Source of the DNA: an uncultured Pelagibacteraceae bacterium
GTDB lineage: Bacteria > Pseudomonadota > Alphaproteobacteria > Pelagibacterales > Pelagibacteraceae
Length of the DNA: 64,000 bases
Direction of reading: 5' to 3'
Assembly (NCBI GenBank): GCA_902607945.1
Contig: CACLMD010000002.1
Location: forward strand, 28,421 to 92,420
Shown: positions 1 through 64,000 of the stretch, piece after piece
How positions within the stretch are numbered: the stretch's first letter is position 1
Layout: each line of letters begins with the position of its first letter
The notes under the pieces: generated by a model
Database searches by the model: none
Told to the model about the DNA's origin: nothing
What the model saw: the letters and a program-made list of their open reading frames with translations, nothing else
Program-made: the position numbers and the translations under genes

Positions 1-322
1 AAATAAAAGACTACAAATTAATTTGGCTTTAAATTACGGTTCTAAAGCAGAATTAATTAATGCATTTAAAGAATTAAAAAAAAATAAAGAAACAATTAAC
101 GAAAAAAATATAAGAAAATATTTACAAACAAAAAATATACCTGATCCAGATATATTGATTAGGACAGGTAATACCAAAAGATTAAGTAACTTTTTATTAT
201 GGCAGGCAGCTTATTCAGAGATTTTTTTTGAAAAAAAATTATGGCCTGATTTTAATGAAAAAAACTATAATAAAATAATTAAAAATTATAAGAATATTAA
301 AAGAAATTTTGGAAATATTTAA
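1..322 (+). CDS. uppS: Undecaprenyl diphosphate synthase, 3' part (gene starts upstream of window)
   Basis: ALNYGS..., DPDILIRTGNTKRLSNFLLWQAAYSEIFF...LWPDF motifs of cis-prenyltransferases; followed by cdsA. Confidence 0.93.
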   Translation, partial: NKRLQINLALNYGSKAELINAFKELKKNKETINEKNIRKYLQTKNIPDPDILIRTGNTKRLSNFLLWQAAYSEIFFEKKLWPDFNEKNYNKIIKNYKNIKRNFGNI

Positions 323-960
323 TGAATAAAGAACTTCAAAAAAGAATATTAAGTTCGCTTATACTTATTCCAATAGCTCTTTTTTTTATAATTAAAGGTT
401 CTACTTTTTTTATTTTATTTTTACTTATACTTTTTTTAATCTCCTCTTCAGAATGGTTAAATATGACCAAAAAATTAGAGCTTAAATTATTAGGAATATT
501 TTTTTTAATATTTTCTTTTTACTCAACATTTTACATTAGAGAAGCTGGTTTAATGTCTTTTTTATTAGTTATGATAATTTGTATTACAACTGATTTAGGG
601 GGTTATATTTTTGGAAAATTATTTAAGGGTCCAAAATTAATTAAAATTAGTCCTAACAAAACTTATTCAGGAATGTTGGGTAGTTTTTTATTATCAATTG
701 TTGCATCATACTTATTTGCAACCATGTATGATCTAATATCAACTTTCAATAATATTTATATAGGAAATTTTGAATTTATCATTTTGATCTTTATAATTTC
801 TAGTATAAGCCAGATTGGAGATTTAATAATTTCTTATTTTAAAAGAATTTCCAAAATTAAAAACACTGGAAAAATTTTCCCTGGTCACGGTGGTATGTTA
901 GATAGAATTGATGGAATGATTTTTGTCTTTCCTAGTTTATATTTACTGGATAAATTTTAA
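322..960 (+). CDS. cdsA: Phosphatidate cytidylyltransferase
   Basis: Multi-TM protein with C-terminal S..KR..K.KN.GKIFPGHGGMLDRIDG signature. Confidence 0.93.
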   Translation: MNKELQKRILSSLILIPIALFFIIKGSTFFILFLLILFLISSSEWLNMTKKLELKLLGIFFLIFSFYSTFYIREAGLMSFLLVMIICITTDLGGYIFGKLFKGPKLIKISPNKTYSGMLGSFLLSIVASYLFATMYDLISTFNNIYIGNFEFIILIFIISSISQIGDLIISYFKRISKIKNTGKIFPGHGGMLDRIDGMIFVFPSLYLLDKF

Positions 961-2124
961 ATGAAAAAAAAGATTGCAATTTTAGGTTCAACCGGTTCAA
1001 TCGGTGAAAATACTTTAAGGATTATTAAAAAAGATAGAAAAAATTTTAAGATTAATTTACTTACAACAAATAAAAATATTAATAAAATTCTTAAACAAGC
1101 AAAGGAATTTAAAGTTAAAAATATTATAATTTCAGATCTGAATGCTTATAGAAAAGCTAAAATTCGATTTAAAAGATCAAGCATTAATATTTACAATAAT
1201 TTTGATTATTTGAATAAAATCATAAAAACCAAAAATGATTTAGTAATGAGTGCAATCACAGGTTTAAATGGTCTAACTCCAACATTAAAATCAATCAAAT
1301 ATACAAAAAAAATTTTAATTGCTAACAAAGAATCAATAATTTGTGGATGGAATTTAATCAAAAAAGAATTAAAAAAAAATAAAACAAATTTTGTACCAGT
1401 AGATTCTGAACATTTTTCAATTTGGACACTTTTACAAAATTACAACCCAGATAATATTGAAAAAATTTATATCACAGCATCTGGAGGTCCATTTTTAAAA
1501 TTACCTAAAAAACAATTTTCTAAAATTTCAGTTAAAAAAGCTCTCACTCATCCTAACTGGAAAATGGGAAAAAAAATAACTATAGACTCAGCAACATTAA
1601 TGAATAAAGTTTTTGAGGTTATTGAAGCAAAAAATATTTTTGATTTAGAATATAATAAAATTTCTATTTTAACACATCCTAAGTCTTATTTACATGCAAT
1701 TACTAAATTTAAGAATGGTTTAACAAAATTACTTTTGCATGATTCTGATATGAAAATACCAATTTATAATTCTATTTATTCTTCAAACCCAAAGCCATTA
1801 AAAACACATACTTTAGATTTAAAAATTTTGAATAATTTAGAACTTAGAGAAGTTGATACAAAAAAATTTCCTTTAGTTAAATTACTAAATAAACTTCCTA
1901 ATGAGTCATCATTATTTGAAACAATCTTGATAACTATAAATGATTATCTAGTTTTTAAATTTTTAGAAAAGAAAATTAACTTTCAAGAGTTAATCAAATT
2001 AATCAACAGAATTTCAAATTTTAAAGAATTCCAAAAATTTAAGAAAATTAAGCCTCAAAATATAGGCGATATCTACGAACTTAGAGATTATGTAAGTTTA
2101 AAATTAGATAGTTTAGGTATATAA
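961..2124 (+). CDS. dxr: 1-deoxy-D-xylulose 5-phosphate reductoisomerase
   Basis: N-terminal ILGSTGSIGENTL, VPVDSEHFSIWTLL, TASGGPF, HPNWKMGKKITIDSATLMNK motifs. Confidence 0.96.
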   Translation: MKKKIAILGSTGSIGENTLRIIKKDRKNFKINLLTTNKNINKILKQAKEFKVKNIIISDLNAYRKAKIRFKRSSINIYNNFDYLNKIIKTKNDLVMSAITGLNGLTPTLKSIKYTKKILIANKESIICGWNLIKKELKKNKTNFVPVDSEHFSIWTLLQNYNPDNIEKIYITASGGPFLKLPKKQFSKISVKKALTHPNWKMGKKITIDSATLMNKVFEVIEAKNIFDLEYNKISILTHPKSYLHAITKFKNGLTKLLLHDSDMKIPIYNSIYSSNPKPLKTHTLDLKILNNLELREVDTKKFPLVKLLNKLPNESSLFETILITINDYLVFKFLEKKINFQELIKLINRISNFKEFQKFKKIKPQNIGDIYELRDYVSLKLDSLGI

Positions 2125-2135
2125 ATCAATACTTT

Positions 2136-4385
2136 ATGGTTAAAATATTATTTAAATCGTTAATGTTGTATTTTTGTCTTACAACAATTTTATTATCACA
2201 AATAATTAATCAAATTGAAGTAATTGGTAATAAACGTATTTCAAAGGACTCCGTAATTGTTTTTAGTGGATTAAATATTGGTGAACAATACAGTGAAAGT
2301 TTAATTAATAACTCACTAAAAAAACTATATGAAACTAATTTTTTTGAAGACATTGATATAAGTTTTATGAATAATAAACTTTCTATTAATTTAATAGAAA
2401 ATCCTATAATAGAAAAATTAGAGATAACAGGTGTTAAGAAGAAAAGTTTTTTAGAACTTATTCAAAAAAATATATATTTAAAAGAAAGAGTTTCTTTTAA
2501 CGAATTTTATTTAAACAAAGATGTTAATTTAATTCAAAATATATTAAAGACAAATGGATATTATTTTTCGAAAATAAAAACTAGATTAAAAAGAAATGAT
2601 GAGCTTAATTCCATAAAATTAAATATAGATATTAATTTAGGTGAAAAAGCTAAAATTAAAAATATTTCATTCATAGGAAATAAAGTATTCAAAGATAAAA
2701 AGTTATTAGAAATAATAGCATCAGAGGAACATAAATTTTGGAAGTTTATTTCTAAAAAAGTTTATTTAAATGAAAGCATAATTAATTTAGATAAAAGATT
2801 ATTAAAAAATTATTATAAAAATAGAGGTTTCTATAATATTGAAATAGTAGACAATTTTGTCGAACTAAATAAGGAAAATTCATCCTTCAATCTCACATAT
2901 AATATAAATGCAGGTAATAAGTTTCTAATTAAAAATTTATCATTAACACTACCTGAAGATTATGTAAAAGATGATTTTGATAAAATTAATAAAATTTTTG
3001 AAAAAAATATAAATGAAAATTATTCACTTAGAATTATAAATGATATTTTAGATGAAATTGAGAGTATTGCATCAAATAGACTGTATGATTTTATTGATGC
3101 CAAAGTTGAGGAAGAAATTATTGATGGAAATAAATTAAATTTAAATTTTATCGTTTCTGATTCAAATAAATATTATGTTGAAAGAATAAATATTCTTGGA
3201 AATTATTCTACTATTGAAGAAGTTATAAGAAATAAGTTAATTGTTGATGAGGGAGATCCACTTAATAATCTTTTATTTAATAAATCAATTAATGAAATTC
3301 GATCATTAAGAATTTTTAAATCTGTTAATTCAAATATTAAAGAAGGCTCTGATGACAATCTAAAAATCTTAGATATAATTGTAGAAGAACAACCAACAGG
3401 TGAAATTTCATTAGCCGCTGGCGTGGGTACTAACGGAGTTACTACTGGAGGTGGTATAAATGAGAGAAACTTTTTGGGAAAAGGTATAAATCTAGATGCT
3501 AATCTTGAACTTTCTGAAGAGGTAATAAAAGGTCAAATCCAATATTCAAGACCAAATTTTGCATATACCGACAATACTCTTTTTACTTCATTAAGATCAT
3601 TAAATAACGATTTTTTAACTTTATATGGCTATAAAAGTAAAGAGATAGGCTTTAGTCTTGGAACAAGGTTTGAACAATATGAAAATCTTTTTTTTAGTCC
3701 TGAGTTAGACTTCTTAATTGAGGACTTAGAGACCAATAATACTGCATCTGCTAATTTAAAAAAACAAGAGGGTAAATATACAGATTTTTATTTTAATTAT
3801 GGATTAGATTATGATTTAAGAGACTCTTCATTTAATACAAAAAATGGTTCTATTTCAAATTTTTACCAGCAATTGCCAGTAGTTTCTGAAAATAATGAAA
3901 TTTCCAACACATTTACCCATACAAAATATAAAGAACTAAATAAATCATCCGAAATGGTCGGTAAAGCTAGTTTATATTTAAAAGCAATCAACACTATAGA
4001 TGGATCAGATGTAAGAATTTCAAAAAGAGCTAATGTTCCTTATACTAGGCTTAGAGGATTTGAAAAAGGCAAAGTAGGACCCGTCGATGGATCAGATTAT
4101 ATTGGAGGAAATTATATATCCACTCTAAACCTTTCTACAAATATACCAGGTATTTTATCAGCTATAGAAATTTTAGATTTCAATTATTTTATTGATATAG
4201 CTAATGTTTGGGGCGTTGATTACAATAGTTCTTTAGATAAGTCTCAAATAAGAAGTTCAACTGGCATTGGTTTAAATGTATTAACACCCGTAGGCCCATT
4301 AAGTTTTTCTTTAACACAACCAATAACTAAAGCCTCATCAGATAAAACTGAGTCTTTTAGATTTAATTTAGGCACAACTTTTTAA
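2136..4385 (+). CDS. bamA: Outer membrane protein assembly factor BamA
   Basis: POTRA-like N-terminus, C-terminal Omp85 barrel (RLRGFE, GPLSFSLTQPI, terminal aromatic F). Confidence 0.93.
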   Translation: MVKILFKSLMLYFCLTTILLSQIINQIEVIGNKRISKDSVIVFSGLNIGEQYSESLINNSLKKLYETNFFEDIDISFMNNKLSINLIENPIIEKLEITGVKKKSFLELIQKNIYLKERVSFNEFYLNKDVNLIQNILKTNGYYFSKIKTRLKRNDELNSIKLNIDINLGEKAKIKNISFIGNKVFKDKKLLEIIASEEHKFWKFISKKVYLNESIINLDKRLLKNYYKNRGFYNIEIVDNFVELNKENSSFNLTYNINAGNKFLIKNLSLTLPEDYVKDDFDKINKIFEKNINENYSLRIINDILDEIESIASNRLYDFIDAKVEEEIIDGNKLNLNFIVSDSNKYYVERINILGNYSTIEEVIRNKLIVDEGDPLNNLLFNKSINEIRSLRIFKSVNSNIKEGSDDNLKILDIIVEEQPTGEISLAAGVGTNGVTTGGGINERNFLGKGINLDANLELSEEVIKGQIQYSRPNFAYTDNTLFTSLRSLNNDFLTLYGYKSKEIGFSLGTRFEQYENLFFSPELDFLIEDLETNNTASANLKKQEGKYTDFYFNYGLDYDLRDSSFNTKNGSISNFYQQLPVVSENNEISNTFTHTKYKELNKSSEMVGKASLYLKAINTIDGSDVRISKRANVPYTRLRGFEKGKVGPVDGSDYIGGNYISTLNLSTNIPGILSAIEILDFNYFIDIANVWGVDYNSSLDKSQIRSSTGIGLNVLTPVGPLSFSLTQPITKASSDKTESFRFNLGTTF

Positions 4386-4906
4386 TGAGAACTTTATTTT
4401 ATATAATTACATTTTTTTTATTAACTAATTTAAATAATTTTATATTTGCAGAAGAAAAAATTGTTTATTTAAATGTAAATTATGTTTTTAGTAATTCTAT
4501 ATCTGGTAAAGAAGCAAATAAATCTTTCGAAAATAAGATAAAAACTTTAGAAAATGATGTTAAAGAATTTTCAAAAAATATTGATAGTGAAAAACAAAAA
4601 TTGGTTAAACAAAAAAATATTTTATCAGAGTCTGAATTTAATAAAAAATTTAATGATATTGATAACAAGATTAAAGAATTTAATAAAAAGATAAAAATTA
4701 AAAATGATGAAATCATAGATTTAAGAAAGAAAGTAAGATCAAATTTTACAAAAGAATTAAAAAAAATTTTAAGTGAATATTCTACGAAAAATTCAATAAA
4801 TTTAATTTTAAAACAAGAAGATATTTTAGTTGGAACAAAAGCTTTAGATATATCAAATGATATTTTAAAAATTGTAGACTCAAATAAGATCAAACTAACA
4901 GAATAA
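4385..4906 (+). CDS. skp: OmpH/Skp-family periplasmic chaperone
   Basis: Signal peptide, coiled-coil Lys/Glu-rich body, position directly after bamA. Confidence 0.8.
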   Translation: MRTLFYIITFFLLTNLNNFIFAEEKIVYLNVNYVFSNSISGKEANKSFENKIKTLENDVKEFSKNIDSEKQKLVKQKNILSESEFNKKFNDIDNKIKEFNKKIKIKNDEIIDLRKKVRSNFTKELKKILSEYSTKNSINLILKQEDILVGTKALDISNDILKIVDSNKIKLTE

Positions 4907-4909
4907 TCT

Positions 4910-5353
4910 ATGAAATTAAGTAAATCTGAAATTAATCAATTACTACCTCATCGTGAACCAATGTTGCTGATAGACGAACTCAAAGATATAGTTAAACTTA
5001 AATCTGCAACAGCTATAATGAATGTCAAAAAAAATGCATTTTATGTAAATGGTCATTTTCCTGATAATCCTGTTATGCCAGGAGTTTTAATTGTAGAAGC
5101 TTTTGGTCAAGCAGCCGCAGCATTAACCGCTCATGGAGTTGATAAAAAAGAATATGAAAATAAACTAGTTTTTCTTATGAGTGTTGAAAAGGCAAGATTT
5201 AGAAGCCCAGTTATCCCCGACTGTACATTAGAATTAAAGATTGAAGCAGTCCGTTCTCACGGTCGTGTCTGGAAATATAAAGGAGATGCTTTTGTGGAGG
5301 GAAAAAGAATGGCAGATGCACAATGGTCAGCAACTATTGTTGATAAAAAATAA
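4910..5353 (+). CDS. fabZ: 3-hydroxyacyl-ACP dehydratase FabZ
   Basis: LLPHREPMLLID, GHFPDNPVMPGVLIVEAFGQAAA hotdog motifs. Confidence 0.96.
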   Translation: MKLSKSEINQLLPHREPMLLIDELKDIVKLKSATAIMNVKKNAFYVNGHFPDNPVMPGVLIVEAFGQAAAALTAHGVDKKEYENKLVFLMSVEKARFRSPVIPDCTLELKIEAVRSHGRVWKYKGDAFVEGKRMADAQWSATIVDKK

Positions 5354-5376
5354 TTCGAAATATTAGTTGATAATTA

Positions 5377-5398
5377 TAATATCAAAATTTTGATATTA
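5377..5398. repeat. Perfect 22-bp palindrome TAATATCAAAATTTTGATATTA in fabZ-lpxD gap
   Basis: Read directly from sequence. Confidence 0.8.
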
Positions 5399-5405
5399 AG
5401 TTATT

Positions 5406-6386
5406 GTGATTAATCCTTTTTTTAAAAATACTGGACCATTTAATATAGAAAAATTACTTTCTAAAATTAGTATTCAAAATACTGATAATTATAAAAATGA
5501 TAAAATTTTTGATATTAAAGACTTAACCACAGCAACAAAGAAAGATTTAACGTTTTTCCATTCAAAAAAGTATTCTTTGCTAGCATCAAAAACGAAGGCA
5601 TCTTATTGTGTAACATTAGAAAATCTTTCTCATTTATTACCAAAGACTTGTAAGAAAATTATTGTAAGTAATGTTTTATTAACTATCGCAAGTATTACTA
5701 AAGAATTCTATCCTAATTCAACTGTTGATGATTTTGACGACACTATAAAAGAAATATCCAAAAGTTCATTTAAGAAAAAAGTTAAATACGGAAAAAATGT
5801 ATTAGTTGGAAAAAATGTCAAAATAGGAAAAAATTGTTTAATTGGACATAATACAATAATTGAAAAAAATGTAATTATTGGTTCAAATTGTTCAATTGGT
5901 TCTAATGTGATTATAAGAAATACTATTATCAATGATAATGTAAGTATTTTAGATGGCTGTGTAATTGGCAAAAAAGGTTTTGGTTTTTTTCCAAATAAAA
6001 TCAAAAATATAAGATACCCACATATAGGAATAGTAATTATTAATGATAATTGTGAAATAGGCTGTGGCTCAACTATAGATAGAGGCTCTTTATCAAACAC
6101 AATTATTGGAAAAAATACTTTTTTAGATAATCAAGTTCATATAGCCCACAATAATAAAATTGGTGATAACTGCATAATAGCTGGTCAAGTGGGTTTTGCT
6201 GGAAGTTCAATTCTAGGAAGTAATGTAATGATAGGTGGTCAGGCTGGTATTTCAGGTCATTTAAAAATTGGAAATAATGTTCACATCGGAGGAGGAAGTG
6301 GTGTCATTAAGGATATATCTGACGACACTAAAGTAATGGGATATCCAGCAAAAAATTTAAGAGAATTTATAAAAGAAAACAGATGA
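5406..6386 (+). CDS. lpxD: UDP-3-O-acylglucosamine N-acyltransferase LpxD (GTG start)
   Basis: Hexapeptide-repeat left-handed beta helix, HIAHNNKIGDNCIIAGQVGFAGSS motif; lpx gene context. Confidence 0.93.
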   Translation: MINPFFKNTGPFNIEKLLSKISIQNTDNYKNDKIFDIKDLTTATKKDLTFFHSKKYSLLASKTKASYCVTLENLSHLLPKTCKKIIVSNVLLTIASITKEFYPNSTVDDFDDTIKEISKSSFKKKVKYGKNVLVGKNVKIGKNCLIGHNTIIEKNVIIGSNCSIGSNVIIRNTIINDNVSILDGCVIGKKGFGFFPNKIKNIRYPHIGIVIINDNCEIGCGSTIDRGSLSNTIIGKNTFLDNQVHIAHNNKIGDNCIIAGQVGFAGSSILGSNVMIGGQAGISGHLKIGNNVHIGGGSGVIKDISDDTKVMGYPAKNLREFIKENR

Positions 6387-7159
6387 TACATCCAACAGCA
6401 AATATAGATTCTAGAGCCAAAATAAATGAAAATGTTCAAGTTGGACCTTATTGTGTAATAGGCCCTAACGTTGAAATTGGAGAAAATACTATCATCCAAT
6501 CACATGTAAGCATCTTAGCAAATACTAAAATTGGGAAAGGAAATAAGATTTATCCTTTTGTATCGATAAATGATCCTCAAGACCTAAAATATAATGGAGA
6601 ACCTACAAATTTGATTATAGGAGATAATAATAAAATCAGAGAATATGTAACCATAAATCCAGGTACAGTTGGTGGTGGTGGTAAAACAGTTATTGGCAAT
6701 AATTGTTTATTTATGATTTCATCTCATATCGCTCATGATTGTCAGGTTGGAAACAATGTAATAATTGCAAATAATGTTCCTTTAGGTGGTCATGCAATTA
6801 TTGAAGATAATGTTGTTATAGGAGGTAATTCGGCAGTCCAACAATTCACAAGAATTGGTAAGATGGCAATGATTGGTGGGATGACAGGTGTGCTACACGA
6901 TGTAATTCCTTATGGATTGTCAACAGGAAATAGAAATTCATTACAAGGATTAAACTTAATAGGATTAAGAAGAGCTAAGTTTGAAAATAAAGATATTCTT
7001 GGATTGAGTGAGGCCTACAAAGAAATATTTGCAACCAAAAATCTTACAGACAATATAGGTAAATTAAATGGCTCATTTAAAGACAATCCATTAGTTAAGA
7101 ATGTAATTGACTTTATAACAAAAGATAAAAAAAGATCTATTTGCACACCATTTTCGTAA
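6383..7159 (+). CDS. lpxA: UDP-N-acetylglucosamine O-acyltransferase LpxA
   Basis: IHPTANID start, hexapeptide repeats, SSHIAHDCQVGNNVIIANN, GLNLIGLRRAKF. Confidence 0.95.
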   Translation: MIHPTANIDSRAKINENVQVGPYCVIGPNVEIGENTIIQSHVSILANTKIGKGNKIYPFVSINDPQDLKYNGEPTNLIIGDNNKIREYVTINPGTVGGGGKTVIGNNCLFMISSHIAHDCQVGNNVIIANNVPLGGHAIIEDNVVIGGNSAVQQFTRIGKMAMIGGMTGVLHDVIPYGLSTGNRNSLQGLNLIGLRRAKFENKDILGLSEAYKEIFATKNLTDNIGKLNGSFKDNPLVKNVIDFITKDKKRSICTPFS

Positions 7160-7160
7160 A

Positions 7161-7955
7161 ATGATAGGATTAATTTTTGGTGACACTGATTTTCCAAAGG
7201 AAACTCTTAAAACTATCAAAAAAAGAAAAATAAAATATTTGATAATTGATTTGTCAAAATCAAAGAAATTTAAAAAAGATAGAAAATCCTATTCAGTTTC
7301 CATAGGTCAATTTGGTAAAATTATTCATATTCTAAAAGAAAATAACTGTAAAAAAGTCTTATTTGCTGGAAAAGTAAATAAACCTAACTTTTCTAAATTA
7401 AAATTAGATTTTAAGGGTATTTATTATATTCCTAGAATAATCAAAGCATCTAAACTTGGGGATGCAGCTATACTAAAAGAGATCATTAAGATATTAGCTC
7501 AAAACAATATCAAAACAGAAAATTCACTTAAATTTAATCCTGAACTTTCATTAAAAAAAGGCAATTATTCAAAATTTAAACCAAACAAACAAGACCAATT
7601 AGATATTAAAAAAGCAATTAAAACTTTAAATAGTTTAAGAGAATATAATTTTAGCCAAGGAGCTGTAGTTAGAAATAATAAAGTAGTTTCTATAGAAGGA
7701 AAAGGTGGAACTAAAAAAATGCTTGAGAAAAGCAGAAACAAAAAATTTAGAAATCTTGGTGTTCTAGTTAAATTTCCTAAAAAAAAACAAGATCTGAGAA
7801 TTGATCTACCTACTATTGGAATAAAAACTTTAAAACAAAGTAAAAAAGCTGGATTGAAAGGAATTGTAATAAAAAACAAACAACATGTATTTTTAGATAA
7901 AAGTAAATGCATAAAATTTGCAAACAAAAACAAGATGTTTATCTCAGTAAAATGA
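7161..7955 (+). CDS. lpxI: UDP-2,3-diacylglucosamine pyrophosphatase LpxI (DUF1009)
   Basis: Length, position between lpxA and lpxB, QGAVVRNNKVVSIEGKGGTKKML and LRIDLPTIGIKTL motifs. Confidence 0.88.
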   Translation: MIGLIFGDTDFPKETLKTIKKRKIKYLIIDLSKSKKFKKDRKSYSVSIGQFGKIIHILKENNCKKVLFAGKVNKPNFSKLKLDFKGIYYIPRIIKASKLGDAAILKEIIKILAQNNIKTENSLKFNPELSLKKGNYSKFKPNKQDQLDIKKAIKTLNSLREYNFSQGAVVRNNKVVSIEGKGGTKKMLEKSRNKKFRNLGVLVKFPKKKQDLRIDLPTIGIKTLKQSKKAGLKGIVIKNKQHVFLDKSKCIKFANKNKMFISVK

Positions 7956-9088
7956 AAAAAATTTTTATATTAACTGGTGAACCTTCTGGAGACAAACTTG
8001 CTTCTACAGTCATATCTAAACTCCAAAAAAAAAATCGTAATATTGAATATTCTTGTGTTGGAGGAGCACATTTAAATTCATTAGGGATAAAATCTATTTT
8101 TAACCTCAAAGACATTACCTACATTGGTTTCACAAGTGTTTTATTAAATATTTTCAAAATAAAGAATAAAATAAACAAAACTGTAGAAGAGATAATAAAA
8201 TTTAATCCAGATATTTTGTTTAGTGTAGATAGCCCTGATTTTACATTAAGAGTTGCTGAAAAAGTTAAAAGATTAAATAATGAGATCAAGACTGTTCATT
8301 ATGTGGCTCCACAAGTATGGGTATGGCGAGAGGGTAGAATAAAAAAGTTTAAAAAGTTTTTAGATCATATTTTATTATTATTTGATTTTGAAAAAAAATA
8401 TTTTGATAAAGAGAATATACCAAATACTTTTGTGGGCCATCCATTATTAGAACAAGAATCAAAAGATAAAATAGATCTTTCTAGTATCATATCAAATGAA
8501 AAAAAAATCATTTCTCTTTTTTCTGGAAGTAGATCAACTGAAGTAAATTTACTTTTACCCATATTAATTAATTTTATAAATATGATGAATACGAAATTTG
8601 ATAATTTTACTTTTGTATTTCATGCAACCGATGAGAATAAAAATTTGATTAATGAAAAAATTAATAATGTAAATCTAAATAATGTTGAAGTTATTTCTGA
8701 TGAAAATATAAAAAAACAGATACTAAATAAATCAATTTTTGCAGTTTCTAAATCTGGAACAGTTTCTCTTGAAATCTGTAATGCTAAAGTTCCTTCCATA
8801 ATCATCTATAAAATGAATTTTTTAAATTTTTTAATTGTTAAAATGCTTGTAAAAATAAAGTTTGCTAACATCATTAATATAATTAATAACAAAGAAATAA
8901 TTCCAGAATTAATACAAAAAGAGTGTAATGCTAAAGAGATTTATAAATCTGTTGTTTATTTTTTAAAAAATCCAGAATTAATGAAAAAACAAATTAATGA
9001 TTGTGAGGAAACTTTAACTAAAATCAGATCAAAAAGCTCATCTTCTGATGAAGCTTCATCAGTATTAACTAAGTTTCTTATTAGTTAA
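7952..9088 (+). CDS. lpxB: Lipid-A-disaccharide synthase (ORF track extends to 7907; start at 7952 preferred)
   Basis: MKKIFILTGEPSGDKLAS start, HYVAPQVWVWREGRIKK, SGSRSTEV motifs. Confidence 0.94.
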   Translation: MKKIFILTGEPSGDKLASTVISKLQKKNRNIEYSCVGGAHLNSLGIKSIFNLKDITYIGFTSVLLNIFKIKNKINKTVEEIIKFNPDILFSVDSPDFTLRVAEKVKRLNNEIKTVHYVAPQVWVWREGRIKKFKKFLDHILLLFDFEKKYFDKENIPNTFVGHPLLEQESKDKIDLSSIISNEKKIISLFSGSRSTEVNLLLPILINFINMMNTKFDNFTFVFHATDENKNLINEKINNVNLNNVEVISDENIKKQILNKSIFAVSKSGTVSLEICNAKVPSIIIYKMNFLNFLIVKMLVKIKFANIINIINNKEIIPELIQKECNAKEIYKSVVYFLKNPELMKKQINDCEETLTKIRSKSSSSDEASSVLTKFLIS

Positions 9089-10465
9089 TCTTTTTGTTAC
9101 TTCTTCTTTTCCGAGAGAAATAATTATATCATATATTCCAGGTCCAAATTTAGAACCTGTTAAAGCTATTCTCAAAGGCTGGCCAACCCCTTTAAAATTA
9201 GTATCGTTTGATTTAATCAATTCGTTTACTATTGGCTCTAATGTTTCCTTGCTCAATTTATCAACGCTATTAAATTTAGTATTGAAATCAGAAATGACTT
9301 TTTTGGCCTTATTATCAATTAACTTAAAATCATCCTGGTTAAAATTAACATCGTCTACCATAATATATTGACCATTATTAAATATATCTTCTAGGGTTTT
9401 AGCTTTATTTTTTAGGAAAGTTAGAGACTTCTTAATCTTATCTTTTTTATCTGATTTAATTTCACTTTTATATAATTTGCTGTAATCGGTTAGTTGATTA
9501 AATAAATCACCCTCATCAATATTTTTAATATAGTGCTCATTCATTGATAAAATTCTACTCATATCTAGTTTTGAAGGAGATTTACCAATTCCTTCGAGAT
9601 TAAAATGTGTAATACTTTCATCTAATGTAAATATTTCTTTATCTTTATAAGACCAACCTAATCTAAGAAGGTAATTTCTCAATGCATCTGGCATAATACC
9701 AATTTTAGAATAATCATCTAACGTTGAGGCTTTATCTCGCTTTGATAGTTTTTTACCTTCAATCGTGTGGATCAAAGGTATATGAGCAAAAGAGGGTAAT
9801 TCCCATTTCATTGCTTGATAAATTTGAATTTGTTTAAAAGTATTGATCTTATGATCATCGCCTCTAATTATGTGTGTCATATTCATTTGATGATCATCAA
9901 CTGATGCTGATAAATTGTAAGTTGGAGTTCCATCATTTCTTAATATAATAAAATCTTCAATAGTATTATTGTCAATTTCAACATCACCTTGAACTAAATC
10001 TTTTAATAAAGATGTTCCATCAATTTTACTTTTAAATCTTATAACTGGTTTAATATCTTTTGGAGCATCAGCTTCTTTCTTATCTCTCCATTTCCTGTCA
10101 TAAATATAAGGAGTTTTTTTTTGTCTTGCCCGTTTCTTTTGTTCCTCTATTTCTTCGCTCGAACAATAACATTTATACGCAAAACCATTTTTAAGTAAGT
10201 CATTTGCAACCTTGATATGATCTTCAACTTTTTTTGATTGTATATACTCTTCTCCGTCATAATTAATACCAATCCATTTAAGAGATTTAACTATTTGATT
10301 TTTATATTCGTCTTTTGATCTTTCTTTATCAGTATCTTCAACTCTTAAATAAAAATCACCTTTTTGGTTTTTAGAATACAACCAATTAAATAAAGCTGTT
10401 CTCACACCACCTATATGCAAGGGCCCCGTAGGCGATGGAGCAAATCTAGTTGCTACTTTCTTCAT
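9065..10465 (-). CDS. gltX: Glutamyl-tRNA synthetase
   Basis: RFAPSPTGPLHIGGVRTALFN, KLSKRD (KMSKS-type) motifs. Confidence 0.97.
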   Translation of the reverse strand: MKKVATRFAPSPTGPLHIGGVRTALFNWLYSKNQKGDFYLRVEDTDKERSKDEYKNQIVKSLKWIGINYDGEEYIQSKKVEDHIKVANDLLKNGFAYKCYCSSEEIEEQKKRARQKKTPYIYDRKWRDKKEADAPKDIKPVIRFKSKIDGTSLLKDLVQGDVEIDNNTIEDFIILRNDGTPTYNLSASVDDHQMNMTHIIRGDDHKINTFKQIQIYQAMKWELPSFAHIPLIHTIEGKKLSKRDKASTLDDYSKIGIMPDALRNYLLRLGWSYKDKEIFTLDESITHFNLEGIGKSPSKLDMSRILSMNEHYIKNIDEGDLFNQLTDYSKLYKSEIKSDKKDKIKKSLTFLKNKAKTLEDIFNNGQYIMVDDVNFNQDDFKLIDNKAKKVISDFNTKFNSVDKLSKETLEPIVNELIKSNDTNFKGVGQPLRIALTGSKFGPGIYDIIISLGKEEVTKRLTNKKLS

Positions 10466-10487
10466 TAAAATTGTTTAGACTATTTTT

Positions 10488-11165
10488 TTAAAAGTTTCTA
10501 TATAAAGATACTAAAACACCCTGAACTTTTACTCTATCTGGGCCAAAAATTTTGGTTTCATAGTTTTTATTTGCACTTTCAAGTGCTACAACTTTACCTT
10601 TTTTACGAATTCTTTTTAGCATAGCTTCATGCTCATCTATTAAAGCGACTACTATTTTACCATTATCTGCTGTATCAGTTCTTTTGATAATTACTGTATC
10701 ACCCTCGTTTATACCAGCCTCAATCATTGAATCTCCTTGTACTTTTAAACCAAAATAATCACCATTTTTTTCTAAATTGCTTGGCAAAGGTATTCTAGAT
10801 ACTTCATTTTGAATTGCTTCAACTGGCGTGCCGGCAGCAATTTTTCCTAGAACAGGAACTTCCATTTCATCAGAACCAATTTTAACTTCATCTAAACCAC
10901 CTTTAATAACACTTGGTGAAAAACTGTTATAAATATCATTTGCAGAAGCAGTTTCTGGCAATTTAATAACTTCCAATGCTCTTGCTTTATGGGCTAATCT
11001 TTTAATAAATCCTCTTTCTTCTAAAGCACTTATCAATCTATGAATTCCAGATTTAGATTTAAGATTAAGAGATTGCTTCATTTCTTCATAAGAAGGAGAT
11101 ACACCCGAACTTCTCAACTTTTTGTTGATAAATAAAAGTAGGTTTTTTTGTTTTTTAGTTAGCAT
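10488..11165 (-). CDS. lexA: LexA SOS repressor
   Basis: N-terminal winged HTH, cleavage site GKIAAGTPVEAI, peptidase S24 catalytic GDSMIEAGI. Confidence 0.96.
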   Translation of the reverse strand: MLTKKQKNLLLFINKKLRSSGVSPSYEEMKQSLNLKSKSGIHRLISALEERGFIKRLAHKARALEVIKLPETASANDIYNSFSPSVIKGGLDEVKIGSDEMEVPVLGKIAAGTPVEAIQNEVSRIPLPSNLEKNGDYFGLKVQGDSMIEAGINEGDTVIIKRTDTADNGKIVVALIDEHEAMLKRIRKKGKVVALESANKNYETKIFGPDRVKVQGVLVSLYRNF

Positions 11166-11189
11166 AAGAACAAATATCGTACAAAATCT

Positions 11190-11204
11190 GTTCTATAAAA
11201 GTTC
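11190..11204 (-). promoter_or_regulatory. LexA (SOS) box GTTC-N7-GTTC upstream of lexA
   Basis: GTTCtataaaaGTTC exactly fits the alphaproteobacterial direct-repeat SOS box; 25-39 bp upstream of lexA ATG. Confidence 0.85.
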
Positions 11205-11253
11205 TTCTAATTTAACAATAGATAAAAAACCAATAAAATAGAGGTTAATTTGA

Positions 11254-12045
11254 TTATAAAACTGAAAATATAGAATTTTTATCCAAATTTTTTAAAAGTG
11301 ATTCACCGATTAAAAAAGTTTTTATTTTTGTTTTATCTCTTAAAGTTAGAAGTTCTTCTTTTGTTTTAATTCCGCTTTCAGAAATCAATGGACCACTGTG
11401 ATTAATCAATACATCATGGATATCATAAGTTGTATTTATATTTGTTTCTAGAGTTTTGAGATTTCTATTATTAATTCCTATTAAAGCCTCTTTAAAGTTG
11501 AGAGCTTTTTCAGCTTCTTTTACTGTATGAACTTCAACTATAACTGACATATTAAATTTTAAAGCTTCCTCATATAATTCATTAGCAAGTTCATCCGAAA
11601 CACCTGCAAGAATAATTAAAATTGCATCAGCACCATAACTTTTAGCTAAAGGTATTTGAAACTTATCTATAAAAAAATCCTTACATAATATGGGTAATTT
11701 CATTTTGTCTTTTATTTTGCTAACATGAATAAGGTTTCCTAAAAAAAAATCTTCTTCAGTTAATACAGAAAGACATGTTACTTTATTATTATTATAAACT
11801 TTAGCAATTTCTACAGGATTATAATTATCAATTATTATACCCGCTGATGGACTTGCTTTTTTAATTTCAGCAATTATTGATATTTTATTATTATTTAGAT
11901 TATCTTCAATTTTTTTTTTAAAATTAATATAAGTTTGATTCTTATTAATTAATTCATCTAAAGATTTTAAATCTATAGATTTTTTTAAAATATCAACTTT
12001 TTCTATTTTTTTTTTGATTATTTTTTCAAGTATATTTTCAGGCAT
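11254..12045 (-). CDS. trpC: Indole-3-glycerol phosphate synthase (ORF track start 12144; start at 12045 preferred)
   Basis: IIAEIKKASPSAGII, KDFFIDKFQI, IGINNRNLKTL; trp operon context. Confidence 0.94.
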   Translation of the reverse strand: MPENILEKIIKKKIEKVDILKKSIDLKSLDELINKNQTYINFKKKIEDNLNNNKISIIAEIKKASPSAGIIIDNYNPVEIAKVYNNNKVTCLSVLTEEDFFLGNLIHVSKIKDKMKLPILCKDFFIDKFQIPLAKSYGADAILIILAGVSDELANELYEEALKFNMSVIVEVHTVKEAEKALNFKEALIGINNRNLKTLETNINTTYDIHDVLINHSGPLISESGIKTKEELLTLRDKTKIKTFLIGESLLKNLDKNSIFSVL

Positions 12046-13030
12046 TTTGAATTTTTTCCAAATGTTGAAAAGTTTTACCTGATAAAACATGTTCTCTGGT
12101 TTGATTATATGCCTCAGAAAATTCAGAACATTTTTCTCCAACAATTAAACCAGCAGCAGCATTTAAACACACAGCTTTAGAGAAATCGTTATCTTCACCT
12201 TTAAATATATTGATCATTTTTTCTGCATTAAATTTAGCATCATTTCCAATTAAATTTTCAAATTTTTCTGCATTAATATTTAAAGATTTAGGATCAATAC
12301 TAATTTCAGATATTTGACCATCTCTTAATTGCATTATATTTGTTTTTGCATATGGTGATATTTCATCTAAGCCATCTTCACTATTAACTATCCATGCAAA
12401 TTTAATATCTAAATTTTTAAGACTCTCTGCAAAAATTTTTAATAATTTTTTATCAAAAACGCCAATTACCTGTCTAGTTACCAATGCTGGATTACTTAAT
12501 GGACCAATCATATTGAAGATAGTTCTTTTTCCAATTTTTTTTCTAACAGGTCCAACAAATCTCATTGCGCTATGATAATTAGGAGCAAACATAAAACCAA
12601 AGTTTTTATTTTTGATTTCATTTTCAATGTCCTTTGGTTCTAAATCAATTTTAATTTTAAGAGCTTCTAAAACATCACCAGATCCACATTTTGAAGAAAC
12701 AGCCTTGTTTCCATGTTTAGCAACCTTTACACCCATACTAGCTAAGAGTAACGCTGATGCCGTTGATATATTGAGTGTATTCATGCCATCACCACCTGTT
12801 CCACATGTATCTATACAATCACTCACATTTACTCTCTTAGATTTATCCCTTAAAACGTAAACACCTCCTGCAATTTCGTCTGAAACTTCTCCTTTTTCAG
12901 ATAAGAAAGTTAAGAAGCTATAGATTTGGTCTTCATTAGCTTTACCAGTCATTAGTATTTCAAAAGCTGATTTACTTTCTTCAAAAGATAAATTTTCCTT
13001 CTTTTTTAATTTTTCTAAAATCTGTTCCAT
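12038..13030 (-). CDS. trpD: Anthranilate phosphoribosyltransferase
   Basis: DTCGTGGDGMNTLNIST, KHGNKAVSSKCGSGD, FMFAPNYHSAM. Confidence 0.96.
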   Translation of the reverse strand: MEQILEKLKKKENLSFEESKSAFEILMTGKANEDQIYSFLTFLSEKGEVSDEIAGGVYVLRDKSKRVNVSDCIDTCGTGGDGMNTLNISTASALLLASMGVKVAKHGNKAVSSKCGSGDVLEALKIKIDLEPKDIENEIKNKNFGFMFAPNYHSAMRFVGPVRKKIGKRTIFNMIGPLSNPALVTRQVIGVFDKKLLKIFAESLKNLDIKFAWIVNSEDGLDEISPYAKTNIMQLRDGQISEISIDPKSLNINAEKFENLIGNDAKFNAEKMINIFKGEDNDFSKAVCLNAAAGLIVGEKCSEFSEAYNQTREHVLSGKTFQHLEKIQNA

Positions 13031-13034
13031 AAAT

Positions 13035-13601
13035 TTAATAATTAATAAAGTTTCTTAATATTTTTATCCCTAACTTAGTTTTAATACTTTCAGGATGGAA
13101 TTGTACACCATGAATACTGAATTTTTTATGTTGCACACCCATTATTATTCCATCATCACTTTCAGCTGTAATTTCCAGATCTTTAGACAAAGATTTTTTA
13201 TCAATTATTAAACTATGATATCTAGTAGCTTCAAAGGTTTTTGGAAGTTTTTTCAGAATACCAATTTTTTTAGATTTAATTATACTTGTTTTACCGTGCA
13301 TTAATTTTTTTGCTTGAACAATTTTTGAGCCGAAAACCTGTCCAATAATTTGATGTCCTAGACATACTCCTAAAAAAGGAAATTCTTGGTACAAAGTTTT
13401 TAAAATATTAATACAATTTCCAGATTGATTTGGATTTCCTGGTCCTGGAGAAATTACAATTTTGTCATATTTTTTTTTAATAATTTCTTTTGAACTAATT
13501 TTATCATTTCTAATAACATCAACTTTAACTTTTAATGACGATATATAGTGATATAAATTATAAGTAAAACTATCGTAATTATCTATTAATAATATTTTCA
13601 T
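13035..13601 (-). CDS. trpG: Anthranilate synthase glutamine amidotransferase component
   Basis: DNYDSFTYNLYHY, SPGPGNPNQSG, FLGVCLGHQ, GVQFHPES. Confidence 0.95.
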   Translation of the reverse strand: MKILLIDNYDSFTYNLYHYISSLKVKVDVIRNDKISSKEIIKKKYDKIVISPGPGNPNQSGNCINILKTLYQEFPFLGVCLGHQIIGQVFGSKIVQAKKLMHGKTSIIKSKKIGILKKLPKTFEATRYHSLIIDKKSLSKDLEITAESDDGIIMGVQHKKFSIHGVQFHPESIKTKLGIKILRNFINY

Positions 13602-15061
13602 TATCTTAAAGCATTAATTAAAGCTTTAGCTTTATTAACAGTTTCTTCATATTCATTTTTAGGTTTGCTATCAGCAACAATGCCAGCCCCAGCTTGAACA
13701 TAAAACTTTTTATTTTTAGCTACCGCTGTTCTTAAAGCTATGCATGTGTCAAATTCACCATTGGCTGAAAAATATCCAATTCCTCCAGCATAAACTTTTC
13801 TCTTTGATTTTTCTAGCTCATCAATAATTTCCATTGCTCTAATTTTGGGAGCACCAGAAACTGTCCCTGCAGGAAATCCTGCTAGCAAAGATTTAAATTT
13901 TGAAAATTTCTTATTATATTTTCCTACTACGTTGGAAACTATATGCATAACATGTGAATATCTTTCAATAATAAAGCTTTCAGTGACTTTAACAGTATTA
14001 ATCATTGATACTTTTCCTGCATCATTTCTCCCTAAATCTAGAAGCATCAAATGCTCAGATAGTTCTTTTTTGTCATTAAGAAGATCCTTTTCATAAAAAC
14101 GATCTTCTTTTAATGTTTTTCCTCGTGGTCTTGTTCCAGCAATAGGTCTTACAGTAATTTGGTTGTCTCTTAATCTTACCAATATTTCTGGACTAGCACC
14201 TATAATTTGAAAGTCATTGAAGTTAAAAAAAAACATAAAAGGAGAGGGATTTGTTACTCTAAGTTTTTTATAAATATCTATTGGTTTTTTTGTTAATTTA
14301 GCTTCGAATCTTTGACTTAAAACTACTTGAAAAATATCACCTAATTTTATGTATTTTTTAGCTTTATTAACCATAGCTAAAAATCTTTTTTTGGAAGTGT
14401 TTGATTTAACCTTAATATCTCTAGTTTTTTGATTTGGCTTAATTTTAATATCTTTAATTGATGATTGTATTATCAATTTAAATAAATCGGTTTTAATATT
14501 GTTAAATTTTTTTTGATAATTTTTAATCTTTTCATCTTGAAAAATATTACATATAAAAAACATTTCCTTTTTTAGATTGTCGTGAATAACAACTGTCCTA
14601 GGACGCAAAAGTCTTACATCTGGTAAATTAAGATCATTTTTACACTTATTAGGGATTTTTTCGATATAACGAATAGAGTCATAAGAAAAGTATCCAGAAA
14701 TCAGAGAACAAATCTTAGGTAAATTTTTTGGGGTTTCAAACTTAAAGTTTTCAATTATTTTTTCAATTAATTGATCTGGTTTATCTTTTAAAGTTATTTT
14801 TTTATTATTTTGAATTAAGTATGAAGTATTGTTATTAAATTCCCAAATTTTATCAGGGTTTTTACCGAATATAGTATATCTCCCTTTAATTTTGCCTTTT
14901 TCTACAGACTCAAAAATAAAACTATTTTTTTCTTTTAAAAAATTATTAATTAAATTAAAGACCTCATCATCGTCCTTCACCTTTTTTGAAGTATAAATTA
15001 TTTGATTTTTTTTGCTTCTGTGCCGAAACCTAAAATCTTTATAGCTTCGATTAATTATCAT
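13601..15061 (-). CDS. trpE: Anthranilate synthase component I
   Basis: chorismate-binding motifs: SPEILVRL, RPIAGTRPRGKT, GFPAGTVSGAPKIRAMEIIDELE. Confidence 0.96.
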   Translation of the reverse strand: MIINRSYKDFRFRHRSKKNQIIYTSKKVKDDDEVFNLINNFLKEKNSFIFESVEKGKIKGRYTIFGKNPDKIWEFNNNTSYLIQNNKKITLKDKPDQLIEKIIENFKFETPKNLPKICSLISGYFSYDSIRYIEKIPNKCKNDLNLPDVRLLRPRTVVIHDNLKKEMFFICNIFQDEKIKNYQKKFNNIKTDLFKLIIQSSIKDIKIKPNQKTRDIKVKSNTSKKRFLAMVNKAKKYIKLGDIFQVVLSQRFEAKLTKKPIDIYKKLRVTNPSPFMFFFNFNDFQIIGASPEILVRLRDNQITVRPIAGTRPRGKTLKEDRFYEKDLLNDKKELSEHLMLLDLGRNDAGKVSMINTVKVTESFIIERYSHVMHIVSNVVGKYNKKFSKFKSLLAGFPAGTVSGAPKIRAMEIIDELEKSKRKVYAGGIGYFSANGEFDTCIALRTAVAKNKKFYVQAGAGIVADSKPKNEYEETVNKAKALINALR

Positions 15062-16476
15062 TTAAAATAATTTTCAACGTTACTTATAGCAGCCTTATTT
15101 ATATTAACGTTATATTTGTCATTCAGAAAAAAATCATAAGATTTTAAAATAGTATTTCTTATTCTAGTATTTTCTTTGTCTATAAATGATTTATAATTTT
15201 TAGAGTTTTTATCTACGTTAATATTATTATAATTTTTTACTTTAGCTAAATAAATTTGATCTTTTTCATCATTAATCAAAGTAAAAGAATTAGCTGGCAG
15301 AGAATAAAGCATTTGTACTGAATTAATATTAAACTTTTTATTATCTTTAATTGAATTAAGAGTTAATGATTGAATTTTATCACCTCCTAATTCTAAAAAA
15401 CTATTTTCATTAAATTTTTTTCCATTAATTTCTTCTAATAATTTTTTATTGTAATCAAACTTATTTCTTTGACTCACTAATTTTAATATTTCATTTTTAA
15501 TTTCAAAATCAGTAATATCTGGTTTTTTTTCTTGAATATTCTCTATTTTATAGATTATAAAATTTTCATTATTTTCAAAGATATCAAATTTATTATTTCT
15601 TACTTCATAAATTTTTTTTTTAATTAAGTCACTTTTTTCTAGATATCTATAGTCATTGATTGTAATTGTTTTTAAATCAAATTCTGAAACTATTGAGCTA
15701 AACTCAACACCATTAAGTATGTTGTTTTCTATTTGATCTATTTTATCGAAGAATTCCTGATTAAACTCACTCATTCCTACTAAATTTTCTGGGTTGATAA
15801 TGGAATATTTAAAATCTATATATTCAATCCTTAATTGATCACTATTTTCATTAATAAATTTTATAAGATCTTGATCATTTATATCGTCATCCTTTTTATA
15901 AAAACTTTCAAGATTAATAAAATTTATTTCTAATTTTTTATTTTCATATTCAAAAAGTTTAGTAATTAAAAATTGAGGTGAAACTGTACCACCTCCTATA
16001 AAGTCAAATAATTTTTTTTGAAGCTCTCTCTCTTTTAGTCTTTTTTCAAACATTGGTGCTGACATATTGTTTTCAAGCAAAAATTTTTCATATTTAATTC
16101 TTTGAAATGCACCATTTTCATCCACAAAGTTTTTGTTGAATTTAATTTTTTTTGATAATGAATTTTTGGAATAATTGATATTAAAATCTTTTATTTCTAG
16201 ATCTAGTAATGTTGTTGAAACCAAACCTGATAATAGTTCTTCAATAATATTATTATTCAAATTATCTTTAATTGCTTTTTGAGAAATTCCAGTTTGGTTA
16301 ATATAATTGATAAAGTCTTCAGTAGTAATATTTGTTTTATTTATTTTTGCAATGTTGTTTTGATTATTAGATAAAAATCCACCACCAAAACCACCGAAGC
16401 CAAAAGCAATAATGATTACTATTATTAGCACTACTGCACCAATTTTATTTCTATTTAGATATTTTCCGATACTCAT
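15058..16476 (-). CDS. ppiD: PpiD/SurA-like membrane-anchored peptidyl-prolyl isomerase/chaperone
   Basis: N-terminal TM anchor followed by SurA_N-like region; position upstream of trpE and tpiA. Confidence 0.75.
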   Translation of the reverse strand: MSIGKYLNRNKIGAVVLIIVIIIAFGFGGFGGGFLSNNQNNIAKINKTNITTEDFINYINQTGISQKAIKDNLNNNIIEELLSGLVSTTLLDLEIKDFNINYSKNSLSKKIKFNKNFVDENGAFQRIKYEKFLLENNMSAPMFEKRLKERELQKKLFDFIGGGTVSPQFLITKLFEYENKKLEINFINLESFYKKDDDINDQDLIKFINENSDQLRIEYIDFKYSIINPENLVGMSEFNQEFFDKIDQIENNILNGVEFSSIVSEFDLKTITINDYRYLEKSDLIKKKIYEVRNNKFDIFENNENFIIYKIENIQEKKPDITDFEIKNEILKLVSQRNKFDYNKKLLEEINGKKFNENSFLELGGDKIQSLTLNSIKDNKKFNINSVQMLYSLPANSFTLINDEKDQIYLAKVKNYNNINVDKNSKNYKSFIDKENTRIRNTILKSYDFFLNDKYNVNINKAAISNVENYFK

Positions 16477-16534
16477 TTAAACTCTATTTATGTATTGATC
16501 TGTAAAAACAAATCTATAGATTAAAAATAGAATT

Positions 16535-17275
16535 ATGACAAATAAATATATGTATTTTGTGGCTAATTGGAAAATGTTTGGAAACTTAAAATCAATAAAT
16601 ACATTAGATAAAGTTATTAAATTTTCAAAATCTAAAGAAATTAAGAAGGGTAGATTAATCTATTGTCCCCCATATACTTTAATAACCTCTTTTTTTAAAA
16701 AATTTAAAAATTGTTTAATTGATATTGGTGCGCAAAATTGTCATGAAAGCAATGATTACGGTTCATACACAGGTTTTATAAATTCGAGGATGTTAAAAAG
16801 TATAGGGGCAAATTATGTTATATTGGGACATTCAGAAAATAGAAAAAAAGGTGAAACAGATAAACTAATCAACCAAAAAATTAAAAGTGCCATTAAGGCG
16901 AAATTAAAAGTTATATTTTGTATTGGAGAAACTTTAAGAGAAAAAAAAAGAGGTAAAACTAAACCAATTTTATCAAAACAAATAAGACTTGGTTTAGATA
17001 AAATTAATAAAAAATCTAATATAATGATTGCATATGAACCTGTTTGGTCTATTGGTACTGGTAATATTCCAAAACCTAAAGAGCTTGAACAAACAGTAGA
17101 ATTTATTAAGAAAAAATTTAGAGGTAAATTACCAAAAATTTTATATGGAGGATCTGTTAATCCTCAAAACATAAGTAATTTAAAAAATATTAATAATCTT
17201 GATGGTTTTTTAATTGGTGGAGCATCACAAAATTCAAAAAAATTTATTGATATAGTTAAAAAAACCTTTAATTAA
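16535..17275 (+). CDS. tpiA: Triosephosphate isomerase
   Basis: VANWKMFG, GHSENRKKGET, AYEPVWSIGTG, YGGSVNPQN. Confidence 0.97.
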   Translation: MTNKYMYFVANWKMFGNLKSINTLDKVIKFSKSKEIKKGRLIYCPPYTLITSFFKKFKNCLIDIGAQNCHESNDYGSYTGFINSRMLKSIGANYVILGHSENRKKGETDKLINQKIKSAIKAKLKVIFCIGETLREKKRGKTKPILSKQIRLGLDKINKKSNIMIAYEPVWSIGTGNIPKPKELEQTVEFIKKKFRGKLPKILYGGSVNPQNISNLKNINNLDGFLIGGASQNSKKFIDIVKKTFN

Positions 17276-17280
17276 TCCGC

Positions 17281-17580
17281 ATGGAAAATATTTTGTTAGT
17301 ATTAAACATTGTTTTTGCAATAGTTCTGGTTTTACTAGTTTTGATGCAAAAATCAGAAGGAGGTGCTCTTGGTATTGGTGTTTCACAAGAAAACCTTATG
17401 TTTTCAAAATCAGCTGGCAATTTTATGACAAAAGCCACAGGTGTTGTTGCTACATTATTTATAATATGCAGTCTTGCTCTAACCATTGTATCTAGAGGAG
17501 AGCTTCAACCAACCAGTTCAGTCTTAGATACGATCGAGGAAAAAACTGAGGATACCCCAAAAATTCCTGAAAATAATTAA
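17281..17580 (+). CDS. secG: Preprotein translocase subunit SecG
   Basis: Short two-TM protein, VLMQKSEGGALGIG motif, between tpiA and pyrG. Confidence 0.92.
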   Translation: MENILLVLNIVFAIVLVLLVLMQKSEGGALGIGVSQENLMFSKSAGNFMTKATGVVATLFIICSLALTIVSRGELQPTSSVLDTIEEKTEDTPKIPENN

Positions 17581-17624
17581 TTAATACTTTTCAATTCATT
17601 TTTTATTCGCTATAAGATAATTCC

Positions 17625-19241
17625 ATGGCGCGATATATATTTGTCACGGGCGGTGTGGTTTCATCATTAGGTAAAGGATTGTCATCTGCTTCTTTAGCGT
17701 ATTTGCTAAAATCTCAAGGCTACAAAGTTAGATTAAGAAAAATGGATCCGTACTTAAATGTTGACCCAGGCACAATGAGTCCATTTCAACATGGAGAAGT
17801 TTTTGTAACTGATGATGGAGCAGAAACAGATTTAGATCTAGGTCATTATGAAAGATTCACAAATATATCTTCAAAAAAATCAGACAATATTACAACAGGT
17901 CGTATTTATAGTGATATAATAAAAAAAGAAAGACAAGGAGGATATCTTGGAAAGACAGTTCAAGTAATTCCTCATATTACAGATAGAATTAAAGAGTTTA
18001 TTAAAAAAGATATTTCCAGTGAAGATTTTGTTATTTGCGAAATTGGTGGAACTGTTGGTGATATTGAAAGTTTACCATTTGTAGAAGCAATAAGACAATT
18101 TTCAAATGAACATGGTAAGTCAAAAACATTATTTATTCATTTAACTTTTGTTCCTTTTTTAAAATCCTCTGATGAAATAAAAACAAAACCCACGCAACAT
18201 TCAGTAAAAGAATTAAGAAGTATAGGTATTCAGCCAGACATAATTATTTGTAGGTCACAACAGTCAATACCATTGGATCAAAAGAAAAAAATATCTTTAT
18301 TTTGTAATGTTCCAATTGATAATGTAATTGAAACAGTTGATGTAAGAACTATCTATGAAGCACCGATCAGCTTTTTTAATCAAAAACTTGATAAACAAGT
18401 TTTAAAATATTTTAAACTTAAATCCAAAAAAAGACCAAATCTACTTCCATGGAAAAAAATAACAAAAATTTCTTTAAATACAAAAAAATCAGTTAATATT
18501 GCAATAATAGGTAAATATGTGAATTTAAAAGATGCTTATAAATCTTTAGATGAAGCCTTAATTCATGGAGGTATTTCGAATAAAGTTAAAGTTAACTTAG
18601 TAAGAATTGAATCAGATAAGCTAAAAGTTAATCAAATTAGAAAAAAACTTAAAAATGTTTCAGGTTTATTAATACCAGGTGGATTTGGAAAAAGAGGAAC
18701 AGAAGGTAAAATTTCTGCAATTAAATATGCAAGAGAAAACAAGATACCATTCCTTGGTATTTGTTTTGGAATGCAAATGGCAATAATTGAATTTGCTCGT
18801 AATAAATTAAAAATTAAAAGAGCTGGCTCTAGCGAATTAGATAAAAATTGTTATCCAGTAATTGGATTAATTAATGAGTGGGATAAAAATGGCAAAATCA
18901 TTAAAGGTACAGATAAAGAATTAGGTGGAACTATGAGATTAGGCTTATACGAAGCTAAATTAAGAAACAATTCTGCCATAAAAAAGATTTATAAATCTAA
19001 TTCAATTAAAGAAAGACACAGACATAGATATGAAGTTAACAATAATTTGAAAAACGAATTTGAAAGAAAGGGATTAATTTTTTCAGGGATGTCACCAGAC
19101 GATAATTTACCAGAAATAATAGAGCTTAAAAATCATCCATGGTTTATAGGAGTTCAGTTTCATCCAGAATTTAAATCTAGACCTTTAACCCCACATCCAT
19201 TATTCTCATCTTTTATCAAGGCAACAAAAAATCATAAATGA
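17625..19241 (+). CDS. pyrG: CTP synthase
   Basis: MARYIFVTGGVVSSLGKGLSSAS, class I amidotransferase domain FLGICFGMQ, GVQFHPEFKSRP. Confidence 0.98.
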   Translation: MARYIFVTGGVVSSLGKGLSSASLAYLLKSQGYKVRLRKMDPYLNVDPGTMSPFQHGEVFVTDDGAETDLDLGHYERFTNISSKKSDNITTGRIYSDIIKKERQGGYLGKTVQVIPHITDRIKEFIKKDISSEDFVICEIGGTVGDIESLPFVEAIRQFSNEHGKSKTLFIHLTFVPFLKSSDEIKTKPTQHSVKELRSIGIQPDIIICRSQQSIPLDQKKKISLFCNVPIDNVIETVDVRTIYEAPISFFNQKLDKQVLKYFKLKSKKRPNLLPWKKITKISLNTKKSVNIAIIGKYVNLKDAYKSLDEALIHGGISNKVKVNLVRIESDKLKVNQIRKKLKNVSGLLIPGGFGKRGTEGKISAIKYARENKIPFLGICFGMQMAIIEFARNKLKIKRAGSSELDKNCYPVIGLINEWDKNGKIIKGTDKELGGTMRLGLYEAKLRNNSAIKKIYKSNSIKERHRHRYEVNNNLKNEFERKGLIFSGMSPDDNLPEIIELKNHPWFIGVQFHPEFKSRPLTPHPLFSSFIKATKNHK

Positions 19242-20062
19242 GTAACAAAAAAGTAAATTGTGGAAATATAGAGATTTCAAATAATAAGAAGATCTGCATC
19301 ATTGCTGGACCTTGTCAGCTTGAAACAGAGCAACATGCTATGGATATGGCAGGCAAAATACAAGAAATTACTCAAAAATTTGGTCTTGGATTTATTTATA
19401 AAACTTCTTTTGATAAAGCGAATAGAACTAGTTTAAAAGGAAAAAGAGGAGCAGGTTTAGATGCTTCGTTACCAGTTTTTGATAAAATTAAAAAAGAATT
19501 AAAAGTCCCAATTTTAACAGACATTCACAATTCTGAACAATGCTCACTTGTTGCAAACCATGTTGATGTTTTGCAAATACCTGCCTTTTTATGCAGACAA
19601 ACTGATCTATTAATTGCTGCGGCGAAAACAAATAAAATTATTAATGTAAAAAAGGGCCAGTTCTTAGCGCCTTGGGATATGGTTAATGTTACAAAGAAAA
19701 TTTCTGACTCTGGTAATGAGAATATTTTAGTTACCGAAAGGGGAGCTAGTTTTGGATATAATACTTTAGTTTCTGATATGAGATCTTTACCTATTATGGC
19801 AAAAAATGGTTATCCAGTTATATTTGATGCCACGCATTCAGTTCAACAACCAGGAGGTCAAGGAGAGACGTCTGGTGGACAAAGAGAATTCGTAGAGCAT
19901 TTAGCAAGAGCTGCTGTTGCAGTAGGTGTAGCAGGAGTTTTTATTGAAACTCATCAAGATCCTGATAACGCACCATCAGATGGCCCTAATATGGTACCTT
20001 TAAATAAATTAGAAAATTTATTAAAGCAACTTAACGATATAGATAATTTAATTAAAAGTTAG
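19238..20062 (+). CDS. kdsA: 3-deoxy-8-phosphooctulonate synthase
   Basis: IIAGPCQLE, TSFDKANRTS, DATHSVQQPGG. Confidence 0.97.
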   Translation: MSNKKVNCGNIEISNNKKICIIAGPCQLETEQHAMDMAGKIQEITQKFGLGFIYKTSFDKANRTSLKGKRGAGLDASLPVFDKIKKELKVPILTDIHNSEQCSLVANHVDVLQIPAFLCRQTDLLIAAAKTNKIINVKKGQFLAPWDMVNVTKKISDSGNENILVTERGASFGYNTLVSDMRSLPIMAKNGYPVIFDATHSVQQPGGQGETSGGQREFVEHLARAAVAVGVAGVFIETHQDPDNAPSDGPNMVPLNKLENLLKQLNDIDNLIKS

Positions 20063-21318
20063 TGAGTAAAATTATTAAAGTTAAGTCAAGACAAGTTTAT
20101 GATAGTAGGGGAAATCCTACTGTAGAAGCTGAAGTCTATACCTCTAATTTAAGTGCGTCAGCTATTTGCCCCTCAGGAGCATCAACAGGAACGTATGAAG
20201 CTTTTGAAAAAAGGGATAAAAATGATAAAAGATATCTTGGTAAAAGTGTACTAAATGCAGTTAATCTAATTAATACAAAAATTTCAAAAAAATTAAAAGG
20301 TTACAGTGTTCATGATCAAGAAAGAATAGACACTTTAATGATAAATTTAGATGGCACAAAACAAAAAACTAAATTAGGTGCAAATGCAATTTTAGCTGTT
20401 TCAATGGCTGTTAAAAAATTATCAGCTAAAATAAAAAAAATTCCTTTATATAAAAGTTTTTTAATCAAAAAAAATTTTCAGTTACCATATCCGTTAATGA
20501 ACATAATAAATGGCGGTGCCCATGCTAATAATGGTCTCAGAATTCAAGAATTCATGATTAGACCAGACAAAGCAAAAAGCTTTACTGAAGCTATTAGAAT
20601 ATGTTTTCTAGTAATTAAAAATTTAAGTAAATTAATAAAAGACAAAGGTCTATCCACTTCAGTAGGTGATGAAGGTGGATTTGCTCCAATGATAAGTAGT
20701 AACAATCAGGCCTTAGACTTAATAGTTTCTGCAATAAAAAAAGCCGGTTTTACTAATGGAAAAGATGTTTCAATTTGTTTAGATGTTGCGGCTAACGAAT
20801 TATATAAAAAGAATAAATATTCTATACACTCAAAAAGTTATATTTCTGTAAAAAAATCAATTTTAGAATATAAAAAAGTTGTAAAGAAATATAAGATTAA
20901 ATCAATAGAAGACCCTTTTGCTGAAAATGATTGGCAAGCTTGGAATAAATTAATGAAATCTTTAAGGAATGTCCAAATTGTTGGAGATGATTTATATGTT
21001 ACAAACTTAGAAAGATTAAAAAAAGGTTTTTTAAATATTTCCTCCAATGCAATTTTAATTAAATTAAATCAGATTGGTACAGTTTCTGAAACAATTGATG
21101 TTATTAGATTTGCACAAATAATAGGTTATAAAACTGTCATTTCACACAGATCAGGAGATAGTGAGGATACATTTATAGCTGATTTAGCGGTTGGAACTAA
21201 TTCTAATCAAATCAAAACCGGATCTTTAGCAAGATCTGAAAGAGTAGCTAAATATAATCAACTAATACGTATAGAAGAAGACCTTGGAAAAAAAGCTAGA
21301 ATGAATAAAATTCATTAA
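20062..21318 (+). CDS. eno: Enolase (GTG start)
   Basis: ARQVYDSRGNPTVEAEV-like start, SGASTGTYEA, GDEGGFAP, SHRSGDSEDTFIADLAV. Confidence 0.97.
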   Translation: MSKIIKVKSRQVYDSRGNPTVEAEVYTSNLSASAICPSGASTGTYEAFEKRDKNDKRYLGKSVLNAVNLINTKISKKLKGYSVHDQERIDTLMINLDGTKQKTKLGANAILAVSMAVKKLSAKIKKIPLYKSFLIKKNFQLPYPLMNIINGGAHANNGLRIQEFMIRPDKAKSFTEAIRICFLVIKNLSKLIKDKGLSTSVGDEGGFAPMISSNNQALDLIVSAIKKAGFTNGKDVSICLDVAANELYKKNKYSIHSKSYISVKKSILEYKKVVKKYKIKSIEDPFAENDWQAWNKLMKSLRNVQIVGDDLYVTNLERLKKGFLNISSNAILIKLNQIGTVSETIDVIRFAQIIGYKTVISHRSGDSEDTFIADLAVGTNSNQIKTGSLARSERVAKYNQLIRIEEDLGKKARMNKIH

Positions 21319-21620
21319 TGCTAAAAAATCTAAATAAAAACTATTTTTTATTAATTTCGACTTTTTTAGTCTTTTATTTTTTCTTTAATTTAATGTCAGG
21401 TGAAAGAGGTTTAATTTCATATCTAGAAAAAAAAGAAATTCTTAAAGATTTAAAAATTAAAGATTTAAAATTGACTAAAAATATTGAAAAATATGATTTA
21501 AAGAACTCTTTATTAAGTGACAATCTTGATCTTGATTATGTAGAAATTCTAATTAGAGAAAGGTTTTTATTTGGTAAAAAAGGAGAAAAAATTTATATAA
21601 TTAAAAATAATGAAAATTAG
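21318..21620 (+). CDS. ftsB: FtsB/DivIC-type septum formation initiator
   Basis: Short single-TM coiled-coil protein downstream of eno; [14 protein letters not shown]-terminus. Confidence 0.75.
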
Positions 21621-22536
21621 ACCCAGACATCCAGAAAAAGTAAAAAATCCAATCAATCCTATTAAGAAAAAACCTGACTGGATAAGATCTAAACTTATTA
21701 ATAGTAAAGAATTTTTTTTAACAAAAACAATTGTTAATAAAAATAATCTGGTAACTGTTTGCCAGGAAGCTAATTGCCCCAATATTACTGAATGTTGGAG
21801 TAAAAGACACGCAACATTTATGATTATGGGAGATACTTGTACTAGAGCATGTGCTTTTTGTGATGTTAAAACTGGCAAACCAGGTAAACTAGATGAATTT
21901 GAACCTGTAAAAATTGCTCAAGCAGTTAAAAAATTGAATTTAAAACATGTAGTAATTACTTCAGTCGATCGAGATGATTTGGATGATGGTGGATCAAATC
22001 ATTTTTTTAAAGTAATAAATCAAACTAGAAAGACTAATCAAAATACCACTATAGAAGTGTTAACTCCAGATTTTTTAAGAAAAGGTGATGCTTATAAAAA
22101 AGTTTTAGAGGCAAACCCAGACGTTTTTAATCACAATATTGAAACTGTACCAAGTTTATATTTAAAAGTAAGACCTGGATCGAGGTATTTTGCATCTTTA
22201 GAACTTCTAAAAAAGGCTAAAGAAATTAATAAAAAAGTTTTTACTAAATCTGGAATAATGGTTGGTTTAGGTGAAAACAAACATGAAATAGTTCAAGTAA
22301 TGGATGATCTTAAATCAGCTGATGTCGACTTTTTAACCATTGGACAATACCTACAACCATCAGTAAAACATTTTCCATTAGATAGATATTATACTCCACA
22401 GGAATTTGATGAACTTGGAGCTATTGCTAAATCAAAAGGATTTTTATTAGTTTCTTCTTCTCCTTTAACAAGATCTTCTTATCATGCTGATGAAGATTTT
22501 CTGAAATTACAACAAAACAGAATTAATAACCATTAA
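21610..22536 (+). CDS. lipA: Lipoyl synthase
   Basis: [12 protein letters not shown] and CTRACAFC Fe-S motifs, [14 protein letters not shown]. Confidence 0.96.
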
Positions 22537-22973
22537 TGCCCAAAGCTTCTGTTACACGTCAAATAGCACGTGAAAAACAAAAATTAATTGACTTTGTATT
22601 AGATATTGAAAAGTATCCAGAATTTATTCCATTTTGTATAGAGTCAAAAGTCTATGAAAGAAATGATATCAAAGATGAAATAGCAATCATAGCTGACTTA
22701 ACTATTGGTAAAAAACCCTTTGTTGATACTTATAAAAGTGACGTTAGATATAATAAAAAAGATGACACAATTCACGTAACTAATATTGGTGGTCCTTTAA
22801 AACACCTAGAAAATAACTGGAAGTTTATTCAAAAAGATGATTTTACCGAAGTTCATTTTGATGTTGATTTTGAAATAAAAAATAAGTTTTTAGATGTTAT
22901 TATGACAAAATCATTTGAATTTGGATTGAATAAAATTGCAGACGCATTTCAAGATAGAGCTGAAAAAATCTAA
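22536..22973 (+). CDS. Coq10/RatA-like START-domain protein
   Basis: Length and YPEFIPFC.. polyketide cyclase/START family pattern; follows lipA. Confidence 0.82.
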   Translation: MPKASVTRQIAREKQKLIDFVLDIEKYPEFIPFCIESKVYERNDIKDEIAIIADLTIGKKPFVDTYKSDVRYNKKDDTIHVTNIGGPLKHLENNWKFIQKDDFTEVHFDVDFEIKNKFLDVIMTKSFEFGLNKIADAFQDRAEKI

Positions 22974-23431
22974 ATTAGAGAATTTACAGCTTTAATAGCC
23001 TTTTTAACTGTAGCTCTCTGAATTGATATTCTTTTCTTTGTTTTAAATAGATTTTTAATAATTATTATTTTATTTGCTTTTTTAATGCCAATATAAACCA
23101 ATCCGATAGGTTTTTTTTTAGTTCCTCCATTTGGTCCTGCAATACCTGTTATAGAAACATTAATATTTGCTTTAGATATTTTTGACAAATTTATCACCAT
23201 AGCTTTGCAACACTCAGGGCTTACAGCACCATATTTAATAATTATATTTTTATTAATATTTAAAATTTTTATTTTTGCTTGATTTGAATATGTAATAAAG
23301 CCCATATTAAATACTTTAGATGCACCACTTACAGATGTAATAGTATTTGCAAGCAATCCACCAGTACAAGACTCAACAAAGGATATTTTTAGTTTTTTTT
23401 TAGTTAATTTTTTTACTAAGGAATTCATCAA
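22970..23431 (-). CDS. CinA C-terminal domain protein (PncC-type nicotinamide-nucleotide amidase)
   Basis: SFVESCTGGLLANTITSVSGAS, SITGIAGPNGGTKKKPIGLVYI. Confidence 0.9.
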   Translation of the reverse strand: MMNSLVKKLTKKKLKISFVESCTGGLLANTITSVSGASKVFNMGFITYSNQAKIKILNINKNIIIKYGAVSPECCKAMVINLSKISKANINVSITGIAGPNGGTKKKPIGLVYIGIKKANKIIIIKNLFKTKKRISIQRATVKKAIKAVNSLI

Positions 23432-23931
23432 ATTAAATAGCTACTTAAAACCATAAAGCAAATCAAAGATAAAACAACATATAAACCTGCAAAAACATCA
23501 TCCATAATTACTCCAAAACTATTCTTAAAATTTTTGTCAAAAAAACTAACCGGAAATGGTTTTTTAATATCAAAAAATCTAAATAACACAAAACAGATAG
23601 AATAAAAAATAATTGCTTCATCAGAAGATTTTTCAGTTCCATGAGAAATTTCATATAAATAAATTGGAATTGATTGACCAATAAATTCATCAATTATAAT
23701 TTCACCAGGATCTTTGTTTTCATTGTCTTTGATATGACTCGTTATGGCTGGAAAAGAATAAATAAAAATCAATACCAAACCTACCAATATTAAATTTGAT
23801 GAAATATTGAAAACATGAAATAAGATATATAATATAACAATTGTTGCTAAGGAACCAATGGTTCCAGGAATAATTCTTACATTTCCTAAACCAAACATTG
23901 TTACAAATAATGAATTAAATTTTTTATTCAT
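23428..23931 (-). CDS. pgpA: Phosphatidylglycerophosphatase A
   Basis: PGTIGSLATI, KDPGEIIIDEFIGQSIP motifs. Confidence 0.9.
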   Translation of the reverse strand: MNKKFNSLFVTMFGLGNVRIIPGTIGSLATIVILYILFHVFNISSNLILVGLVLIFIYSFPAITSHIKDNENKDPGEIIIDEFIGQSIPIYLYEISHGTEKSSDEAIIFYSICFVLFRFFDIKKPFPVSFFDKNFKNSFGVIMDDVFAGLYVVLSLICFMVLSSYLI

Positions 23932-25030
23932 ATTTTGTTATTGAGGTTATAACTTCACAAGCAATTGCTTTTTCCTTACCTATTAATCCCAATTTTTCAA
24001 CTGTTTTGCCTTTAAGATTAATAAATTTCAAATCTAAATTTAATAAAGATGAGAGAGATTTTGTAATTTTATTCCTGTATTTTGAAACCTTGGGTTTTTG
24101 ACAAATCAAATTGATATCAACATTGTTAATAAAAAAGTTCTTACTATGCAATTTATTAATAATTGGTTTTAACATTTTTGAGGATCTAATATTTTTGAAT
24201 TTATTTTTATTGCTTGGAAAATGAGAGCCAATATCTTTTTGTCTTAAAGCACCCAATAAAGCATCAGTTATTGCATGTAAAATTACATCACCATCAGAGT
24301 GACCTTGCAAACCTGAATGAAAAGGAATTTTAATACCACCAAGATACAACGATTTTCCTTTTATTAATTTGTGAATATCAAATCCAATTCCAAAATAATT
24401 TTTTGTTTTTTTTATATCTTCTCGATAAGTTATTTTGTTATTTTTATTTTCACCTTTTATAAATTTGATTTTTATATTGTTTTCAATAAATAGTGTAGCT
24501 TCATCAGAAATAACCTTATTTTGTGTGGTAGCAAGGTTATATAAATTCTTATATCTAAAAGCTTGAGGTGTTTGAGTTAAAAAAGCTTTGTTTTTATTTA
24601 AGTTGTATATTTCATTTTTAATTTTATATTTAATAGAGTCTTTTGAAATGATCACTGGAATAACTGCAATATTTTTTTTTAAATTTTTAATTAAACTTTT
24701 TAATAGTTTTATTGAAAAATCAGGTCTTGCAGCATCGTGGATTAAAACATTTAATGGTTGAAATTTTTCAATTTTTTTAAGACCAATTAAAGAAGAGTCC
24801 GATCTTTCTTTACTGCCTTTTATTATTAAAACATTTTTAGGATATTTTTTTTTGATTTTTGTTGGATTATCTACAACCAAAATAATCTTCTTAAAAAGCT
24901 TTGAATTTAATGCTTTTTCCAGTGAATGCTCAAATAATTCTTTGTTTTTATAAAAAAAATATTGTTTTGGCTTTTTATAATTAAATCTTTTGCCTGATCC
25001 AGCTGCTAAAATTATAAAGTAGTTGTTCAT
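23924..25030 (-). CDS. ispDF: Bifunctional 2-C-methyl-D-erythritol 4-phosphate cytidylyltransferase / 2,4-cyclodiphosphate synthase
   Basis: N-terminal AAGSGKRF..PKQY IspD and C-terminal GFDIHKL, HSDGDVILHAITDALLGA IspF in one ORF. Confidence 0.95.
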   Translation of the reverse strand: MNNYFIILAAGSGKRFNYKKPKQYFFYKNKELFEHSLEKALNSKLFKKIILVVDNPTKIKKKYPKNVLIIKGSKERSDSSLIGLKKIEKFQPLNVLIHDAARPDFSIKLLKSLIKNLKKNIAVIPVIISKDSIKYKIKNEIYNLNKNKAFLTQTPQAFRYKNLYNLATTQNKVISDEATLFIENNIKIKFIKGENKNNKITYREDIKKTKNYFGIGFDIHKLIKGKSLYLGGIKIPFHSGLQGHSDGDVILHAITDALLGALRQKDIGSHFPSNKNKFKNIRSSKMLKPIINKLHSKNFFINNVDINLICQKPKVSKYRNKITKSLSSLLNLDLKFINLKGKTVEKLGLIGKEKAIACEVITSITKYE

Positions 25031-25057
25031 TTATTGTTACTATATTATCTCTAAATT

Positions 25058-26848
25058 ATGCGAGAGTTTTTTAAAAAGAATATATTAATTATCATATTAT
25101 TTCTAATTACTCTATCTGCTGGTTTTTTTACATTTTTAACATTTATTGACAAAAGTATTATCGTTTTAAACCAACAAAATCTTCAATATTTATTAATTTC
25201 AAATATTTTCTTATTTATTCTACTGTTTGTTCTTGTTTATTTTGAAATCAAAAAATCAATCAAATCTGACATAGATAAAGATGGTATAATATCGAATAAA
25301 AAATATATTACTTATTTTTCACTATTTACCCTCATACCCTCTGTTCTTATTTCTATTTTCTCCTTATTTCTATTTTCATTTGCTCTAGAAAAATATTTTG
25401 ACAAAAAAGTTACTACAGTTGTTAACAATTCCTATGAATTAGCAAAAAATTATGTTCAGGATGTTGGAAGTAAAGTTGAAGCAGACATTATTCTTATAGC
25501 TTTTGATACTAACAAAAGTGCAAATTTTCTTAATAATGATTCAAATGAATATTCGAGATTTTTAAAGACACAAAAATTAATTAGAGACATTGATGAAATA
25601 CATATTATTGATCAGGATAAAAATTTACTTTTTTCAAATTTAGATGATAAAAAAAAATATATTCCACCATTGGATAAAGCTTTAAAATTAGTCCTAGAAG
25701 ATGATAGACCTTTAAAGATTATTAATGCACCTAATAATATTTCAGCAGCTATAATAAGGTTACAGGCTTTTGATAATAGATTTTTGTATGTTGTTAAATA
25801 TTTAGATAAAAACATTTCAAATTATCTCACAGAGTCTCAAGAAGCTATTAACTTTTACTATACTGTTGAGGAAAAAAGTACTGGTATAAAAATTTCTTTT
25901 GCTATTATTTATTTAATAATTGTTACATTACTAATGTTTATTTCAATCTCGATTGCAATTCGGTTTTCATCAAGATTTTTTAGATCAATTAATAATTTAA
26001 TTTTTGCTTCTTCAGCTATTGGTAAAGGAAATTTAGATATTAAAGTCCCAGAAATTAAAACTGATAAAGATTTAGAAAAATTAAATTCAAATTTTAATTC
26101 AATGATAAATCAGCTTAAATCTCAACAGGAAAAATTAATTATAAATGAAAGACATGAGGCTTGGGGAAGTCTGGCAAGAAAATTAGCCCACGAAATAAAA
26201 AATCCATTAACACCTATTCAATTAACAATTGATACAATTAAGACCAAATACTTAAATCAAATTGACAATAAAGATAAATCAAATTTTGATGAGAATCTTA
26301 AAATTATTAACTCTCAAATAAAACAAATTGGAAATTTAGTAAATGAATTTTCTGATTTTGCAAGAATGCCTAAACCAATCCTGAAAGAAAATGATTTAGT
26401 AAAGATAATAAATGATAATATTAAGTTAATATCAGAACTTGATAAAAATATTAAAATAAAATTTAAGACTAATTCTCAAATAGTTTTTTTTAAAGGAGAT
26501 AAAGAACAATTAAGTAGAGTGTTTTTTAATCTAATTAAAAACTCAATTGAAAGTATTAAGCAAAAAGAGGAAAAAAACCCTGATTTTAATAAGGAAATAT
26601 CTATTGAAATTAGAGAAAATAATGATCATATATTTATAACTATTATTGATAATGGCAAAGGTTTTGATAATTTTAAAAATAACATTAAGGACATATTGCA
26701 CCCATATTTCACTACTAAAAAAAATGGAACTGGATTAGGTCTCTCAATTGTAAACAAAATTATAAATGATCATAATGGAAAAATAGATTTTATCCCAATA
26801 GAAAATGGTGCAGAGGTTAATATTACTTTTAATTTAAATGATAGCTGA
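25058..26848 (+). CDS. ntrY: NtrY-like sensor histidine kinase
   Basis: Several TM segments, HAMP, HEIKNPLTPIQLTI H-box, HATPase GTGLGLSIV; adjacent to ntrX. Confidence 0.88.
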   Translation: MREFFKKNILIIILFLITLSAGFFTFLTFIDKSIIVLNQQNLQYLLISNIFLFILLFVLVYFEIKKSIKSDIDKDGIISNKKYITYFSLFTLIPSVLISIFSLFLFSFALEKYFDKKVTTVVNNSYELAKNYVQDVGSKVEADIILIAFDTNKSANFLNNDSNEYSRFLKTQKLIRDIDEIHIIDQDKNLLFSNLDDKKKYIPPLDKALKLVLEDDRPLKIINAPNNISAAIIRLQAFDNRFLYVVKYLDKNISNYLTESQEAINFYYTVEEKSTGIKISFAIIYLIIVTLLMFISISIAIRFSSRFFRSINNLIFASSAIGKGNLDIKVPEIKTDKDLEKLNSNFNSMINQLKSQQEKLIINERHEAWGSLARKLAHEIKNPLTPIQLTIDTIKTKYLNQIDNKDKSNFDENLKIINSQIKQIGNLVNEFSDFARMPKPILKENDLVKIINDNIKLISELDKNIKIKFKTNSQIVFFKGDKEQLSRVFFNLIKNSIESIKQKEEKNPDFNKEISIEIRENNDHIFITIIDNGKGFDNFKNNIKDILHPYFTTKKNGTGLGLSIVNKIINDHNGKIDFIPIENGAEVNITFNLNDS

Positions 26849-28193
26849 AATACTTATAGTTGATGACAATTCGGATATAAGAAATATTTTAAGAGAACTT
26901 ATTCTTGATGCTGGTTACTCAACTAGAGTTGCAGCTAATTATAATCAGGCTTTAAGTGAAATTGATAAAAAAATGCCTGATGTAGCAATACTAGATGTTA
27001 AACTTGATAAAGGTGACAATGATGGCATCCAATTACTTTCTCATATTAAATCTAAAAATAAAGATGTTCCAGTAATTATGATTTCAGGCCATGCTAACAT
27101 TGAAATGGCTGTAGATTCTTTAAAACATGGCGCATTTGAATTTGTTGAAAAACCATTTGATCAAGCAAGATTATTAAATTTTATTAGCAGGGCTGTAGAA
27201 AATTTAAATTTAAAAAATCAAAATAAAGAATACGAAACTAAACTTTTTTCTTCTTATGATCTAATAGGAGATAGCAAGAATATATCAACTATTAGAGATC
27301 AAATTGAAAAAATTTCAATAACAGATAGTAGAATTTTTATTAACGGTCCTTCAGGATCAGGTAAAGAACTTATTGCAAGAAAAATTCATAAAAAATCAAA
27401 AAGAAAAGATAATCAATTTGTAATTCTTAATGGAGCTTTACTAGATAATAATAAATATGAGTCTGAGTTATTTGGTGAAGAAAAATTAGATGGTTCAATA
27501 TCATATGGTGCTTTGGAAAAAGCTAACAAAGGAACATTACTTATTGATCATATATCAGAGATTCCATTAGATATTCAGTCTAAAATTCTTAGAGTTTTAA
27601 TTGATCAAAAATTTAAAAGAATTAACGGATCTAATGATGTAAAAGTTGATGTAAGATTAATTTGTTCTTCTAATAAAGATCTTAAAAATGAAATTGAGTT
27701 AGGTAATTTTAGAGAAGATCTTTATCATAGAATAAGTGTATTCGAAATTTATGTAGAGCCTTTAAATAATAGAATTTCAGATATTCCTTTATTAATTAAA
27801 TATTTTTCAAATATGATTTCAGAAAATTATAATATTAAGACTTTAGAAATAGACGACAATGACAGTTATATTTTAAACCACAATTGGAAAGGAAATGTTA
27901 GAGAATTAAGAAATTTAATTGAAAGAATTGCAATACTACAACCAGATAATAAACAAAAAATATCAAATATAATTAAAGAATCTCTTAAAACTGAAAACTT
28001 AAATGATAAAATAACAGAAAATAGCCTTTCTGTGCCATTAAAAGAAGCTAGAGAAAAATTTGAAAAAGAGTATTTAACTGTTCAATTAAAAAAATTTAAT
28101 GGAAATATATCTAAAACAGCTAATTTTGTTGGAATGGAAAGAAGTGCACTTCACAGAAAATTAAAAGGACTTGGAATTAAAGAATTTAACTAA
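26838..28193 (+). CDS. ntrX: NtrX-like response regulator (REC-AAA-Fis)
   Basis: REC ILIVDDNSDIR, Walker A GPSGSGKE, ESELFGEEK, C-terminal Fis-type HTH. Confidence 0.88.
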   Translation: MIAEILIVDDNSDIRNILRELILDAGYSTRVAANYNQALSEIDKKMPDVAILDVKLDKGDNDGIQLLSHIKSKNKDVPVIMISGHANIEMAVDSLKHGAFEFVEKPFDQARLLNFISRAVENLNLKNQNKEYETKLFSSYDLIGDSKNISTIRDQIEKISITDSRIFINGPSGSGKELIARKIHKKSKRKDNQFVILNGALLDNNKYESELFGEEKLDGSISYGALEKANKGTLLIDHISEIPLDIQSKILRVLIDQKFKRINGSNDVKVDVRLICSSNKDLKNEIELGNFREDLYHRISVFEIYVEPLNNRISDIPLLIKYFSNMISENYNIKTLEIDDNDSYILNHNWKGNVRELRNLIERIAILQPDNKQKISNIIKESLKTENLNDKITENSLSVPLKEAREKFEKEYLTVQLKKFNGNISKTANFVGMERSALHRKLKGLGIKEFN

Positions 28194-29579
28194 ATGAATA
28201 TTATTATTTGTGGAGCTGGTAGAGTAGGGTTTACTATTGCTAAATTGTTGAGTGGGCAAGGACATTCTATAACCATAATTGACCAATCTAGTGAGGATAT
28301 ACAAAAAATCAACGATAGTTTAGATGTAAAAGCAATAGTTGGTAAAGGAACCTATCCATCAATACTTGAAAAAGCTAATGCTTCCGATGCAGATATGATC
28401 ATAGCTGTAACCAGAAATGATGAAATTAACATGCTTATATGTCAAATAGCTTATTCAATATTTAATATTCAAAAAAAAATAGCACGTATTCGCTCACAAG
28501 ATTATTTAAACCCAAAATTTTCAAGAGTATATAATAAAGAAAATTTACCAATAGATGTAATTATTTCACCAGAAATTGAAATTGCAAAATCTATTCAAAG
28601 AAAACTTGAAGCACCAGGAGCGCTAGATAGCGTTCCTTTTTCTGATAATAAAATTAGATTACTTGAAATATTAATTAAAGATAACTGTAAATTGATTGAT
28701 TATAAATTGAATGAATTGACTAAAAAGCATCCTCAACTAGATGCAAATATTATTGCCATTGTTAGAAATGATAAAACATTTATTCCAAAAAAAACTGATC
28801 AGATAAAATGCGATGATAAAATTTATGCTATTATTAACTCTTCTCAGATGGAAGAAACTCTAAATGCATTTGGTCATGAAGAAAAAATTTCTAAAAAAAT
28901 TCTTATTGTAGGTGGAGGTAATATTGGATTTAATTTGGCTAAAAATTTAGAGGAAAGTTTAGATGAAACGAGAGTTAAAATTGTAGAAAAAAATAAGGAG
29001 AGAGCAGAGTACTTAGCTAACAATTTAAATAATACTATTATAATTAATGGTGACGGTCTTGATGAAGAGGCTCTTGAAGAGGCTAATTTAGGTGAAACTG
29101 AAACAGTTCTTGCCTTAACTAATGATGATGAAGACAATTTAATGGTAAGTGTTCTTGTTGAAAAATTTGCTAAAGATCAAAAAGAAATTGAGGATAAACG
29201 TACTATGGCATTAATTAATAAACCAAATTATAGTTTACTTCAATCATCTCTAAAGATAGATGATATTATTGATCCAAGAATGAATACAGTTTCGAGTATT
29301 TTGAAACATATTCATAAAGGTACAATTGAAAATGCTTATACTATTTCAAATGGAGAATACGAAGTAATAGAAGCAGAAATTATAGAAACATCTGAATTGA
29401 TAAATAAAGAAATTAAAAATGCTAATTTACCTGATGAAATTAGGATTGGAGCTGTTTTAAGAGACAAAAAAGTAATTATACCTAGATCTGATTTTGTATT
29501 TCAAAAAGATGACAATGTTGTTTTTATTGCTAAAAATGATTCAATCCCAACTGTCGAAAATATTTTTAGGTTAAGTTAA
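28194..29579 (+). CDS. trkA: Trk system potassium uptake protein TrkA
   Basis: Two GxGxxG RCK_N domains and TrkA_C domains. Confidence 0.93.
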   Translation: MNIIICGAGRVGFTIAKLLSGQGHSITIIDQSSEDIQKINDSLDVKAIVGKGTYPSILEKANASDADMIIAVTRNDEINMLICQIAYSIFNIQKKIARIRSQDYLNPKFSRVYNKENLPIDVIISPEIEIAKSIQRKLEAPGALDSVPFSDNKIRLLEILIKDNCKLIDYKLNELTKKHPQLDANIIAIVRNDKTFIPKKTDQIKCDDKIYAIINSSQMEETLNAFGHEEKISKKILIVGGGNIGFNLAKNLEESLDETRVKIVEKNKERAEYLANNLNNTIIINGDGLDEEALEEANLGETETVLALTNDDEDNLMVSVLVEKFAKDQKEIEDKRTMALINKPNYSLLQSSLKIDDIIDPRMNTVSSILKHIHKGTIENAYTISNGEYEVIEAEIIETSELINKEIKNANLPDEIRIGAVLRDKKVIIPRSDFVFQKDDNVVFIAKNDSIPTVENIFRLS

Positions 29580-29589
29580 TTTATTTTTA

Positions 29590-30996
29590 ATGCTTAACAT
29601 AAGAATTAAATATTTAAGTTTCTTTTTTGGTTTAATTACTATTTTATCTTTTTTTAATGTAGTATACTCTTATTATCTAAACTTATATCTTAACTTAAAT
29701 ACATACTACATAAGTTTAATTTCTTCTTTATTAATTGCTTTAGTATTTTATAGATTTGAAAATAAAAGAGAAAAAATTTTTATTTTTGATAAAATATTAA
29801 CAGTTTTTTTTGGTTATATTACAATTCCACTTATATTATCTCTTCCTTTTTATTTCAGTATTTATAATTTAAGTTTTTTAAACTCTTTTTTTGAGTCTAT
29901 ATCAGGATTCACCTCAACAGGTTTTACTATTTTTGAAAATGTTAAACATATTGATCAAAGTTTAATTTTATGGAGATCATCAATACAATGGATTGGAGGT
30001 TTATATTTTTTGTTTTCTATAATATATTTAATCGATATTTATGACGAAAGTTTTAAAAAATCTTTAACAAATTACCTTTCTTTTAATAGTTCTGAAATTT
30101 TAAAACAATCAATAAAAATTTTTTTATTATACTCAGGACTAACATTATTAATATTCACAATCTTAAATTTAATTTCTATAAGAAGTTTTGACTCTTTAAA
30201 TTTAGCTTTTACTATTATTTCATCTGGTGGTTTTTTACCAACTAATGAACTCGATAATATTTTAAAAAATAATACTCAGATAATTATTTTTTCTTTATTA
30301 TTATTATTTTCATTTTTTAGTATTTTTTTTAGTTATAATTTATTTTTTTTTAAAAAAAAAAATATTAATTTTTTTTATGAAGATTTACATTTAATATTTT
30401 ATTACTTAATAATAGTATCAATTTTTTTTTTATTTTTTTCATTTAACAAAGATTTTTCAATAAATCTCCTTTCTCTATCGAGCAGTATGTCTAATATTGG
30501 ATTTTCACTTGAACATGATCAATCAAATTTAAATTTTATTTATTTGATATTGGTTATAATTGGAGGATCTTTTTTTTCTACTAGCTCTGGTTTAAGATTT
30601 ATAAAGATTTATTCATTATTTAAATATTCAATTAACCAAATTCTGTCTTTTAGTAGGCCTAAAAATATTTTTATGAATAAACTATTATTTACTAAAATAA
30701 ATTTTGATTTCAAAGAAATTAATAAATATTTTTTAACAATTATAACATTTATAGTCTCTTTTTTTATTTTGACTATTTTATTAAGTTTAAGTCAAATTGA
30801 CTTTGAAAGTGCTTTTAAACTATCAATATTAACAATAATGAATACAGTTAATTCTGCATCATACGGTTTATCTGAATTTGATTTTTATAATCTGAATTAT
30901 TTCACCAAATATTGTTTAATTTTATTTATGATTATCGGCAGAATCGAACTGTTAACAATATTGATAATTGTTAAAAAATTTCTTTTTAAAGATTAG
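29590..30996 (+). CDS. trkH: Trk-type potassium transporter membrane subunit
   Basis: Multi-TM; SGFTSTGFTIFEN, SSGGFLPTNE, GGSFFSTSSGLRFIK filter-like repeats; follows trkA. Confidence 0.9.
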   Translation: MLNIRIKYLSFFFGLITILSFFNVVYSYYLNLYLNLNTYYISLISSLLIALVFYRFENKREKIFIFDKILTVFFGYITIPLILSLPFYFSIYNLSFLNSFFESISGFTSTGFTIFENVKHIDQSLILWRSSIQWIGGLYFLFSIIYLIDIYDESFKKSLTNYLSFNSSEILKQSIKIFLLYSGLTLLIFTILNLISIRSFDSLNLAFTIISSGGFLPTNELDNILKNNTQIIIFSLLLLFSFFSIFFSYNLFFFKKKNINFFYEDLHLIFYYLIIVSIFFLFFSFNKDFSINLLSLSSSMSNIGFSLEHDQSNLNFIYLILVIIGGSFFSTSSGLRFIKIYSLFKYSINQILSFSRPKNIFMNKLLFTKINFDFKEINKYFLTIITFIVSFFILTILLSLSQIDFESAFKLSILTIMNTVNSASYGLSEFDFYNLNYFTKYCLILFMIIGRIELLTILIIVKKFLFKD

Positions 30997-31024
30997 TTAT
31001 TTACTGTATATGTATAAAAACTTT

Positions 31025-31101
31025 GCGCCCTTAGCTCAGCTGGATAGAGCATCGGTTTTCTAAACCGAGGGTCGGAGGTTCGAATCCTCCAGGGCGCGCC
31101 A
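31025..31101 (+). tRNA. tRNA-Arg (anticodon TCT)
   Basis: Cloverleaf with 7-bp acceptor GCGCCCT/AGGGCGC, anticodon loop TTTCTAA, T-arm GGAGGTTCGAATCCTCC, encoded CCA. Confidence 0.96.
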
Positions 31102-31217
31102 GTTAAAGACCAAAATGGGTTTTATTTGACGCACTATTCTAGCTGTTATGATTTAATTTTTTCTTGCAGACTTTTTTCTTACATGTTTAAATTATGGAAA
31201 TTCAAATTAATTTTTGA

Positions 31218-31237
31218 ATTATTTGTTAACAAATAAT
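31218..31237. promoter_or_regulatory. Perfect 20-bp palindrome ATTATTTGTTAACAAATAAT in aapJ leader
   Basis: Read directly; ends 20 bp before aapJ start. Confidence 0.6.
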
Positions 31238-31257
31238 AATAACTAAAAGGAAGAATA

Positions 31258-32298
31258 ATGTTTAAATACTTAAAACAATTAACTTCTTTAGTTGCTATGG
31301 TTGCAGTGTTGTTTACTTTTACAACAGAAACTATGGCTGCTAAAAAATCTAAGACACTTAAAAACACTCAAAAGAAGGGTTTTGTAAGATGTGGAGTATC
31401 TCAAGGTCTTCCAGGATTTTCTAATGCTGATGCAGCAGGAAATTGGACTGGAGTTGACGTTGATGTATGTAGAGCGGTAGCTGCTGCAGTATTAGGTGAT
31501 GCAAACAAAGTTAAGTTTACACCACTAAGTGCTAAAGAAAGATTTACAGCTTTAACTTCTGGTGAGATTGATATCTTATCAAGAAACACAACTTGGACTC
31601 TTTCAAGAGATGCTGATATCGGACTTACTTTCGTAGGTGTGAACTTTTACGATGGACAAGGTTTCATGGTAAGAAAAAGTTCAGGTATTACTTCAACTAG
31701 CCAATTCAAAAATGGTATCTCAGCTTGTACAAACATTGGTACAACAACTGAGTTAAATATGAGAGACTTCTTTAATTCTAGAGGAATTTCTTATGAGCCA
31801 GTTGCTTTTGAAAAAGCTGACGAAGTTGTAGCTGCATATGATGCAGGTAGATGTGATACTTATACTACTGATAAATCTGGTTTAGCTGCTCAAAGAACTA
31901 AAATGAAAAACCCTGATGAACACATTGTTTTACCAGAAACTATTTCTAAAGAACCTTTAGGACCAGTTGTAAGACAAGGTGACTCAGTATGGGAAGATAT
32001 CGTAAGATGGTCTTTGAACACTATGATTGAAGCAGAAGAGTACGGTATTACTTCAGCTAATGCAGACTCAATGAAAACTTCAGATAACCCACAAATTAAA
32101 AGACTTGTTGGTGCTGAAGGAGAAATGGGTGCAGCATTTGGTTTAGATAATGAGTGGAACTTAAGAATTATCAAACAAGTTGGAAACTATGGTGAAAGTT
32201 ATAAAAGAAATATAGCTGACACTGGTATTTTACCTGACAGAGGTCCAAACGAATTATGGACTAAAGGCGGTATTTTATACGTTCCACCATCAAGATAA
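31258..32298 (+). CDS. aapJ: General L-amino acid ABC transporter, periplasmic binding protein
   Basis: Signal peptide, RCGVSQGLPGFSNADAAGNWTGVDVDVCRAVAAAVLGD; followed by aapQMP. Confidence 0.94.
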   Translation: MFKYLKQLTSLVAMVAVLFTFTTETMAAKKSKTLKNTQKKGFVRCGVSQGLPGFSNADAAGNWTGVDVDVCRAVAAAVLGDANKVKFTPLSAKERFTALTSGEIDILSRNTTWTLSRDADIGLTFVGVNFYDGQGFMVRKSSGITSTSQFKNGISACTNIGTTTELNMRDFFNSRGISYEPVAFEKADEVVAAYDAGRCDTYTTDKSGLAAQRTKMKNPDEHIVLPETISKEPLGPVVRQGDSVWEDIVRWSLNTMIEAEEYGITSANADSMKTSDNPQIKRLVGAEGEMGAAFGLDNEWNLRIIKQVGNYGESYKRNIADTGILPDRGPNELWTKGGILYVPPSR

Positions 32299-32322
32299 TT
32301 TAAGTTATAAATTAGTTAAAAA

Positions 32323-32349
32323 GGGCTAGATTTTTCTAGCCCTTTTTTT
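32323..32349 (+). terminator. Intrinsic-terminator-like hairpin between aapJ and aapQ
   Basis: GGGCTAGA-TTTT-TCTAGCCC perfect 8-bp stem followed by T7. Confidence 0.85.
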
Positions 32350-32373
32350 ATAAACCCATATATTATTCCCACT

Positions 32374-33525
32374 GTGAATTTTAAACTTAAAGATATTGGT
32401 CCACAATTAATTACAGTTTTAGCTGTTGTTCTAGTATTTGGTTTTTTTACCTATAATGCCCAAGTCAATATGGAAAATAGGGGTATTGATTTTGGTTACG
32501 GATTTTTATCACAAGAGTCATCATTTGATGTTCAGTTTTCTTTAATCGAATATGATGGATCTCATTCTTATTTTAGAGCATATTTAGTTGGTTTATTAAA
32601 TACTATACTTGTCTCAGTTATTGGAATTATTCTTGCAACTATACTTGGCGTAATAGTTGGTATAGCAAGATTATCTCCTAATTATCTAATTAATAAATTT
32701 GCTGCTTTTTACGTAGAGTTTTTTAGAAATATACCTTTACTTTTACAAATATTTTTTTGGTACTTTGCTGCCCTTAGAGCTTTACCACTACCGCAAGATG
32801 CCGAACCTTTATTAGGGGTTACTTTTTTAACTATCAAAGGATACTTTGTTCCAGCTTTCATTTGGCAAAATTTCAATATTTTTTTTTATTCATTAGTTGC
32901 AGCAATAATCGCTATAATAGTAATTCGAACTCACGCAAAAAAAGTCCAGGAAACTCAAGGTAAACAAACACCAGTTTTATTAATATCAATAGGTTTATTA
33001 TTAATTTTACCTCTTTTAAGTTTTTTAATTGGTGGAGTAAAACTTTCATTTGAAGTCCCAGTTTTAAAACAACTCGCAACCACATCATTTATTTATGAAG
33101 GTGGTGTAAGTTTGCCACCAGAATTAATTGCATTAGCGTTATCTTTATCTTTATATACTGCAACTTTTATTGCTGAATGTGTTAGAGCAGGAATCCAAGG
33201 TGTTGGTAAGGGGCAAAAAGAGGCAGCAGCATCAATTGGTCTTACTCCAAATCAAGTACTTAAACTTGTAATAATGCCTCAAGCTCTTAGAATAATAATA
33301 CCACCCACAACTAACCAGTATCTAAATCTTACTAAAAATTCCTCATTAGCTGCAGCAATAGCTTATCCTGATTTAGTGTTAGTTTTTGCAGGAACAGCTT
33401 TGATGCAAACCGGTAAGGCAATTGAAATTGTATCTATAACAATGTTTACCTACTTATCTTTAAGTATTTCAATTTCGATATTGATGAATTGGTATAATAA
33501 AAAAATAGCAATACAGGAAAAATAG
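32374..33525 (+). CDS. aapQ: General L-amino acid ABC transporter permease (GTG start)
   Basis: Multi-TM HisMQ-type permease with EFFRNIPLLLQIFFWYFA and EAAASIGL..QALRIIIPPTTNQYLNLTKNSS. Confidence 0.92.
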   Translation: MNFKLKDIGPQLITVLAVVLVFGFFTYNAQVNMENRGIDFGYGFLSQESSFDVQFSLIEYDGSHSYFRAYLVGLLNTILVSVIGIILATILGVIVGIARLSPNYLINKFAAFYVEFFRNIPLLLQIFFWYFAALRALPLPQDAEPLLGVTFLTIKGYFVPAFIWQNFNIFFYSLVAAIIAIIVIRTHAKKVQETQGKQTPVLLISIGLLLILPLLSFLIGGVKLSFEVPVLKQLATTSFIYEGGVSLPPELIALALSLSLYTATFIAECVRAGIQGVGKGQKEAAASIGLTPNQVLKLVIMPQALRIIIPPTTNQYLNLTKNSSLAAAIAYPDLVLVFAGTALMQTGKAIEIVSITMFTYLSLSISISILMNWYNKKIAIQEK

Positions 33526-34967
33526 TGTCAAAAATTAATTTTTTAAAACCAGATAAATCTAATCTTTATACTTTTTTGTATTTAGGTACTTTTTTGTTTT
33601 TTGTTAGCGTTTTAGACGTTCTTTTAAATTCTTTTTTTAGTTTGAACATTACAGGTTTCTTGCCAAGTTTTTTAAGTTTTTTGTTACCATTAATAATTGG
33701 GTTTATTGGGCTTTATTTTATTAGAATTGAGTTAAGTGGCATTAAACAATTAGATCTATTAAATAAGCATATTAATACCAATAATTTTAACGCTGTATTA
33801 TCTTTATTAATAATATTTATAATTTTAAAATCAATTCCACCAATATTAAGCTGGTTTTTTGTTGATGCAAGTTTTGCCGGAGACTCAAAAGACGTTTGCA
33901 CAGGTTCAGGAGCTTGTTGGACTTATATAAAAGTTTGGATTAGGAGATTTATGTATGGGATGTATCCAAATGCGGAACAATGGAGAATTAATTTATCTTT
34001 TATTTCTTTGGCTTTACTTGGATCAGTTGGATATTTTGCAACTGATAGATTTAAAAAATACTTAACACTTTATTATGTTATAATATATCCATTTATAGCA
34101 TTTTTATTTATTTTTTTCTTTATTTCAGGTGGCCCAGTTTTTTTTGATTTTTCTTATGGAATAATTGCTGCTATTTTATCAATTATTCTTGGTTTTTTTA
34201 TTCCAAATAAATTTAAGTTTTATTATTTTTTAATTGTTCCCTTTGCTTTGTATATTTTATTAAAATATTTTATTTTCTATGAAGAATTAATTGAACTTGG
34301 AAAATTAGATGGGCTAAATTGGGTTGAAACTGGTGCATGGGGCGGACTATCACTTACATTCATAATTTCTTTTTTCTGTTTAATTTTTTGTTTTCCAATA
34401 GGTATGGCTTTTGCGCTCGGTAGAAGGTCAGGATTTCCTTTAATTAGATATATATCAATAGGTTTTATAGAATTTTGGCGAGGTGTCCCTTTAATTACAG
34501 TATTATTTATGTCTGCTGTAATGTTCCCAATGTTTTTACCAGCAGACTTTTTCATAGATAAATTGGTAAGATGTATAATAGCAATTTCATTGTTTGAGGC
34601 AGCTTATGTGGCTGAAGTTATAAGGGGAGGGTTACAAGCTCTTCCTAGAGGCCAATATGAAGCTGCAAAATCTTTAGGAATGGGATATTGGAGAATGCAT
34701 ATATTTGTAATTTTACCACAGGCCTTAAAATTAGTTATACCTGGCATTGCTAATACTTTTTTAGCGTTGGTCAAAGATACTCCATTAATCTTTGTAGTTG
34801 GTTTATTGGAAATAGTAGGAATGCTTAATTTAGCTAAAACCAATCCAGAATGGTTAGGGTTTGCTATGGAAGGTTACGTGTTTGCAGCAATAATTTTCTG
34901 GATTATTTGTTATGCAATGAGTAAATATAGTTATAATTTAGAAGAAAAATACAAAACAGATCGATAG
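33525..34967 (+). CDS. aapM: General L-amino acid ABC transporter permease
   Basis: Second HisMQ-type permease, EFWRGVPLITVLFM, EAAKSLGMGYWRMHIFVILPQALKLVIPGIANTF. Confidence 0.92.
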   Translation: MSKINFLKPDKSNLYTFLYLGTFLFFVSVLDVLLNSFFSLNITGFLPSFLSFLLPLIIGFIGLYFIRIELSGIKQLDLLNKHINTNNFNAVLSLLIIFIILKSIPPILSWFFVDASFAGDSKDVCTGSGACWTYIKVWIRRFMYGMYPNAEQWRINLSFISLALLGSVGYFATDRFKKYLTLYYVIIYPFIAFLFIFFFISGGPVFFDFSYGIIAAILSIILGFFIPNKFKFYYFLIVPFALYILLKYFIFYEELIELGKLDGLNWVETGAWGGLSLTFIISFFCLIFCFPIGMAFALGRRSGFPLIRYISIGFIEFWRGVPLITVLFMSAVMFPMFLPADFFIDKLVRCIIAISLFEAAYVAEVIRGGLQALPRGQYEAAKSLGMGYWRMHIFVILPQALKLVIPGIANTFLALVKDTPLIFVVGLLEIVGMLNLAKTNPEWLGFAMEGYVFAAIIFWIICYAMSKYSYNLEEKYKTDR

Positions 34968-34973
34968 ATACAT

Positions 34974-35708
34974 ATGTCAGATAATATTATTAAAATAAAC
35001 AATGTTAATAAATGGTTTGGTGATTTCCAAGTTTTAAAAGAAATTAATTTAGAAGTTAAACCAAAACAAAAAATTGTTGTTTGTGGTCCATCTGGTTCCG
35101 GAAAGTCTACATTAATAAGATGTATAAATAGATTAGAAGAACATCAAGAGGGAGATATAATTGTTGATGGCAATACTCTTACTGAAGATACGAAAAATAT
35201 AGAACAAATAAGATCTGAGGTTGGAATGGTATTTCAGCAGTTTAATTTATTCCCTCATTTATCAGTTTTGGATAATTGCACATTAGCACCAATATGGGTT
35301 AAAAAATTACCAAAAAAAGAAGCAGAAAAATTAGCTTTAGAACATTTAGAAAGAGTTCAAATATTAGATCAAGCACAAAAATATCCTGGTCAGCTGTCTG
35401 GAGGTCAACAACAAAGGGTAGCTATAGCTAGAGCTTTATGTATGAAACCAAAAATAATGCTTTTTGATGAACCTACATCTGCTTTAGACCCTGAAATGAT
35501 TAAAGAAGTCCTTGATGTAATGGTTAATTTAGCAAAAGAAGGAATGACGATGATTGTTGTAACTCATGAAATGGGATTTGCAAAGGAAGTAGCAGATCAA
35601 ATGATATTTATGGATGAAGGAATGATAGTAGAAAAAGCAGATACAAAGGAATTTTTCGCTAATCCTAAGAGTGATAGAACTAAACTTTTCCTCAGTCAAA
35701 TACTATAG
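34974..35708 (+). CDS. aapP: Amino acid ABC transporter ATP-binding protein
   Basis: Walker [36 protein letters not shown]. Confidence 0.95.
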
Positions 35709-35869
35709 TCAACATATATTTTAAGTAATATTTCTCAAATTAAGCCATAAGTAATACTTGACATAATTTTCATATATTGGGCTATTACATAAAAAATTAA
35801 AAAAAATTTAGTTGCAGTGAGTAACAAAAACTAGTTGAATGTGTTTTTAAATAATTAAGAGGGGTCTTA

Positions 35870-36241
35870 ATGGAAGATAATTTTAACAAGCATTTAGGCA
35901 ATAAGCTTAAGCTAAGAAGGCTAGCTTTAGGATTAACGCAAACTAAAGTTGCAAAAGCAATCAACGTCACATTTCAACAAATACAAAAATATGAAAAAGG
36001 AACTAATGGAGTGAGCTCTATTAGATTACTACAACTATCAAATTATTTGAAAGTACCAATAAATTATTTTTTTGAAGACTTTTCAGAATATTTAATAAAT
36101 TTAGAAAAATCTCAAGAAGGTCATATGAGTATCAATTATAATTTTTTAATAAAATTATATTCAGAGCTTAGTGCTGATCAAAAAATTAAATTTAATAAAT
36201 CTTTACAAATTTCAGGGACAGTTATTTCAAAAGCAGTTTAA
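35870..36241 (+). CDS. XRE-family HTH transcriptional regulator
   Basis: GNKLKLRRLALGLTQTKVAKAINVTFQQIQKYEKGTNGVSSIRLLQLSNYLKVPINYFF HTH_3. Confidence 0.9.
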   Translation: MEDNFNKHLGNKLKLRRLALGLTQTKVAKAINVTFQQIQKYEKGTNGVSSIRLLQLSNYLKVPINYFFEDFSEYLINLEKSQEGHMSINYNFLIKLYSELSADQKIKFNKSLQISGTVISKAV

Positions 36242-36254
36242 TAAATTTTATTAT

Positions 36255-36330
36255 TGGCTCCTCGGGCAGGACTCGAACCTGCGACCAATTGATTAACAGT
36301 CAACTGCTCTACCAACTGAGCTACCGAGGA
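36255..36330 (-). tRNA. tRNA-Asn (anticodon GTT)
   Basis: Reverse complement TCCTCGGTAGCTCAGTTGGTAGAGC...CTGTTAA...GTTCGAGTC...CCGAGGAGCCA folds as a cloverleaf. Confidence 0.96.
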
Positions 36331-36381
36331 ATATTAAAAAACTCAACTTACTTTTTTTTTTGATTAAAACAAGATTTTTTT

Positions 36382-36455
36382 TGGAGGCAACGCCCGGAAT
36401 CGAACCGGGATACAAGGATTTGCAATCCTCTGCGTAACCATTCCGCCACGTTGCC
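36382..36455 (-). tRNA. tRNA-Cys (anticodon GCA)
   Basis: Reverse complement GGCAACGTGGCGGAATGGTTACGCAGAGGATTGCAAATCC...GTTCGATTCCGGGCGTTGCCTCCA. Confidence 0.96.
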
Positions 36456-36539
36456 AATAACTTAATATATCTAATTATGTGGAGTATTATCAACGTTTAA
36501 TTTTAATACAAGTTTTATAATTATAAAAATAATTTGTAT

Positions 36540-37463
36540 CTAAATATTTGTTTTAATTTCATCATAATGAGGAAATATTTCATTTATAATATTTTCAAAT
36601 TCTTTTTTTTCTGAATTGTTCCAATTTTTATATGCATATTTATCATTATGACCTTTGTTTGAAGCTTTATTTACAACGTTATAAAAATCTTTTTCTGTCA
36701 TGCTATTCTCAAAATTAAATTTTGTAACTAAGTTTTTATAAGCATCAAAATTTTGGTCAACATCTGATAGTTTAATATAATATTTTTGAGCATTTTGTAT
36801 TTCATCAAAGTCATTTTTGATAGCTTTATTAACTGTGGACCAAAACCAAGCTATTTTTCCTACTCTAGATAATGATAACCATTTATCTAAAAATTCATCT
36901 TTTGGCACTATTCTTGAAAATGATCTATATTGACTATCTGAGATATCAAAAAGTGGACTTTTAATTTCTTTTTTACCTTCGTAATAAAGATACCATCCTT
37001 TTCTATGAAGTGACTCAACACAAAGAATAGGATCTCTAATATTAAAAAAAATATAATTTGGGTTAAGTTTTTTTGTCAGTTCTTTAACTCCAAAAGATAG
37101 GTATGATGATGAAATAAAACTGTTCTGGTATTTAGCCATATCCCTTTTTGTAGCTAATTCAATTAGTTCTAGGAAATCAAGAGTATTTACTGGTAATTTA
37201 TAATAACTAACAAATCTATAAAAAGCTTCATAATCTGCAAATCTTTCACATGTGCCTATCCAATTGGAATGACTATTAAATATTTTTGAAAACCAGTTAG
37301 AACCACTTCTTCCAGCACTAAAACTAAGTGCAAGTTTATTATTATCAGTCTTTTTAAAATTTTGATATTTAATTAATTCATTATAAGTAGGCCTATTAAT
37401 TTTAGCAAATTCTTTTGAAATTCTAAAGAATTTATTCTTGATTCTATAAATTAAATTATTCAC
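36540..37463 (-). CDS. Sulfotransferase-family protein
   Basis: LALSFSAGRSGSNWFSKIFNSH resembles the 5'-PSB loop of PAPS-dependent sulfotransferases; later NIRDPILCVES resembles the 3'-PB region. Confidence 0.72.
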   Translation of the reverse strand: MNNLIYRIKNKFFRISKEFAKINRPTYNELIKYQNFKKTDNNKLALSFSAGRSGSNWFSKIFNSHSNWIGTCERFADYEAFYRFVSYYKLPVNTLDFLELIELATKRDMAKYQNSFISSSYLSFGVKELTKKLNPNYIFFNIRDPILCVESLHRKGWYLYYEGKKEIKSPLFDISDSQYRSFSRIVPKDEFLDKWLSLSRVGKIAWFWSTVNKAIKNDFDEIQNAQKYYIKLSDVDQNFDAYKNLVTKFNFENSMTEKDFYNVVNKASNKGHNDKYAYKNWNNSEKKEFENIINEIFPHYDEIKTNI

Positions 37464-37482
37464 TTATTAGTTTTTAATATAT

Positions 37483-38010
37483 TTAGTATTTATACAAAAG
37501 ATTAATTTTATTAAGAATAGATTTACTTAAAGTATTTACTGGTTTTTTAAAGTTATTGTAAACTTTTATATGTGGCTTAACAGGAAATTCTGGTTTTATA
37601 TCAATTCCCACAAGATTTTTTTTATACTTAAAATATAACCTTTTTTTTTTATTTTTAATAATATCTTTTGTTTTAGACTCTATATATATTTCACAATAAT
37701 TTGTTATAGTTTTCCTATTATATGAATGTATTTTTCTAAATAAAGAAACAGTAGCAATTATTACATTAATGTTTTGGCTCGATATAAAATTTACTAATTT
37801 TGAGTAAGATAAGCCTATTAATAATCTTTTTTTAACATCATAATCTTTTAAATTTAAAATTTTTCTTATATCGTCACCACTGATTATAATCGTTTTGCCA
37901 TAAATATTTTCAATTTGTCTTTTTAATTTTTTTGCAATAGTAGTTTTGCCTGATCCAGGCAATCCAGTTACCCAGAACACAATACCTTTTTTTTTAATTA
38001 GATTATTCAT
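37483..38010 (-). CDS. Adenylylsulfate kinase (CysC)-like P-loop kinase
   Basis: VFWVTGLPGSGKTTIAKKL, SGDDIRKIL, IIATVSLFRKIHSYNR, DIKPEFPVKPHIKVYN pattern of APS-kinase family; substrate not assignable. Confidence 0.78.
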   Translation of the reverse strand: MNNLIKKKGIVFWVTGLPGSGKTTIAKKLKRQIENIYGKTIIISGDDIRKILNLKDYDVKKRLLIGLSYSKLVNFISSQNINVIIATVSLFRKIHSYNRKTITNYCEIYIESKTKDIIKNKKKRLYFKYKKNLVGIDIKPEFPVKPHIKVYNNFKKPVNTLSKSILNKINLLYKY

Positions 38011-38113
38011 CTATTTGTTATAACTACTATAATTATATAAAAAGACAAATTCATTAATGACTTTTATCGATATCTAATATAAACAAATAGCAATCCCAAT
38101 TTACCAAAATTAC

Positions 38114-38758
38114 ATGGATTTAAAAGTTAGAGATAGAACAGATGAAGAATTATTAATTAGAAAAAAAGAATTTTTAAAGATTTGTGAAATTCTAGATCTC
38201 CTTAATATTAATTTCTTTTTAAATTCTGGTGTTCTTTTAGGAGCAATAAGAGATAATTCTTTTATAAGATGGGACTGGGATGTTGAAATAAGTGTCTTTA
38301 AAAATGACTTCCTCCCAAAAATTGATTTGATTTCTGACACCCTTAAAAAATCTGGATTTAAAATTATTAAAATTATTAGGAATGAGAATAATTTAAAAAT
38401 AGATTTTATGGGTACTTATCCTGAAGATGTGACGTCTTACACTATTTATGGATGGCAATACTCCAAAATAAGAGATGTGTTTTGGAGAAAAGAATTATCA
38501 ATACCTTCAAAATTTTTAAAAAAGCTTTTAAAATTCAATTTTCTAGGTCGAGAATTTAATTGTCCAAACAATCTCGAAGAATATTTAACATTTGTTTATG
38601 GTAATTGGAAAAAACCTCTGAGAACTTCTAACAAGAAAGTGTATTTATCAAAAAACTATAAAAAAGAAACCTTTTTTTATACAGTTTTAATAGAAAAATT
38701 TTTATTAAAAATTTATAATATTTTTAAAATAATAAAAAATTTCATCAATTTTAAATGA
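38114..38758 (+). CDS. LicD/fukutin-like nucleotidyl/phospho-transferase
   Basis: LNINFFLNSGVLLGAIRDNSFIRWDWDVEISVF matches LicD-type SGxLLGAxRxxxFIxWDxDxEI core. Confidence 0.75.
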   Translation: MDLKVRDRTDEELLIRKKEFLKICEILDLLNINFFLNSGVLLGAIRDNSFIRWDWDVEISVFKNDFLPKIDLISDTLKKSGFKIIKIIRNENNLKIDFMGTYPEDVTSYTIYGWQYSKIRDVFWRKELSIPSKFLKKLLKFNFLGREFNCPNNLEEYLTFVYGNWKKPLRTSNKKVYLSKNYKKETFFYTVLIEKFLLKIYNIFKIIKNFINFK

Positions 38759-38776
38759 TGTTTTAATTAAATTCTA

Positions 38777-39880
38777 TTAATGCTCTAAATATTTTAATAC
38801 TCTGTGTTTATGAGAATATAGTTTAGATTTTATAAATGAATTTTTTCCAATAACATTTCTTTTTAATACATTATTTTTTATTTTTTTGATTTCAAGCAAC
38901 CAGGACATTGGATTAAGATAATTCTTTACAAATACACATTGTTTATTACTGACTATTTCCTTTAAAACTTCTAAATCAGAACTAATAATCAATTTACCAG
39001 CACTCATATAATCAAAAAGTTTTAAAGGTGACATGAAAGTTACCGTATTTGAAACATTACCAGATACTGTGACTTTATTTGAATAAGGCATTAATAAAAT
39101 GTCCATTTGAGAGAGTATAATCTGGATTTTTTTATAATTTTGATGAGAGTTTAAAAAAAGATTTTTTAATCTGTATTTTCTTTTTAAAGTTTCCATCTGG
39201 ACTTTTGTACCACCAAAAATATAATAATTATTTAGCTTATCTATTTGTGCAAGTTTAAGAATAATATCAATTCCTCTTGAGGGGTTTATTGTACCAAAAT
39301 ATCCCAATTTCAATCTTTTTTGATTTAAAGAGTGTTTGTATTTTATATCTAAAGATGATCCTGATGGTAAAACAACTATATTTTTTTTATTTTGTAAATT
39401 AAAATCTTTAACGTACTTTTTTTTAACTCCATGAGAAATACATATTATCTTAGATATTGACCTTGAACTTAGAATATTAAAAAAACTGAATATAAATCTC
39501 ACAATTCTTGATTCATTAGTAATTGCATTATGTAATTCCATAATGCATTTCTTTTTAAATAAAACGCAGAGAAATATAACAAAATAGTTTCTTGTAATAA
39601 TCAATTCACTTATTCTTTTAGCCTTTAAAAATGAAAGAAAAGAAAATAAATAATAATCTAGACCAAGGGGGAGTTTTTTAAATCTTAATAATCTAATTAC
39701 ATCAAATTTATATTTTATATTATAAAAATTTGATATTTTGAGATTATAGCTTGGAGTGTTTGGTAGTATTAAAAAAACTTGATTGTTATATTTTGATAAG
39801 TATTCACAGGTTTTTACAATTTGGAGTGAATTTGGTAGTTGTGAGGGGCATGAGCTATTTGATATATATGAAATTTTCAT
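38777..39880 (-). CDS. Glycosyltransferase family 4 (GT-B) protein
   Basis: PSGSSLDIKY, LGYFGTINPSRGIDIILKLA, DILLMPYS..., SPLKLFDYMSAGKLIISSDLEVLKEIV. Confidence 0.85.
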   Translation of the reverse strand: MKISYISNSSCPSQLPNSLQIVKTCEYLSKYNNQVFLILPNTPSYNLKISNFYNIKYKFDVIRLLRFKKLPLGLDYYLFSFLSFLKAKRISELIITRNYFVIFLCVLFKKKCIMELHNAITNESRIVRFIFSFFNILSSRSISKIICISHGVKKKYVKDFNLQNKKNIVVLPSGSSLDIKYKHSLNQKRLKLGYFGTINPSRGIDIILKLAQIDKLNNYYIFGGTKVQMETLKRKYRLKNLFLNSHQNYKKIQIILSQMDILLMPYSNKVTVSGNVSNTVTFMSPLKLFDYMSAGKLIISSDLEVLKEIVSNKQCVFVKNYLNPMSWLLEIKKIKNNVLKRNVIGKNSFIKSKLYSHKHRVLKYLEH

Positions 39881-39893
39881 ACATTAAATTTTA

Positions 39894-40823
39894 TTATATT
39901 TTATTATCGATTATTTGTTTTAAATAAAGTTTTTTCAAAAAAAAATTAATAGCTAAGTTCTTTGGCATAATTCTGTTTATTTTATGTTTAATTGAAAAAT
40001 TGTTTAATTTATTCTCAGTTAATAGCAGTGTTTTATAGTTCAAATTATTTAGAACAGATATTGTATCTTCATTAAATGTGTTTACACCACCAAATGGTAA
40101 ACAAAATATATTTGATCTGTTTATATCAAACCTTCCAAGAAAATTTTTGCATTCTAATATATCTTGATATTGTTCCTCTTTATTAAGTGATGATAGTACA
40201 TAGTGATTTGCTGAGTGATTTCCATAAGTTACTAAGGGATGATTAATCAAATATTTTTCGCTATCAAAACAAAAATTATGGCTCGAACTGACTTTAAGAT
40301 TTTCATTTGAAATAAAATCATCTATTTCCTTTTCAACTTGTTTACTGTTAAATTTTGGATTTTTTGAAATGTAATAAAAATTATTAATATCATTTTCATT
40401 GAAAAGTTTGGAACTTTTTATGAATTTATCAATCATTTTATGTTGTATCAAATATCTAACTTTATCTCGCCAAAAAACTTTTCCTTTAAAGGTAGATGAA
40501 TTTATGAAAATCGTTATTGGGATTTCTAATTTTTCAAAAACTCCTAATGCCTCATTTATCACATTTTTATAACCATCATCAACTGTTAGACTAGTAAGTC
40601 CTTTTTTATTTTTGACATTTACGAATTCATCAATTGTTACAAATTTCCAATATTTTTGAATATATTTTAATTGTTTTTCAAGAGTTTTTAGATCTACATG
40701 ATCTATATTAACATTAAAATTCGAAGTTATTCCTAAAGAATGGTAAACAAATATGGGATTATACTTATTAAGAATAAATTTAATTGGTATAAAAAATAAT
40801 AAAATTTTTTTTAAAATATTCAT
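39894..40823 (-). CDS. Polysaccharide deacetylase family protein
   Basis: LTSLTVDDGYKNVINEALGVFEKLEIPITIFINSSTF NodB-like core; ITYGNHSANH-type motif. Confidence 0.83.
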   Translation of the reverse strand: MNILKKILLFFIPIKFILNKYNPIFVYHSLGITSNFNVNIDHVDLKTLEKQLKYIQKYWKFVTIDEFVNVKNKKGLTSLTVDDGYKNVINEALGVFEKLEIPITIFINSSTFKGKVFWRDKVRYLIQHKMIDKFIKSSKLFNENDINNFYYISKNPKFNSKQVEKEIDDFISNENLKVSSSHNFCFDSEKYLINHPLVTYGNHSANHYVLSSLNKEEQYQDILECKNFLGRFDINRSNIFCLPFGGVNTFNEDTISVLNNLNYKTLLLTENKLNNFSIKHKINRIMPKNLAINFFLKKLYLKQIIDNKI

Positions 40824-40920
40824 TGTCGATTTACTTTATATTAGAGTTATGTTAAGCCAATAAAATAATAAATTTTTTTATAATTTTAAAAAAAATCACA
40901 ATATTCATAAATATATAATA

Positions 40921-43548
40921 ATGGATAATAGCAAATACAATCACTCTAAATCTGAAGAAAAAATCTATGATTATTGGGAAAAAAATGAACTATTTAAACC
41001 TAAAAAAAATTCAAAAAAGTATTCAGTAGTTATACCACCTCCAAATGTTACTGGAAGTTTGCATATGGGTCATGCACTGAATAATTCCATACAAGATTTA
41101 CTAGTTCGTTATCATCGAATGAATAATTATGAGACTCTGTGGCAGCCTGGTACTGATCATGCTGGTATTGCAACTCAAGCATTAGTTGAGCAAAAACTTA
41201 ATAATGAAAAAATTAACAAAAATGAAATTGGTAGAGAAAAATTTATCGAGAAGGTTTGGGAATGGAAGGAGCAATATGGTGACATTATAATTAATCAATT
41301 AAAAAAATTAGGTTGTTCTTGTGATTGGTCTCGTAATGCGTTCACTATGGATGAAAATTTGTCTAAATCAGTGATAAAAGTTTTTGTTGACCTTTATAAT
41401 AAAAACTTAATATACAAAGATAAGAAATTAGTTAATTGGGATACAGTTCTAAAAACAGCAATTTCTGATCTTGAAGTAGATCAAAGAGAGGTAAATTCTA
41501 AAATCTATTATATTAGATATCCTATTGATGGGACTGAAGAATTTATATCTATAGCAACTACAAGACCTGAAACGATGTTGGGAGATACTGCAATTGCTGT
41601 AAATCCTAAGGATAGTCGTTTTAAGTCTATCGTTGGAAAAACAGTAACTATTCCGATTGTAGGGAGAAAAATTAGAATTATTGAGGATAACTATGCTGAT
41701 CCTGAGCAAGGAACAGGCGCTTTAAAAATTACTCCTGCTCATGATTTTAATGATTACTACGTTGGGCAAAGAAATAATTTAGAAATTATCAATATTTTTA
41801 CTATTGCGGGTAAAATTAATGAGAATGCACCTAAAGAATATATCGGTCTCGATAGATTTGAGGCTAGAAAAAAAATTTTAAGAGAGCTTAAAAATAAAGA
41901 TTTTTTTGTTAAAGAAGAAAGTATTAAAAATAAAGTACCTTATGGAGATAGATCAAATTCAATTATTGAACCATATTTAACTGAACAATGGTTTGTTGAT
42001 GCTGAAAAATTATCTATTAAAGCTAAAGAACTTGTATACTCAAAAAAAATAAATTTCTTCCCAGAAAATTGGTCAAAAACTTATTTTCAATGGATGAATA
42101 ATATTGAGCCATGGTGCATTTCAAGACAACTATGGTGGGGCCATCAAATTCCTGCTTGGTATGGGCCTGATAAAAAAATTTTTGTAGCAGTAAATGAAGC
42201 CGAGGCAAAATCTCAGGCAAAAAAACATTATAATAAAGATGTTGGCTTAATTCGAGATCCTGATGTTTTGGATACTTGGTTTTCATCTGGGCTTTGGCCG
42301 TTTGCTACTTTAGGCTGGCCAGACGATAAAGATTATGTTGATAAATTTTATCCAACTTCAGTTCTAGTAACAGGCTTTGATATTATTTTCTTTTGGGTTG
42401 CAAGAATGATTATGTTTGGAACTGAATTTTTAAACAAAGAACCATTTAAGGATATTTATGTTCATGCATTAGTAAAAGATGAGAAGGGACAAAAAATGTC
42501 AAAATCTAAGGGCAATGTAATTGATCCTTTAGATTTAATTGAAAAATATAGTGCCGACGCACTAAGATTTACTCTTCTTTCGATGGCTTCTCCAGGTACA
42601 GATGTAAAACTATCTGAAGATAGAGTTAAAGGATATAGAAATTTTTTAAATAAACTTTGGAATGCAAATAATTTTTTAATTACAAATGAATGTGATTTCT
42701 CTGATATTGATAAAACCCCAAATTTATCAGTTAATATTAATAAATGGATTTATGCAGAATTAATTGAAGCAAAATCTAAAATTGAGAAAAATTTAAAAGA
42801 TTACAGATTTGATGAGGCTGCAAAAAATGCTTATCAATTTGCATGGCATTCTTATTGTGATTGGTATTTAGAGTTGTCAAAAACAATACTATCTTCAAAT
42901 AATGAAGAAGCCAAATCTGAGGTTAAGAAAGTTTCAAGCTATGTCTTCAAGCAAATTTTGATATTATTGCACCCTTTTATTCCATTTGTTACCGAAGAAA
43001 TTTGGCTTAAAAATAAATTTGATAATTCTAGTAAAGATTATTTAATGCTTACTAATTGGCCCTCTGGTAAAATTAATAAAGATTCTAACACTGAAGAAGT
43101 TGATAACATCATAAGCATAATATCTGAAATTAGGTCCTTTAAAAATGAACTAAATATAGGCCCTGGTTCATTCATAGACATGTCTATTAATAGTATTAAT
43201 GATGTTCAAAAAAAATTCATTAATGATAATGAAATTATCCTTAAAAAATTAGGTAGAATAAACACTATTCTTGATGATGACTTAGACAAACCTGCAGCAA
43301 CCATGGTTGTTTCAGGTGATTTATTTAAGATTTATTTCGATAAAGATGTTGATTTAAAACTTATAAAAGAAAATCTAACTAACAAACAAAATAGAATTCA
43401 AGAAGAGATGAATAAAATATCTCAAAGATTAGAGAACAAAAGTTTTGTAGATAGAGCACCAAAAGAGATTGTTGAACAAGAAAAAACTAATTATAATAGT
43501 TTAAAGAATGATATTGATAAGATATTAGTAACAATAAAGGGTATATAA
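40921..43548 (+). CDS. valS: Valyl-tRNA synthetase
   Basis: [28 protein letters not shown]-terminal coiled coil. Confidence 0.97.
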
Positions 43549-45266
43549 TGGCAAAATTTAATAAAAAGAAACTTCCAAGTAGACACACATCTTTAGGAGC
43601 AGATAGAGCCCCTCATAGATCTTTTTACTATGCAATGGGTGAAACAGAAAAAGATGTAGCAAAACCTTTTGTGGGTGTTGTCTCAACTTGGAATGAAGCT
43701 GCCCCATGTAATATTGCTTTGATGAGACAAGCTCAATCAGTCAAAAAGGGAGTAAGAGCTCACGGAGGAACTCCCAGAGAATTTTGCACAATTACAGTTA
43801 CCGATGGAATTGCAATGGGTCATGAAGGAATGAAATCTTCTTTAATATCAAGAGAAGTAATTGCAGATTCAGCTGAGCTAACTGTAAGAGGACATTGTTA
43901 TGATGCGTTAGTAGGCATAGCTGGATGTGATAAATCCTTACCTGGCCTAATGATGTCTATGGTAAGATTAAATGTTCCAAGTGTTTTTATTTATGGAGGA
44001 TCAATTCTTCCTGGACGATATAAAGGAAAAGACGTAACTGTTGTTGATGTATTTGAAGCAGTCGGTAAACATTCATCTGGTCAAATGTCAGCAGCAGAAC
44101 TTAGAAAGTTAGAATTAGTTGCTTGTCCAAGTGCTGGAGCTTGTGGAGGTCAATTTACAGCTAACACTATGGCCTGTGTATCTGAGGCTATTGGTTTAGC
44201 ACTTCCTTATTCAGCTGGAACTCCAGCTCCATATGAAGAAAGAGATAAGTACGCAAAAGCAAGTGGAAAAATGGTTATGAACCTCTTAAAAAAAGGAATT
44301 AAGCCAAGAGATATTGTGACTAAGAAAGCTTTAGAAAACGCCGCAACAATAGTTGCTGCAACGGGCGGATCAACTAATGCAGGACTACATTTACCAGCTA
44401 TCGCTAATGAAGCAGGAATAAAATTTGATTTAATGGACGTTGCAAAAATTTTTAAAAGAACTCCATATCTTGCTGATCTAAAACCTGGTGGAAAATATGT
44501 TGCAAAAGATATGTGGTTAGCAGGGGGTGTTCCAATGTTACTTAAAACTTTATATGATGGTGGTTTTATTCATGGTGACTGTATGACAGTGACAGGAAAA
44601 ACTATGAAGGAAAATTTAAAGAATATTAGATTTAATCCTAAGCAAAAAGTTTTAAGAAAATTTGATAACCCATTATCTCCAGATGGCGGCGTTGTTGGTT
44701 TAAAAGGAAATTTAGCTCCAGATGGAGGTATAGTTAAAATTGCTGGACTTAAAAAATTACAATTTACTGGTAGAGCAAGATGTTTTGATAATGAAGAGGC
44801 TGCAATGGAAGCTGTTCAAAAAAGAAAATACAAAGATGGTGATGTAATCATTATTAGATATGAAGGACCAGTTGGAGGTCCTGGTATGAGAGAAATGTTA
44901 TCTACTACAGGTGCAATCTATGGTCAGGGAAAAGGAGAAAAAGTAGCTCTTATAACTGATGGAAGGTTCTCTGGTGCTACAAGAGGTTTCTGTGTAGGTC
45001 ATGTAGGCCCTGAGGCTGCTCTAGGAGGACCTATAGCTCTATTACGTAATGGAGATTTTATTGATATAGATGCAAAAAAAGGGACCATTAATGTAAGACT
45101 TTCTAAAAAAGAATTAGCTTCAAGAAAAAAAAAATGGAAGCCAAGAAAATCTGATTTTGGTTCTGGTACATTGTGGAAATATGCACAAACTGTTGGACCT
45201 GCTTTTTTAGGTGCACCAACTCATCCAGGTAAAAAAAAAGAAGTTAAGGACTATTCAGAAATTTAA
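43548..45266 (+). CDS. ilvD: Dihydroxy-acid dehydratase
   Basis: [47 protein letters not shown]. Confidence 0.96.
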
Positions 45267-46471
45267 TGAAAATTCGTCCAGTTATTTTATGTGGTGGCGC
45301 CGGAACTAGACTTTGGCCAAATTCTAAAAATCATCAAGCAAAGCAATTTATTGATTTTGGTGAATGGACTTTACTTGGTAAAACTTTAGAAAGAATTAAA
45401 GCTTCAATTTATGATGTCCCAATTATAAGCACTAATAATAAATACTTAAAACAAGTTAAACAACATCTTAAAAAAAATAAGATTAAAAAATATAAAATAG
45501 TTTTAGAACCCGCAAAAAGAAACACTGCACCGGCAATTTTAAGCACAGCTCTAATTAAAGTTATTCCTGATGATCAACCGTTAATGTTTTTTACTGCAGA
45601 TCATTTAATTGAAAAGATGAGTATTTTTAATAAAGCAATTAATAAAAACAAATCAAATCTGACAGATCAAAACATCTTTATTTTTGGCATTAAACCAACA
45701 TCACCATCAAGTGAATATGGATATTTTGTAACCAAAAGAATTAAAGGAAATATCAACAAAGTTACTAAATTTATTGAAAAACCAAAACTAGCAATAGCCA
45801 AACAAGTAATTAAACAAAAAGGTTATTGGAATTCTGGAATGTTTTTCCTCAGAAAGGACTCAATAATAAACAACTTTAAGAAGAAACAACCAACTATGTA
45901 TAGAAACTGTGTTAATGCTGTTAAAAAGGCTAAGCTTAAAGCTGATACTTATTATTTAAATAAGACCTCATATATTAAAGCTACAGCAAAATCATTTGAT
46001 TATGCAATTCTAGAAAAAACTAAACAAATCAATGCTATTAAATTAGATATACCTTGGTCAGATCTTGGAAGTTGGAAAGAAATCTTAAAGATGTACGATA
46101 AAAATAAATATAAATACGTTAAGAAAAAGAATGTTTATTACCGTCCGTGGGGCAGATACACAAATTTGTTTAAAGGGGAAGAATTTTTAATTAAAGAATT
46201 ATTCGTTAAACCTAAAGGAATTCTAAGTTTACAAAAACATAATCATAGATCAGAGCATTGGCTTATTACAAAAGGTAATCCAAAAATCACATTAGATAAT
46301 AATAATTTTTTTAAAAGACCTAATGAACATCTATTTATTCCAATAAAGTCTATACATAGAATCCAAAATTTAGGAAAAAAACCAGTCAAAATTTTAGAGG
46401 CTCAAATAGGGTCATTATTAAAAGAGTCTGACATTATAAGATTTAAGGATGCTTATGGAAGGGTTAAGTAA
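45266..46471 (+). CDS. manC: Mannose-1-phosphate guanylyltransferase (with C-terminal cupin-like region)
   Basis: PVILCGGAGTRLWPNS...AKQF, FIEKPKLAIAKQ..GYWNSGMF, RPWGRYTNL, C-terminal SLQKHNHRSEHWLIT. Confidence 0.9.
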   Translation: MKIRPVILCGGAGTRLWPNSKNHQAKQFIDFGEWTLLGKTLERIKASIYDVPIISTNNKYLKQVKQHLKKNKIKKYKIVLEPAKRNTAPAILSTALIKVIPDDQPLMFFTADHLIEKMSIFNKAINKNKSNLTDQNIFIFGIKPTSPSSEYGYFVTKRIKGNINKVTKFIEKPKLAIAKQVIKQKGYWNSGMFFLRKDSIINNFKKKQPTMYRNCVNAVKKAKLKADTYYLNKTSYIKATAKSFDYAILEKTKQINAIKLDIPWSDLGSWKEILKMYDKNKYKYVKKKNVYYRPWGRYTNLFKGEEFLIKELFVKPKGILSLQKHNHRSEHWLITKGNPKITLDNNNFFKRPNEHLFIPIKSIHRIQNLGKKPVKILEAQIGSLLKESDIIRFKDAYGRVK

Positions 46472-46473
46472 TT

Positions 46474-47220
46474 ATGACAATTGATTATCTTAATTTTAAA
46501 AAAAAATTTGATGATGAAGGCTATTTTGTTTTGAAGAATTTTGTAAAAGAAGATTTTATTTCTTATTTGGTTGATGAAATTAATAAATCTACCAATACTG
46601 TTAAATACTTTGATAATTCAAAGAATCTACGAAGAATTGAAAAACTATATGATAAAGGTCAATATTTAATAAGCATGAATGAAAAAATTTTAATCCTTTT
46701 AAAAAATGTGTTTGCCAAGGATTTTTTGATATTTAAAGATAAATTTAATTCCAAACCACCTGGAGGGGAGGGTTTTTTTGCTCATTATGATGGAGTGTTT
46801 GAATTTATAAATTCTAATAATGAGAGAAAAAAAGGATGGTATGAATATGGAGATTTTTTTGTAAGTGCATTAGTGGCTATTGATAGGTGCAATAAAGAAA
46901 ATGGAGCTCTTGAAATAGCTAAATCCCACAAAGGAAATTTTGATCAGCTTTATGAAAATACAAAAAAAGACGGCACTCCTGCACTTTCTAATGAGCTTGA
47001 GTCCAAAACGTTATTTAATTTAATAGACTTAGAAGTTGGTGATATGATTATTTTTTCAAATAGATGTCCACATAGATCAAAAAAGAATGATTCTCAAAAA
47101 ATTAGAAGAATAATATATTATACTTATACTCTTAGTGAAAATGGTTCAAAATATGATCAATATTTTAAAGATAAAGAAAATAGCAAGAATAAATCAAAAG
47201 CATTATCTGAAAAGCCTTAA
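46474..47220 (+). CDS. Phytanoyl-CoA dioxygenase (PhyH)-family Fe(II)/2-oxoglutarate oxygenase
   Basis: YFVLKNFV start, HxD motif in FFAHYDGV, distal CPHRSKKNDSQKIRRIIYYTY. Confidence 0.8.
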   Translation: MTIDYLNFKKKFDDEGYFVLKNFVKEDFISYLVDEINKSTNTVKYFDNSKNLRRIEKLYDKGQYLISMNEKILILLKNVFAKDFLIFKDKFNSKPPGGEGFFAHYDGVFEFINSNNERKKGWYEYGDFFVSALVAIDRCNKENGALEIAKSHKGNFDQLYENTKKDGTPALSNELESKTLFNLIDLEVGDMIIFSNRCPHRSKKNDSQKIRRIIYYTYTLSENGSKYDQYFKDKENSKNKSKALSEKP

Positions 47221-47283
47221 AAATATATTAATGGAACTGTTTAGTTTTTCATATATAACATAATTTAATTTTCTATCGTTATA

Positions 47284-48588
47284 ATGAAATTTAAAAAAAA
47301 AGTTTATGTTGGTTTATCTGTTGATATAATTCATGAAGGACACATTAATATTCTTAAAACAGCAAGTAAATATGGTGAAATAATTGTTGGTCTCTTGACA
47401 GATGAAGCAATAGCTTCTTATAAAAATATTCCTTATTTAAATTATAATAGAAGAAAGATTATTATTCAGAACATTAAGTATGTTAAAAAGGTAATACCTC
47501 AGAATACCTTAAGTTATGTCCCAAACCTTAAATTGATAAAACCTGATTTTGTTGTTCATGGAGATGATTGGAAAAAAGGAGTTCAAAAACAAACACGTCA
47601 TGATGTAATTAAGACTCTTAAAGGATGGTCTGGAAAATTAATTGAACCAAAATATACAAAAAATATTTCATCAACGTTAATAAAAAATAGAATTTTAGAA
47701 ATTGGTATTTCACCTCAAAATAGAGTAAGTAGGCTTAAACGCTTAATCTCGTCAAAAAATATTGTACGTATTTTGGAGTCACATAATTCTTTAACAGGTT
47801 TAATAATTGAAAATTTGAAAATAATTAAAAAAAATAAAAATATAGAGTTTGACGGTATGTGGTCTTCTAGTCTTACAGATTCTGCAACAAAAGGTTTGCC
47901 AGACAACTCTTCCTTATCTTTTTCTGCGAGAATTTCCTCATTAAACGATATAATGGATGTTACAACAAAACCTGTAGTTTTTGATGCTGATAATGGAGGC
48001 CAAATAGAACATCTTCCTTATTTGATAAGATCATTAGAAAGATCTGGTGTTTCGGCAATTATTATGGAAGATAAAATTGGTCTAAAAAAAAACTCATTAT
48101 TTAAAAATCAAATTGGTACAAAACAGGATAAACCAAACCTTTTTGCAAATAAGATTAAAAGAATTTGTGGTACAAGACAATCTCAAGACTTCATGGTAAT
48201 TGCTAGAATTGAAAGTTTTATTTTAGGAAAAGGTCTAAATGACGCTTTAAAACGAGCTGAAACTTATTCAAAGGCAGGTGCAGACGCAATTTTAATTCAT
48301 AGCAAAGAAAAAAATACAAAAGAAATATTTTCTTTTGCTAAAAAATTTAAAAAAAGTAGATACTTTATCCCTTTAGTTTCTGTGCCCTCAACTTATTCAA
48401 AAGTTTATGAAAAGGATTTAATTAAAAATGGATTTAAACTAGTTATTTATGCAAACCAACTACTACGAGCTGCATATCCAGCTATGCAAAATACAGCTAG
48501 AACAATTTTAAGAAATAGTCGTGCATTTGAAGCTGATAAAAAAATAATACCTATTAAAGAAATAATTAGCTTAATAAAAAATGATTAA
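47284..48588 (+). CDS. pepM: Phosphoenolpyruvate mutase with N-terminal cytidylyltransferase-like domain
   Basis: N-term VGLSVDIIHEGHINIL (HxGH nucleotidyltransferase); C-term PepM signature EDKIGLKKNSLF (EDKx5NS) and WSSSLTDS. Confidence 0.92.
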   Translation: MKFKKKVYVGLSVDIIHEGHINILKTASKYGEIIVGLLTDEAIASYKNIPYLNYNRRKIIIQNIKYVKKVIPQNTLSYVPNLKLIKPDFVVHGDDWKKGVQKQTRHDVIKTLKGWSGKLIEPKYTKNISSTLIKNRILEIGISPQNRVSRLKRLISSKNIVRILESHNSLTGLIIENLKIIKKNKNIEFDGMWSSSLTDSATKGLPDNSSLSFSARISSLNDIMDVTTKPVVFDADNGGQIEHLPYLIRSLERSGVSAIIMEDKIGLKKNSLFKNQIGTKQDKPNLFANKIKRICGTRQSQDFMVIARIESFILGKGLNDALKRAETYSKAGADAILIHSKEKNTKEIFSFAKKFKKSRYFIPLVSVPSTYSKVYEKDLIKNGFKLVIYANQLLRAAYPAMQNTARTILRNSRAFEADKKIIPIKEIISLIKND

Positions 48589-49675
48589 AGTAGAGGGTTT
48601 AATTAATCTATTAAAAAGAAATAAAAGTGATTTTTTTTCAGGGGTACCTGATAGTGTATTAAAAAATTTTTCTTCATTATTAAAAGATAGCAAAAAACAT
48701 ATAATTGCAACTAACGAAGGTTCGGCAGTTTCTATTGGTATAGGCCAATATCTGTCTACAAAAAAAATTCCTGTTATTTATATGCAAAATTCAGGATTAT
48801 CAAATGCTTTAAATCCACTAATTTCTATAGCTCATAAAAAAGTATACTCAATACCTCTGATTTTAGTTATAGGGTGGAGAGGTTCTCCAAATACTAAAGA
48901 TGAACCTCAACACAATGTAAAAGGTAAAATCACAAGAAGCATACTTAAACTTTTAGATATTAAATATACAATTCTGAGGTCTGATTCAGATTTGAAAAAA
49001 TTTGACAAGCAAATAAAAATTGCGAAAAAAAATAAAAGTATTGTTGCATGTTTAATAGAACAGGGAGTCCTAAAGAAAAAAACAAAACTTAAAAAAAAAA
49101 AAGATTTTTATAGCTTAGATAAAGAATTATTTTTAAAAACTTTTTTACAAAATTTACCGAAAAAAACAAAAATTATTTCTAGTACAGGTTATAATTCGAG
49201 AGAATTAATGCACCTAAGAAAAAAATACCAAATTAAGAATGGTAAAGATTTTTATATGGTTGGGGGAATGGGTCATACTTCATCAGTAGCCTTAGGATAC
49301 TCCTTAACAAGTAAAAATAAAACGGTATGCATTGATGGAGATGGATCTTTTTTGATGCATTTAGGATCAATTAAATCAGCAGGAACATTTGCTAATAAAA
49401 ACTATAAATATATAGTTTTAAATAATAACACCCATGACTCTGTTGGTGGTCAAAATACTTATGCAAATAATGTAAATTTTGAAAAGTTATCAAAAAGTTT
49501 TGGTTTTAAGAAATTTTTTTCTATTACAAATAGAAAAAACCTAAAAAAAAATATTCAAAATTTTTTAGATTCAAATAAATTAAGTTTTTTAGAAGTAAAG
49601 ATTTCTAATTCTAAAATTAAAAAATTACCAAGACCTAAAAATTTGATAAAAATAAGAAATCAATTTATGAATTAA
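48581..49675 (+). CDS. ppd: Phosphonopyruvate decarboxylase (ThDP-dependent)
   Basis: FFSGVPDSVLKNF, GWRGSPNTKDEPQH, ThDP motif GDGSFLMHLGSIKSAG..NNNTHDSVGGQNT; overlaps pepM. Confidence 0.92.
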   Translation: MIKVEGLINLLKRNKSDFFSGVPDSVLKNFSSLLKDSKKHIIATNEGSAVSIGIGQYLSTKKIPVIYMQNSGLSNALNPLISIAHKKVYSIPLILVIGWRGSPNTKDEPQHNVKGKITRSILKLLDIKYTILRSDSDLKKFDKQIKIAKKNKSIVACLIEQGVLKKKTKLKKKKDFYSLDKELFLKTFLQNLPKKTKIISSTGYNSRELMHLRKKYQIKNGKDFYMVGGMGHTSSVALGYSLTSKNKTVCIDGDGSFLMHLGSIKSAGTFANKNYKYIVLNNNTHDSVGGQNTYANNVNFEKLSKSFGFKKFFSITNRKNLKKNIQNFLDSNKLSFLEVKISNSKIKKLPRPKNLIKIRNQFMN

Positions 49676-50778
49676 TGATTAGTTCTATTAAAGATATTAA
49701 AAAATTCTTAAGTGACAAAAGCTTAATAAAGATCTTTATCTTATGTGGAAAAAAATCTTTTGTAACTTCTGGTGCTGAAAATTTATTAAAAGATATAACT
49801 TTAAATAAAAAGATAAAACTTTTCTATAAAAGTTCAGAACTTCCTATACTTGATGAATTAATCAAAATTATCAAAGATGTAAGAAATTTTGAACCAGATT
49901 TAATTTTAGCTATCGGTGGAGGTACTGTAATGGATTATGCTAAAGTTGCCAATGTAGTTGATGTTAGACCTGATCTTGATCAATTAATTGAAAATTATTC
50001 ATATCCTTTTGATAAAAAATATACCCGATTAGCTGTAATTCCAACTACAGCTGGATCTGGAGCTGAAGTAACCTCTAATGCTGTTATTTACGTAAAAGGT
50101 ATAAAACATTCGTTTGAAAGTGATTTATTAATACCCGATAATTTTTTTTTAATTCCAGATTTTTTAACTTCCGCTCCCCATAAAATTAGAGCATCTGCAG
50201 GTTTTGACGCTATAGCACAAGCGCTGGAGTCTTTGGTATCAAAAAAATCAAATGATCAAAGTGTGCATTACGCATCAAAATCATTAAAGGCTTCTATTAA
50301 TACCTATATACCTTTCTTAAATGAACCTAATTTAAGTAATGCATCAGAAATGAGTATAGCAGCAAATTTAGCTGGAAAAGCTATTAGTATATCAAAAACA
50401 ACAGCTCCACATGCAACCTCATATCCATTTACTTCTTTATTTGATATTAGTCATGGTCATGCCGTGGGATTATTTTTTGAAAAATTTTTTAGGTTTAATT
50501 ATAATAATTTAAATAAATCAGAGACCACTTTTGATTTAAAAAAAAGATTTGATCTAATATTTGATTTATTTAATGTTCAAAATATAGATGACTTTTGTAC
50601 AAAAATATCTTTAATTAAAAAACAAGCAAATTTAGAGGATGATATAAGAAAATTAAATATTGATATAAATAAAAGTTCAGAAAACATAATAAAGGGTATA
50701 AATTTGTTAAGACTTGGAAATAACCCTGTAAAAATTGATGGAAAAGATATTTATAATATAATTTCTAATGTTGATTGA
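49675..50778 (+). CDS. Iron-containing alcohol dehydrogenase, probable phosphonoacetaldehyde reductase
   Basis: LAIGGGTVMDYAKVAN, PTTAGSGAEVTSNAV, AFDAxAQALES, DISHGHAVGLF Fe-ADH motifs; overlaps ppd. Confidence 0.82.
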   Translation: MISSIKDIKKFLSDKSLIKIFILCGKKSFVTSGAENLLKDITLNKKIKLFYKSSELPILDELIKIIKDVRNFEPDLILAIGGGTVMDYAKVANVVDVRPDLDQLIENYSYPFDKKYTRLAVIPTTAGSGAEVTSNAVIYVKGIKHSFESDLLIPDNFFLIPDFLTSAPHKIRASAGFDAIAQALESLVSKKSNDQSVHYASKSLKASINTYIPFLNEPNLSNASEMSIAANLAGKAISISKTTAPHATSYPFTSLFDISHGHAVGLFFEKFFRFNYNNLNKSETTFDLKKRFDLIFDLFNVQNIDDFCTKISLIKKQANLEDDIRKLNIDINKSSENIIKGINLLRLGNNPVKIDGKDIYNIISNVD

Positions 50779-50791
50779 GTAAATACTTATA

Positions 50792-51895
50792 ATGATTAAA
50801 AAATTTGGTTCATACATTCGAGAAAAAAGAATAAGTCTTGGACTGGGCCAAAGGCAATTTGCAAAAAAAATTGGTATTGCAGCATCATATTTAAATGATA
50901 TTGAAAAAAATAAAAGATCAGCTCCAAAAAATGAAATAATAAAAAAGATCTCTTTAATTTTAGAAGTTGACTTAGATTTATTAAATGATTTAGTTGGAGC
51001 CTCTAAAAAAACCTTACCACCTGATATAATTGATTATTTAGAAAAAAATCCTAAATTTATATCGTTAATTAGATCTGCCAAAAACAATAAACTAAAAGAT
51101 TTTGAATTTGAAAAAATTGAAGAAACTATAAATAAATCAAAAACTAAATGTTTAATAGTTGCTGCAGGACTTGGTAGCAGACTTAAGGGACATACAGAAA
51201 ATAACCCTAAATGTATGTTAGATTTTGGAGGTAAAACCTTATTACAAAGGCAATTATCTTCCTATAAAGATAATGGAATAAAAGATATTTCACTTATAAG
51301 AGGATATAAAAAAAATAAAATAAATTATAAAGGAATTAAATATTTTGATAATAATGATTACAAAAACAACAATATACTAAATTCAATTTTTTATGGTGAA
51401 GAAGTTATTAATGGTAATATTATAATCTCTTATTCTGATATTTTATTTGAACCTTTTGTAGTCAAAAGAGCAATGGAATCTGATCATGATATTTCTGTTG
51501 TAGTAGATGTTGAATGGCGTGATTATTATATAGATAGAAAAGATCATCCTTTATCTGAAGCAGAAAATGTTATCTTTAATTCCAATAACGAGGTCGTTAA
51601 AATTGGAAAAATAGCATCTGAAAAAGAAGAAGTTCATGGTGAATTTATTGGAATGATAAAATTAAATCATCGAGGATGTGAAATTTTAAAACAAAACTTT
51701 CATCGTGTTAAAAAAATATACTGGAACAAACCCTTTCAAAGAGCAAAAATTTTTCAAAAAGCATATTTAACTGATATGATTCAAGAACTTGTTGATATAG
51801 GCATCAAAGTTCATTGTGTAATCATTGAAAGAGGATGGAAAGAAATTGATACTGTAGAAGACTATAAAAAATCTTTAATTGACTTTAATCGATAA
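50792..51895 (+). CDS. N-terminal XRE HTH fused to MobA-like NTP transferase (candidate phosphonate/phosphocholine-type cytidylyltransferase)
   Basis: IREKRISLGLGQRQFAKKIGIAASYLNDIEKNKRSAPK HTH followed by CLIVAAGLGSRLKGHTENNPKCMLDFGGKTLLQRQL NTP transferase core in one ORF. Confidence 0.85.
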   Translation: MIKKFGSYIREKRISLGLGQRQFAKKIGIAASYLNDIEKNKRSAPKNEIIKKISLILEVDLDLLNDLVGASKKTLPPDIIDYLEKNPKFISLIRSAKNNKLKDFEFEKIEETINKSKTKCLIVAAGLGSRLKGHTENNPKCMLDFGGKTLLQRQLSSYKDNGIKDISLIRGYKKNKINYKGIKYFDNNDYKNNNILNSIFYGEEVINGNIIISYSDILFEPFVVKRAMESDHDISVVVDVEWRDYYIDRKDHPLSEAENVIFNSNNEVVKIGKIASEKEEVHGEFIGMIKLNHRGCEILKQNFHRVKKIYWNKPFQRAKIFQKAYLTDMIQELVDIGIKVHCVIIERGWKEIDTVEDYKKSLIDFNR

Positions 51896-51928
51896 TTTTA
51901 ACAAAAACTTAATAATATTGTTCTTTTA

Positions 51929-51971
51929 TGTTCGCTAAATAATGTATATATAATTAACTTGTCTGCGAACA
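51929..51971. promoter_or_regulatory. Inverted repeat TGTTCGC-N29-GCGAACA upstream of phnD
   Basis: Perfect 7-bp arms at 51929-51935 and 51965-51971. Confidence 0.5.
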
Positions 51972-51998
51972 CAGTTAATGGTAACAAAAGGACAAATT

Positions 51999-52853
51999 AT
52001 GATAAAAAAATACATATTTATAATGTTTCTAGTTTTATTTACTGGAAACTTAAATGCTGAATCAAAAACCTATAAAATGGTATTTGTTCCTGCTAGTGAA
52101 AAGGGTGATGAAAGCGATTACAAAAGTTTAATTTCAATTACTGAAAAAATTACAGGTTTTAATATCGATACAATTAAAGTAACAGACTATAATGCAGCAG
52201 TTGAAGCAATGAGAGCTGGTAGGGCTCATATTGCTTGGTATGGAGGAAAAACATATGTTAAGGCCGCTGAGATTGCCAATGCAGAAGCCTTCGCAGCTGG
52301 TGTAAGACCAGGAGAAAAAGATGCAGGTTACTACACTTATTTTGTCGTCAAAAAAGATAGTAAGTTAAAAGAATTTAATGATGTTAAAGGTAAAATTTTA
52401 TCTTTAAATACAATCGGTTCAACGAGTGGTGATTTAATACCTCAAGTAGAATTAAGTAAAATTAATCTTTCAATAAAAAATAAAGAACACTTTGATAAAG
52501 TTTATTATGCTGGAAGTCATGATGCATGTTTATTAGCAGTATTAAATAATCAATCTGATGTCTGCGGTATGAGTTCTAGAAATTTTGAAGCAAGATTAGC
52601 TGATGGAACTTTTAAAAAAGAAGATGTAAGAATTATACATAAGTCGGATAGAGTTCCACCACCACCATTAGCTTATTCAAAAATGATACCAAAAGAAGAT
52701 AGGGATAAAATTAAAAATGCTGTCCTAGAAGCTCATCAGCATGGAGAAATAGGTGGATATGGTGGAAAGATGTCTCACTATATGGAAGTTAAAGATTCTG
52801 ACTACAATGTTTTGAGAGAAGTAATTGAATTATTAAATAAGAATAAAAGTTAA
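51999..52853 (+). CDS. phnD: Phosphonate/phosphite/phosphate ABC transporter substrate-binding protein (ORF track start 51978)
   Basis: Signal peptide, VPASEKGDESDYKSLISI..., AMRAGRAHIAWYGGKTYVKA, SHDACLLAVLN. Confidence 0.88.
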   Translation: MIKKYIFIMFLVLFTGNLNAESKTYKMVFVPASEKGDESDYKSLISITEKITGFNIDTIKVTDYNAAVEAMRAGRAHIAWYGGKTYVKAAEIANAEAFAAGVRPGEKDAGYYTYFVVKKDSKLKEFNDVKGKILSLNTIGSTSGDLIPQVELSKINLSIKNKEHFDKVYYAGSHDACLLAVLNNQSDVCGMSSRNFEARLADGTFKKEDVRIIHKSDRVPPPPLAYSKMIPKEDRDKIKNAVLEAHQHGEIGGYGGKMSHYMEVKDSDYNVLREVIELLNKNKS

Positions 52854-52867
52854 AATTATATAGAATT

Positions 52868-53590
52868 ATGCTTGAAATAAACGATCTTAAAAAAACCTTT
52901 GATAACGGCAGTCCTGCATTAAAAGGTGTAAATTTAAAAATTAATAAGGGAGAATTTGTAAGTATTTTAGGGCCAAGTGGTTCAGGTAAAACAACTTTAC
53001 TTAGAACAATTAATGGACTTGAAACCTCAAGTGGAGGGGAAATTTATTTTAATGATAAAAAAATAGATAATAACAGTATTCCAGAAGTCCAAAAAAAAAC
53101 TGGAATGATTTTTCAAGAATTTAATCTAGTAAACAATCTATCTGCAATAAACAATGTCTTAACTGGTCTATTAAATTCAAGTAATAAATTCTTATCTTTA
53201 TTTTATTTATTTAAAAAAGATCAAAAAATTGAAGCTTTAAAATCTTTAAAAACCGTAGGTTTACTTGAAAAATCTTATAACAGATCTGATGAATTATCTG
53301 GAGGTCAAAGACAAAGAGTTGGAATAGCAAGAGCTATAATTAAAAGACCATTATTATTGTTAGCTGATGAGCCCGTTGCTAGCTTAGATCCTAAAGCTGC
53401 AAATCTAATTTTATCCCTATTAAAGAAAATTAATAAAGAGTTTGGCACAACTATTCTTTGTAACCTTCATCAAGTTGATTTAGCTAAAAAATATTCAGAT
53501 AGATTAGTCGGTCTTTTGGATGGTAAAATCATATTTGATGAAAAATCTGAAAATATTAACAAAACTAATTTAGAGAAAATATACATATAA
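52868..53590 (+). CDS. phnC: Phosphonate ABC transporter ATP-binding protein
   Basis: GPSGSGKTTLLRTING, LSGGQRQRVGIARAI, ADEPVASLDP. Confidence 0.92.
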   Translation: MLEINDLKKTFDNGSPALKGVNLKINKGEFVSILGPSGSGKTTLLRTINGLETSSGGEIYFNDKKIDNNSIPEVQKKTGMIFQEFNLVNNLSAINNVLTGLLNSSNKFLSLFYLFKKDQKIEALKSLKTVGLLEKSYNRSDELSGGQRQRVGIARAIIKRPLLLLADEPVASLDPKAANLILSLLKKINKEFGTTILCNLHQVDLAKKYSDRLVGLLDGKIIFDEKSENINKTNLEKIYI

Positions 53591-53591
53591 T

Positions 53592-54419
53592 ATGGATCGA
53601 AACGTTATAAAGCTCAAAGTTGACAATAAAGATAAAGATCTTGCGACTTATCTAAAACCACAATGGTCTTGGAAAACCCTTACCACTATAGGGATATTTT
53701 CTTTTATTTTGGTATTTGTTGTAAATGATTTGGAGATTGATTTTATTAAATTAGTAACAGACTCTTCAAAATATTTTGGAGATATCTTATCAAGGATGCT
53801 TCCACCTGATTTTAGTAATTTAAATCAATTAATTTATGCAATGTTTGAGACTATTGAAATTGCTTTTCTTGGTACTTTTATTGCAATAGTTTTATCAATT
53901 CCTTTAGGTTTATTTTCAGCAAGAAATTTAGCTCCTAATTATTTTGTTTATCTAATATGTAAAACTATAGTTATATTCTTTAGAGCAATTCCTGAATTTA
54001 TTATAGCAATGATTTTAGTTATTGCGATTGGATTTGGAGCAATGCCAGGAGTACTTGCACTAGGTTTGCATACTATGGGATTTTTAGCAAAATTTTATGC
54101 AGAAGATATCGAGCATATTAACAAAGGACCAATTGATGCTCTTAAATCTTCAGGTGCAACTAAAAGTCAAATTATTTCATTCGGTGTTATACCTCAGATC
54201 TTACCATCTTTTGTTGCAAACAATTTATATATCTTAGATAGAAATGTTAGAATGGCTACAATGCTAGGTATAGTTGGAGCAGGTGGAATTGGATATGAAT
54301 TACAATCATCATTTAGAATGTTTGAATATGAAAGAGTTTCTGCAATTATAATTCTAATATTTGTGACAATTTTTATTATAGATCATCTATCAGCATTTAT
54401 AAGATCTAAAATTAAATAA
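53592..54419 (+). CDS. phnE: Phosphonate ABC transporter permease
   Basis: ETIEIAFLGTFIAIVLSIPLGLFSARNLAPN, FRAIPEFIIAMILV, LGIVGAGGIGYEL. Confidence 0.92.
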   Translation: MDRNVIKLKVDNKDKDLATYLKPQWSWKTLTTIGIFSFILVFVVNDLEIDFIKLVTDSSKYFGDILSRMLPPDFSNLNQLIYAMFETIEIAFLGTFIAIVLSIPLGLFSARNLAPNYFVYLICKTIVIFFRAIPEFIIAMILVIAIGFGAMPGVLALGLHTMGFLAKFYAEDIEHINKGPIDALKSSGATKSQIISFGVIPQILPSFVANNLYILDRNVRMATMLGIVGAGGIGYELQSSFRMFEYERVSAIIILIFVTIFIIDHLSAFIRSKIK

Positions 54420-54462
54420 TTTATTTTATTGATTATTATATGATTATGAAGATCATGTAATA

Positions 54463-54807
54463 ATGCTTACATTTAAAATTTCTGGATATTTGTATTTATT
54501 TTTTGCAGTGATATTAGGTATTGCTTCAAATGGTTTATTAAAGACCACAAACGGTTTTACAAATTTAATGCCAACGTTATTTTGTATAATTTCAATAGTT
54601 CTTTGCATTTTTTGTTTGTCTAAAGTTATGATGATGATCCCAGTAGGTTTTGCTTATGCCACGTATGGAGGTCTAACCATTACAGCTGTAACAATCTTTG
54701 GTATTTTGAAATATAATCAATTACCTAATATTTATGGAACTATAGGTATAATTTTAATAATTATTGGTGTTATTCTTGTAAACTATTTAGGAAAAGTAAG
54801 TTCTTAA
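54463..54807 (+). CDS. Small multidrug resistance (SMR) family transporter
   Basis: ~114 aa, four TMs, ASNGLLKTTNGFTNLMP, IPVGFAYATYGGL. Confidence 0.88.
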   Translation: MLTFKISGYLYLFFAVILGIASNGLLKTTNGFTNLMPTLFCIISIVLCIFCLSKVMMMIPVGFAYATYGGLTITAVTIFGILKYNQLPNIYGTIGIILIIIGVILVNYLGKVSS

Positions 54808-54812
54808 ATTTT

Positions 54813-54839
54813 GGCCGTGTTAATAAAATTAACACGACC
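54813..54839 (-). terminator. Stem-loop between convergent SMR and PiT-like genes
   Basis: GGCCGTGTTAAT-AAA-ATTAACACGACC; the C-A mismatch on + becomes a G-U wobble on -. Confidence 0.5.
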
Positions 54840-54851
54840 ATACAGATTTAT

Positions 54852-55817
54852 TTAAAACCAATTATTTGGAATGATTATGTAGTGAATTGCCAATACAATT
54901 CCAACTGAAACACTTAATCCAAAGATCATTTTAAGAAAGTCTTTACCAATTAATGGGAAGACATACTTAAATTTATATTCTTTGTTCATTGTTGAAATCG
55001 CAAGTTCTCTACCGCATAATAAACCAACGAAAACCCATGTAGTTGACATAGGCAAATCATTAAGTTCTTTAAAGTAGAATAGAACTGCAGCATAAATTAC
55101 GTTAATAATTGTAGCTGATCTTGCATATCTTGTTCCAGTCTTCTCCAAAACAACTTTCTGAATTGGTCCACCTTGAATGTAGAAAATATAAAATAATAAT
55201 GTAGTGAAGTAAGCCATTACAATCAAAAGTAATGTTAAATCTAACTGTCTAGGTAGATATACTGCAATATTAGCTACATCGTGAGATAACCAAACCCACC
55301 ATAACCAACCTGAAGAAACCCAAACAGCATTTCTCCAAAAGCCAATATATTTTTCATCAACTTCATCTAATTTTTCATTGATAAATTTTGATACTACTAT
55401 CCAAGCAATATAAGCGACCATTGCCGCTAAACCATATCCAACTACACTTTTTAATAGCATTTTTTCAAGCACAACTGTTGAAGCAAATGCTGAAAGAACT
55501 AAGAAAGTAGTAGATACCGGTATTCCAATTCTTGTTAATAATAGCAATATTGCAGGCGCTACTGCATGATACCACTGAATTTCTTGATAAGGTATTCTAG
55601 TTAATCTTCCATAAGAAATATCACCATCATATGAATACCATCCCCATGCTAACGCAAAAATCATTACAGCTGATGCAGATCCTGCAAGTGTATACCATTT
55701 AAACCACTTCTTCTTTGAAGCTATAAATGTACCAAGTGTTTGAATTGAGTCGTTAGCGATTACGCTATAACCGGCAAGGGCAAACCCTATAACCGTGTAA
55801 GCTAAAGTCATTTCCAT
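54852..55817 (-). CDS. Divergent PiT/PHO-4-like inorganic phosphate transporter-type membrane protein
   Basis: SVIANDSIQTLGTFIAS resembles PiT GANDxxNxxGT; duplicated PVSTTF.. / LPMSTTWVFVGLLCGRELAI motifs. Confidence 0.6.
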   Translation of the reverse strand: MEMTLAYTVIGFALAGYSVIANDSIQTLGTFIASKKKWFKWYTLAGSASAVMIFALAWGWYSYDGDISYGRLTRIPYQEIQWYHAVAPAILLLLTRIGIPVSTTFLVLSAFASTVVLEKMLLKSVVGYGLAAMVAYIAWIVVSKFINEKLDEVDEKYIGFWRNAVWVSSGWLWWVWLSHDVANIAVYLPRQLDLTLLLIVMAYFTTLLFYIFYIQGGPIQKVVLEKTGTRYARSATIINVIYAAVLFYFKELNDLPMSTTWVFVGLLCGRELAISTMNKEYKFKYVFPLIGKDFLKMIFGLSVSVGIVLAIHYIIIPNNWF

Positions 55818-56010
55818 TTTTTATCTCCTTTATATTATTGTTTTCGGTTCCTATCGATTCATGACTTAAGATCTATGTAATGTGAGAGTAAAAAAAATTC
55901 TATAAAATAATAAACTAATCTGAGAATTAAGGGGTGGATTCGTCAACTAATAAACTATTAAATATTGATGTCTACTTTTAAATATTTTTTATTTCTCAAT
56001 AAAGTTGTAT

Positions 56011-56655
56011 TTATTTAATTAATTTCTTAATAAAATACACAGCTATAAGGGCTCCCAAAAATTCAGCTAAAATATATGTAGGCGTATTCAAATAATTAAT
56101 TCCTGTAAATGATTCTGTAAAAGTCCTAGCTATAGCAACAGCTGGATTTGCAAAAGATGTTGATGATGTGAACCAATAACCAGCTGTAATATAAGTTGCA
56201 ACACAAGCAGCAACTGTTGTTTTTCCATCTTTTAAAGTTGCAAAGATAATAAATATTAGACCAAAAGTTGCTACAATTTCTGCTAGAAATATATGAAAGC
56301 CATCTCTACTTTTAGTAGATAATTCAATTATACTATGTTCAAAAAATACATTAGCTAACATTACGCCTAATAAGCATCCTAATATTTGAGCTAGAATATA
56401 TGTAGTTAAAAGTTTTCCTTTAATTTTTTTAGTTAAATACATTGATAAACTAACAAAAGGATTAAAGTGAGCACCTGAAATATCAGCGAAGGCAGTTATT
56501 AAGACAAATAAACCTGCTCCGGTAGCAAGTGTGTTTGCAGTGAGTCTTAAAGCATTATCATTTGTAAGATTTTCAGCCATTATTCCAGAGCCAACAATAA
56601 TCATTACTAAAAAACAACTACCAATAAATTCACCAATGAAAATTTTATTCTTCAT
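56011..56655 (-). CDS. Aquaporin/MIP-family channel
   Basis: Two NPx motifs in context: SGAHFNPFVS and SFANPAVAIART; six TM pattern. Confidence 0.9.
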   Translation of the reverse strand: MKNKIFIGEFIGSCFLVMIIVGSGIMAENLTNDNALRLTANTLATGAGLFVLITAFADISGAHFNPFVSLSMYLTKKIKGKLLTTYILAQILGCLLGVMLANVFFEHSIIELSTKSRDGFHIFLAEIVATFGLIFIIFATLKDGKTTVAACVATYITAGYWFTSSTSFANPAVAIARTFTESFTGINYLNTPTYILAEFLGALIAVYFIKKLIK

Positions 56656-56668
56656 AATCTAAGAATTA

Positions 56669-56890
56669 TTAAATTATAACCTTATAAATTCCAATTAAGA
56701 ACAATGGTATTTGTAGTCCAAAATTAGTTAGTATCGCTTTATCTTTGCTAATAAATCCTGCGATAGTCCATCCAACAACACCTAATCCATGAAAGTATAT
56801 ATTTAAAGGATATATATTTAGGTTAGTTAATAGAATACCAACTAATACTAGAAACGTACTTATCCATTTAAGATATTTCTTAATAAACAT
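56669..56890 (-). CDS. Small membrane protein of unknown function
   Basis: 73-aa ORF, two or more TM segments, tightly placed upstream of the aquaporin gene. Confidence 0.6.
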   Translation of the reverse strand: MFIKKYLKWISTFLVLVGILLTNLNIYPLNIYFHGLGVVGWTIAGFISKDKAILTNFGLQIPLFLIGIYKVII

Positions 56891-56934
56891 TAATTCTCCT
56901 TTCAGCTTATTTTATTTAGATTTTAGATAATAAC

Positions 56935-57336
56935 TTATCTACACTTTTTACATAATCCAAAAAACTCAAGATTGTATTTACTATATTTCATACCATCTTT
57001 GTCTTTGAAATTAGCTAAGTATTTAGAAAGACCTGCGCTACTTATTTCTGTTACTTTTTCACAAATCTCACAGATTGAAAAAGCAGTAGCTTTAGCTACC
57101 TGACAGCTCGAATTATGACAGGCAATAAAGGCATTTCGACTTTCGATTTTATGAATTTTTCCCATTTCAACTAATTTGTCTAATGCTCGATAAACCTGTG
57201 GTGGGGCTTTGATACCTTTTTTTTGAACATTAAAAAGTATTGAATAAGCTTTTAAAGGCTCAGGAGATTTATCAATTAAATCAAAAATAATTTGCTGATT
57301 TTTTGTGAGAGTATGTTCTTTATGCATTATTTTCAT
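56935..57336 (-). CDS. zur: Fur-family zinc uptake regulator
   Basis: Winged-helix APPQVYRALDKLVEMGKIHKIESRNAFIAC, CEICEKV and C-terminal CKKC; downstream of znuCB. Confidence 0.88.
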   Translation of the reverse strand: MKIMHKEHTLTKNQQIIFDLIDKSPEPLKAYSILFNVQKKGIKAPPQVYRALDKLVEMGKIHKIESRNAFIACHNSSCQVAKATAFSICEICEKVTEISSAGLSKYLANFKDKDGMKYSKYNLEFFGLCKKCR

Positions 57337-57351
57337 TTTACTGATTCCTCA

Positions 57352-58155
57352 TTAATTTTTCAATTTAATTGATTGTTTTATTTTGAATAATGAAAGTATA
57401 AATAATAATAAGGCAGCTGTTATAATTGATGGACCTGAAGATGTATTAAATTCTAAAGATGCGAACAATCCTATAATTACAGATAATAAGCCTCCTATCA
57501 CTGAATACATAACCATACTTTGTGGACTAGTTGATAAATTCCTAGCCATTGCTGCTGGTATAATCAACATCCCAGTAATTAATAACAATCCAACCATTTT
57601 AATTGAAATAGCGATGATCGCAGCCATCAAGATAGTGAATATCGCTTTAGCTCTGTCAGGATTTAAACCTTCAGCTTCTGCTAACTCATAATTTACTGTT
57701 GATGCAAATAAAGGTTTCCAAATAAATTTTAGAGTTAATAAGATCAATGCTCCTCCTATCCATATGATTAACAAATCATCAACTGAAACTGCTAAAATAT
57801 CTCCAAATAATAATCCCATAATATCAAACCTGATAAATGTTAAAAAACCAATAACAACAAGTCCAACAGCAAGAGATGAATGAGCTAGAAGACCCAACAA
57901 TGCATCACCAGGCAAATTTGTTTTTTTTTGAAGTTGAATTAAAATAAGTGCTATTAGTGATGAAATAATGAATACTGATAATGCAATATTAAATTCCATA
58001 GTAAAAGCCAATGTAACTCCTAACAGTGCAGAGTGGGCTAGTGTATCACCAAAATAAGATAATCTTCTCCATATTACAAAACAACCAAGAGGTCCTGTAA
58101 CCAAAGCCACTCCAATTCCAGCTACCAAAGCTCTTATAAAAAAATCATCAAACAT
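57352..58155 (-). CDS. znuB: Zinc ABC transporter permease
   Basis: ABC-3 family: GPLGCFVIWRRLSYFGDTLAHSALLGVTL, LLITGMLIIPAAMARNL. Confidence 0.93.
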   Translation of the reverse strand: MFDDFFIRALVAGIGVALVTGPLGCFVIWRRLSYFGDTLAHSALLGVTLAFTMEFNIALSVFIISSLIALILIQLQKKTNLPGDALLGLLAHSSLAVGLVVIGFLTFIRFDIMGLLFGDILAVSVDDLLIIWIGGALILLTLKFIWKPLFASTVNYELAEAEGLNPDRAKAIFTILMAAIIAISIKMVGLLLITGMLIIPAAMARNLSTSPQSMVMYSVIGGLLSVIIGLFASLEFNTSSGPSIITAALLLFILSLFKIKQSIKLKN

Positions 58156-58902
58156 TTAATTTTTTTTTATTTTACCTTCATCTGTATGTATATGATCATG
58201 CCTATGTTCGTATCTTGATAATATTTGTGAAGCTTGTTCACCAAATAAAGCTTTATACTCATTATTTTTTGCAACATCCATTGGAGATCCTGAACAACAT
58301 ACATGACCGTTTAAACAAACTACATGATCTGTGGCAGTCATTACTGTGTGTAAATCATGAGAAATTAATAAGATTCCACAATTCAATTCATCAGAAATTT
58401 TCTTAATTAGTTCGTATAGAGCGATTTCACCAGTAAAATCTACTCCTTGTACTGGTTCATCAAGTACTAATAGCTCCGGTTTTTTTGAAATGGCTCTTGC
58501 AAGTAATACTCTTTGGAATTCTCCACCGGATAAATCACCTAAATTTTTATCTTTAAGATGAATGACACCTGTCAATGATAAAGCTTCATCTATTGTTTCA
58601 TTATCAAGATTTTCAGTTAAAACCATGAAATCATTTACTCTTAGCGGTAGCGTCCAATCAATTGAAATTTTTTGTGGTACATAGCCAACTTTAGTGGTGT
58701 ATTTTTCTACTGAGCCATCGATCTTTTTGTAAATACCTAATGCAATTTTAGCTGTTGTACTTTTTCCTGATCCATTAGGGCCAATTAAAGTAACTATTTT
58801 ACCTTTTTCAACCTGTAGTGAGACTCCTTTCACTAACCACTTATCGTCAATACGTAAACCAGTATCATTTAATTTTACTAAAATATTTTGATCTGAGCTC
58901 AT
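58156..58902 (-). CDS. znuC: Zinc ABC transporter ATP-binding protein
   Basis: GPNGSGKSTTAKIALG, LSGGEFQRVLLARAI, DEPVQGVD, His-rich C-terminus. Confidence 0.93.
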   Translation of the reverse strand: MSSDQNILVKLNDTGLRIDDKWLVKGVSLQVEKGKIVTLIGPNGSGKSTTAKIALGIYKKIDGSVEKYTTKVGYVPQKISIDWTLPLRVNDFMVLTENLDNETIDEALSLTGVIHLKDKNLGDLSGGEFQRVLLARAISKKPELLVLDEPVQGVDFTGEIALYELIKKISDELNCGILLISHDLHTVMTATDHVVCLNGHVCCSGSPMDVAKNNEYKALFGEQASQILSRYEHRHDHIHTDEGKIKKN

Positions 58903-58922
58903 TTTATTCCTTGACTAGAATA

Positions 58923-58937
58923 TGTTATATTATTACA
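58923..58937. promoter_or_regulatory. Second (imperfect) Zur box TGTTATATTATTACA
   Basis: One mismatch to TGTTATANTATAACA. Confidence 0.7.
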
Positions 58938-58940
58938 TAG

Positions 58941-58955
58941 TGTTATATTATAACA
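58941..58955. promoter_or_regulatory. Zur box TGTTATATTATAACA (perfect 7-1-7 palindrome)
   Basis: Exact match to the proteobacterial Zur core TGTTATANTATAACA in the znuC/znuA divergent region. Confidence 0.88.
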
Positions 58956-58972
58956 ATTTAAATATACAACAT

Positions 58973-60028
58973 ATGAAAAATATTAAAAAATTACCATTAA
59001 TCTTATCAATACTATCATTCTTAATTACTTTTGTACCAGCAAATGCTGAAATTAAAGTAGTTGCAACAATAAAACCAATTCATTCACTTGCAAGTTATCT
59101 AATGGATGGCATTGGTAAACCAGATTTAATCGTTGATGGTTACGCTTCACCTCATGGATTTGCACTCAAGCCATCCCATGCAAAAATGATTCAAAACGCT
59201 GATATTATATTTTGGGTAGGTGAGGACATAGAAAATTTCTTAGAAAAACCATTAAAAACTATTGCAAAAAAAGCTGAAAAAATTGAATTAATGGAAATTA
59301 AAGGGTTAACCAAACTTAAATTTAGAGAAAGAAATATTTTTGAAGGTCATGACGATCATGGTCATAAAGAGGATGATCATGATGATCATGCAAAAAAAGA
59401 AGATGATCACGATGACCACGGACATGACGATGAGCATAAAGAAGATGATCACGATGACCACGGACATGACGATGAGCATAAAGAAGATGATCACGATGAT
59501 CATGGTCATGAAGGGCACGCTCATGGTGAGTATGATCCACATATTTGGTTAGATCCAATGAATGCAAAAGTAATTTTAAGTGAAATGGCAGAACATTTGA
59601 TTGAGAATGATCCAAAAAATGAGACTAAATATAAAGAAAACTTAAAAAAAGCACATAAAGATTTAGATAAACTAACGAAGAAAGTTAAATCTGAATTAAA
59701 CAAAGATTTTAAATCAATAGTTTTTCATGATGCGTATCAATATTTTGAAGAAAGATTTGGTATTAATATTTTAGGTGCATTTACAGTAAATACAGACGTA
59801 ATGCCTGGTGCTGAACAATTAGCTGAAATCAGAGAAGTAATTGAGCATGATAAAGTAAGCTGTATATTTTCAGAGCCTCAATTTAATCCTGATATTATAA
59901 AAGCTGTAGCGAAAGATACTAATGTTGCAACAGGGGTCATAGATCCATTAGGAGCAACTCTTAACCCTGGTAAAGATTTATATTTTGATTTAATCAGTAA
60001 CATGTCAAAATCTTTCAAAGGCTGTTAA
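58973..60028 (+). CDS. znuA: Zinc ABC transporter substrate-binding protein with His/Asp-rich loop (ORF track start 58922)
   Basis: Signal peptide MKNIKKLPLILSILSFLITFVPANA; IKPIHSLASYLMDGIG; HDHGH-rich insertion; FHDAYQYFEERFGI. Confidence 0.93.
   Translation: MKNIKKLPLILSILSFLITFVPANAEIKVVATIKPIHSLASYLMDGIGKPDLIVDGYASPHGFALKPSHAKMIQNADIIFWVGEDIENFLEKPLKTIAKKAEKIELMEIKGLTKLKFRERNIFEGHDDHGHKEDDHDDHAKKEDDHDDHGHDDEHKEDDHDDHGHDDEHKEDDHDDHGHEGHAHGEYDPHIWLDPMNAKVILSEMAEHLIENDPKNETKYKENLKKAHKDLDKLTKKVKSELNKDFKSIVFHDAYQYFEERFGINILGAFTVNTDVMPGAEQLAEIREVIEHDKVSCIFSEPQFNPDIIKAVAKDTNVATGVIDPLGATLNPGKDLYFDLISNMSKSFKGC
59402..59513 (+). repeat. In-frame 42-bp tandem repeat (about 2.7 copies) encoding DDHDDHGHDDEHKE
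   Basis: Copies at 59402-59443 and 59444-59485 are identical; partial third copy from 59486. Confidence 0.9.
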
Positions 60029-60070
60029 TTTAAAATTGATCTTTGATCATAAATAATATCTAATAAAGGG

Positions 60071-61069
60071 ATGAGCACAGTTTCCCTTACATTAGATGAA
60101 ATTTTTGATTTAGCTAAAAAGACTTTATTAACTAATGGATGTGATGATGAAACAGCATCTATATTATCTGATTTAATTAGAAATGCTGAACGAGATGGCT
60201 CGTTATCTCATGGTTTATTTAGATTACCAGCTTATGTAAGTGGTTTAAAAAGTGGTAAAATTAATGGTAAAGGAAAGCCAGAAATAAAAAAGATTTCTGC
60301 ATCAGTAATTAAAGTTCAAGGTAACAACTGTTTAGCTCCAGTTGTTTTAAGTAAAGGTCTACCTGAATTAGTAAAAGCTGCAAAAGAAAATGGTGTAGCA
60401 GTTCTAGCAATAAATAATTCTCATCACATGGCAGCGATGTGGCCTGAAACAGAAAAATTAGCTGAAGAAGGTTTAGTTGCTTTTGCGTGTACATCATACA
60501 AGCCTGCAGTAGCTCCTGCTGGAGCAATCAAACCATTATTTGGAACAAATCCAATTTCATTTGCCTGGCCAAGACCTGGTAAAACTCCTGTTGTTTATGA
60601 TATGGCAACAGCATCAATGGCAATGGGTGAAGTACAAGTTGCTAAGAGAGAAGGGCATAAAGTTCCTCTAGGAACTGGTTTAACTAAAGATGGTAAGGAG
60701 ACAACTGACCCAGGCGCAATAGCAGATGGTGGAGTATTACTTCCTTTTGGTGGCTACAAAGGTTCTGCAATAGCGATGATGGTTGAATTAATGGCTGGTG
60801 CATTAGTAGGTGATAATTTTAGTTTTGAAACAGCTGCTAAAGATAATAATGATGGCGGTCCACCAAGTGGAGGAGAATTTATTTTAGCTATATCACCAGA
60901 TAAAACTGCAGGAACTAACTGGCAAAAACACGCAGATGAATTTTTTGATAAAATGAAATCGATGGGTGAAGTAAGATTGCCTGGTGAAAGAAGACATAAA
61001 AATAGACTAGATAAAGGTCCTCGTAATATAAACGAGGAATTAGTTAATAAAATAAAATCGTTAAGCTAA
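60071..61069 (+). CDS. Ldh_2-family (malate/L-lactate/ureidoglycolate-type) NAD(P)-dependent dehydrogenase
   Basis: AERDGSLSHGLFRLPAYV, NNSHHMAAMWPE, PLFGTNPISFAWPRP, LPFGGYKGSAIAMMVE. Confidence 0.87.
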   Translation: MSTVSLTLDEIFDLAKKTLLTNGCDDETASILSDLIRNAERDGSLSHGLFRLPAYVSGLKSGKINGKGKPEIKKISASVIKVQGNNCLAPVVLSKGLPELVKAAKENGVAVLAINNSHHMAAMWPETEKLAEEGLVAFACTSYKPAVAPAGAIKPLFGTNPISFAWPRPGKTPVVYDMATASMAMGEVQVAKREGHKVPLGTGLTKDGKETTDPGAIADGGVLLPFGGYKGSAIAMMVELMAGALVGDNFSFETAAKDNNDGGPPSGGEFILAISPDKTAGTNWQKHADEFFDKMKSMGEVRLPGERRHKNRLDKGPRNINEELVNKIKSLS

Positions 61070-61837
61070 TTTAATTTCAATTGGAGTGTGGTCAGAGGGT
61101 TTTTCTCTTCCTCTAGGATCTTTATTAATATTTATAGACTTAATTTGATCAATTAAAGAGTTTGAAGCTAGAAAATGATCTATTCTCATTCCATTATTTT
61201 TTTGCCAAGCTCCTCTCATATAATCCCAATAGGTATAACCTTCTTTAGTTTCATTGAAATGTCTGTAAACATCACCAAATCCTAAATTTAGCATTTCTCT
61301 AAATTTTTTTCTTATCTCCAGTCTATATAAAGCATCATCTTCAAAACTTTTTACATTATAAACATCTTCAGCAGCTGGTATTACGTTAAAATCACCTGCA
61401 ATAATTATATTAGAATTTTTTTTAGATAATGTTTTTAGTTGTTTGATTAATTGATCCATCCAATTTTTTTTATAATCATATTTCTCAGTATCAACTGGAT
61501 TACCATTTGGGGTATATACATTTATTAATTGAATAATTTTTTTCTTATACTCAACCTCAGCAGAAATAATTCTTGATTGCTTTAATTTATCTTTAATTAA
61601 ATCTGTTCTAATATTTTTTAGTTTACCTTTAGATATAATTGCAACCCCATTATAACTTTTTTGACCAAAAACATGACTTTCATAATCCATTGAAGAAAAA
61701 TCATCATAAGGAAAATTTACATCCTCAGTTTTAATTTCCTGCATCATTAAAATATCTGGCTTGTACTTTAAAAGATAACTTTTGATATTTTCAATTCGAG
61801 CACGTACTGAATTTACATTCCATGATGAAATGAGCAT
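61061..61837 (-). CDS. xthA: Exodeoxyribonuclease III (ORF track start 61867)
   Basis: ISSWNVNSVRARI, LMMQEIKTED, IIAGDFNVIPAAEDV, RIDHFLAS, PSDHTPIEIKL. Confidence 0.95.
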   Translation of the reverse strand: MLISSWNVNSVRARIENIKSYLLKYKPDILMMQEIKTEDVNFPYDDFSSMDYESHVFGQKSYNGVAIISKGKLKNIRTDLIKDKLKQSRIISAEVEYKKKIIQLINVYTPNGNPVDTEKYDYKKNWMDQLIKQLKTLSKKNSNIIIAGDFNVIPAAEDVYNVKSFEDDALYRLEIRKKFREMLNLGFGDVYRHFNETKEGYTYWDYMRGAWQKNNGMRIDHFLASNSLIDQIKSININKDPRGREKPSDHTPIEIKLA

Positions 61838-62154
61838 TAAAGAGAAAAGGAAACACCACAACCACAAGAAGATTTTGTTTGTGGATTAGTAATTTTAAAT
61901 TGTTCACCTATTAATTCTGAAACATAGTCAATTTCTGAACCTTTTAAGAGATCAGCTGAGGTTTTATCAATTAGTATATTTTCGAAGCTAAGATCATCTT
62001 TGTCCATTGATTGATCAAATGTAAATTCGTATTGAAAGCCAGAACACCCACCACCTTTAATAGCGATTCTAAAAAAAGAACCCTTATCTTTTTTAGACAA
62101 TAGGGTATTGATCTGTTTTAAAGCTTTATCAGTAAATTTAATTTCTTTTATCAT
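61837..62154 (-). CDS. erpA: HesB/IscA/ErpA-family Fe-S cluster insertion protein
   Basis: GGCSGFQYEF and C-terminal SSCGCGVSF cysteine motifs. Confidence 0.9.
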   Translation of the reverse strand: MIKEIKFTDKALKQINTLLSKKDKGSFFRIAIKGGGCSGFQYEFTFDQSMDKDDLSFENILIDKTSADLLKGSEIDYVSELIGEQFKITNPQTKSSCGCGVSFSL

Positions 62155-62204
62155 TATTGATCACTGGTATTACTAATATAATACTTAATATTTTATTTTA
62201 AAGG

Positions 62205-63320
62205 ATGAAAAAATACTCAAAGATTGGACTATTTAAAAGTAAAGGTAGGATTTTTAAAGAATCTTTATCTAAATATAGAACTCCATTTCAAAGAGACAGA
62301 GATCGTATAATTCACAGCGCCTCATTCAGGAGGCTCAAACACAAAACCCAAGTATTTGTTAATACCGAAGGTGATCATTATAGAACAAGAATTACTCATT
62401 CCATGGAAGTTGCTCAAATTGCAAGATCTATTGCTAGATATCTTAATCTTAATGAAGATTTAGCAGAAACTTTGAGTTTAGCGCATGATTTAGGCCATAC
62501 CCCATTTGGACATGCTGGGGAAGATTCTTTAGACGAATGTATGCAAGATCATGGAGGGTTCGATCATAACTTACAAACTTTAAGAATCATTATGTTCTTA
62601 GAAAATAAATATCTAAAATTTAATGGTTTAAATCTTTCTATTGAAACTTTAGAAGGACTATTAAAACATAATGGGCCAGTAGAGAACCTTAATTTAGTTG
62701 ATGATTTAATAGGTATTAAAAATTTTAAAGGTATGATTAATTTTAATACGTATCCATCAATAGAAGCACAAATTTCAGCAATTTCTGATGATATAGCTTA
62801 TAATAATCACGATATTCAAGATGGAATAAATGCAAACTTATTTAAATTAGAAGAATTGGTTGAAATTGATTTTTTCAGAGATATCTACAAAAAATATAAA
62901 AAAAAAATCAATAAACAAAATTATAAAGTGGCAACTTATCAGATTATAAGAGACTCTATAGATCAAATGATAAAAGATTTAATAAATAATACAAAAAATA
63001 ATTTAAGATTAAACAATATTAAAACATTCAAAGACATTAATAAAACAAGTTTTCTAATGGTCAATTTTTCTGATAAAATTAAGAATTCTGAAAATGAAAT
63101 AAGAAATTTTTTAAGGTCAAAAATGTATAATAATAAAAATGTTTTAGCAAAAAACAATAAAGGTAAATTGATTATAAAAAAATTATTTAATAAGATAAAA
63201 CAGAATCCAAAAAAATTTATATCAAATCAACAACTATCTAAAGGTAAATATAGAGCAATTTCAGACTTTATATCAGGCATGACAGATAGATATGCAATTA
63301 ATCTTTTTAATAAAAACTAA
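62205..63320 (+). CDS. dgt: Deoxyguanosinetriphosphate triphosphohydrolase-like protein
   Basis: FQRDRDRIIHSASFRRLKHKTQVF, RTRITHSMEVAQIARSIAR, LAHDLGHTPFGHAGE HD motifs. Confidence 0.93.
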   Translation: MKKYSKIGLFKSKGRIFKESLSKYRTPFQRDRDRIIHSASFRRLKHKTQVFVNTEGDHYRTRITHSMEVAQIARSIARYLNLNEDLAETLSLAHDLGHTPFGHAGEDSLDECMQDHGGFDHNLQTLRIIMFLENKYLKFNGLNLSIETLEGLLKHNGPVENLNLVDDLIGIKNFKGMINFNTYPSIEAQISAISDDIAYNNHDIQDGINANLFKLEELVEIDFFRDIYKKYKKKINKQNYKVATYQIIRDSIDQMIKDLINNTKNNLRLNNIKTFKDINKTSFLMVNFSDKIKNSENEIRNFLRSKMYNNKNVLAKNNKGKLIIKKLFNKIKQNPKKFISNQQLSKGKYRAISDFISGMTDRYAINLFNKN

Positions 63321-64000
63321 TGAACATTTTTGATAAATATTTAGATAAAATTAAAAAAATATTATTAGATTTATCTAAAAATGGTGATTTAATTTTACCA
63401 GATAAATTAGATGGAATTACCACCGAAATACCTCCTGTAAAATTTAATAGCGATATTTCAACAAATGTTGCAATGGTTTTATCAAAAGCAAATAACAAAA
63501 CCCCAACAGATTTAGCAGTTACTTTAGCCAAAGCAATTAAAGAAAGTGATAATTTGATCGATGATATATCAATAGTTAAACCAGGTTTTATTAATATAAA
63601 ATTTAAAGTAATTTTTTGGACAAATTTTATAGAAGAAATAATTAAGAATTCTAAAACTTTTGGAGTTAATACAAAAGAAAAAAAAAATAATTATTTAGTT
63701 GAATTCGTTTCAGCTAATCCAACAGGACCTTTGCACGTAGGTCACTGTAGAGGTGCAATTCTAGGTGATGTTATAACTAACGTTTTATTATTTAATAAAC
63801 ATAAAGTTACAAAAGAATATTATGTTAATGATTATGGTAATCAAATTATAAATTTTACGAGGTCTGTTTATTTTAGAATTAGAGAGATTGTTTATAAAGA
63901 ACCTTTTCCTAAAGATAATGATGATTTATATCCTGGTGATTATTTAATAGATTTTGCTCAAAATATAATAGATTCAAATAAAAAAATTGATTTTAGTGAT
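63320..64000 (+). CDS. argS: Arginyl-tRNA synthetase, 5' part (runs off window; absent from ORF track)
   Basis: Open frame from ATG at 63320 to window end; NYLVEFVSANPTGPLHVGHCRGAILGDV, EYYVNDYGNQI. Confidence 0.95.
   Translation, partial: MNIFDKYLDKIKKILLDLSKNGDLILPDKLDGITTEIPPVKFNSDISTNVAMVLSKANNKTPTDLAVTLAKAIKESDNLIDDISIVKPGFINIKFKVIFWTNFIEEIIKNSKTFGVNTKEKKNNYLVEFVSANPTGPLHVGHCRGAILGDVITNVLLFNKHKVTKEYYVNDYGNQIINFTRSVYFRIREIVYKEPFPKDNDDLYPGDYLIDFAQNIIDSNKKIDFSD

Follow-up and report, generated by a model that had tools for sequence, protein, structure and literature searches.

Our analyses identify, in a 64-kb stretch of Pelagibacterales DNA (hereafter the window), a protein that joins an XRE-type HTH domain to a nucleotidyltransferase domain of the LicC/PntC fold, belongs with the phnDCE importer encoded downstream of it and is accompanied by a conserved putative operator. 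From the fold, the retained motifs, the linkage to the importer and the conservation of the operator, we infer a bifunctional enzyme-repressor that would bind DNA and control both phnDCE and its own gene, and that would activate an imported phosphonate with CTP for transfer to the cell surface; we give this reading a probability of about 0.5. The query genome, assigned to Pelagibacterales, comprises 832 kb of assembled sequence at an estimated completeness of about 68%.

A single protein with two domains

The preliminary description of this DNA had proposed one open reading frame running from an XRE-type HTH into an NTP-transferase core, and this is what we find.

50792–51895, + strand: HTH-nucleotidyltransferase fusion gene; 367 aa, intact ORF, no internal stop
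50792–50995, + strand: XRE/Cro-C1 HTH domain, residues 1–68; HTH_3 E 8e-12; model pLDDT mostly 81–94 over residues 1–60
50996–51133, + strand: helical linker, residues 69–114; least conserved part of the protein, with a P-x-DI/NP-x(3)-LLR pattern retained
51134–51895, + strand: LicC/PntC-fold nucleotidyltransferase domain, residues 115–367 and stop; catalytic residues kept

Both Pfam domains score above their gathering cut-offs, HTH_3 (PF01381) at residues 9–64 (45.4 bits against 23, E 8e-12) and NTP_transf_3 at residues 120–230 (32.9 bits against 27, E 9e-8), and the NTP-transferase motif quoted earlier, VAAGLGSRLKGHTENNPKCML, is found at residues 123–143. No NCBIfam equivalog reached its cut-off with the 367-aa protein. 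In sequence searches of the PDB, the N-terminal part is matched best by SinR/434-type repressors and the C-terminal part by LicC (1jyk, 7e-13). A full-length AF2 model built with 14 sequences is confident in the HTH only; HTH models are matched by 11 of the 14 aligned members of the family.

An assembly artefact or frameshift between two ORFs, a worry voiced about such a fusion, is excluded by intact orthologues in many independent genomes of two phyla. Other Pelagibacteraceae carry orthologues 70–96% identical to the query, and the architecture recurs in two Omnitrophota genomes: in one, the orthologue (L012) is 48% identical and aligns over residues 3–367, and in the other (G448, contig L145), HTH_19, HTH_3 and NTP_transf_3 are matched in a single 367-aa protein. 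Comparison of SAR11 orthologues gives pN values well under pS both for the HTH and for the NTP part, the latter being the most conserved region of the protein; synonymous sites are near saturation for distant pairs, and the pattern in the HTH indicates that purifying selection maintains it. A class-wide search of 386 genomes gave no fusion outside SAR11 among matches at E up to 1e-40 (non-SAR11 matches align from residue 76 or later), and none of the 25 matching records in a plasmid collection covers 80% of the query.

The fusion belongs with the downstream importer

In the window, the fusion gene lies between a phosphonate biosynthesis block and the genes of an importer.

38114–38758, + strand: LicD-family protein (PF04991, E 5e-11)
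45266–46471, + strand: mannose-1-P guanylyltransferase/PMI-like
46474–50778, + strand: phosphonate biosynthesis block (PhyH-like oxygenase, cytidylyltransferase-PepM fusion, Ppd, Fe-ADH)
51999–52853, + strand: phnD, phosphonate/phosphite-type binding protein (PF12974, E 2.6e-48)
52868–53590, + strand: phnC, ABC ATPase
53592–54419, + strand: phnE, ABC permease
54463–54807, + strand: SMR-family membrane protein; in many relatives an EamA/TIGR03340 gene takes this place or adjoins it

The phnD start given by the ORF caller, 51978, falls within the operator described below, and the start at 51999 comes after AAAGGA. The product is both PhnD-like and PtxB-like, its closest solved relatives including PtxB. 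The biosynthesis block ends 14 bp upstream of the fusion gene, a spacing from which the fusion gene in the window is probably read from the promoter of the block. The PepM gene of the block (47284–48588, + strand) carries the PepM motif EDKIGLKKNS and an N-terminal cytidylyltransferase-like domain of the Fom1 type (PF01467 and PF13714), an architecture also seen in the SAR11 PepM loci searched; with this domain and the HTH fusion, the window encodes two different CTP-type enzymes. The LicD-family protein is a candidate for the transferase to which the CMP-activated product would be handed.

Two further genes of the window deserve mention. A small APS-kinase-like gene (37483–38010, − strand) reappears close to the fusion or to LicD in other loci (L009 4703–5224, −; L079 7658–8173, +; L141 9192–9764, +) and may be a glycan-pathway kinase rather than a sulfur gene. 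A ZnuA-like zinc-binding protein (58922–60028, + strand) contains a long His/Asp-rich stretch of DDHGHDDEHKED repeats, which yield a spurious ORF on the opposite strand.

The earlier placement of the fusion "in the phosphonate operon" holds to the letter for the window and fails for most relatives. Among 298 Pelagibacterales genomes, many of them incomplete assemblies, the fusion occurs in seven (G000, G150, G172, G202, G254, G255 and G257) and PhnD in six, all six being fusion carriers (p 8e-12; this and the following p values ignore shared ancestry). The LicD subfamily is also found in seven, four of them fusion genomes (p 4e-6), and thus in only four of the seven fusion carriers. PepM exceeds its cut-off in 26 genomes, and the overlap with the fusion is a single one, the query genome itself (p 0.48); no link between the fusion and PepM was found in SAR11. 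Of the remaining loci, only L002, L005, L012 and L014 come from genomes in which PepM was found above the cut-off or close to it.

Gene order gives the same picture. Wherever the contig continues, SAR11 loci have the fusion followed by phnD-phnC-phnE and usually by SMR and/or EamA genes, the exception being G202. The left neighbour is a GMP/PMI gene in L004, L008, L015, L017 and L020, a Thy1 gene in L005, the 3′ end of a 23S rRNA (recognised from sequence) in G254, Fe-ADH in the window and L002, and a Ppd remnant in L003. Differing left neighbours with a constant phnDCE downstream are the mark of a transferable module: the fusion belongs to the importer, and the window and its closest relatives (L002, with a remnant in L003) are alone in having the biosynthesis block directly upstream of it.

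These counts bear on the function first suggested for the protein, that of a PntC-like cytidylyltransferase of the PepM pathway acting on AEP, HEP or phosphocholine, with the HTH repressing the biosynthetic operon. The gene does come directly after PepM-Ppd-Fe-ADH in the window and L002, and in the Omnitrophota loci L012 and L014 it adjoins PepM-NTP and Fe-ADH genes; against this, only one of the 26 SAR11 PepM genomes carries the fusion.

The query genome holds both PepM and the phnDCE importer. The latter is not evidence of consumption, since PhnJ is lacking: none was found in 18 fusion genomes, incomplete assemblies included, and phosphonatase and PhnY models gave sub-cut-off family matches only. 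Within the limits of incomplete assemblies, C-P lyase catabolism is thus not the evident purpose of the importer, and on these searches for PhnJ, phosphonatase and PhnY we rejected uptake as a phosphorus source.

Two variants of the locus stand apart. The gene in G202 (L078 9234–10352, − strand) is the sole fusion gene with neither phnDCE nor the operator. Its neighbours are genes for glycosyltransferases and sulfotransferases, and a LicD gene lies some 2 kb off; its regulator half is possibly idle or active elsewhere. L010 (6274–7827) and L006 (2876–4408) encode a PhnE permease with an N-terminal PhnD-like binding domain (517 aa in L010), a binding protein-permease fusion resembling GlnPQ and extra to the separate PhnD gene.

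A conserved putative operator before phnD

An inverted repeat between the fusion gene and phnD had been pointed out from the sequence, and it is indeed present.

51953–51979, + strand: putative operator ATTAACTT-GTCTGCGAACA-CAGTTAAT, overlapping TATAAT at 51949–51954
51930–51939, − strand: possible second half-site TTTAGCGAAC, one mismatch to the core GTTNGCGAAC; shared by L002 and L003; not significant by itself

The repeat is the single such site, with no mismatches, where 0.04 would be expected at up to three mismatches, and it recurs at every fusion-phnD junction compared (15 SAR11 loci). The sites fall into group A, ATTAACTT-GTnnGCGAACA-AAGTTAAT, and group B, TGTTATTA-nGTTAGCGAACA-aTAATAACA, and the core GTnnGCGAACA is invariant except at the two n positions. 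The arms differ between the groups and change together, so that for the most part they still pair around one and the same central C (they are imperfect in L004, L008, L011 and L013), as is expected of a DNA site bound by a dimer; since transcription is expected to start between the arms, an RNA hairpin is the less likely alternative. In several group B loci, TTGACA or TTGACG stands 17 bp before TTATTA or TTATTG, and this second hexamer overlaps the left arm. The window has TATAAT at 51949–51954 and no consensus −35, and a promoter scan of the region upstream of phnD found nothing above chance.

We scanned the loci with an operator matrix and 15 genomes for the exact core, the bare core being too short for significance alone. 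Across the 64-kb window, the site before phnD scores 32.5 bits, the window being among the sequences from which the matrix was built, and the next best scores 7.1. There is no second strong operator in the window and hence none at the PepM block, so control of that block through this operator was rejected, which argues further against the HTH serving the biosynthetic pathway. What survives of the proposal that the protein regulates its own pathway is probable control of the adjacent genes, its own included.

Sites outside the matrix point in the same direction. In G254, where the fusion gene starts its own unit after the rRNA, a second operator (17.4 bits) lies just before its start. In the Omnitrophota genome G448, the best site of the 6-kb contig, TGTTAACTTGCTAGTGAACAGG, scores 11.3 bits with the next at 1.3, and it lies directly after TTGACA-18-TATAAT (a 12/12 promoter) and directly before the HTH-NTP gene; none of 2000 shuffled 146-bp stretches reached its score, although 40 shuffles of the whole contig gave maxima of up to 16.1. 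No comparable operator was found with the HTH-less relatives L141–L143 or in G202. L012 has no clear operator, and its recognition helix reads SSYLSDIESLHR as against ASYLNDIEKNKR. As is typical of XRE regulators, then, a conserved palindromic site stands at the promoters predicted to be regulated, those of phnD in 15 loci and, in G254 and G448, that of the fusion gene; the inverted repeat is a conserved putative operator that follows the HTH across phyla. On this pattern, the protein is probably an operator-bound autoregulator.

The enzyme domain and its substrate site

The AF2 model of the NTP domain (residues 113–367) has a mean pLDDT of 90.4 and a pTM of 0.90, and a Foldseek search of the PDB with it places PntC first (6pd2; E 2.3e-16, TMq 0.77) and LicC (1jyk) second. 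The features shared by NTP_transf_3 and LicC/PntC enzymes are all present: the fold, the GXG(S/T)RX4-8PK motif with its catalytic Arg and Lys (R130 and K140), and the metal Asp D216, together with E351-I-D353. Loss of metal- or NTP-binding residues, which would have spoken against an enzyme, is thus not seen. By position, R130 and K140 correspond to R15 and K25 of Tde-PntC, whose Ala mutants retain <10% activity (PMC6697681). The protein likely works as a cytidylyltransferase of the LicC/PntC fold, and judging from the residues kept, an active CTP-using enzyme is a good prospect.

One could instead see the NTP domain as a mere ligand-binding module and the protein purely as a transcription factor for phnDCE. 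Such a sensor would suit an HTH and operator that travel together across phyla, and other cytidylyltransferases are at hand for the chemistry (the PepM-fused domain in the window, PepM-NTP in L012). It would hardly call, however, for keeping R130, K140, D216, E351 and D353 in what is the most conserved part of the protein, and the close HTH-less relatives retain the same catalytic motifs; we consider it improbable.

The likeness to PntC and LicC that was noted from the sequence is borne out for the fold and finds no support for the substrates AEP and phosphocholine. In Tde-PntC, E104 is the residue touching the AEP amine (PMC6697681). The fusion has Y214 at this position and at that of LicC D105, near the choline site; in the alignment, the Tyr is invariant among the 14 members. 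In a wider alignment, solo NTPs of AEP clusters (Mycetohabitans, Roseomonas) show MDAD or MDGD in the Y214 region, and the xYxD and GEF/GQY signatures mark the HTH fusion, the NTPs fused to PepM and almost every solo NTP of SAR11. The Tyr subgroup occurs in AEP clusters with a transaminase as well as in HEP-type clusters with Fe-ADH, so gene context alone does not fix the substrate. We know of no Tyr214-type NTP with an established activity.

Among known systems, PntC (T. denticola PntC-AEPT, PDB 6PD1/6PD2; Rice et al. 2019, PMC6697681) shares with the fusion the fold, the GXG(S/T)RX4-8PK motif, the metal Asp and a linkage to phosphonate genes and transporters. It is fused to a transaminase rather than to an HTH, has E104 in place of Tyr214 and is 16–18% identical over the fold; the fusion, unlike PntC, is not tied to PepM in SAR11 (1/26). 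Given the Tyr and the mixed cluster types of its subgroup, filing the fusion as PntC is not justified. LicC (CTP:phosphocholine cytidylyltransferase, 1JYK/1JYL) is the best PDB match by sequence and second best by fold, and a LicD-family gene lies in the fusion's own region; LicC lacks the HTH and has D105 where the fusion has Tyr, and we noticed no choline kinase gene among the fusion's neighbours. The PepM-fused NTP_transf_3 domains of Omnitrophota, Mycetohabitans and Roseomonas share the xYxD, GEF-G/GQY-G and W-x-EIDT-like signatures at about 30% identity, with PepM rather than an HTH as the partner, and L012 and L014 hold the PepM-fused and the fusion-type NTP side by side. For a role in the PepM pathway, the fold nearest to PntC counts in favour and the Tyr in place of the AEP-binding Glu counts against; with the rarity of the fusion in PepM genomes and the location of the operator, we regard that role as unlikely.

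Relatives in Omnitrophota and the history of the fusion

The Omnitrophota genes, too, keep company with transporter genes. An MFS transporter gene directly follows the fusion in G448 and the HTH-less relatives in G506 and G527 (53–56% identical), and in G335 it follows the HTH-less relative after a small ORF; when tested, the MFS proteins of G448 and G335 matched the GlpT/PgtP/UhpC organophosphate group. Downstream of the relative in G351 comes an EamA protein that, like the SAR11 EamA gene, matches TIGR03340 (phosphonate utilization associated), and PepM-NTP and Ppd lie further on. In L012 and L014, the gene has PepM-NTP, Fe-ADH and a membrane protein of the sulfatase family beside it; a Glyphos_transf gene stands a short way upstream in L012.

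These neighbours bear on the cargo. PhnD could carry phosphite, and the same regulator might serve an importer of phosphite or a phosphate ester, the enzyme then activating a phospho-alcohol akin to phosphocholine or glycerol phosphate. The window PhnD resembles PtxB and PhnD alike, Prochlorococcus phnDCE is cited as a phosphite-only carrier (PMC10734472), and Omnitrophota relatives have GlpT/PgtP-like transporters beside them and, in two cases, CDP-alcohol phosphotransferase genes nearby. The TIGR03340 neighbours and the PepM beside Omnitrophota genes, however, point to phosphonates; the fusion lacks the amine-site acid of LicC, and phosphite would need further steps before serving a glycan-loading enzyme as a salvage substrate. 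Another cargo thus seems to us an outside chance, and an imported phosphonate slightly better than an even bet.

In a tree of NTP domains, all HTH fusions and their close relatives without an HTH form one group (SH-aLRT 80), next to which stand the PepM-adjacent solo NTPs (SH-aLRT 90 for the larger group). The history suggested is that of a phosphonate-associated NTP, with gain or loss of the HTH in some branches of the group and transfer between the ancestors of these bacteria. L014 (1729–2709), which keeps the linker, lacks the HTH and lies beside PepM-NTP, is by its sequence a natural loss of the DNA-binding half. A separate HTH_3 protein of about 240 aa lies between NTP and PepM-NTP in L012 (9115–9843, + strand) and L146 (6921–7628); it may have a cupin-like C-terminal part and is perhaps another regulator of the phosphonate cluster. 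Distant NTP relatives on a Vibrio plasmid (L149) and a Roseovarius plasmid (L150), annotated as phosphocholine cytidylyltransferases, belong to a conserved gene trio whose other members encode a PEP-utilizing/PEP-pyruvate-binding enzyme and a protein of the gamma-glutamyl-GABA hydrolase family, followed in Vibrio by a CDP-glycerol glycerophosphotransferase gene.

Proposed mechanism

In the enzyme-repressor reading that we prefer, the XRE HTH would bind the palindromic operator overlapping the phnD promoter and repress phnDCE, and it would repress the fusion gene where that gene has its own promoter with an operator at the start. The C-terminal domain would activate the imported compound with CTP, the most likely substrate being a small phosphonate without an amine, for example 2-hydroxyethylphosphonate, and in the query genome it could also activate home-made phosphonate from the upstream PepM-Ppd-ADH block. 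From the CMP conjugate, a LicD-type transferase in SAR11 or a Glyphos_transf-type one in Omnitrophota would decorate surface glycans. The fusion without phnDCE and operator in G202 and the lack of a clear operator in L012 count against the mechanism.

Occupancy of the enzyme domain would set DNA binding, and in the simplest version accumulated CMP-product would increase repression, as in BirA and NadR. BirA (HTH and biotin ligase) activates a scavenged metabolite and represses the genes for its uptake or synthesis, the logic proposed for the fusion; NadR, with the same logic, joins an XRE HTH to an NMN adenylyltransferase and a kinase. Like them, the fusion combines an HTH with an enzyme; it lies next to importer genes (6/6 PhnD genomes), and its enzyme would handle the cargo of the importer. 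The enzyme domains of BirA and NadR are unrelated to that of the fusion, and ligand coupling, argued by analogy, is an evenly balanced proposition. Product feedback and substrate induction both fit the data; we lean to feedback, at about even odds, because the regulator is the enzyme making the activated product.

Significance

Our literature search, confined to open-licence papers, surfaced no description of an HTH-cytidylyltransferase fusion of this kind. Enzyme-repressors as such are already known from BirA and NadR, and the combination of an HTH with the LicC/PntC fold is a new variant of them. More tentatively, and with rather less confidence than in the mechanism itself, we suggest an undescribed class in which an XRE HTH and a CTP:phosphonate cytidylyltransferase would gauge their own CMP-phosphonate, control the uptake of environmental phosphonate and feed surface salvage without synthesis of their own, a class that would have moved between phyla with its operator. 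As close relatives with and without the HTH both exist, the family offers a clean case, beyond the biotin and NAD systems, of an activating enzyme turning into a repressor.

Of the high-molecular-weight dissolved organic phosphorus that seawater contains, 20–25% is phosphonate; genomes of SAR11 have been tallied as phosphonate producers or consumers, two traits that seldom coincide (Acker et al. 2022, PMC8931226). If our reading is true, there would be a third strategy beside biosynthesis and catabolism, the reuse of others' phosphonates on the SAR11 surface, and it would suit fusion genomes that are mostly without PepM and, where searched, without PhnJ. With the regulator and the operator sequence now available, this can be tested in a laboratory strain. 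An importer that comes with the fusion and its own control site suggests that phosphonate import is metered by the amount activated, probably for the surface coat.
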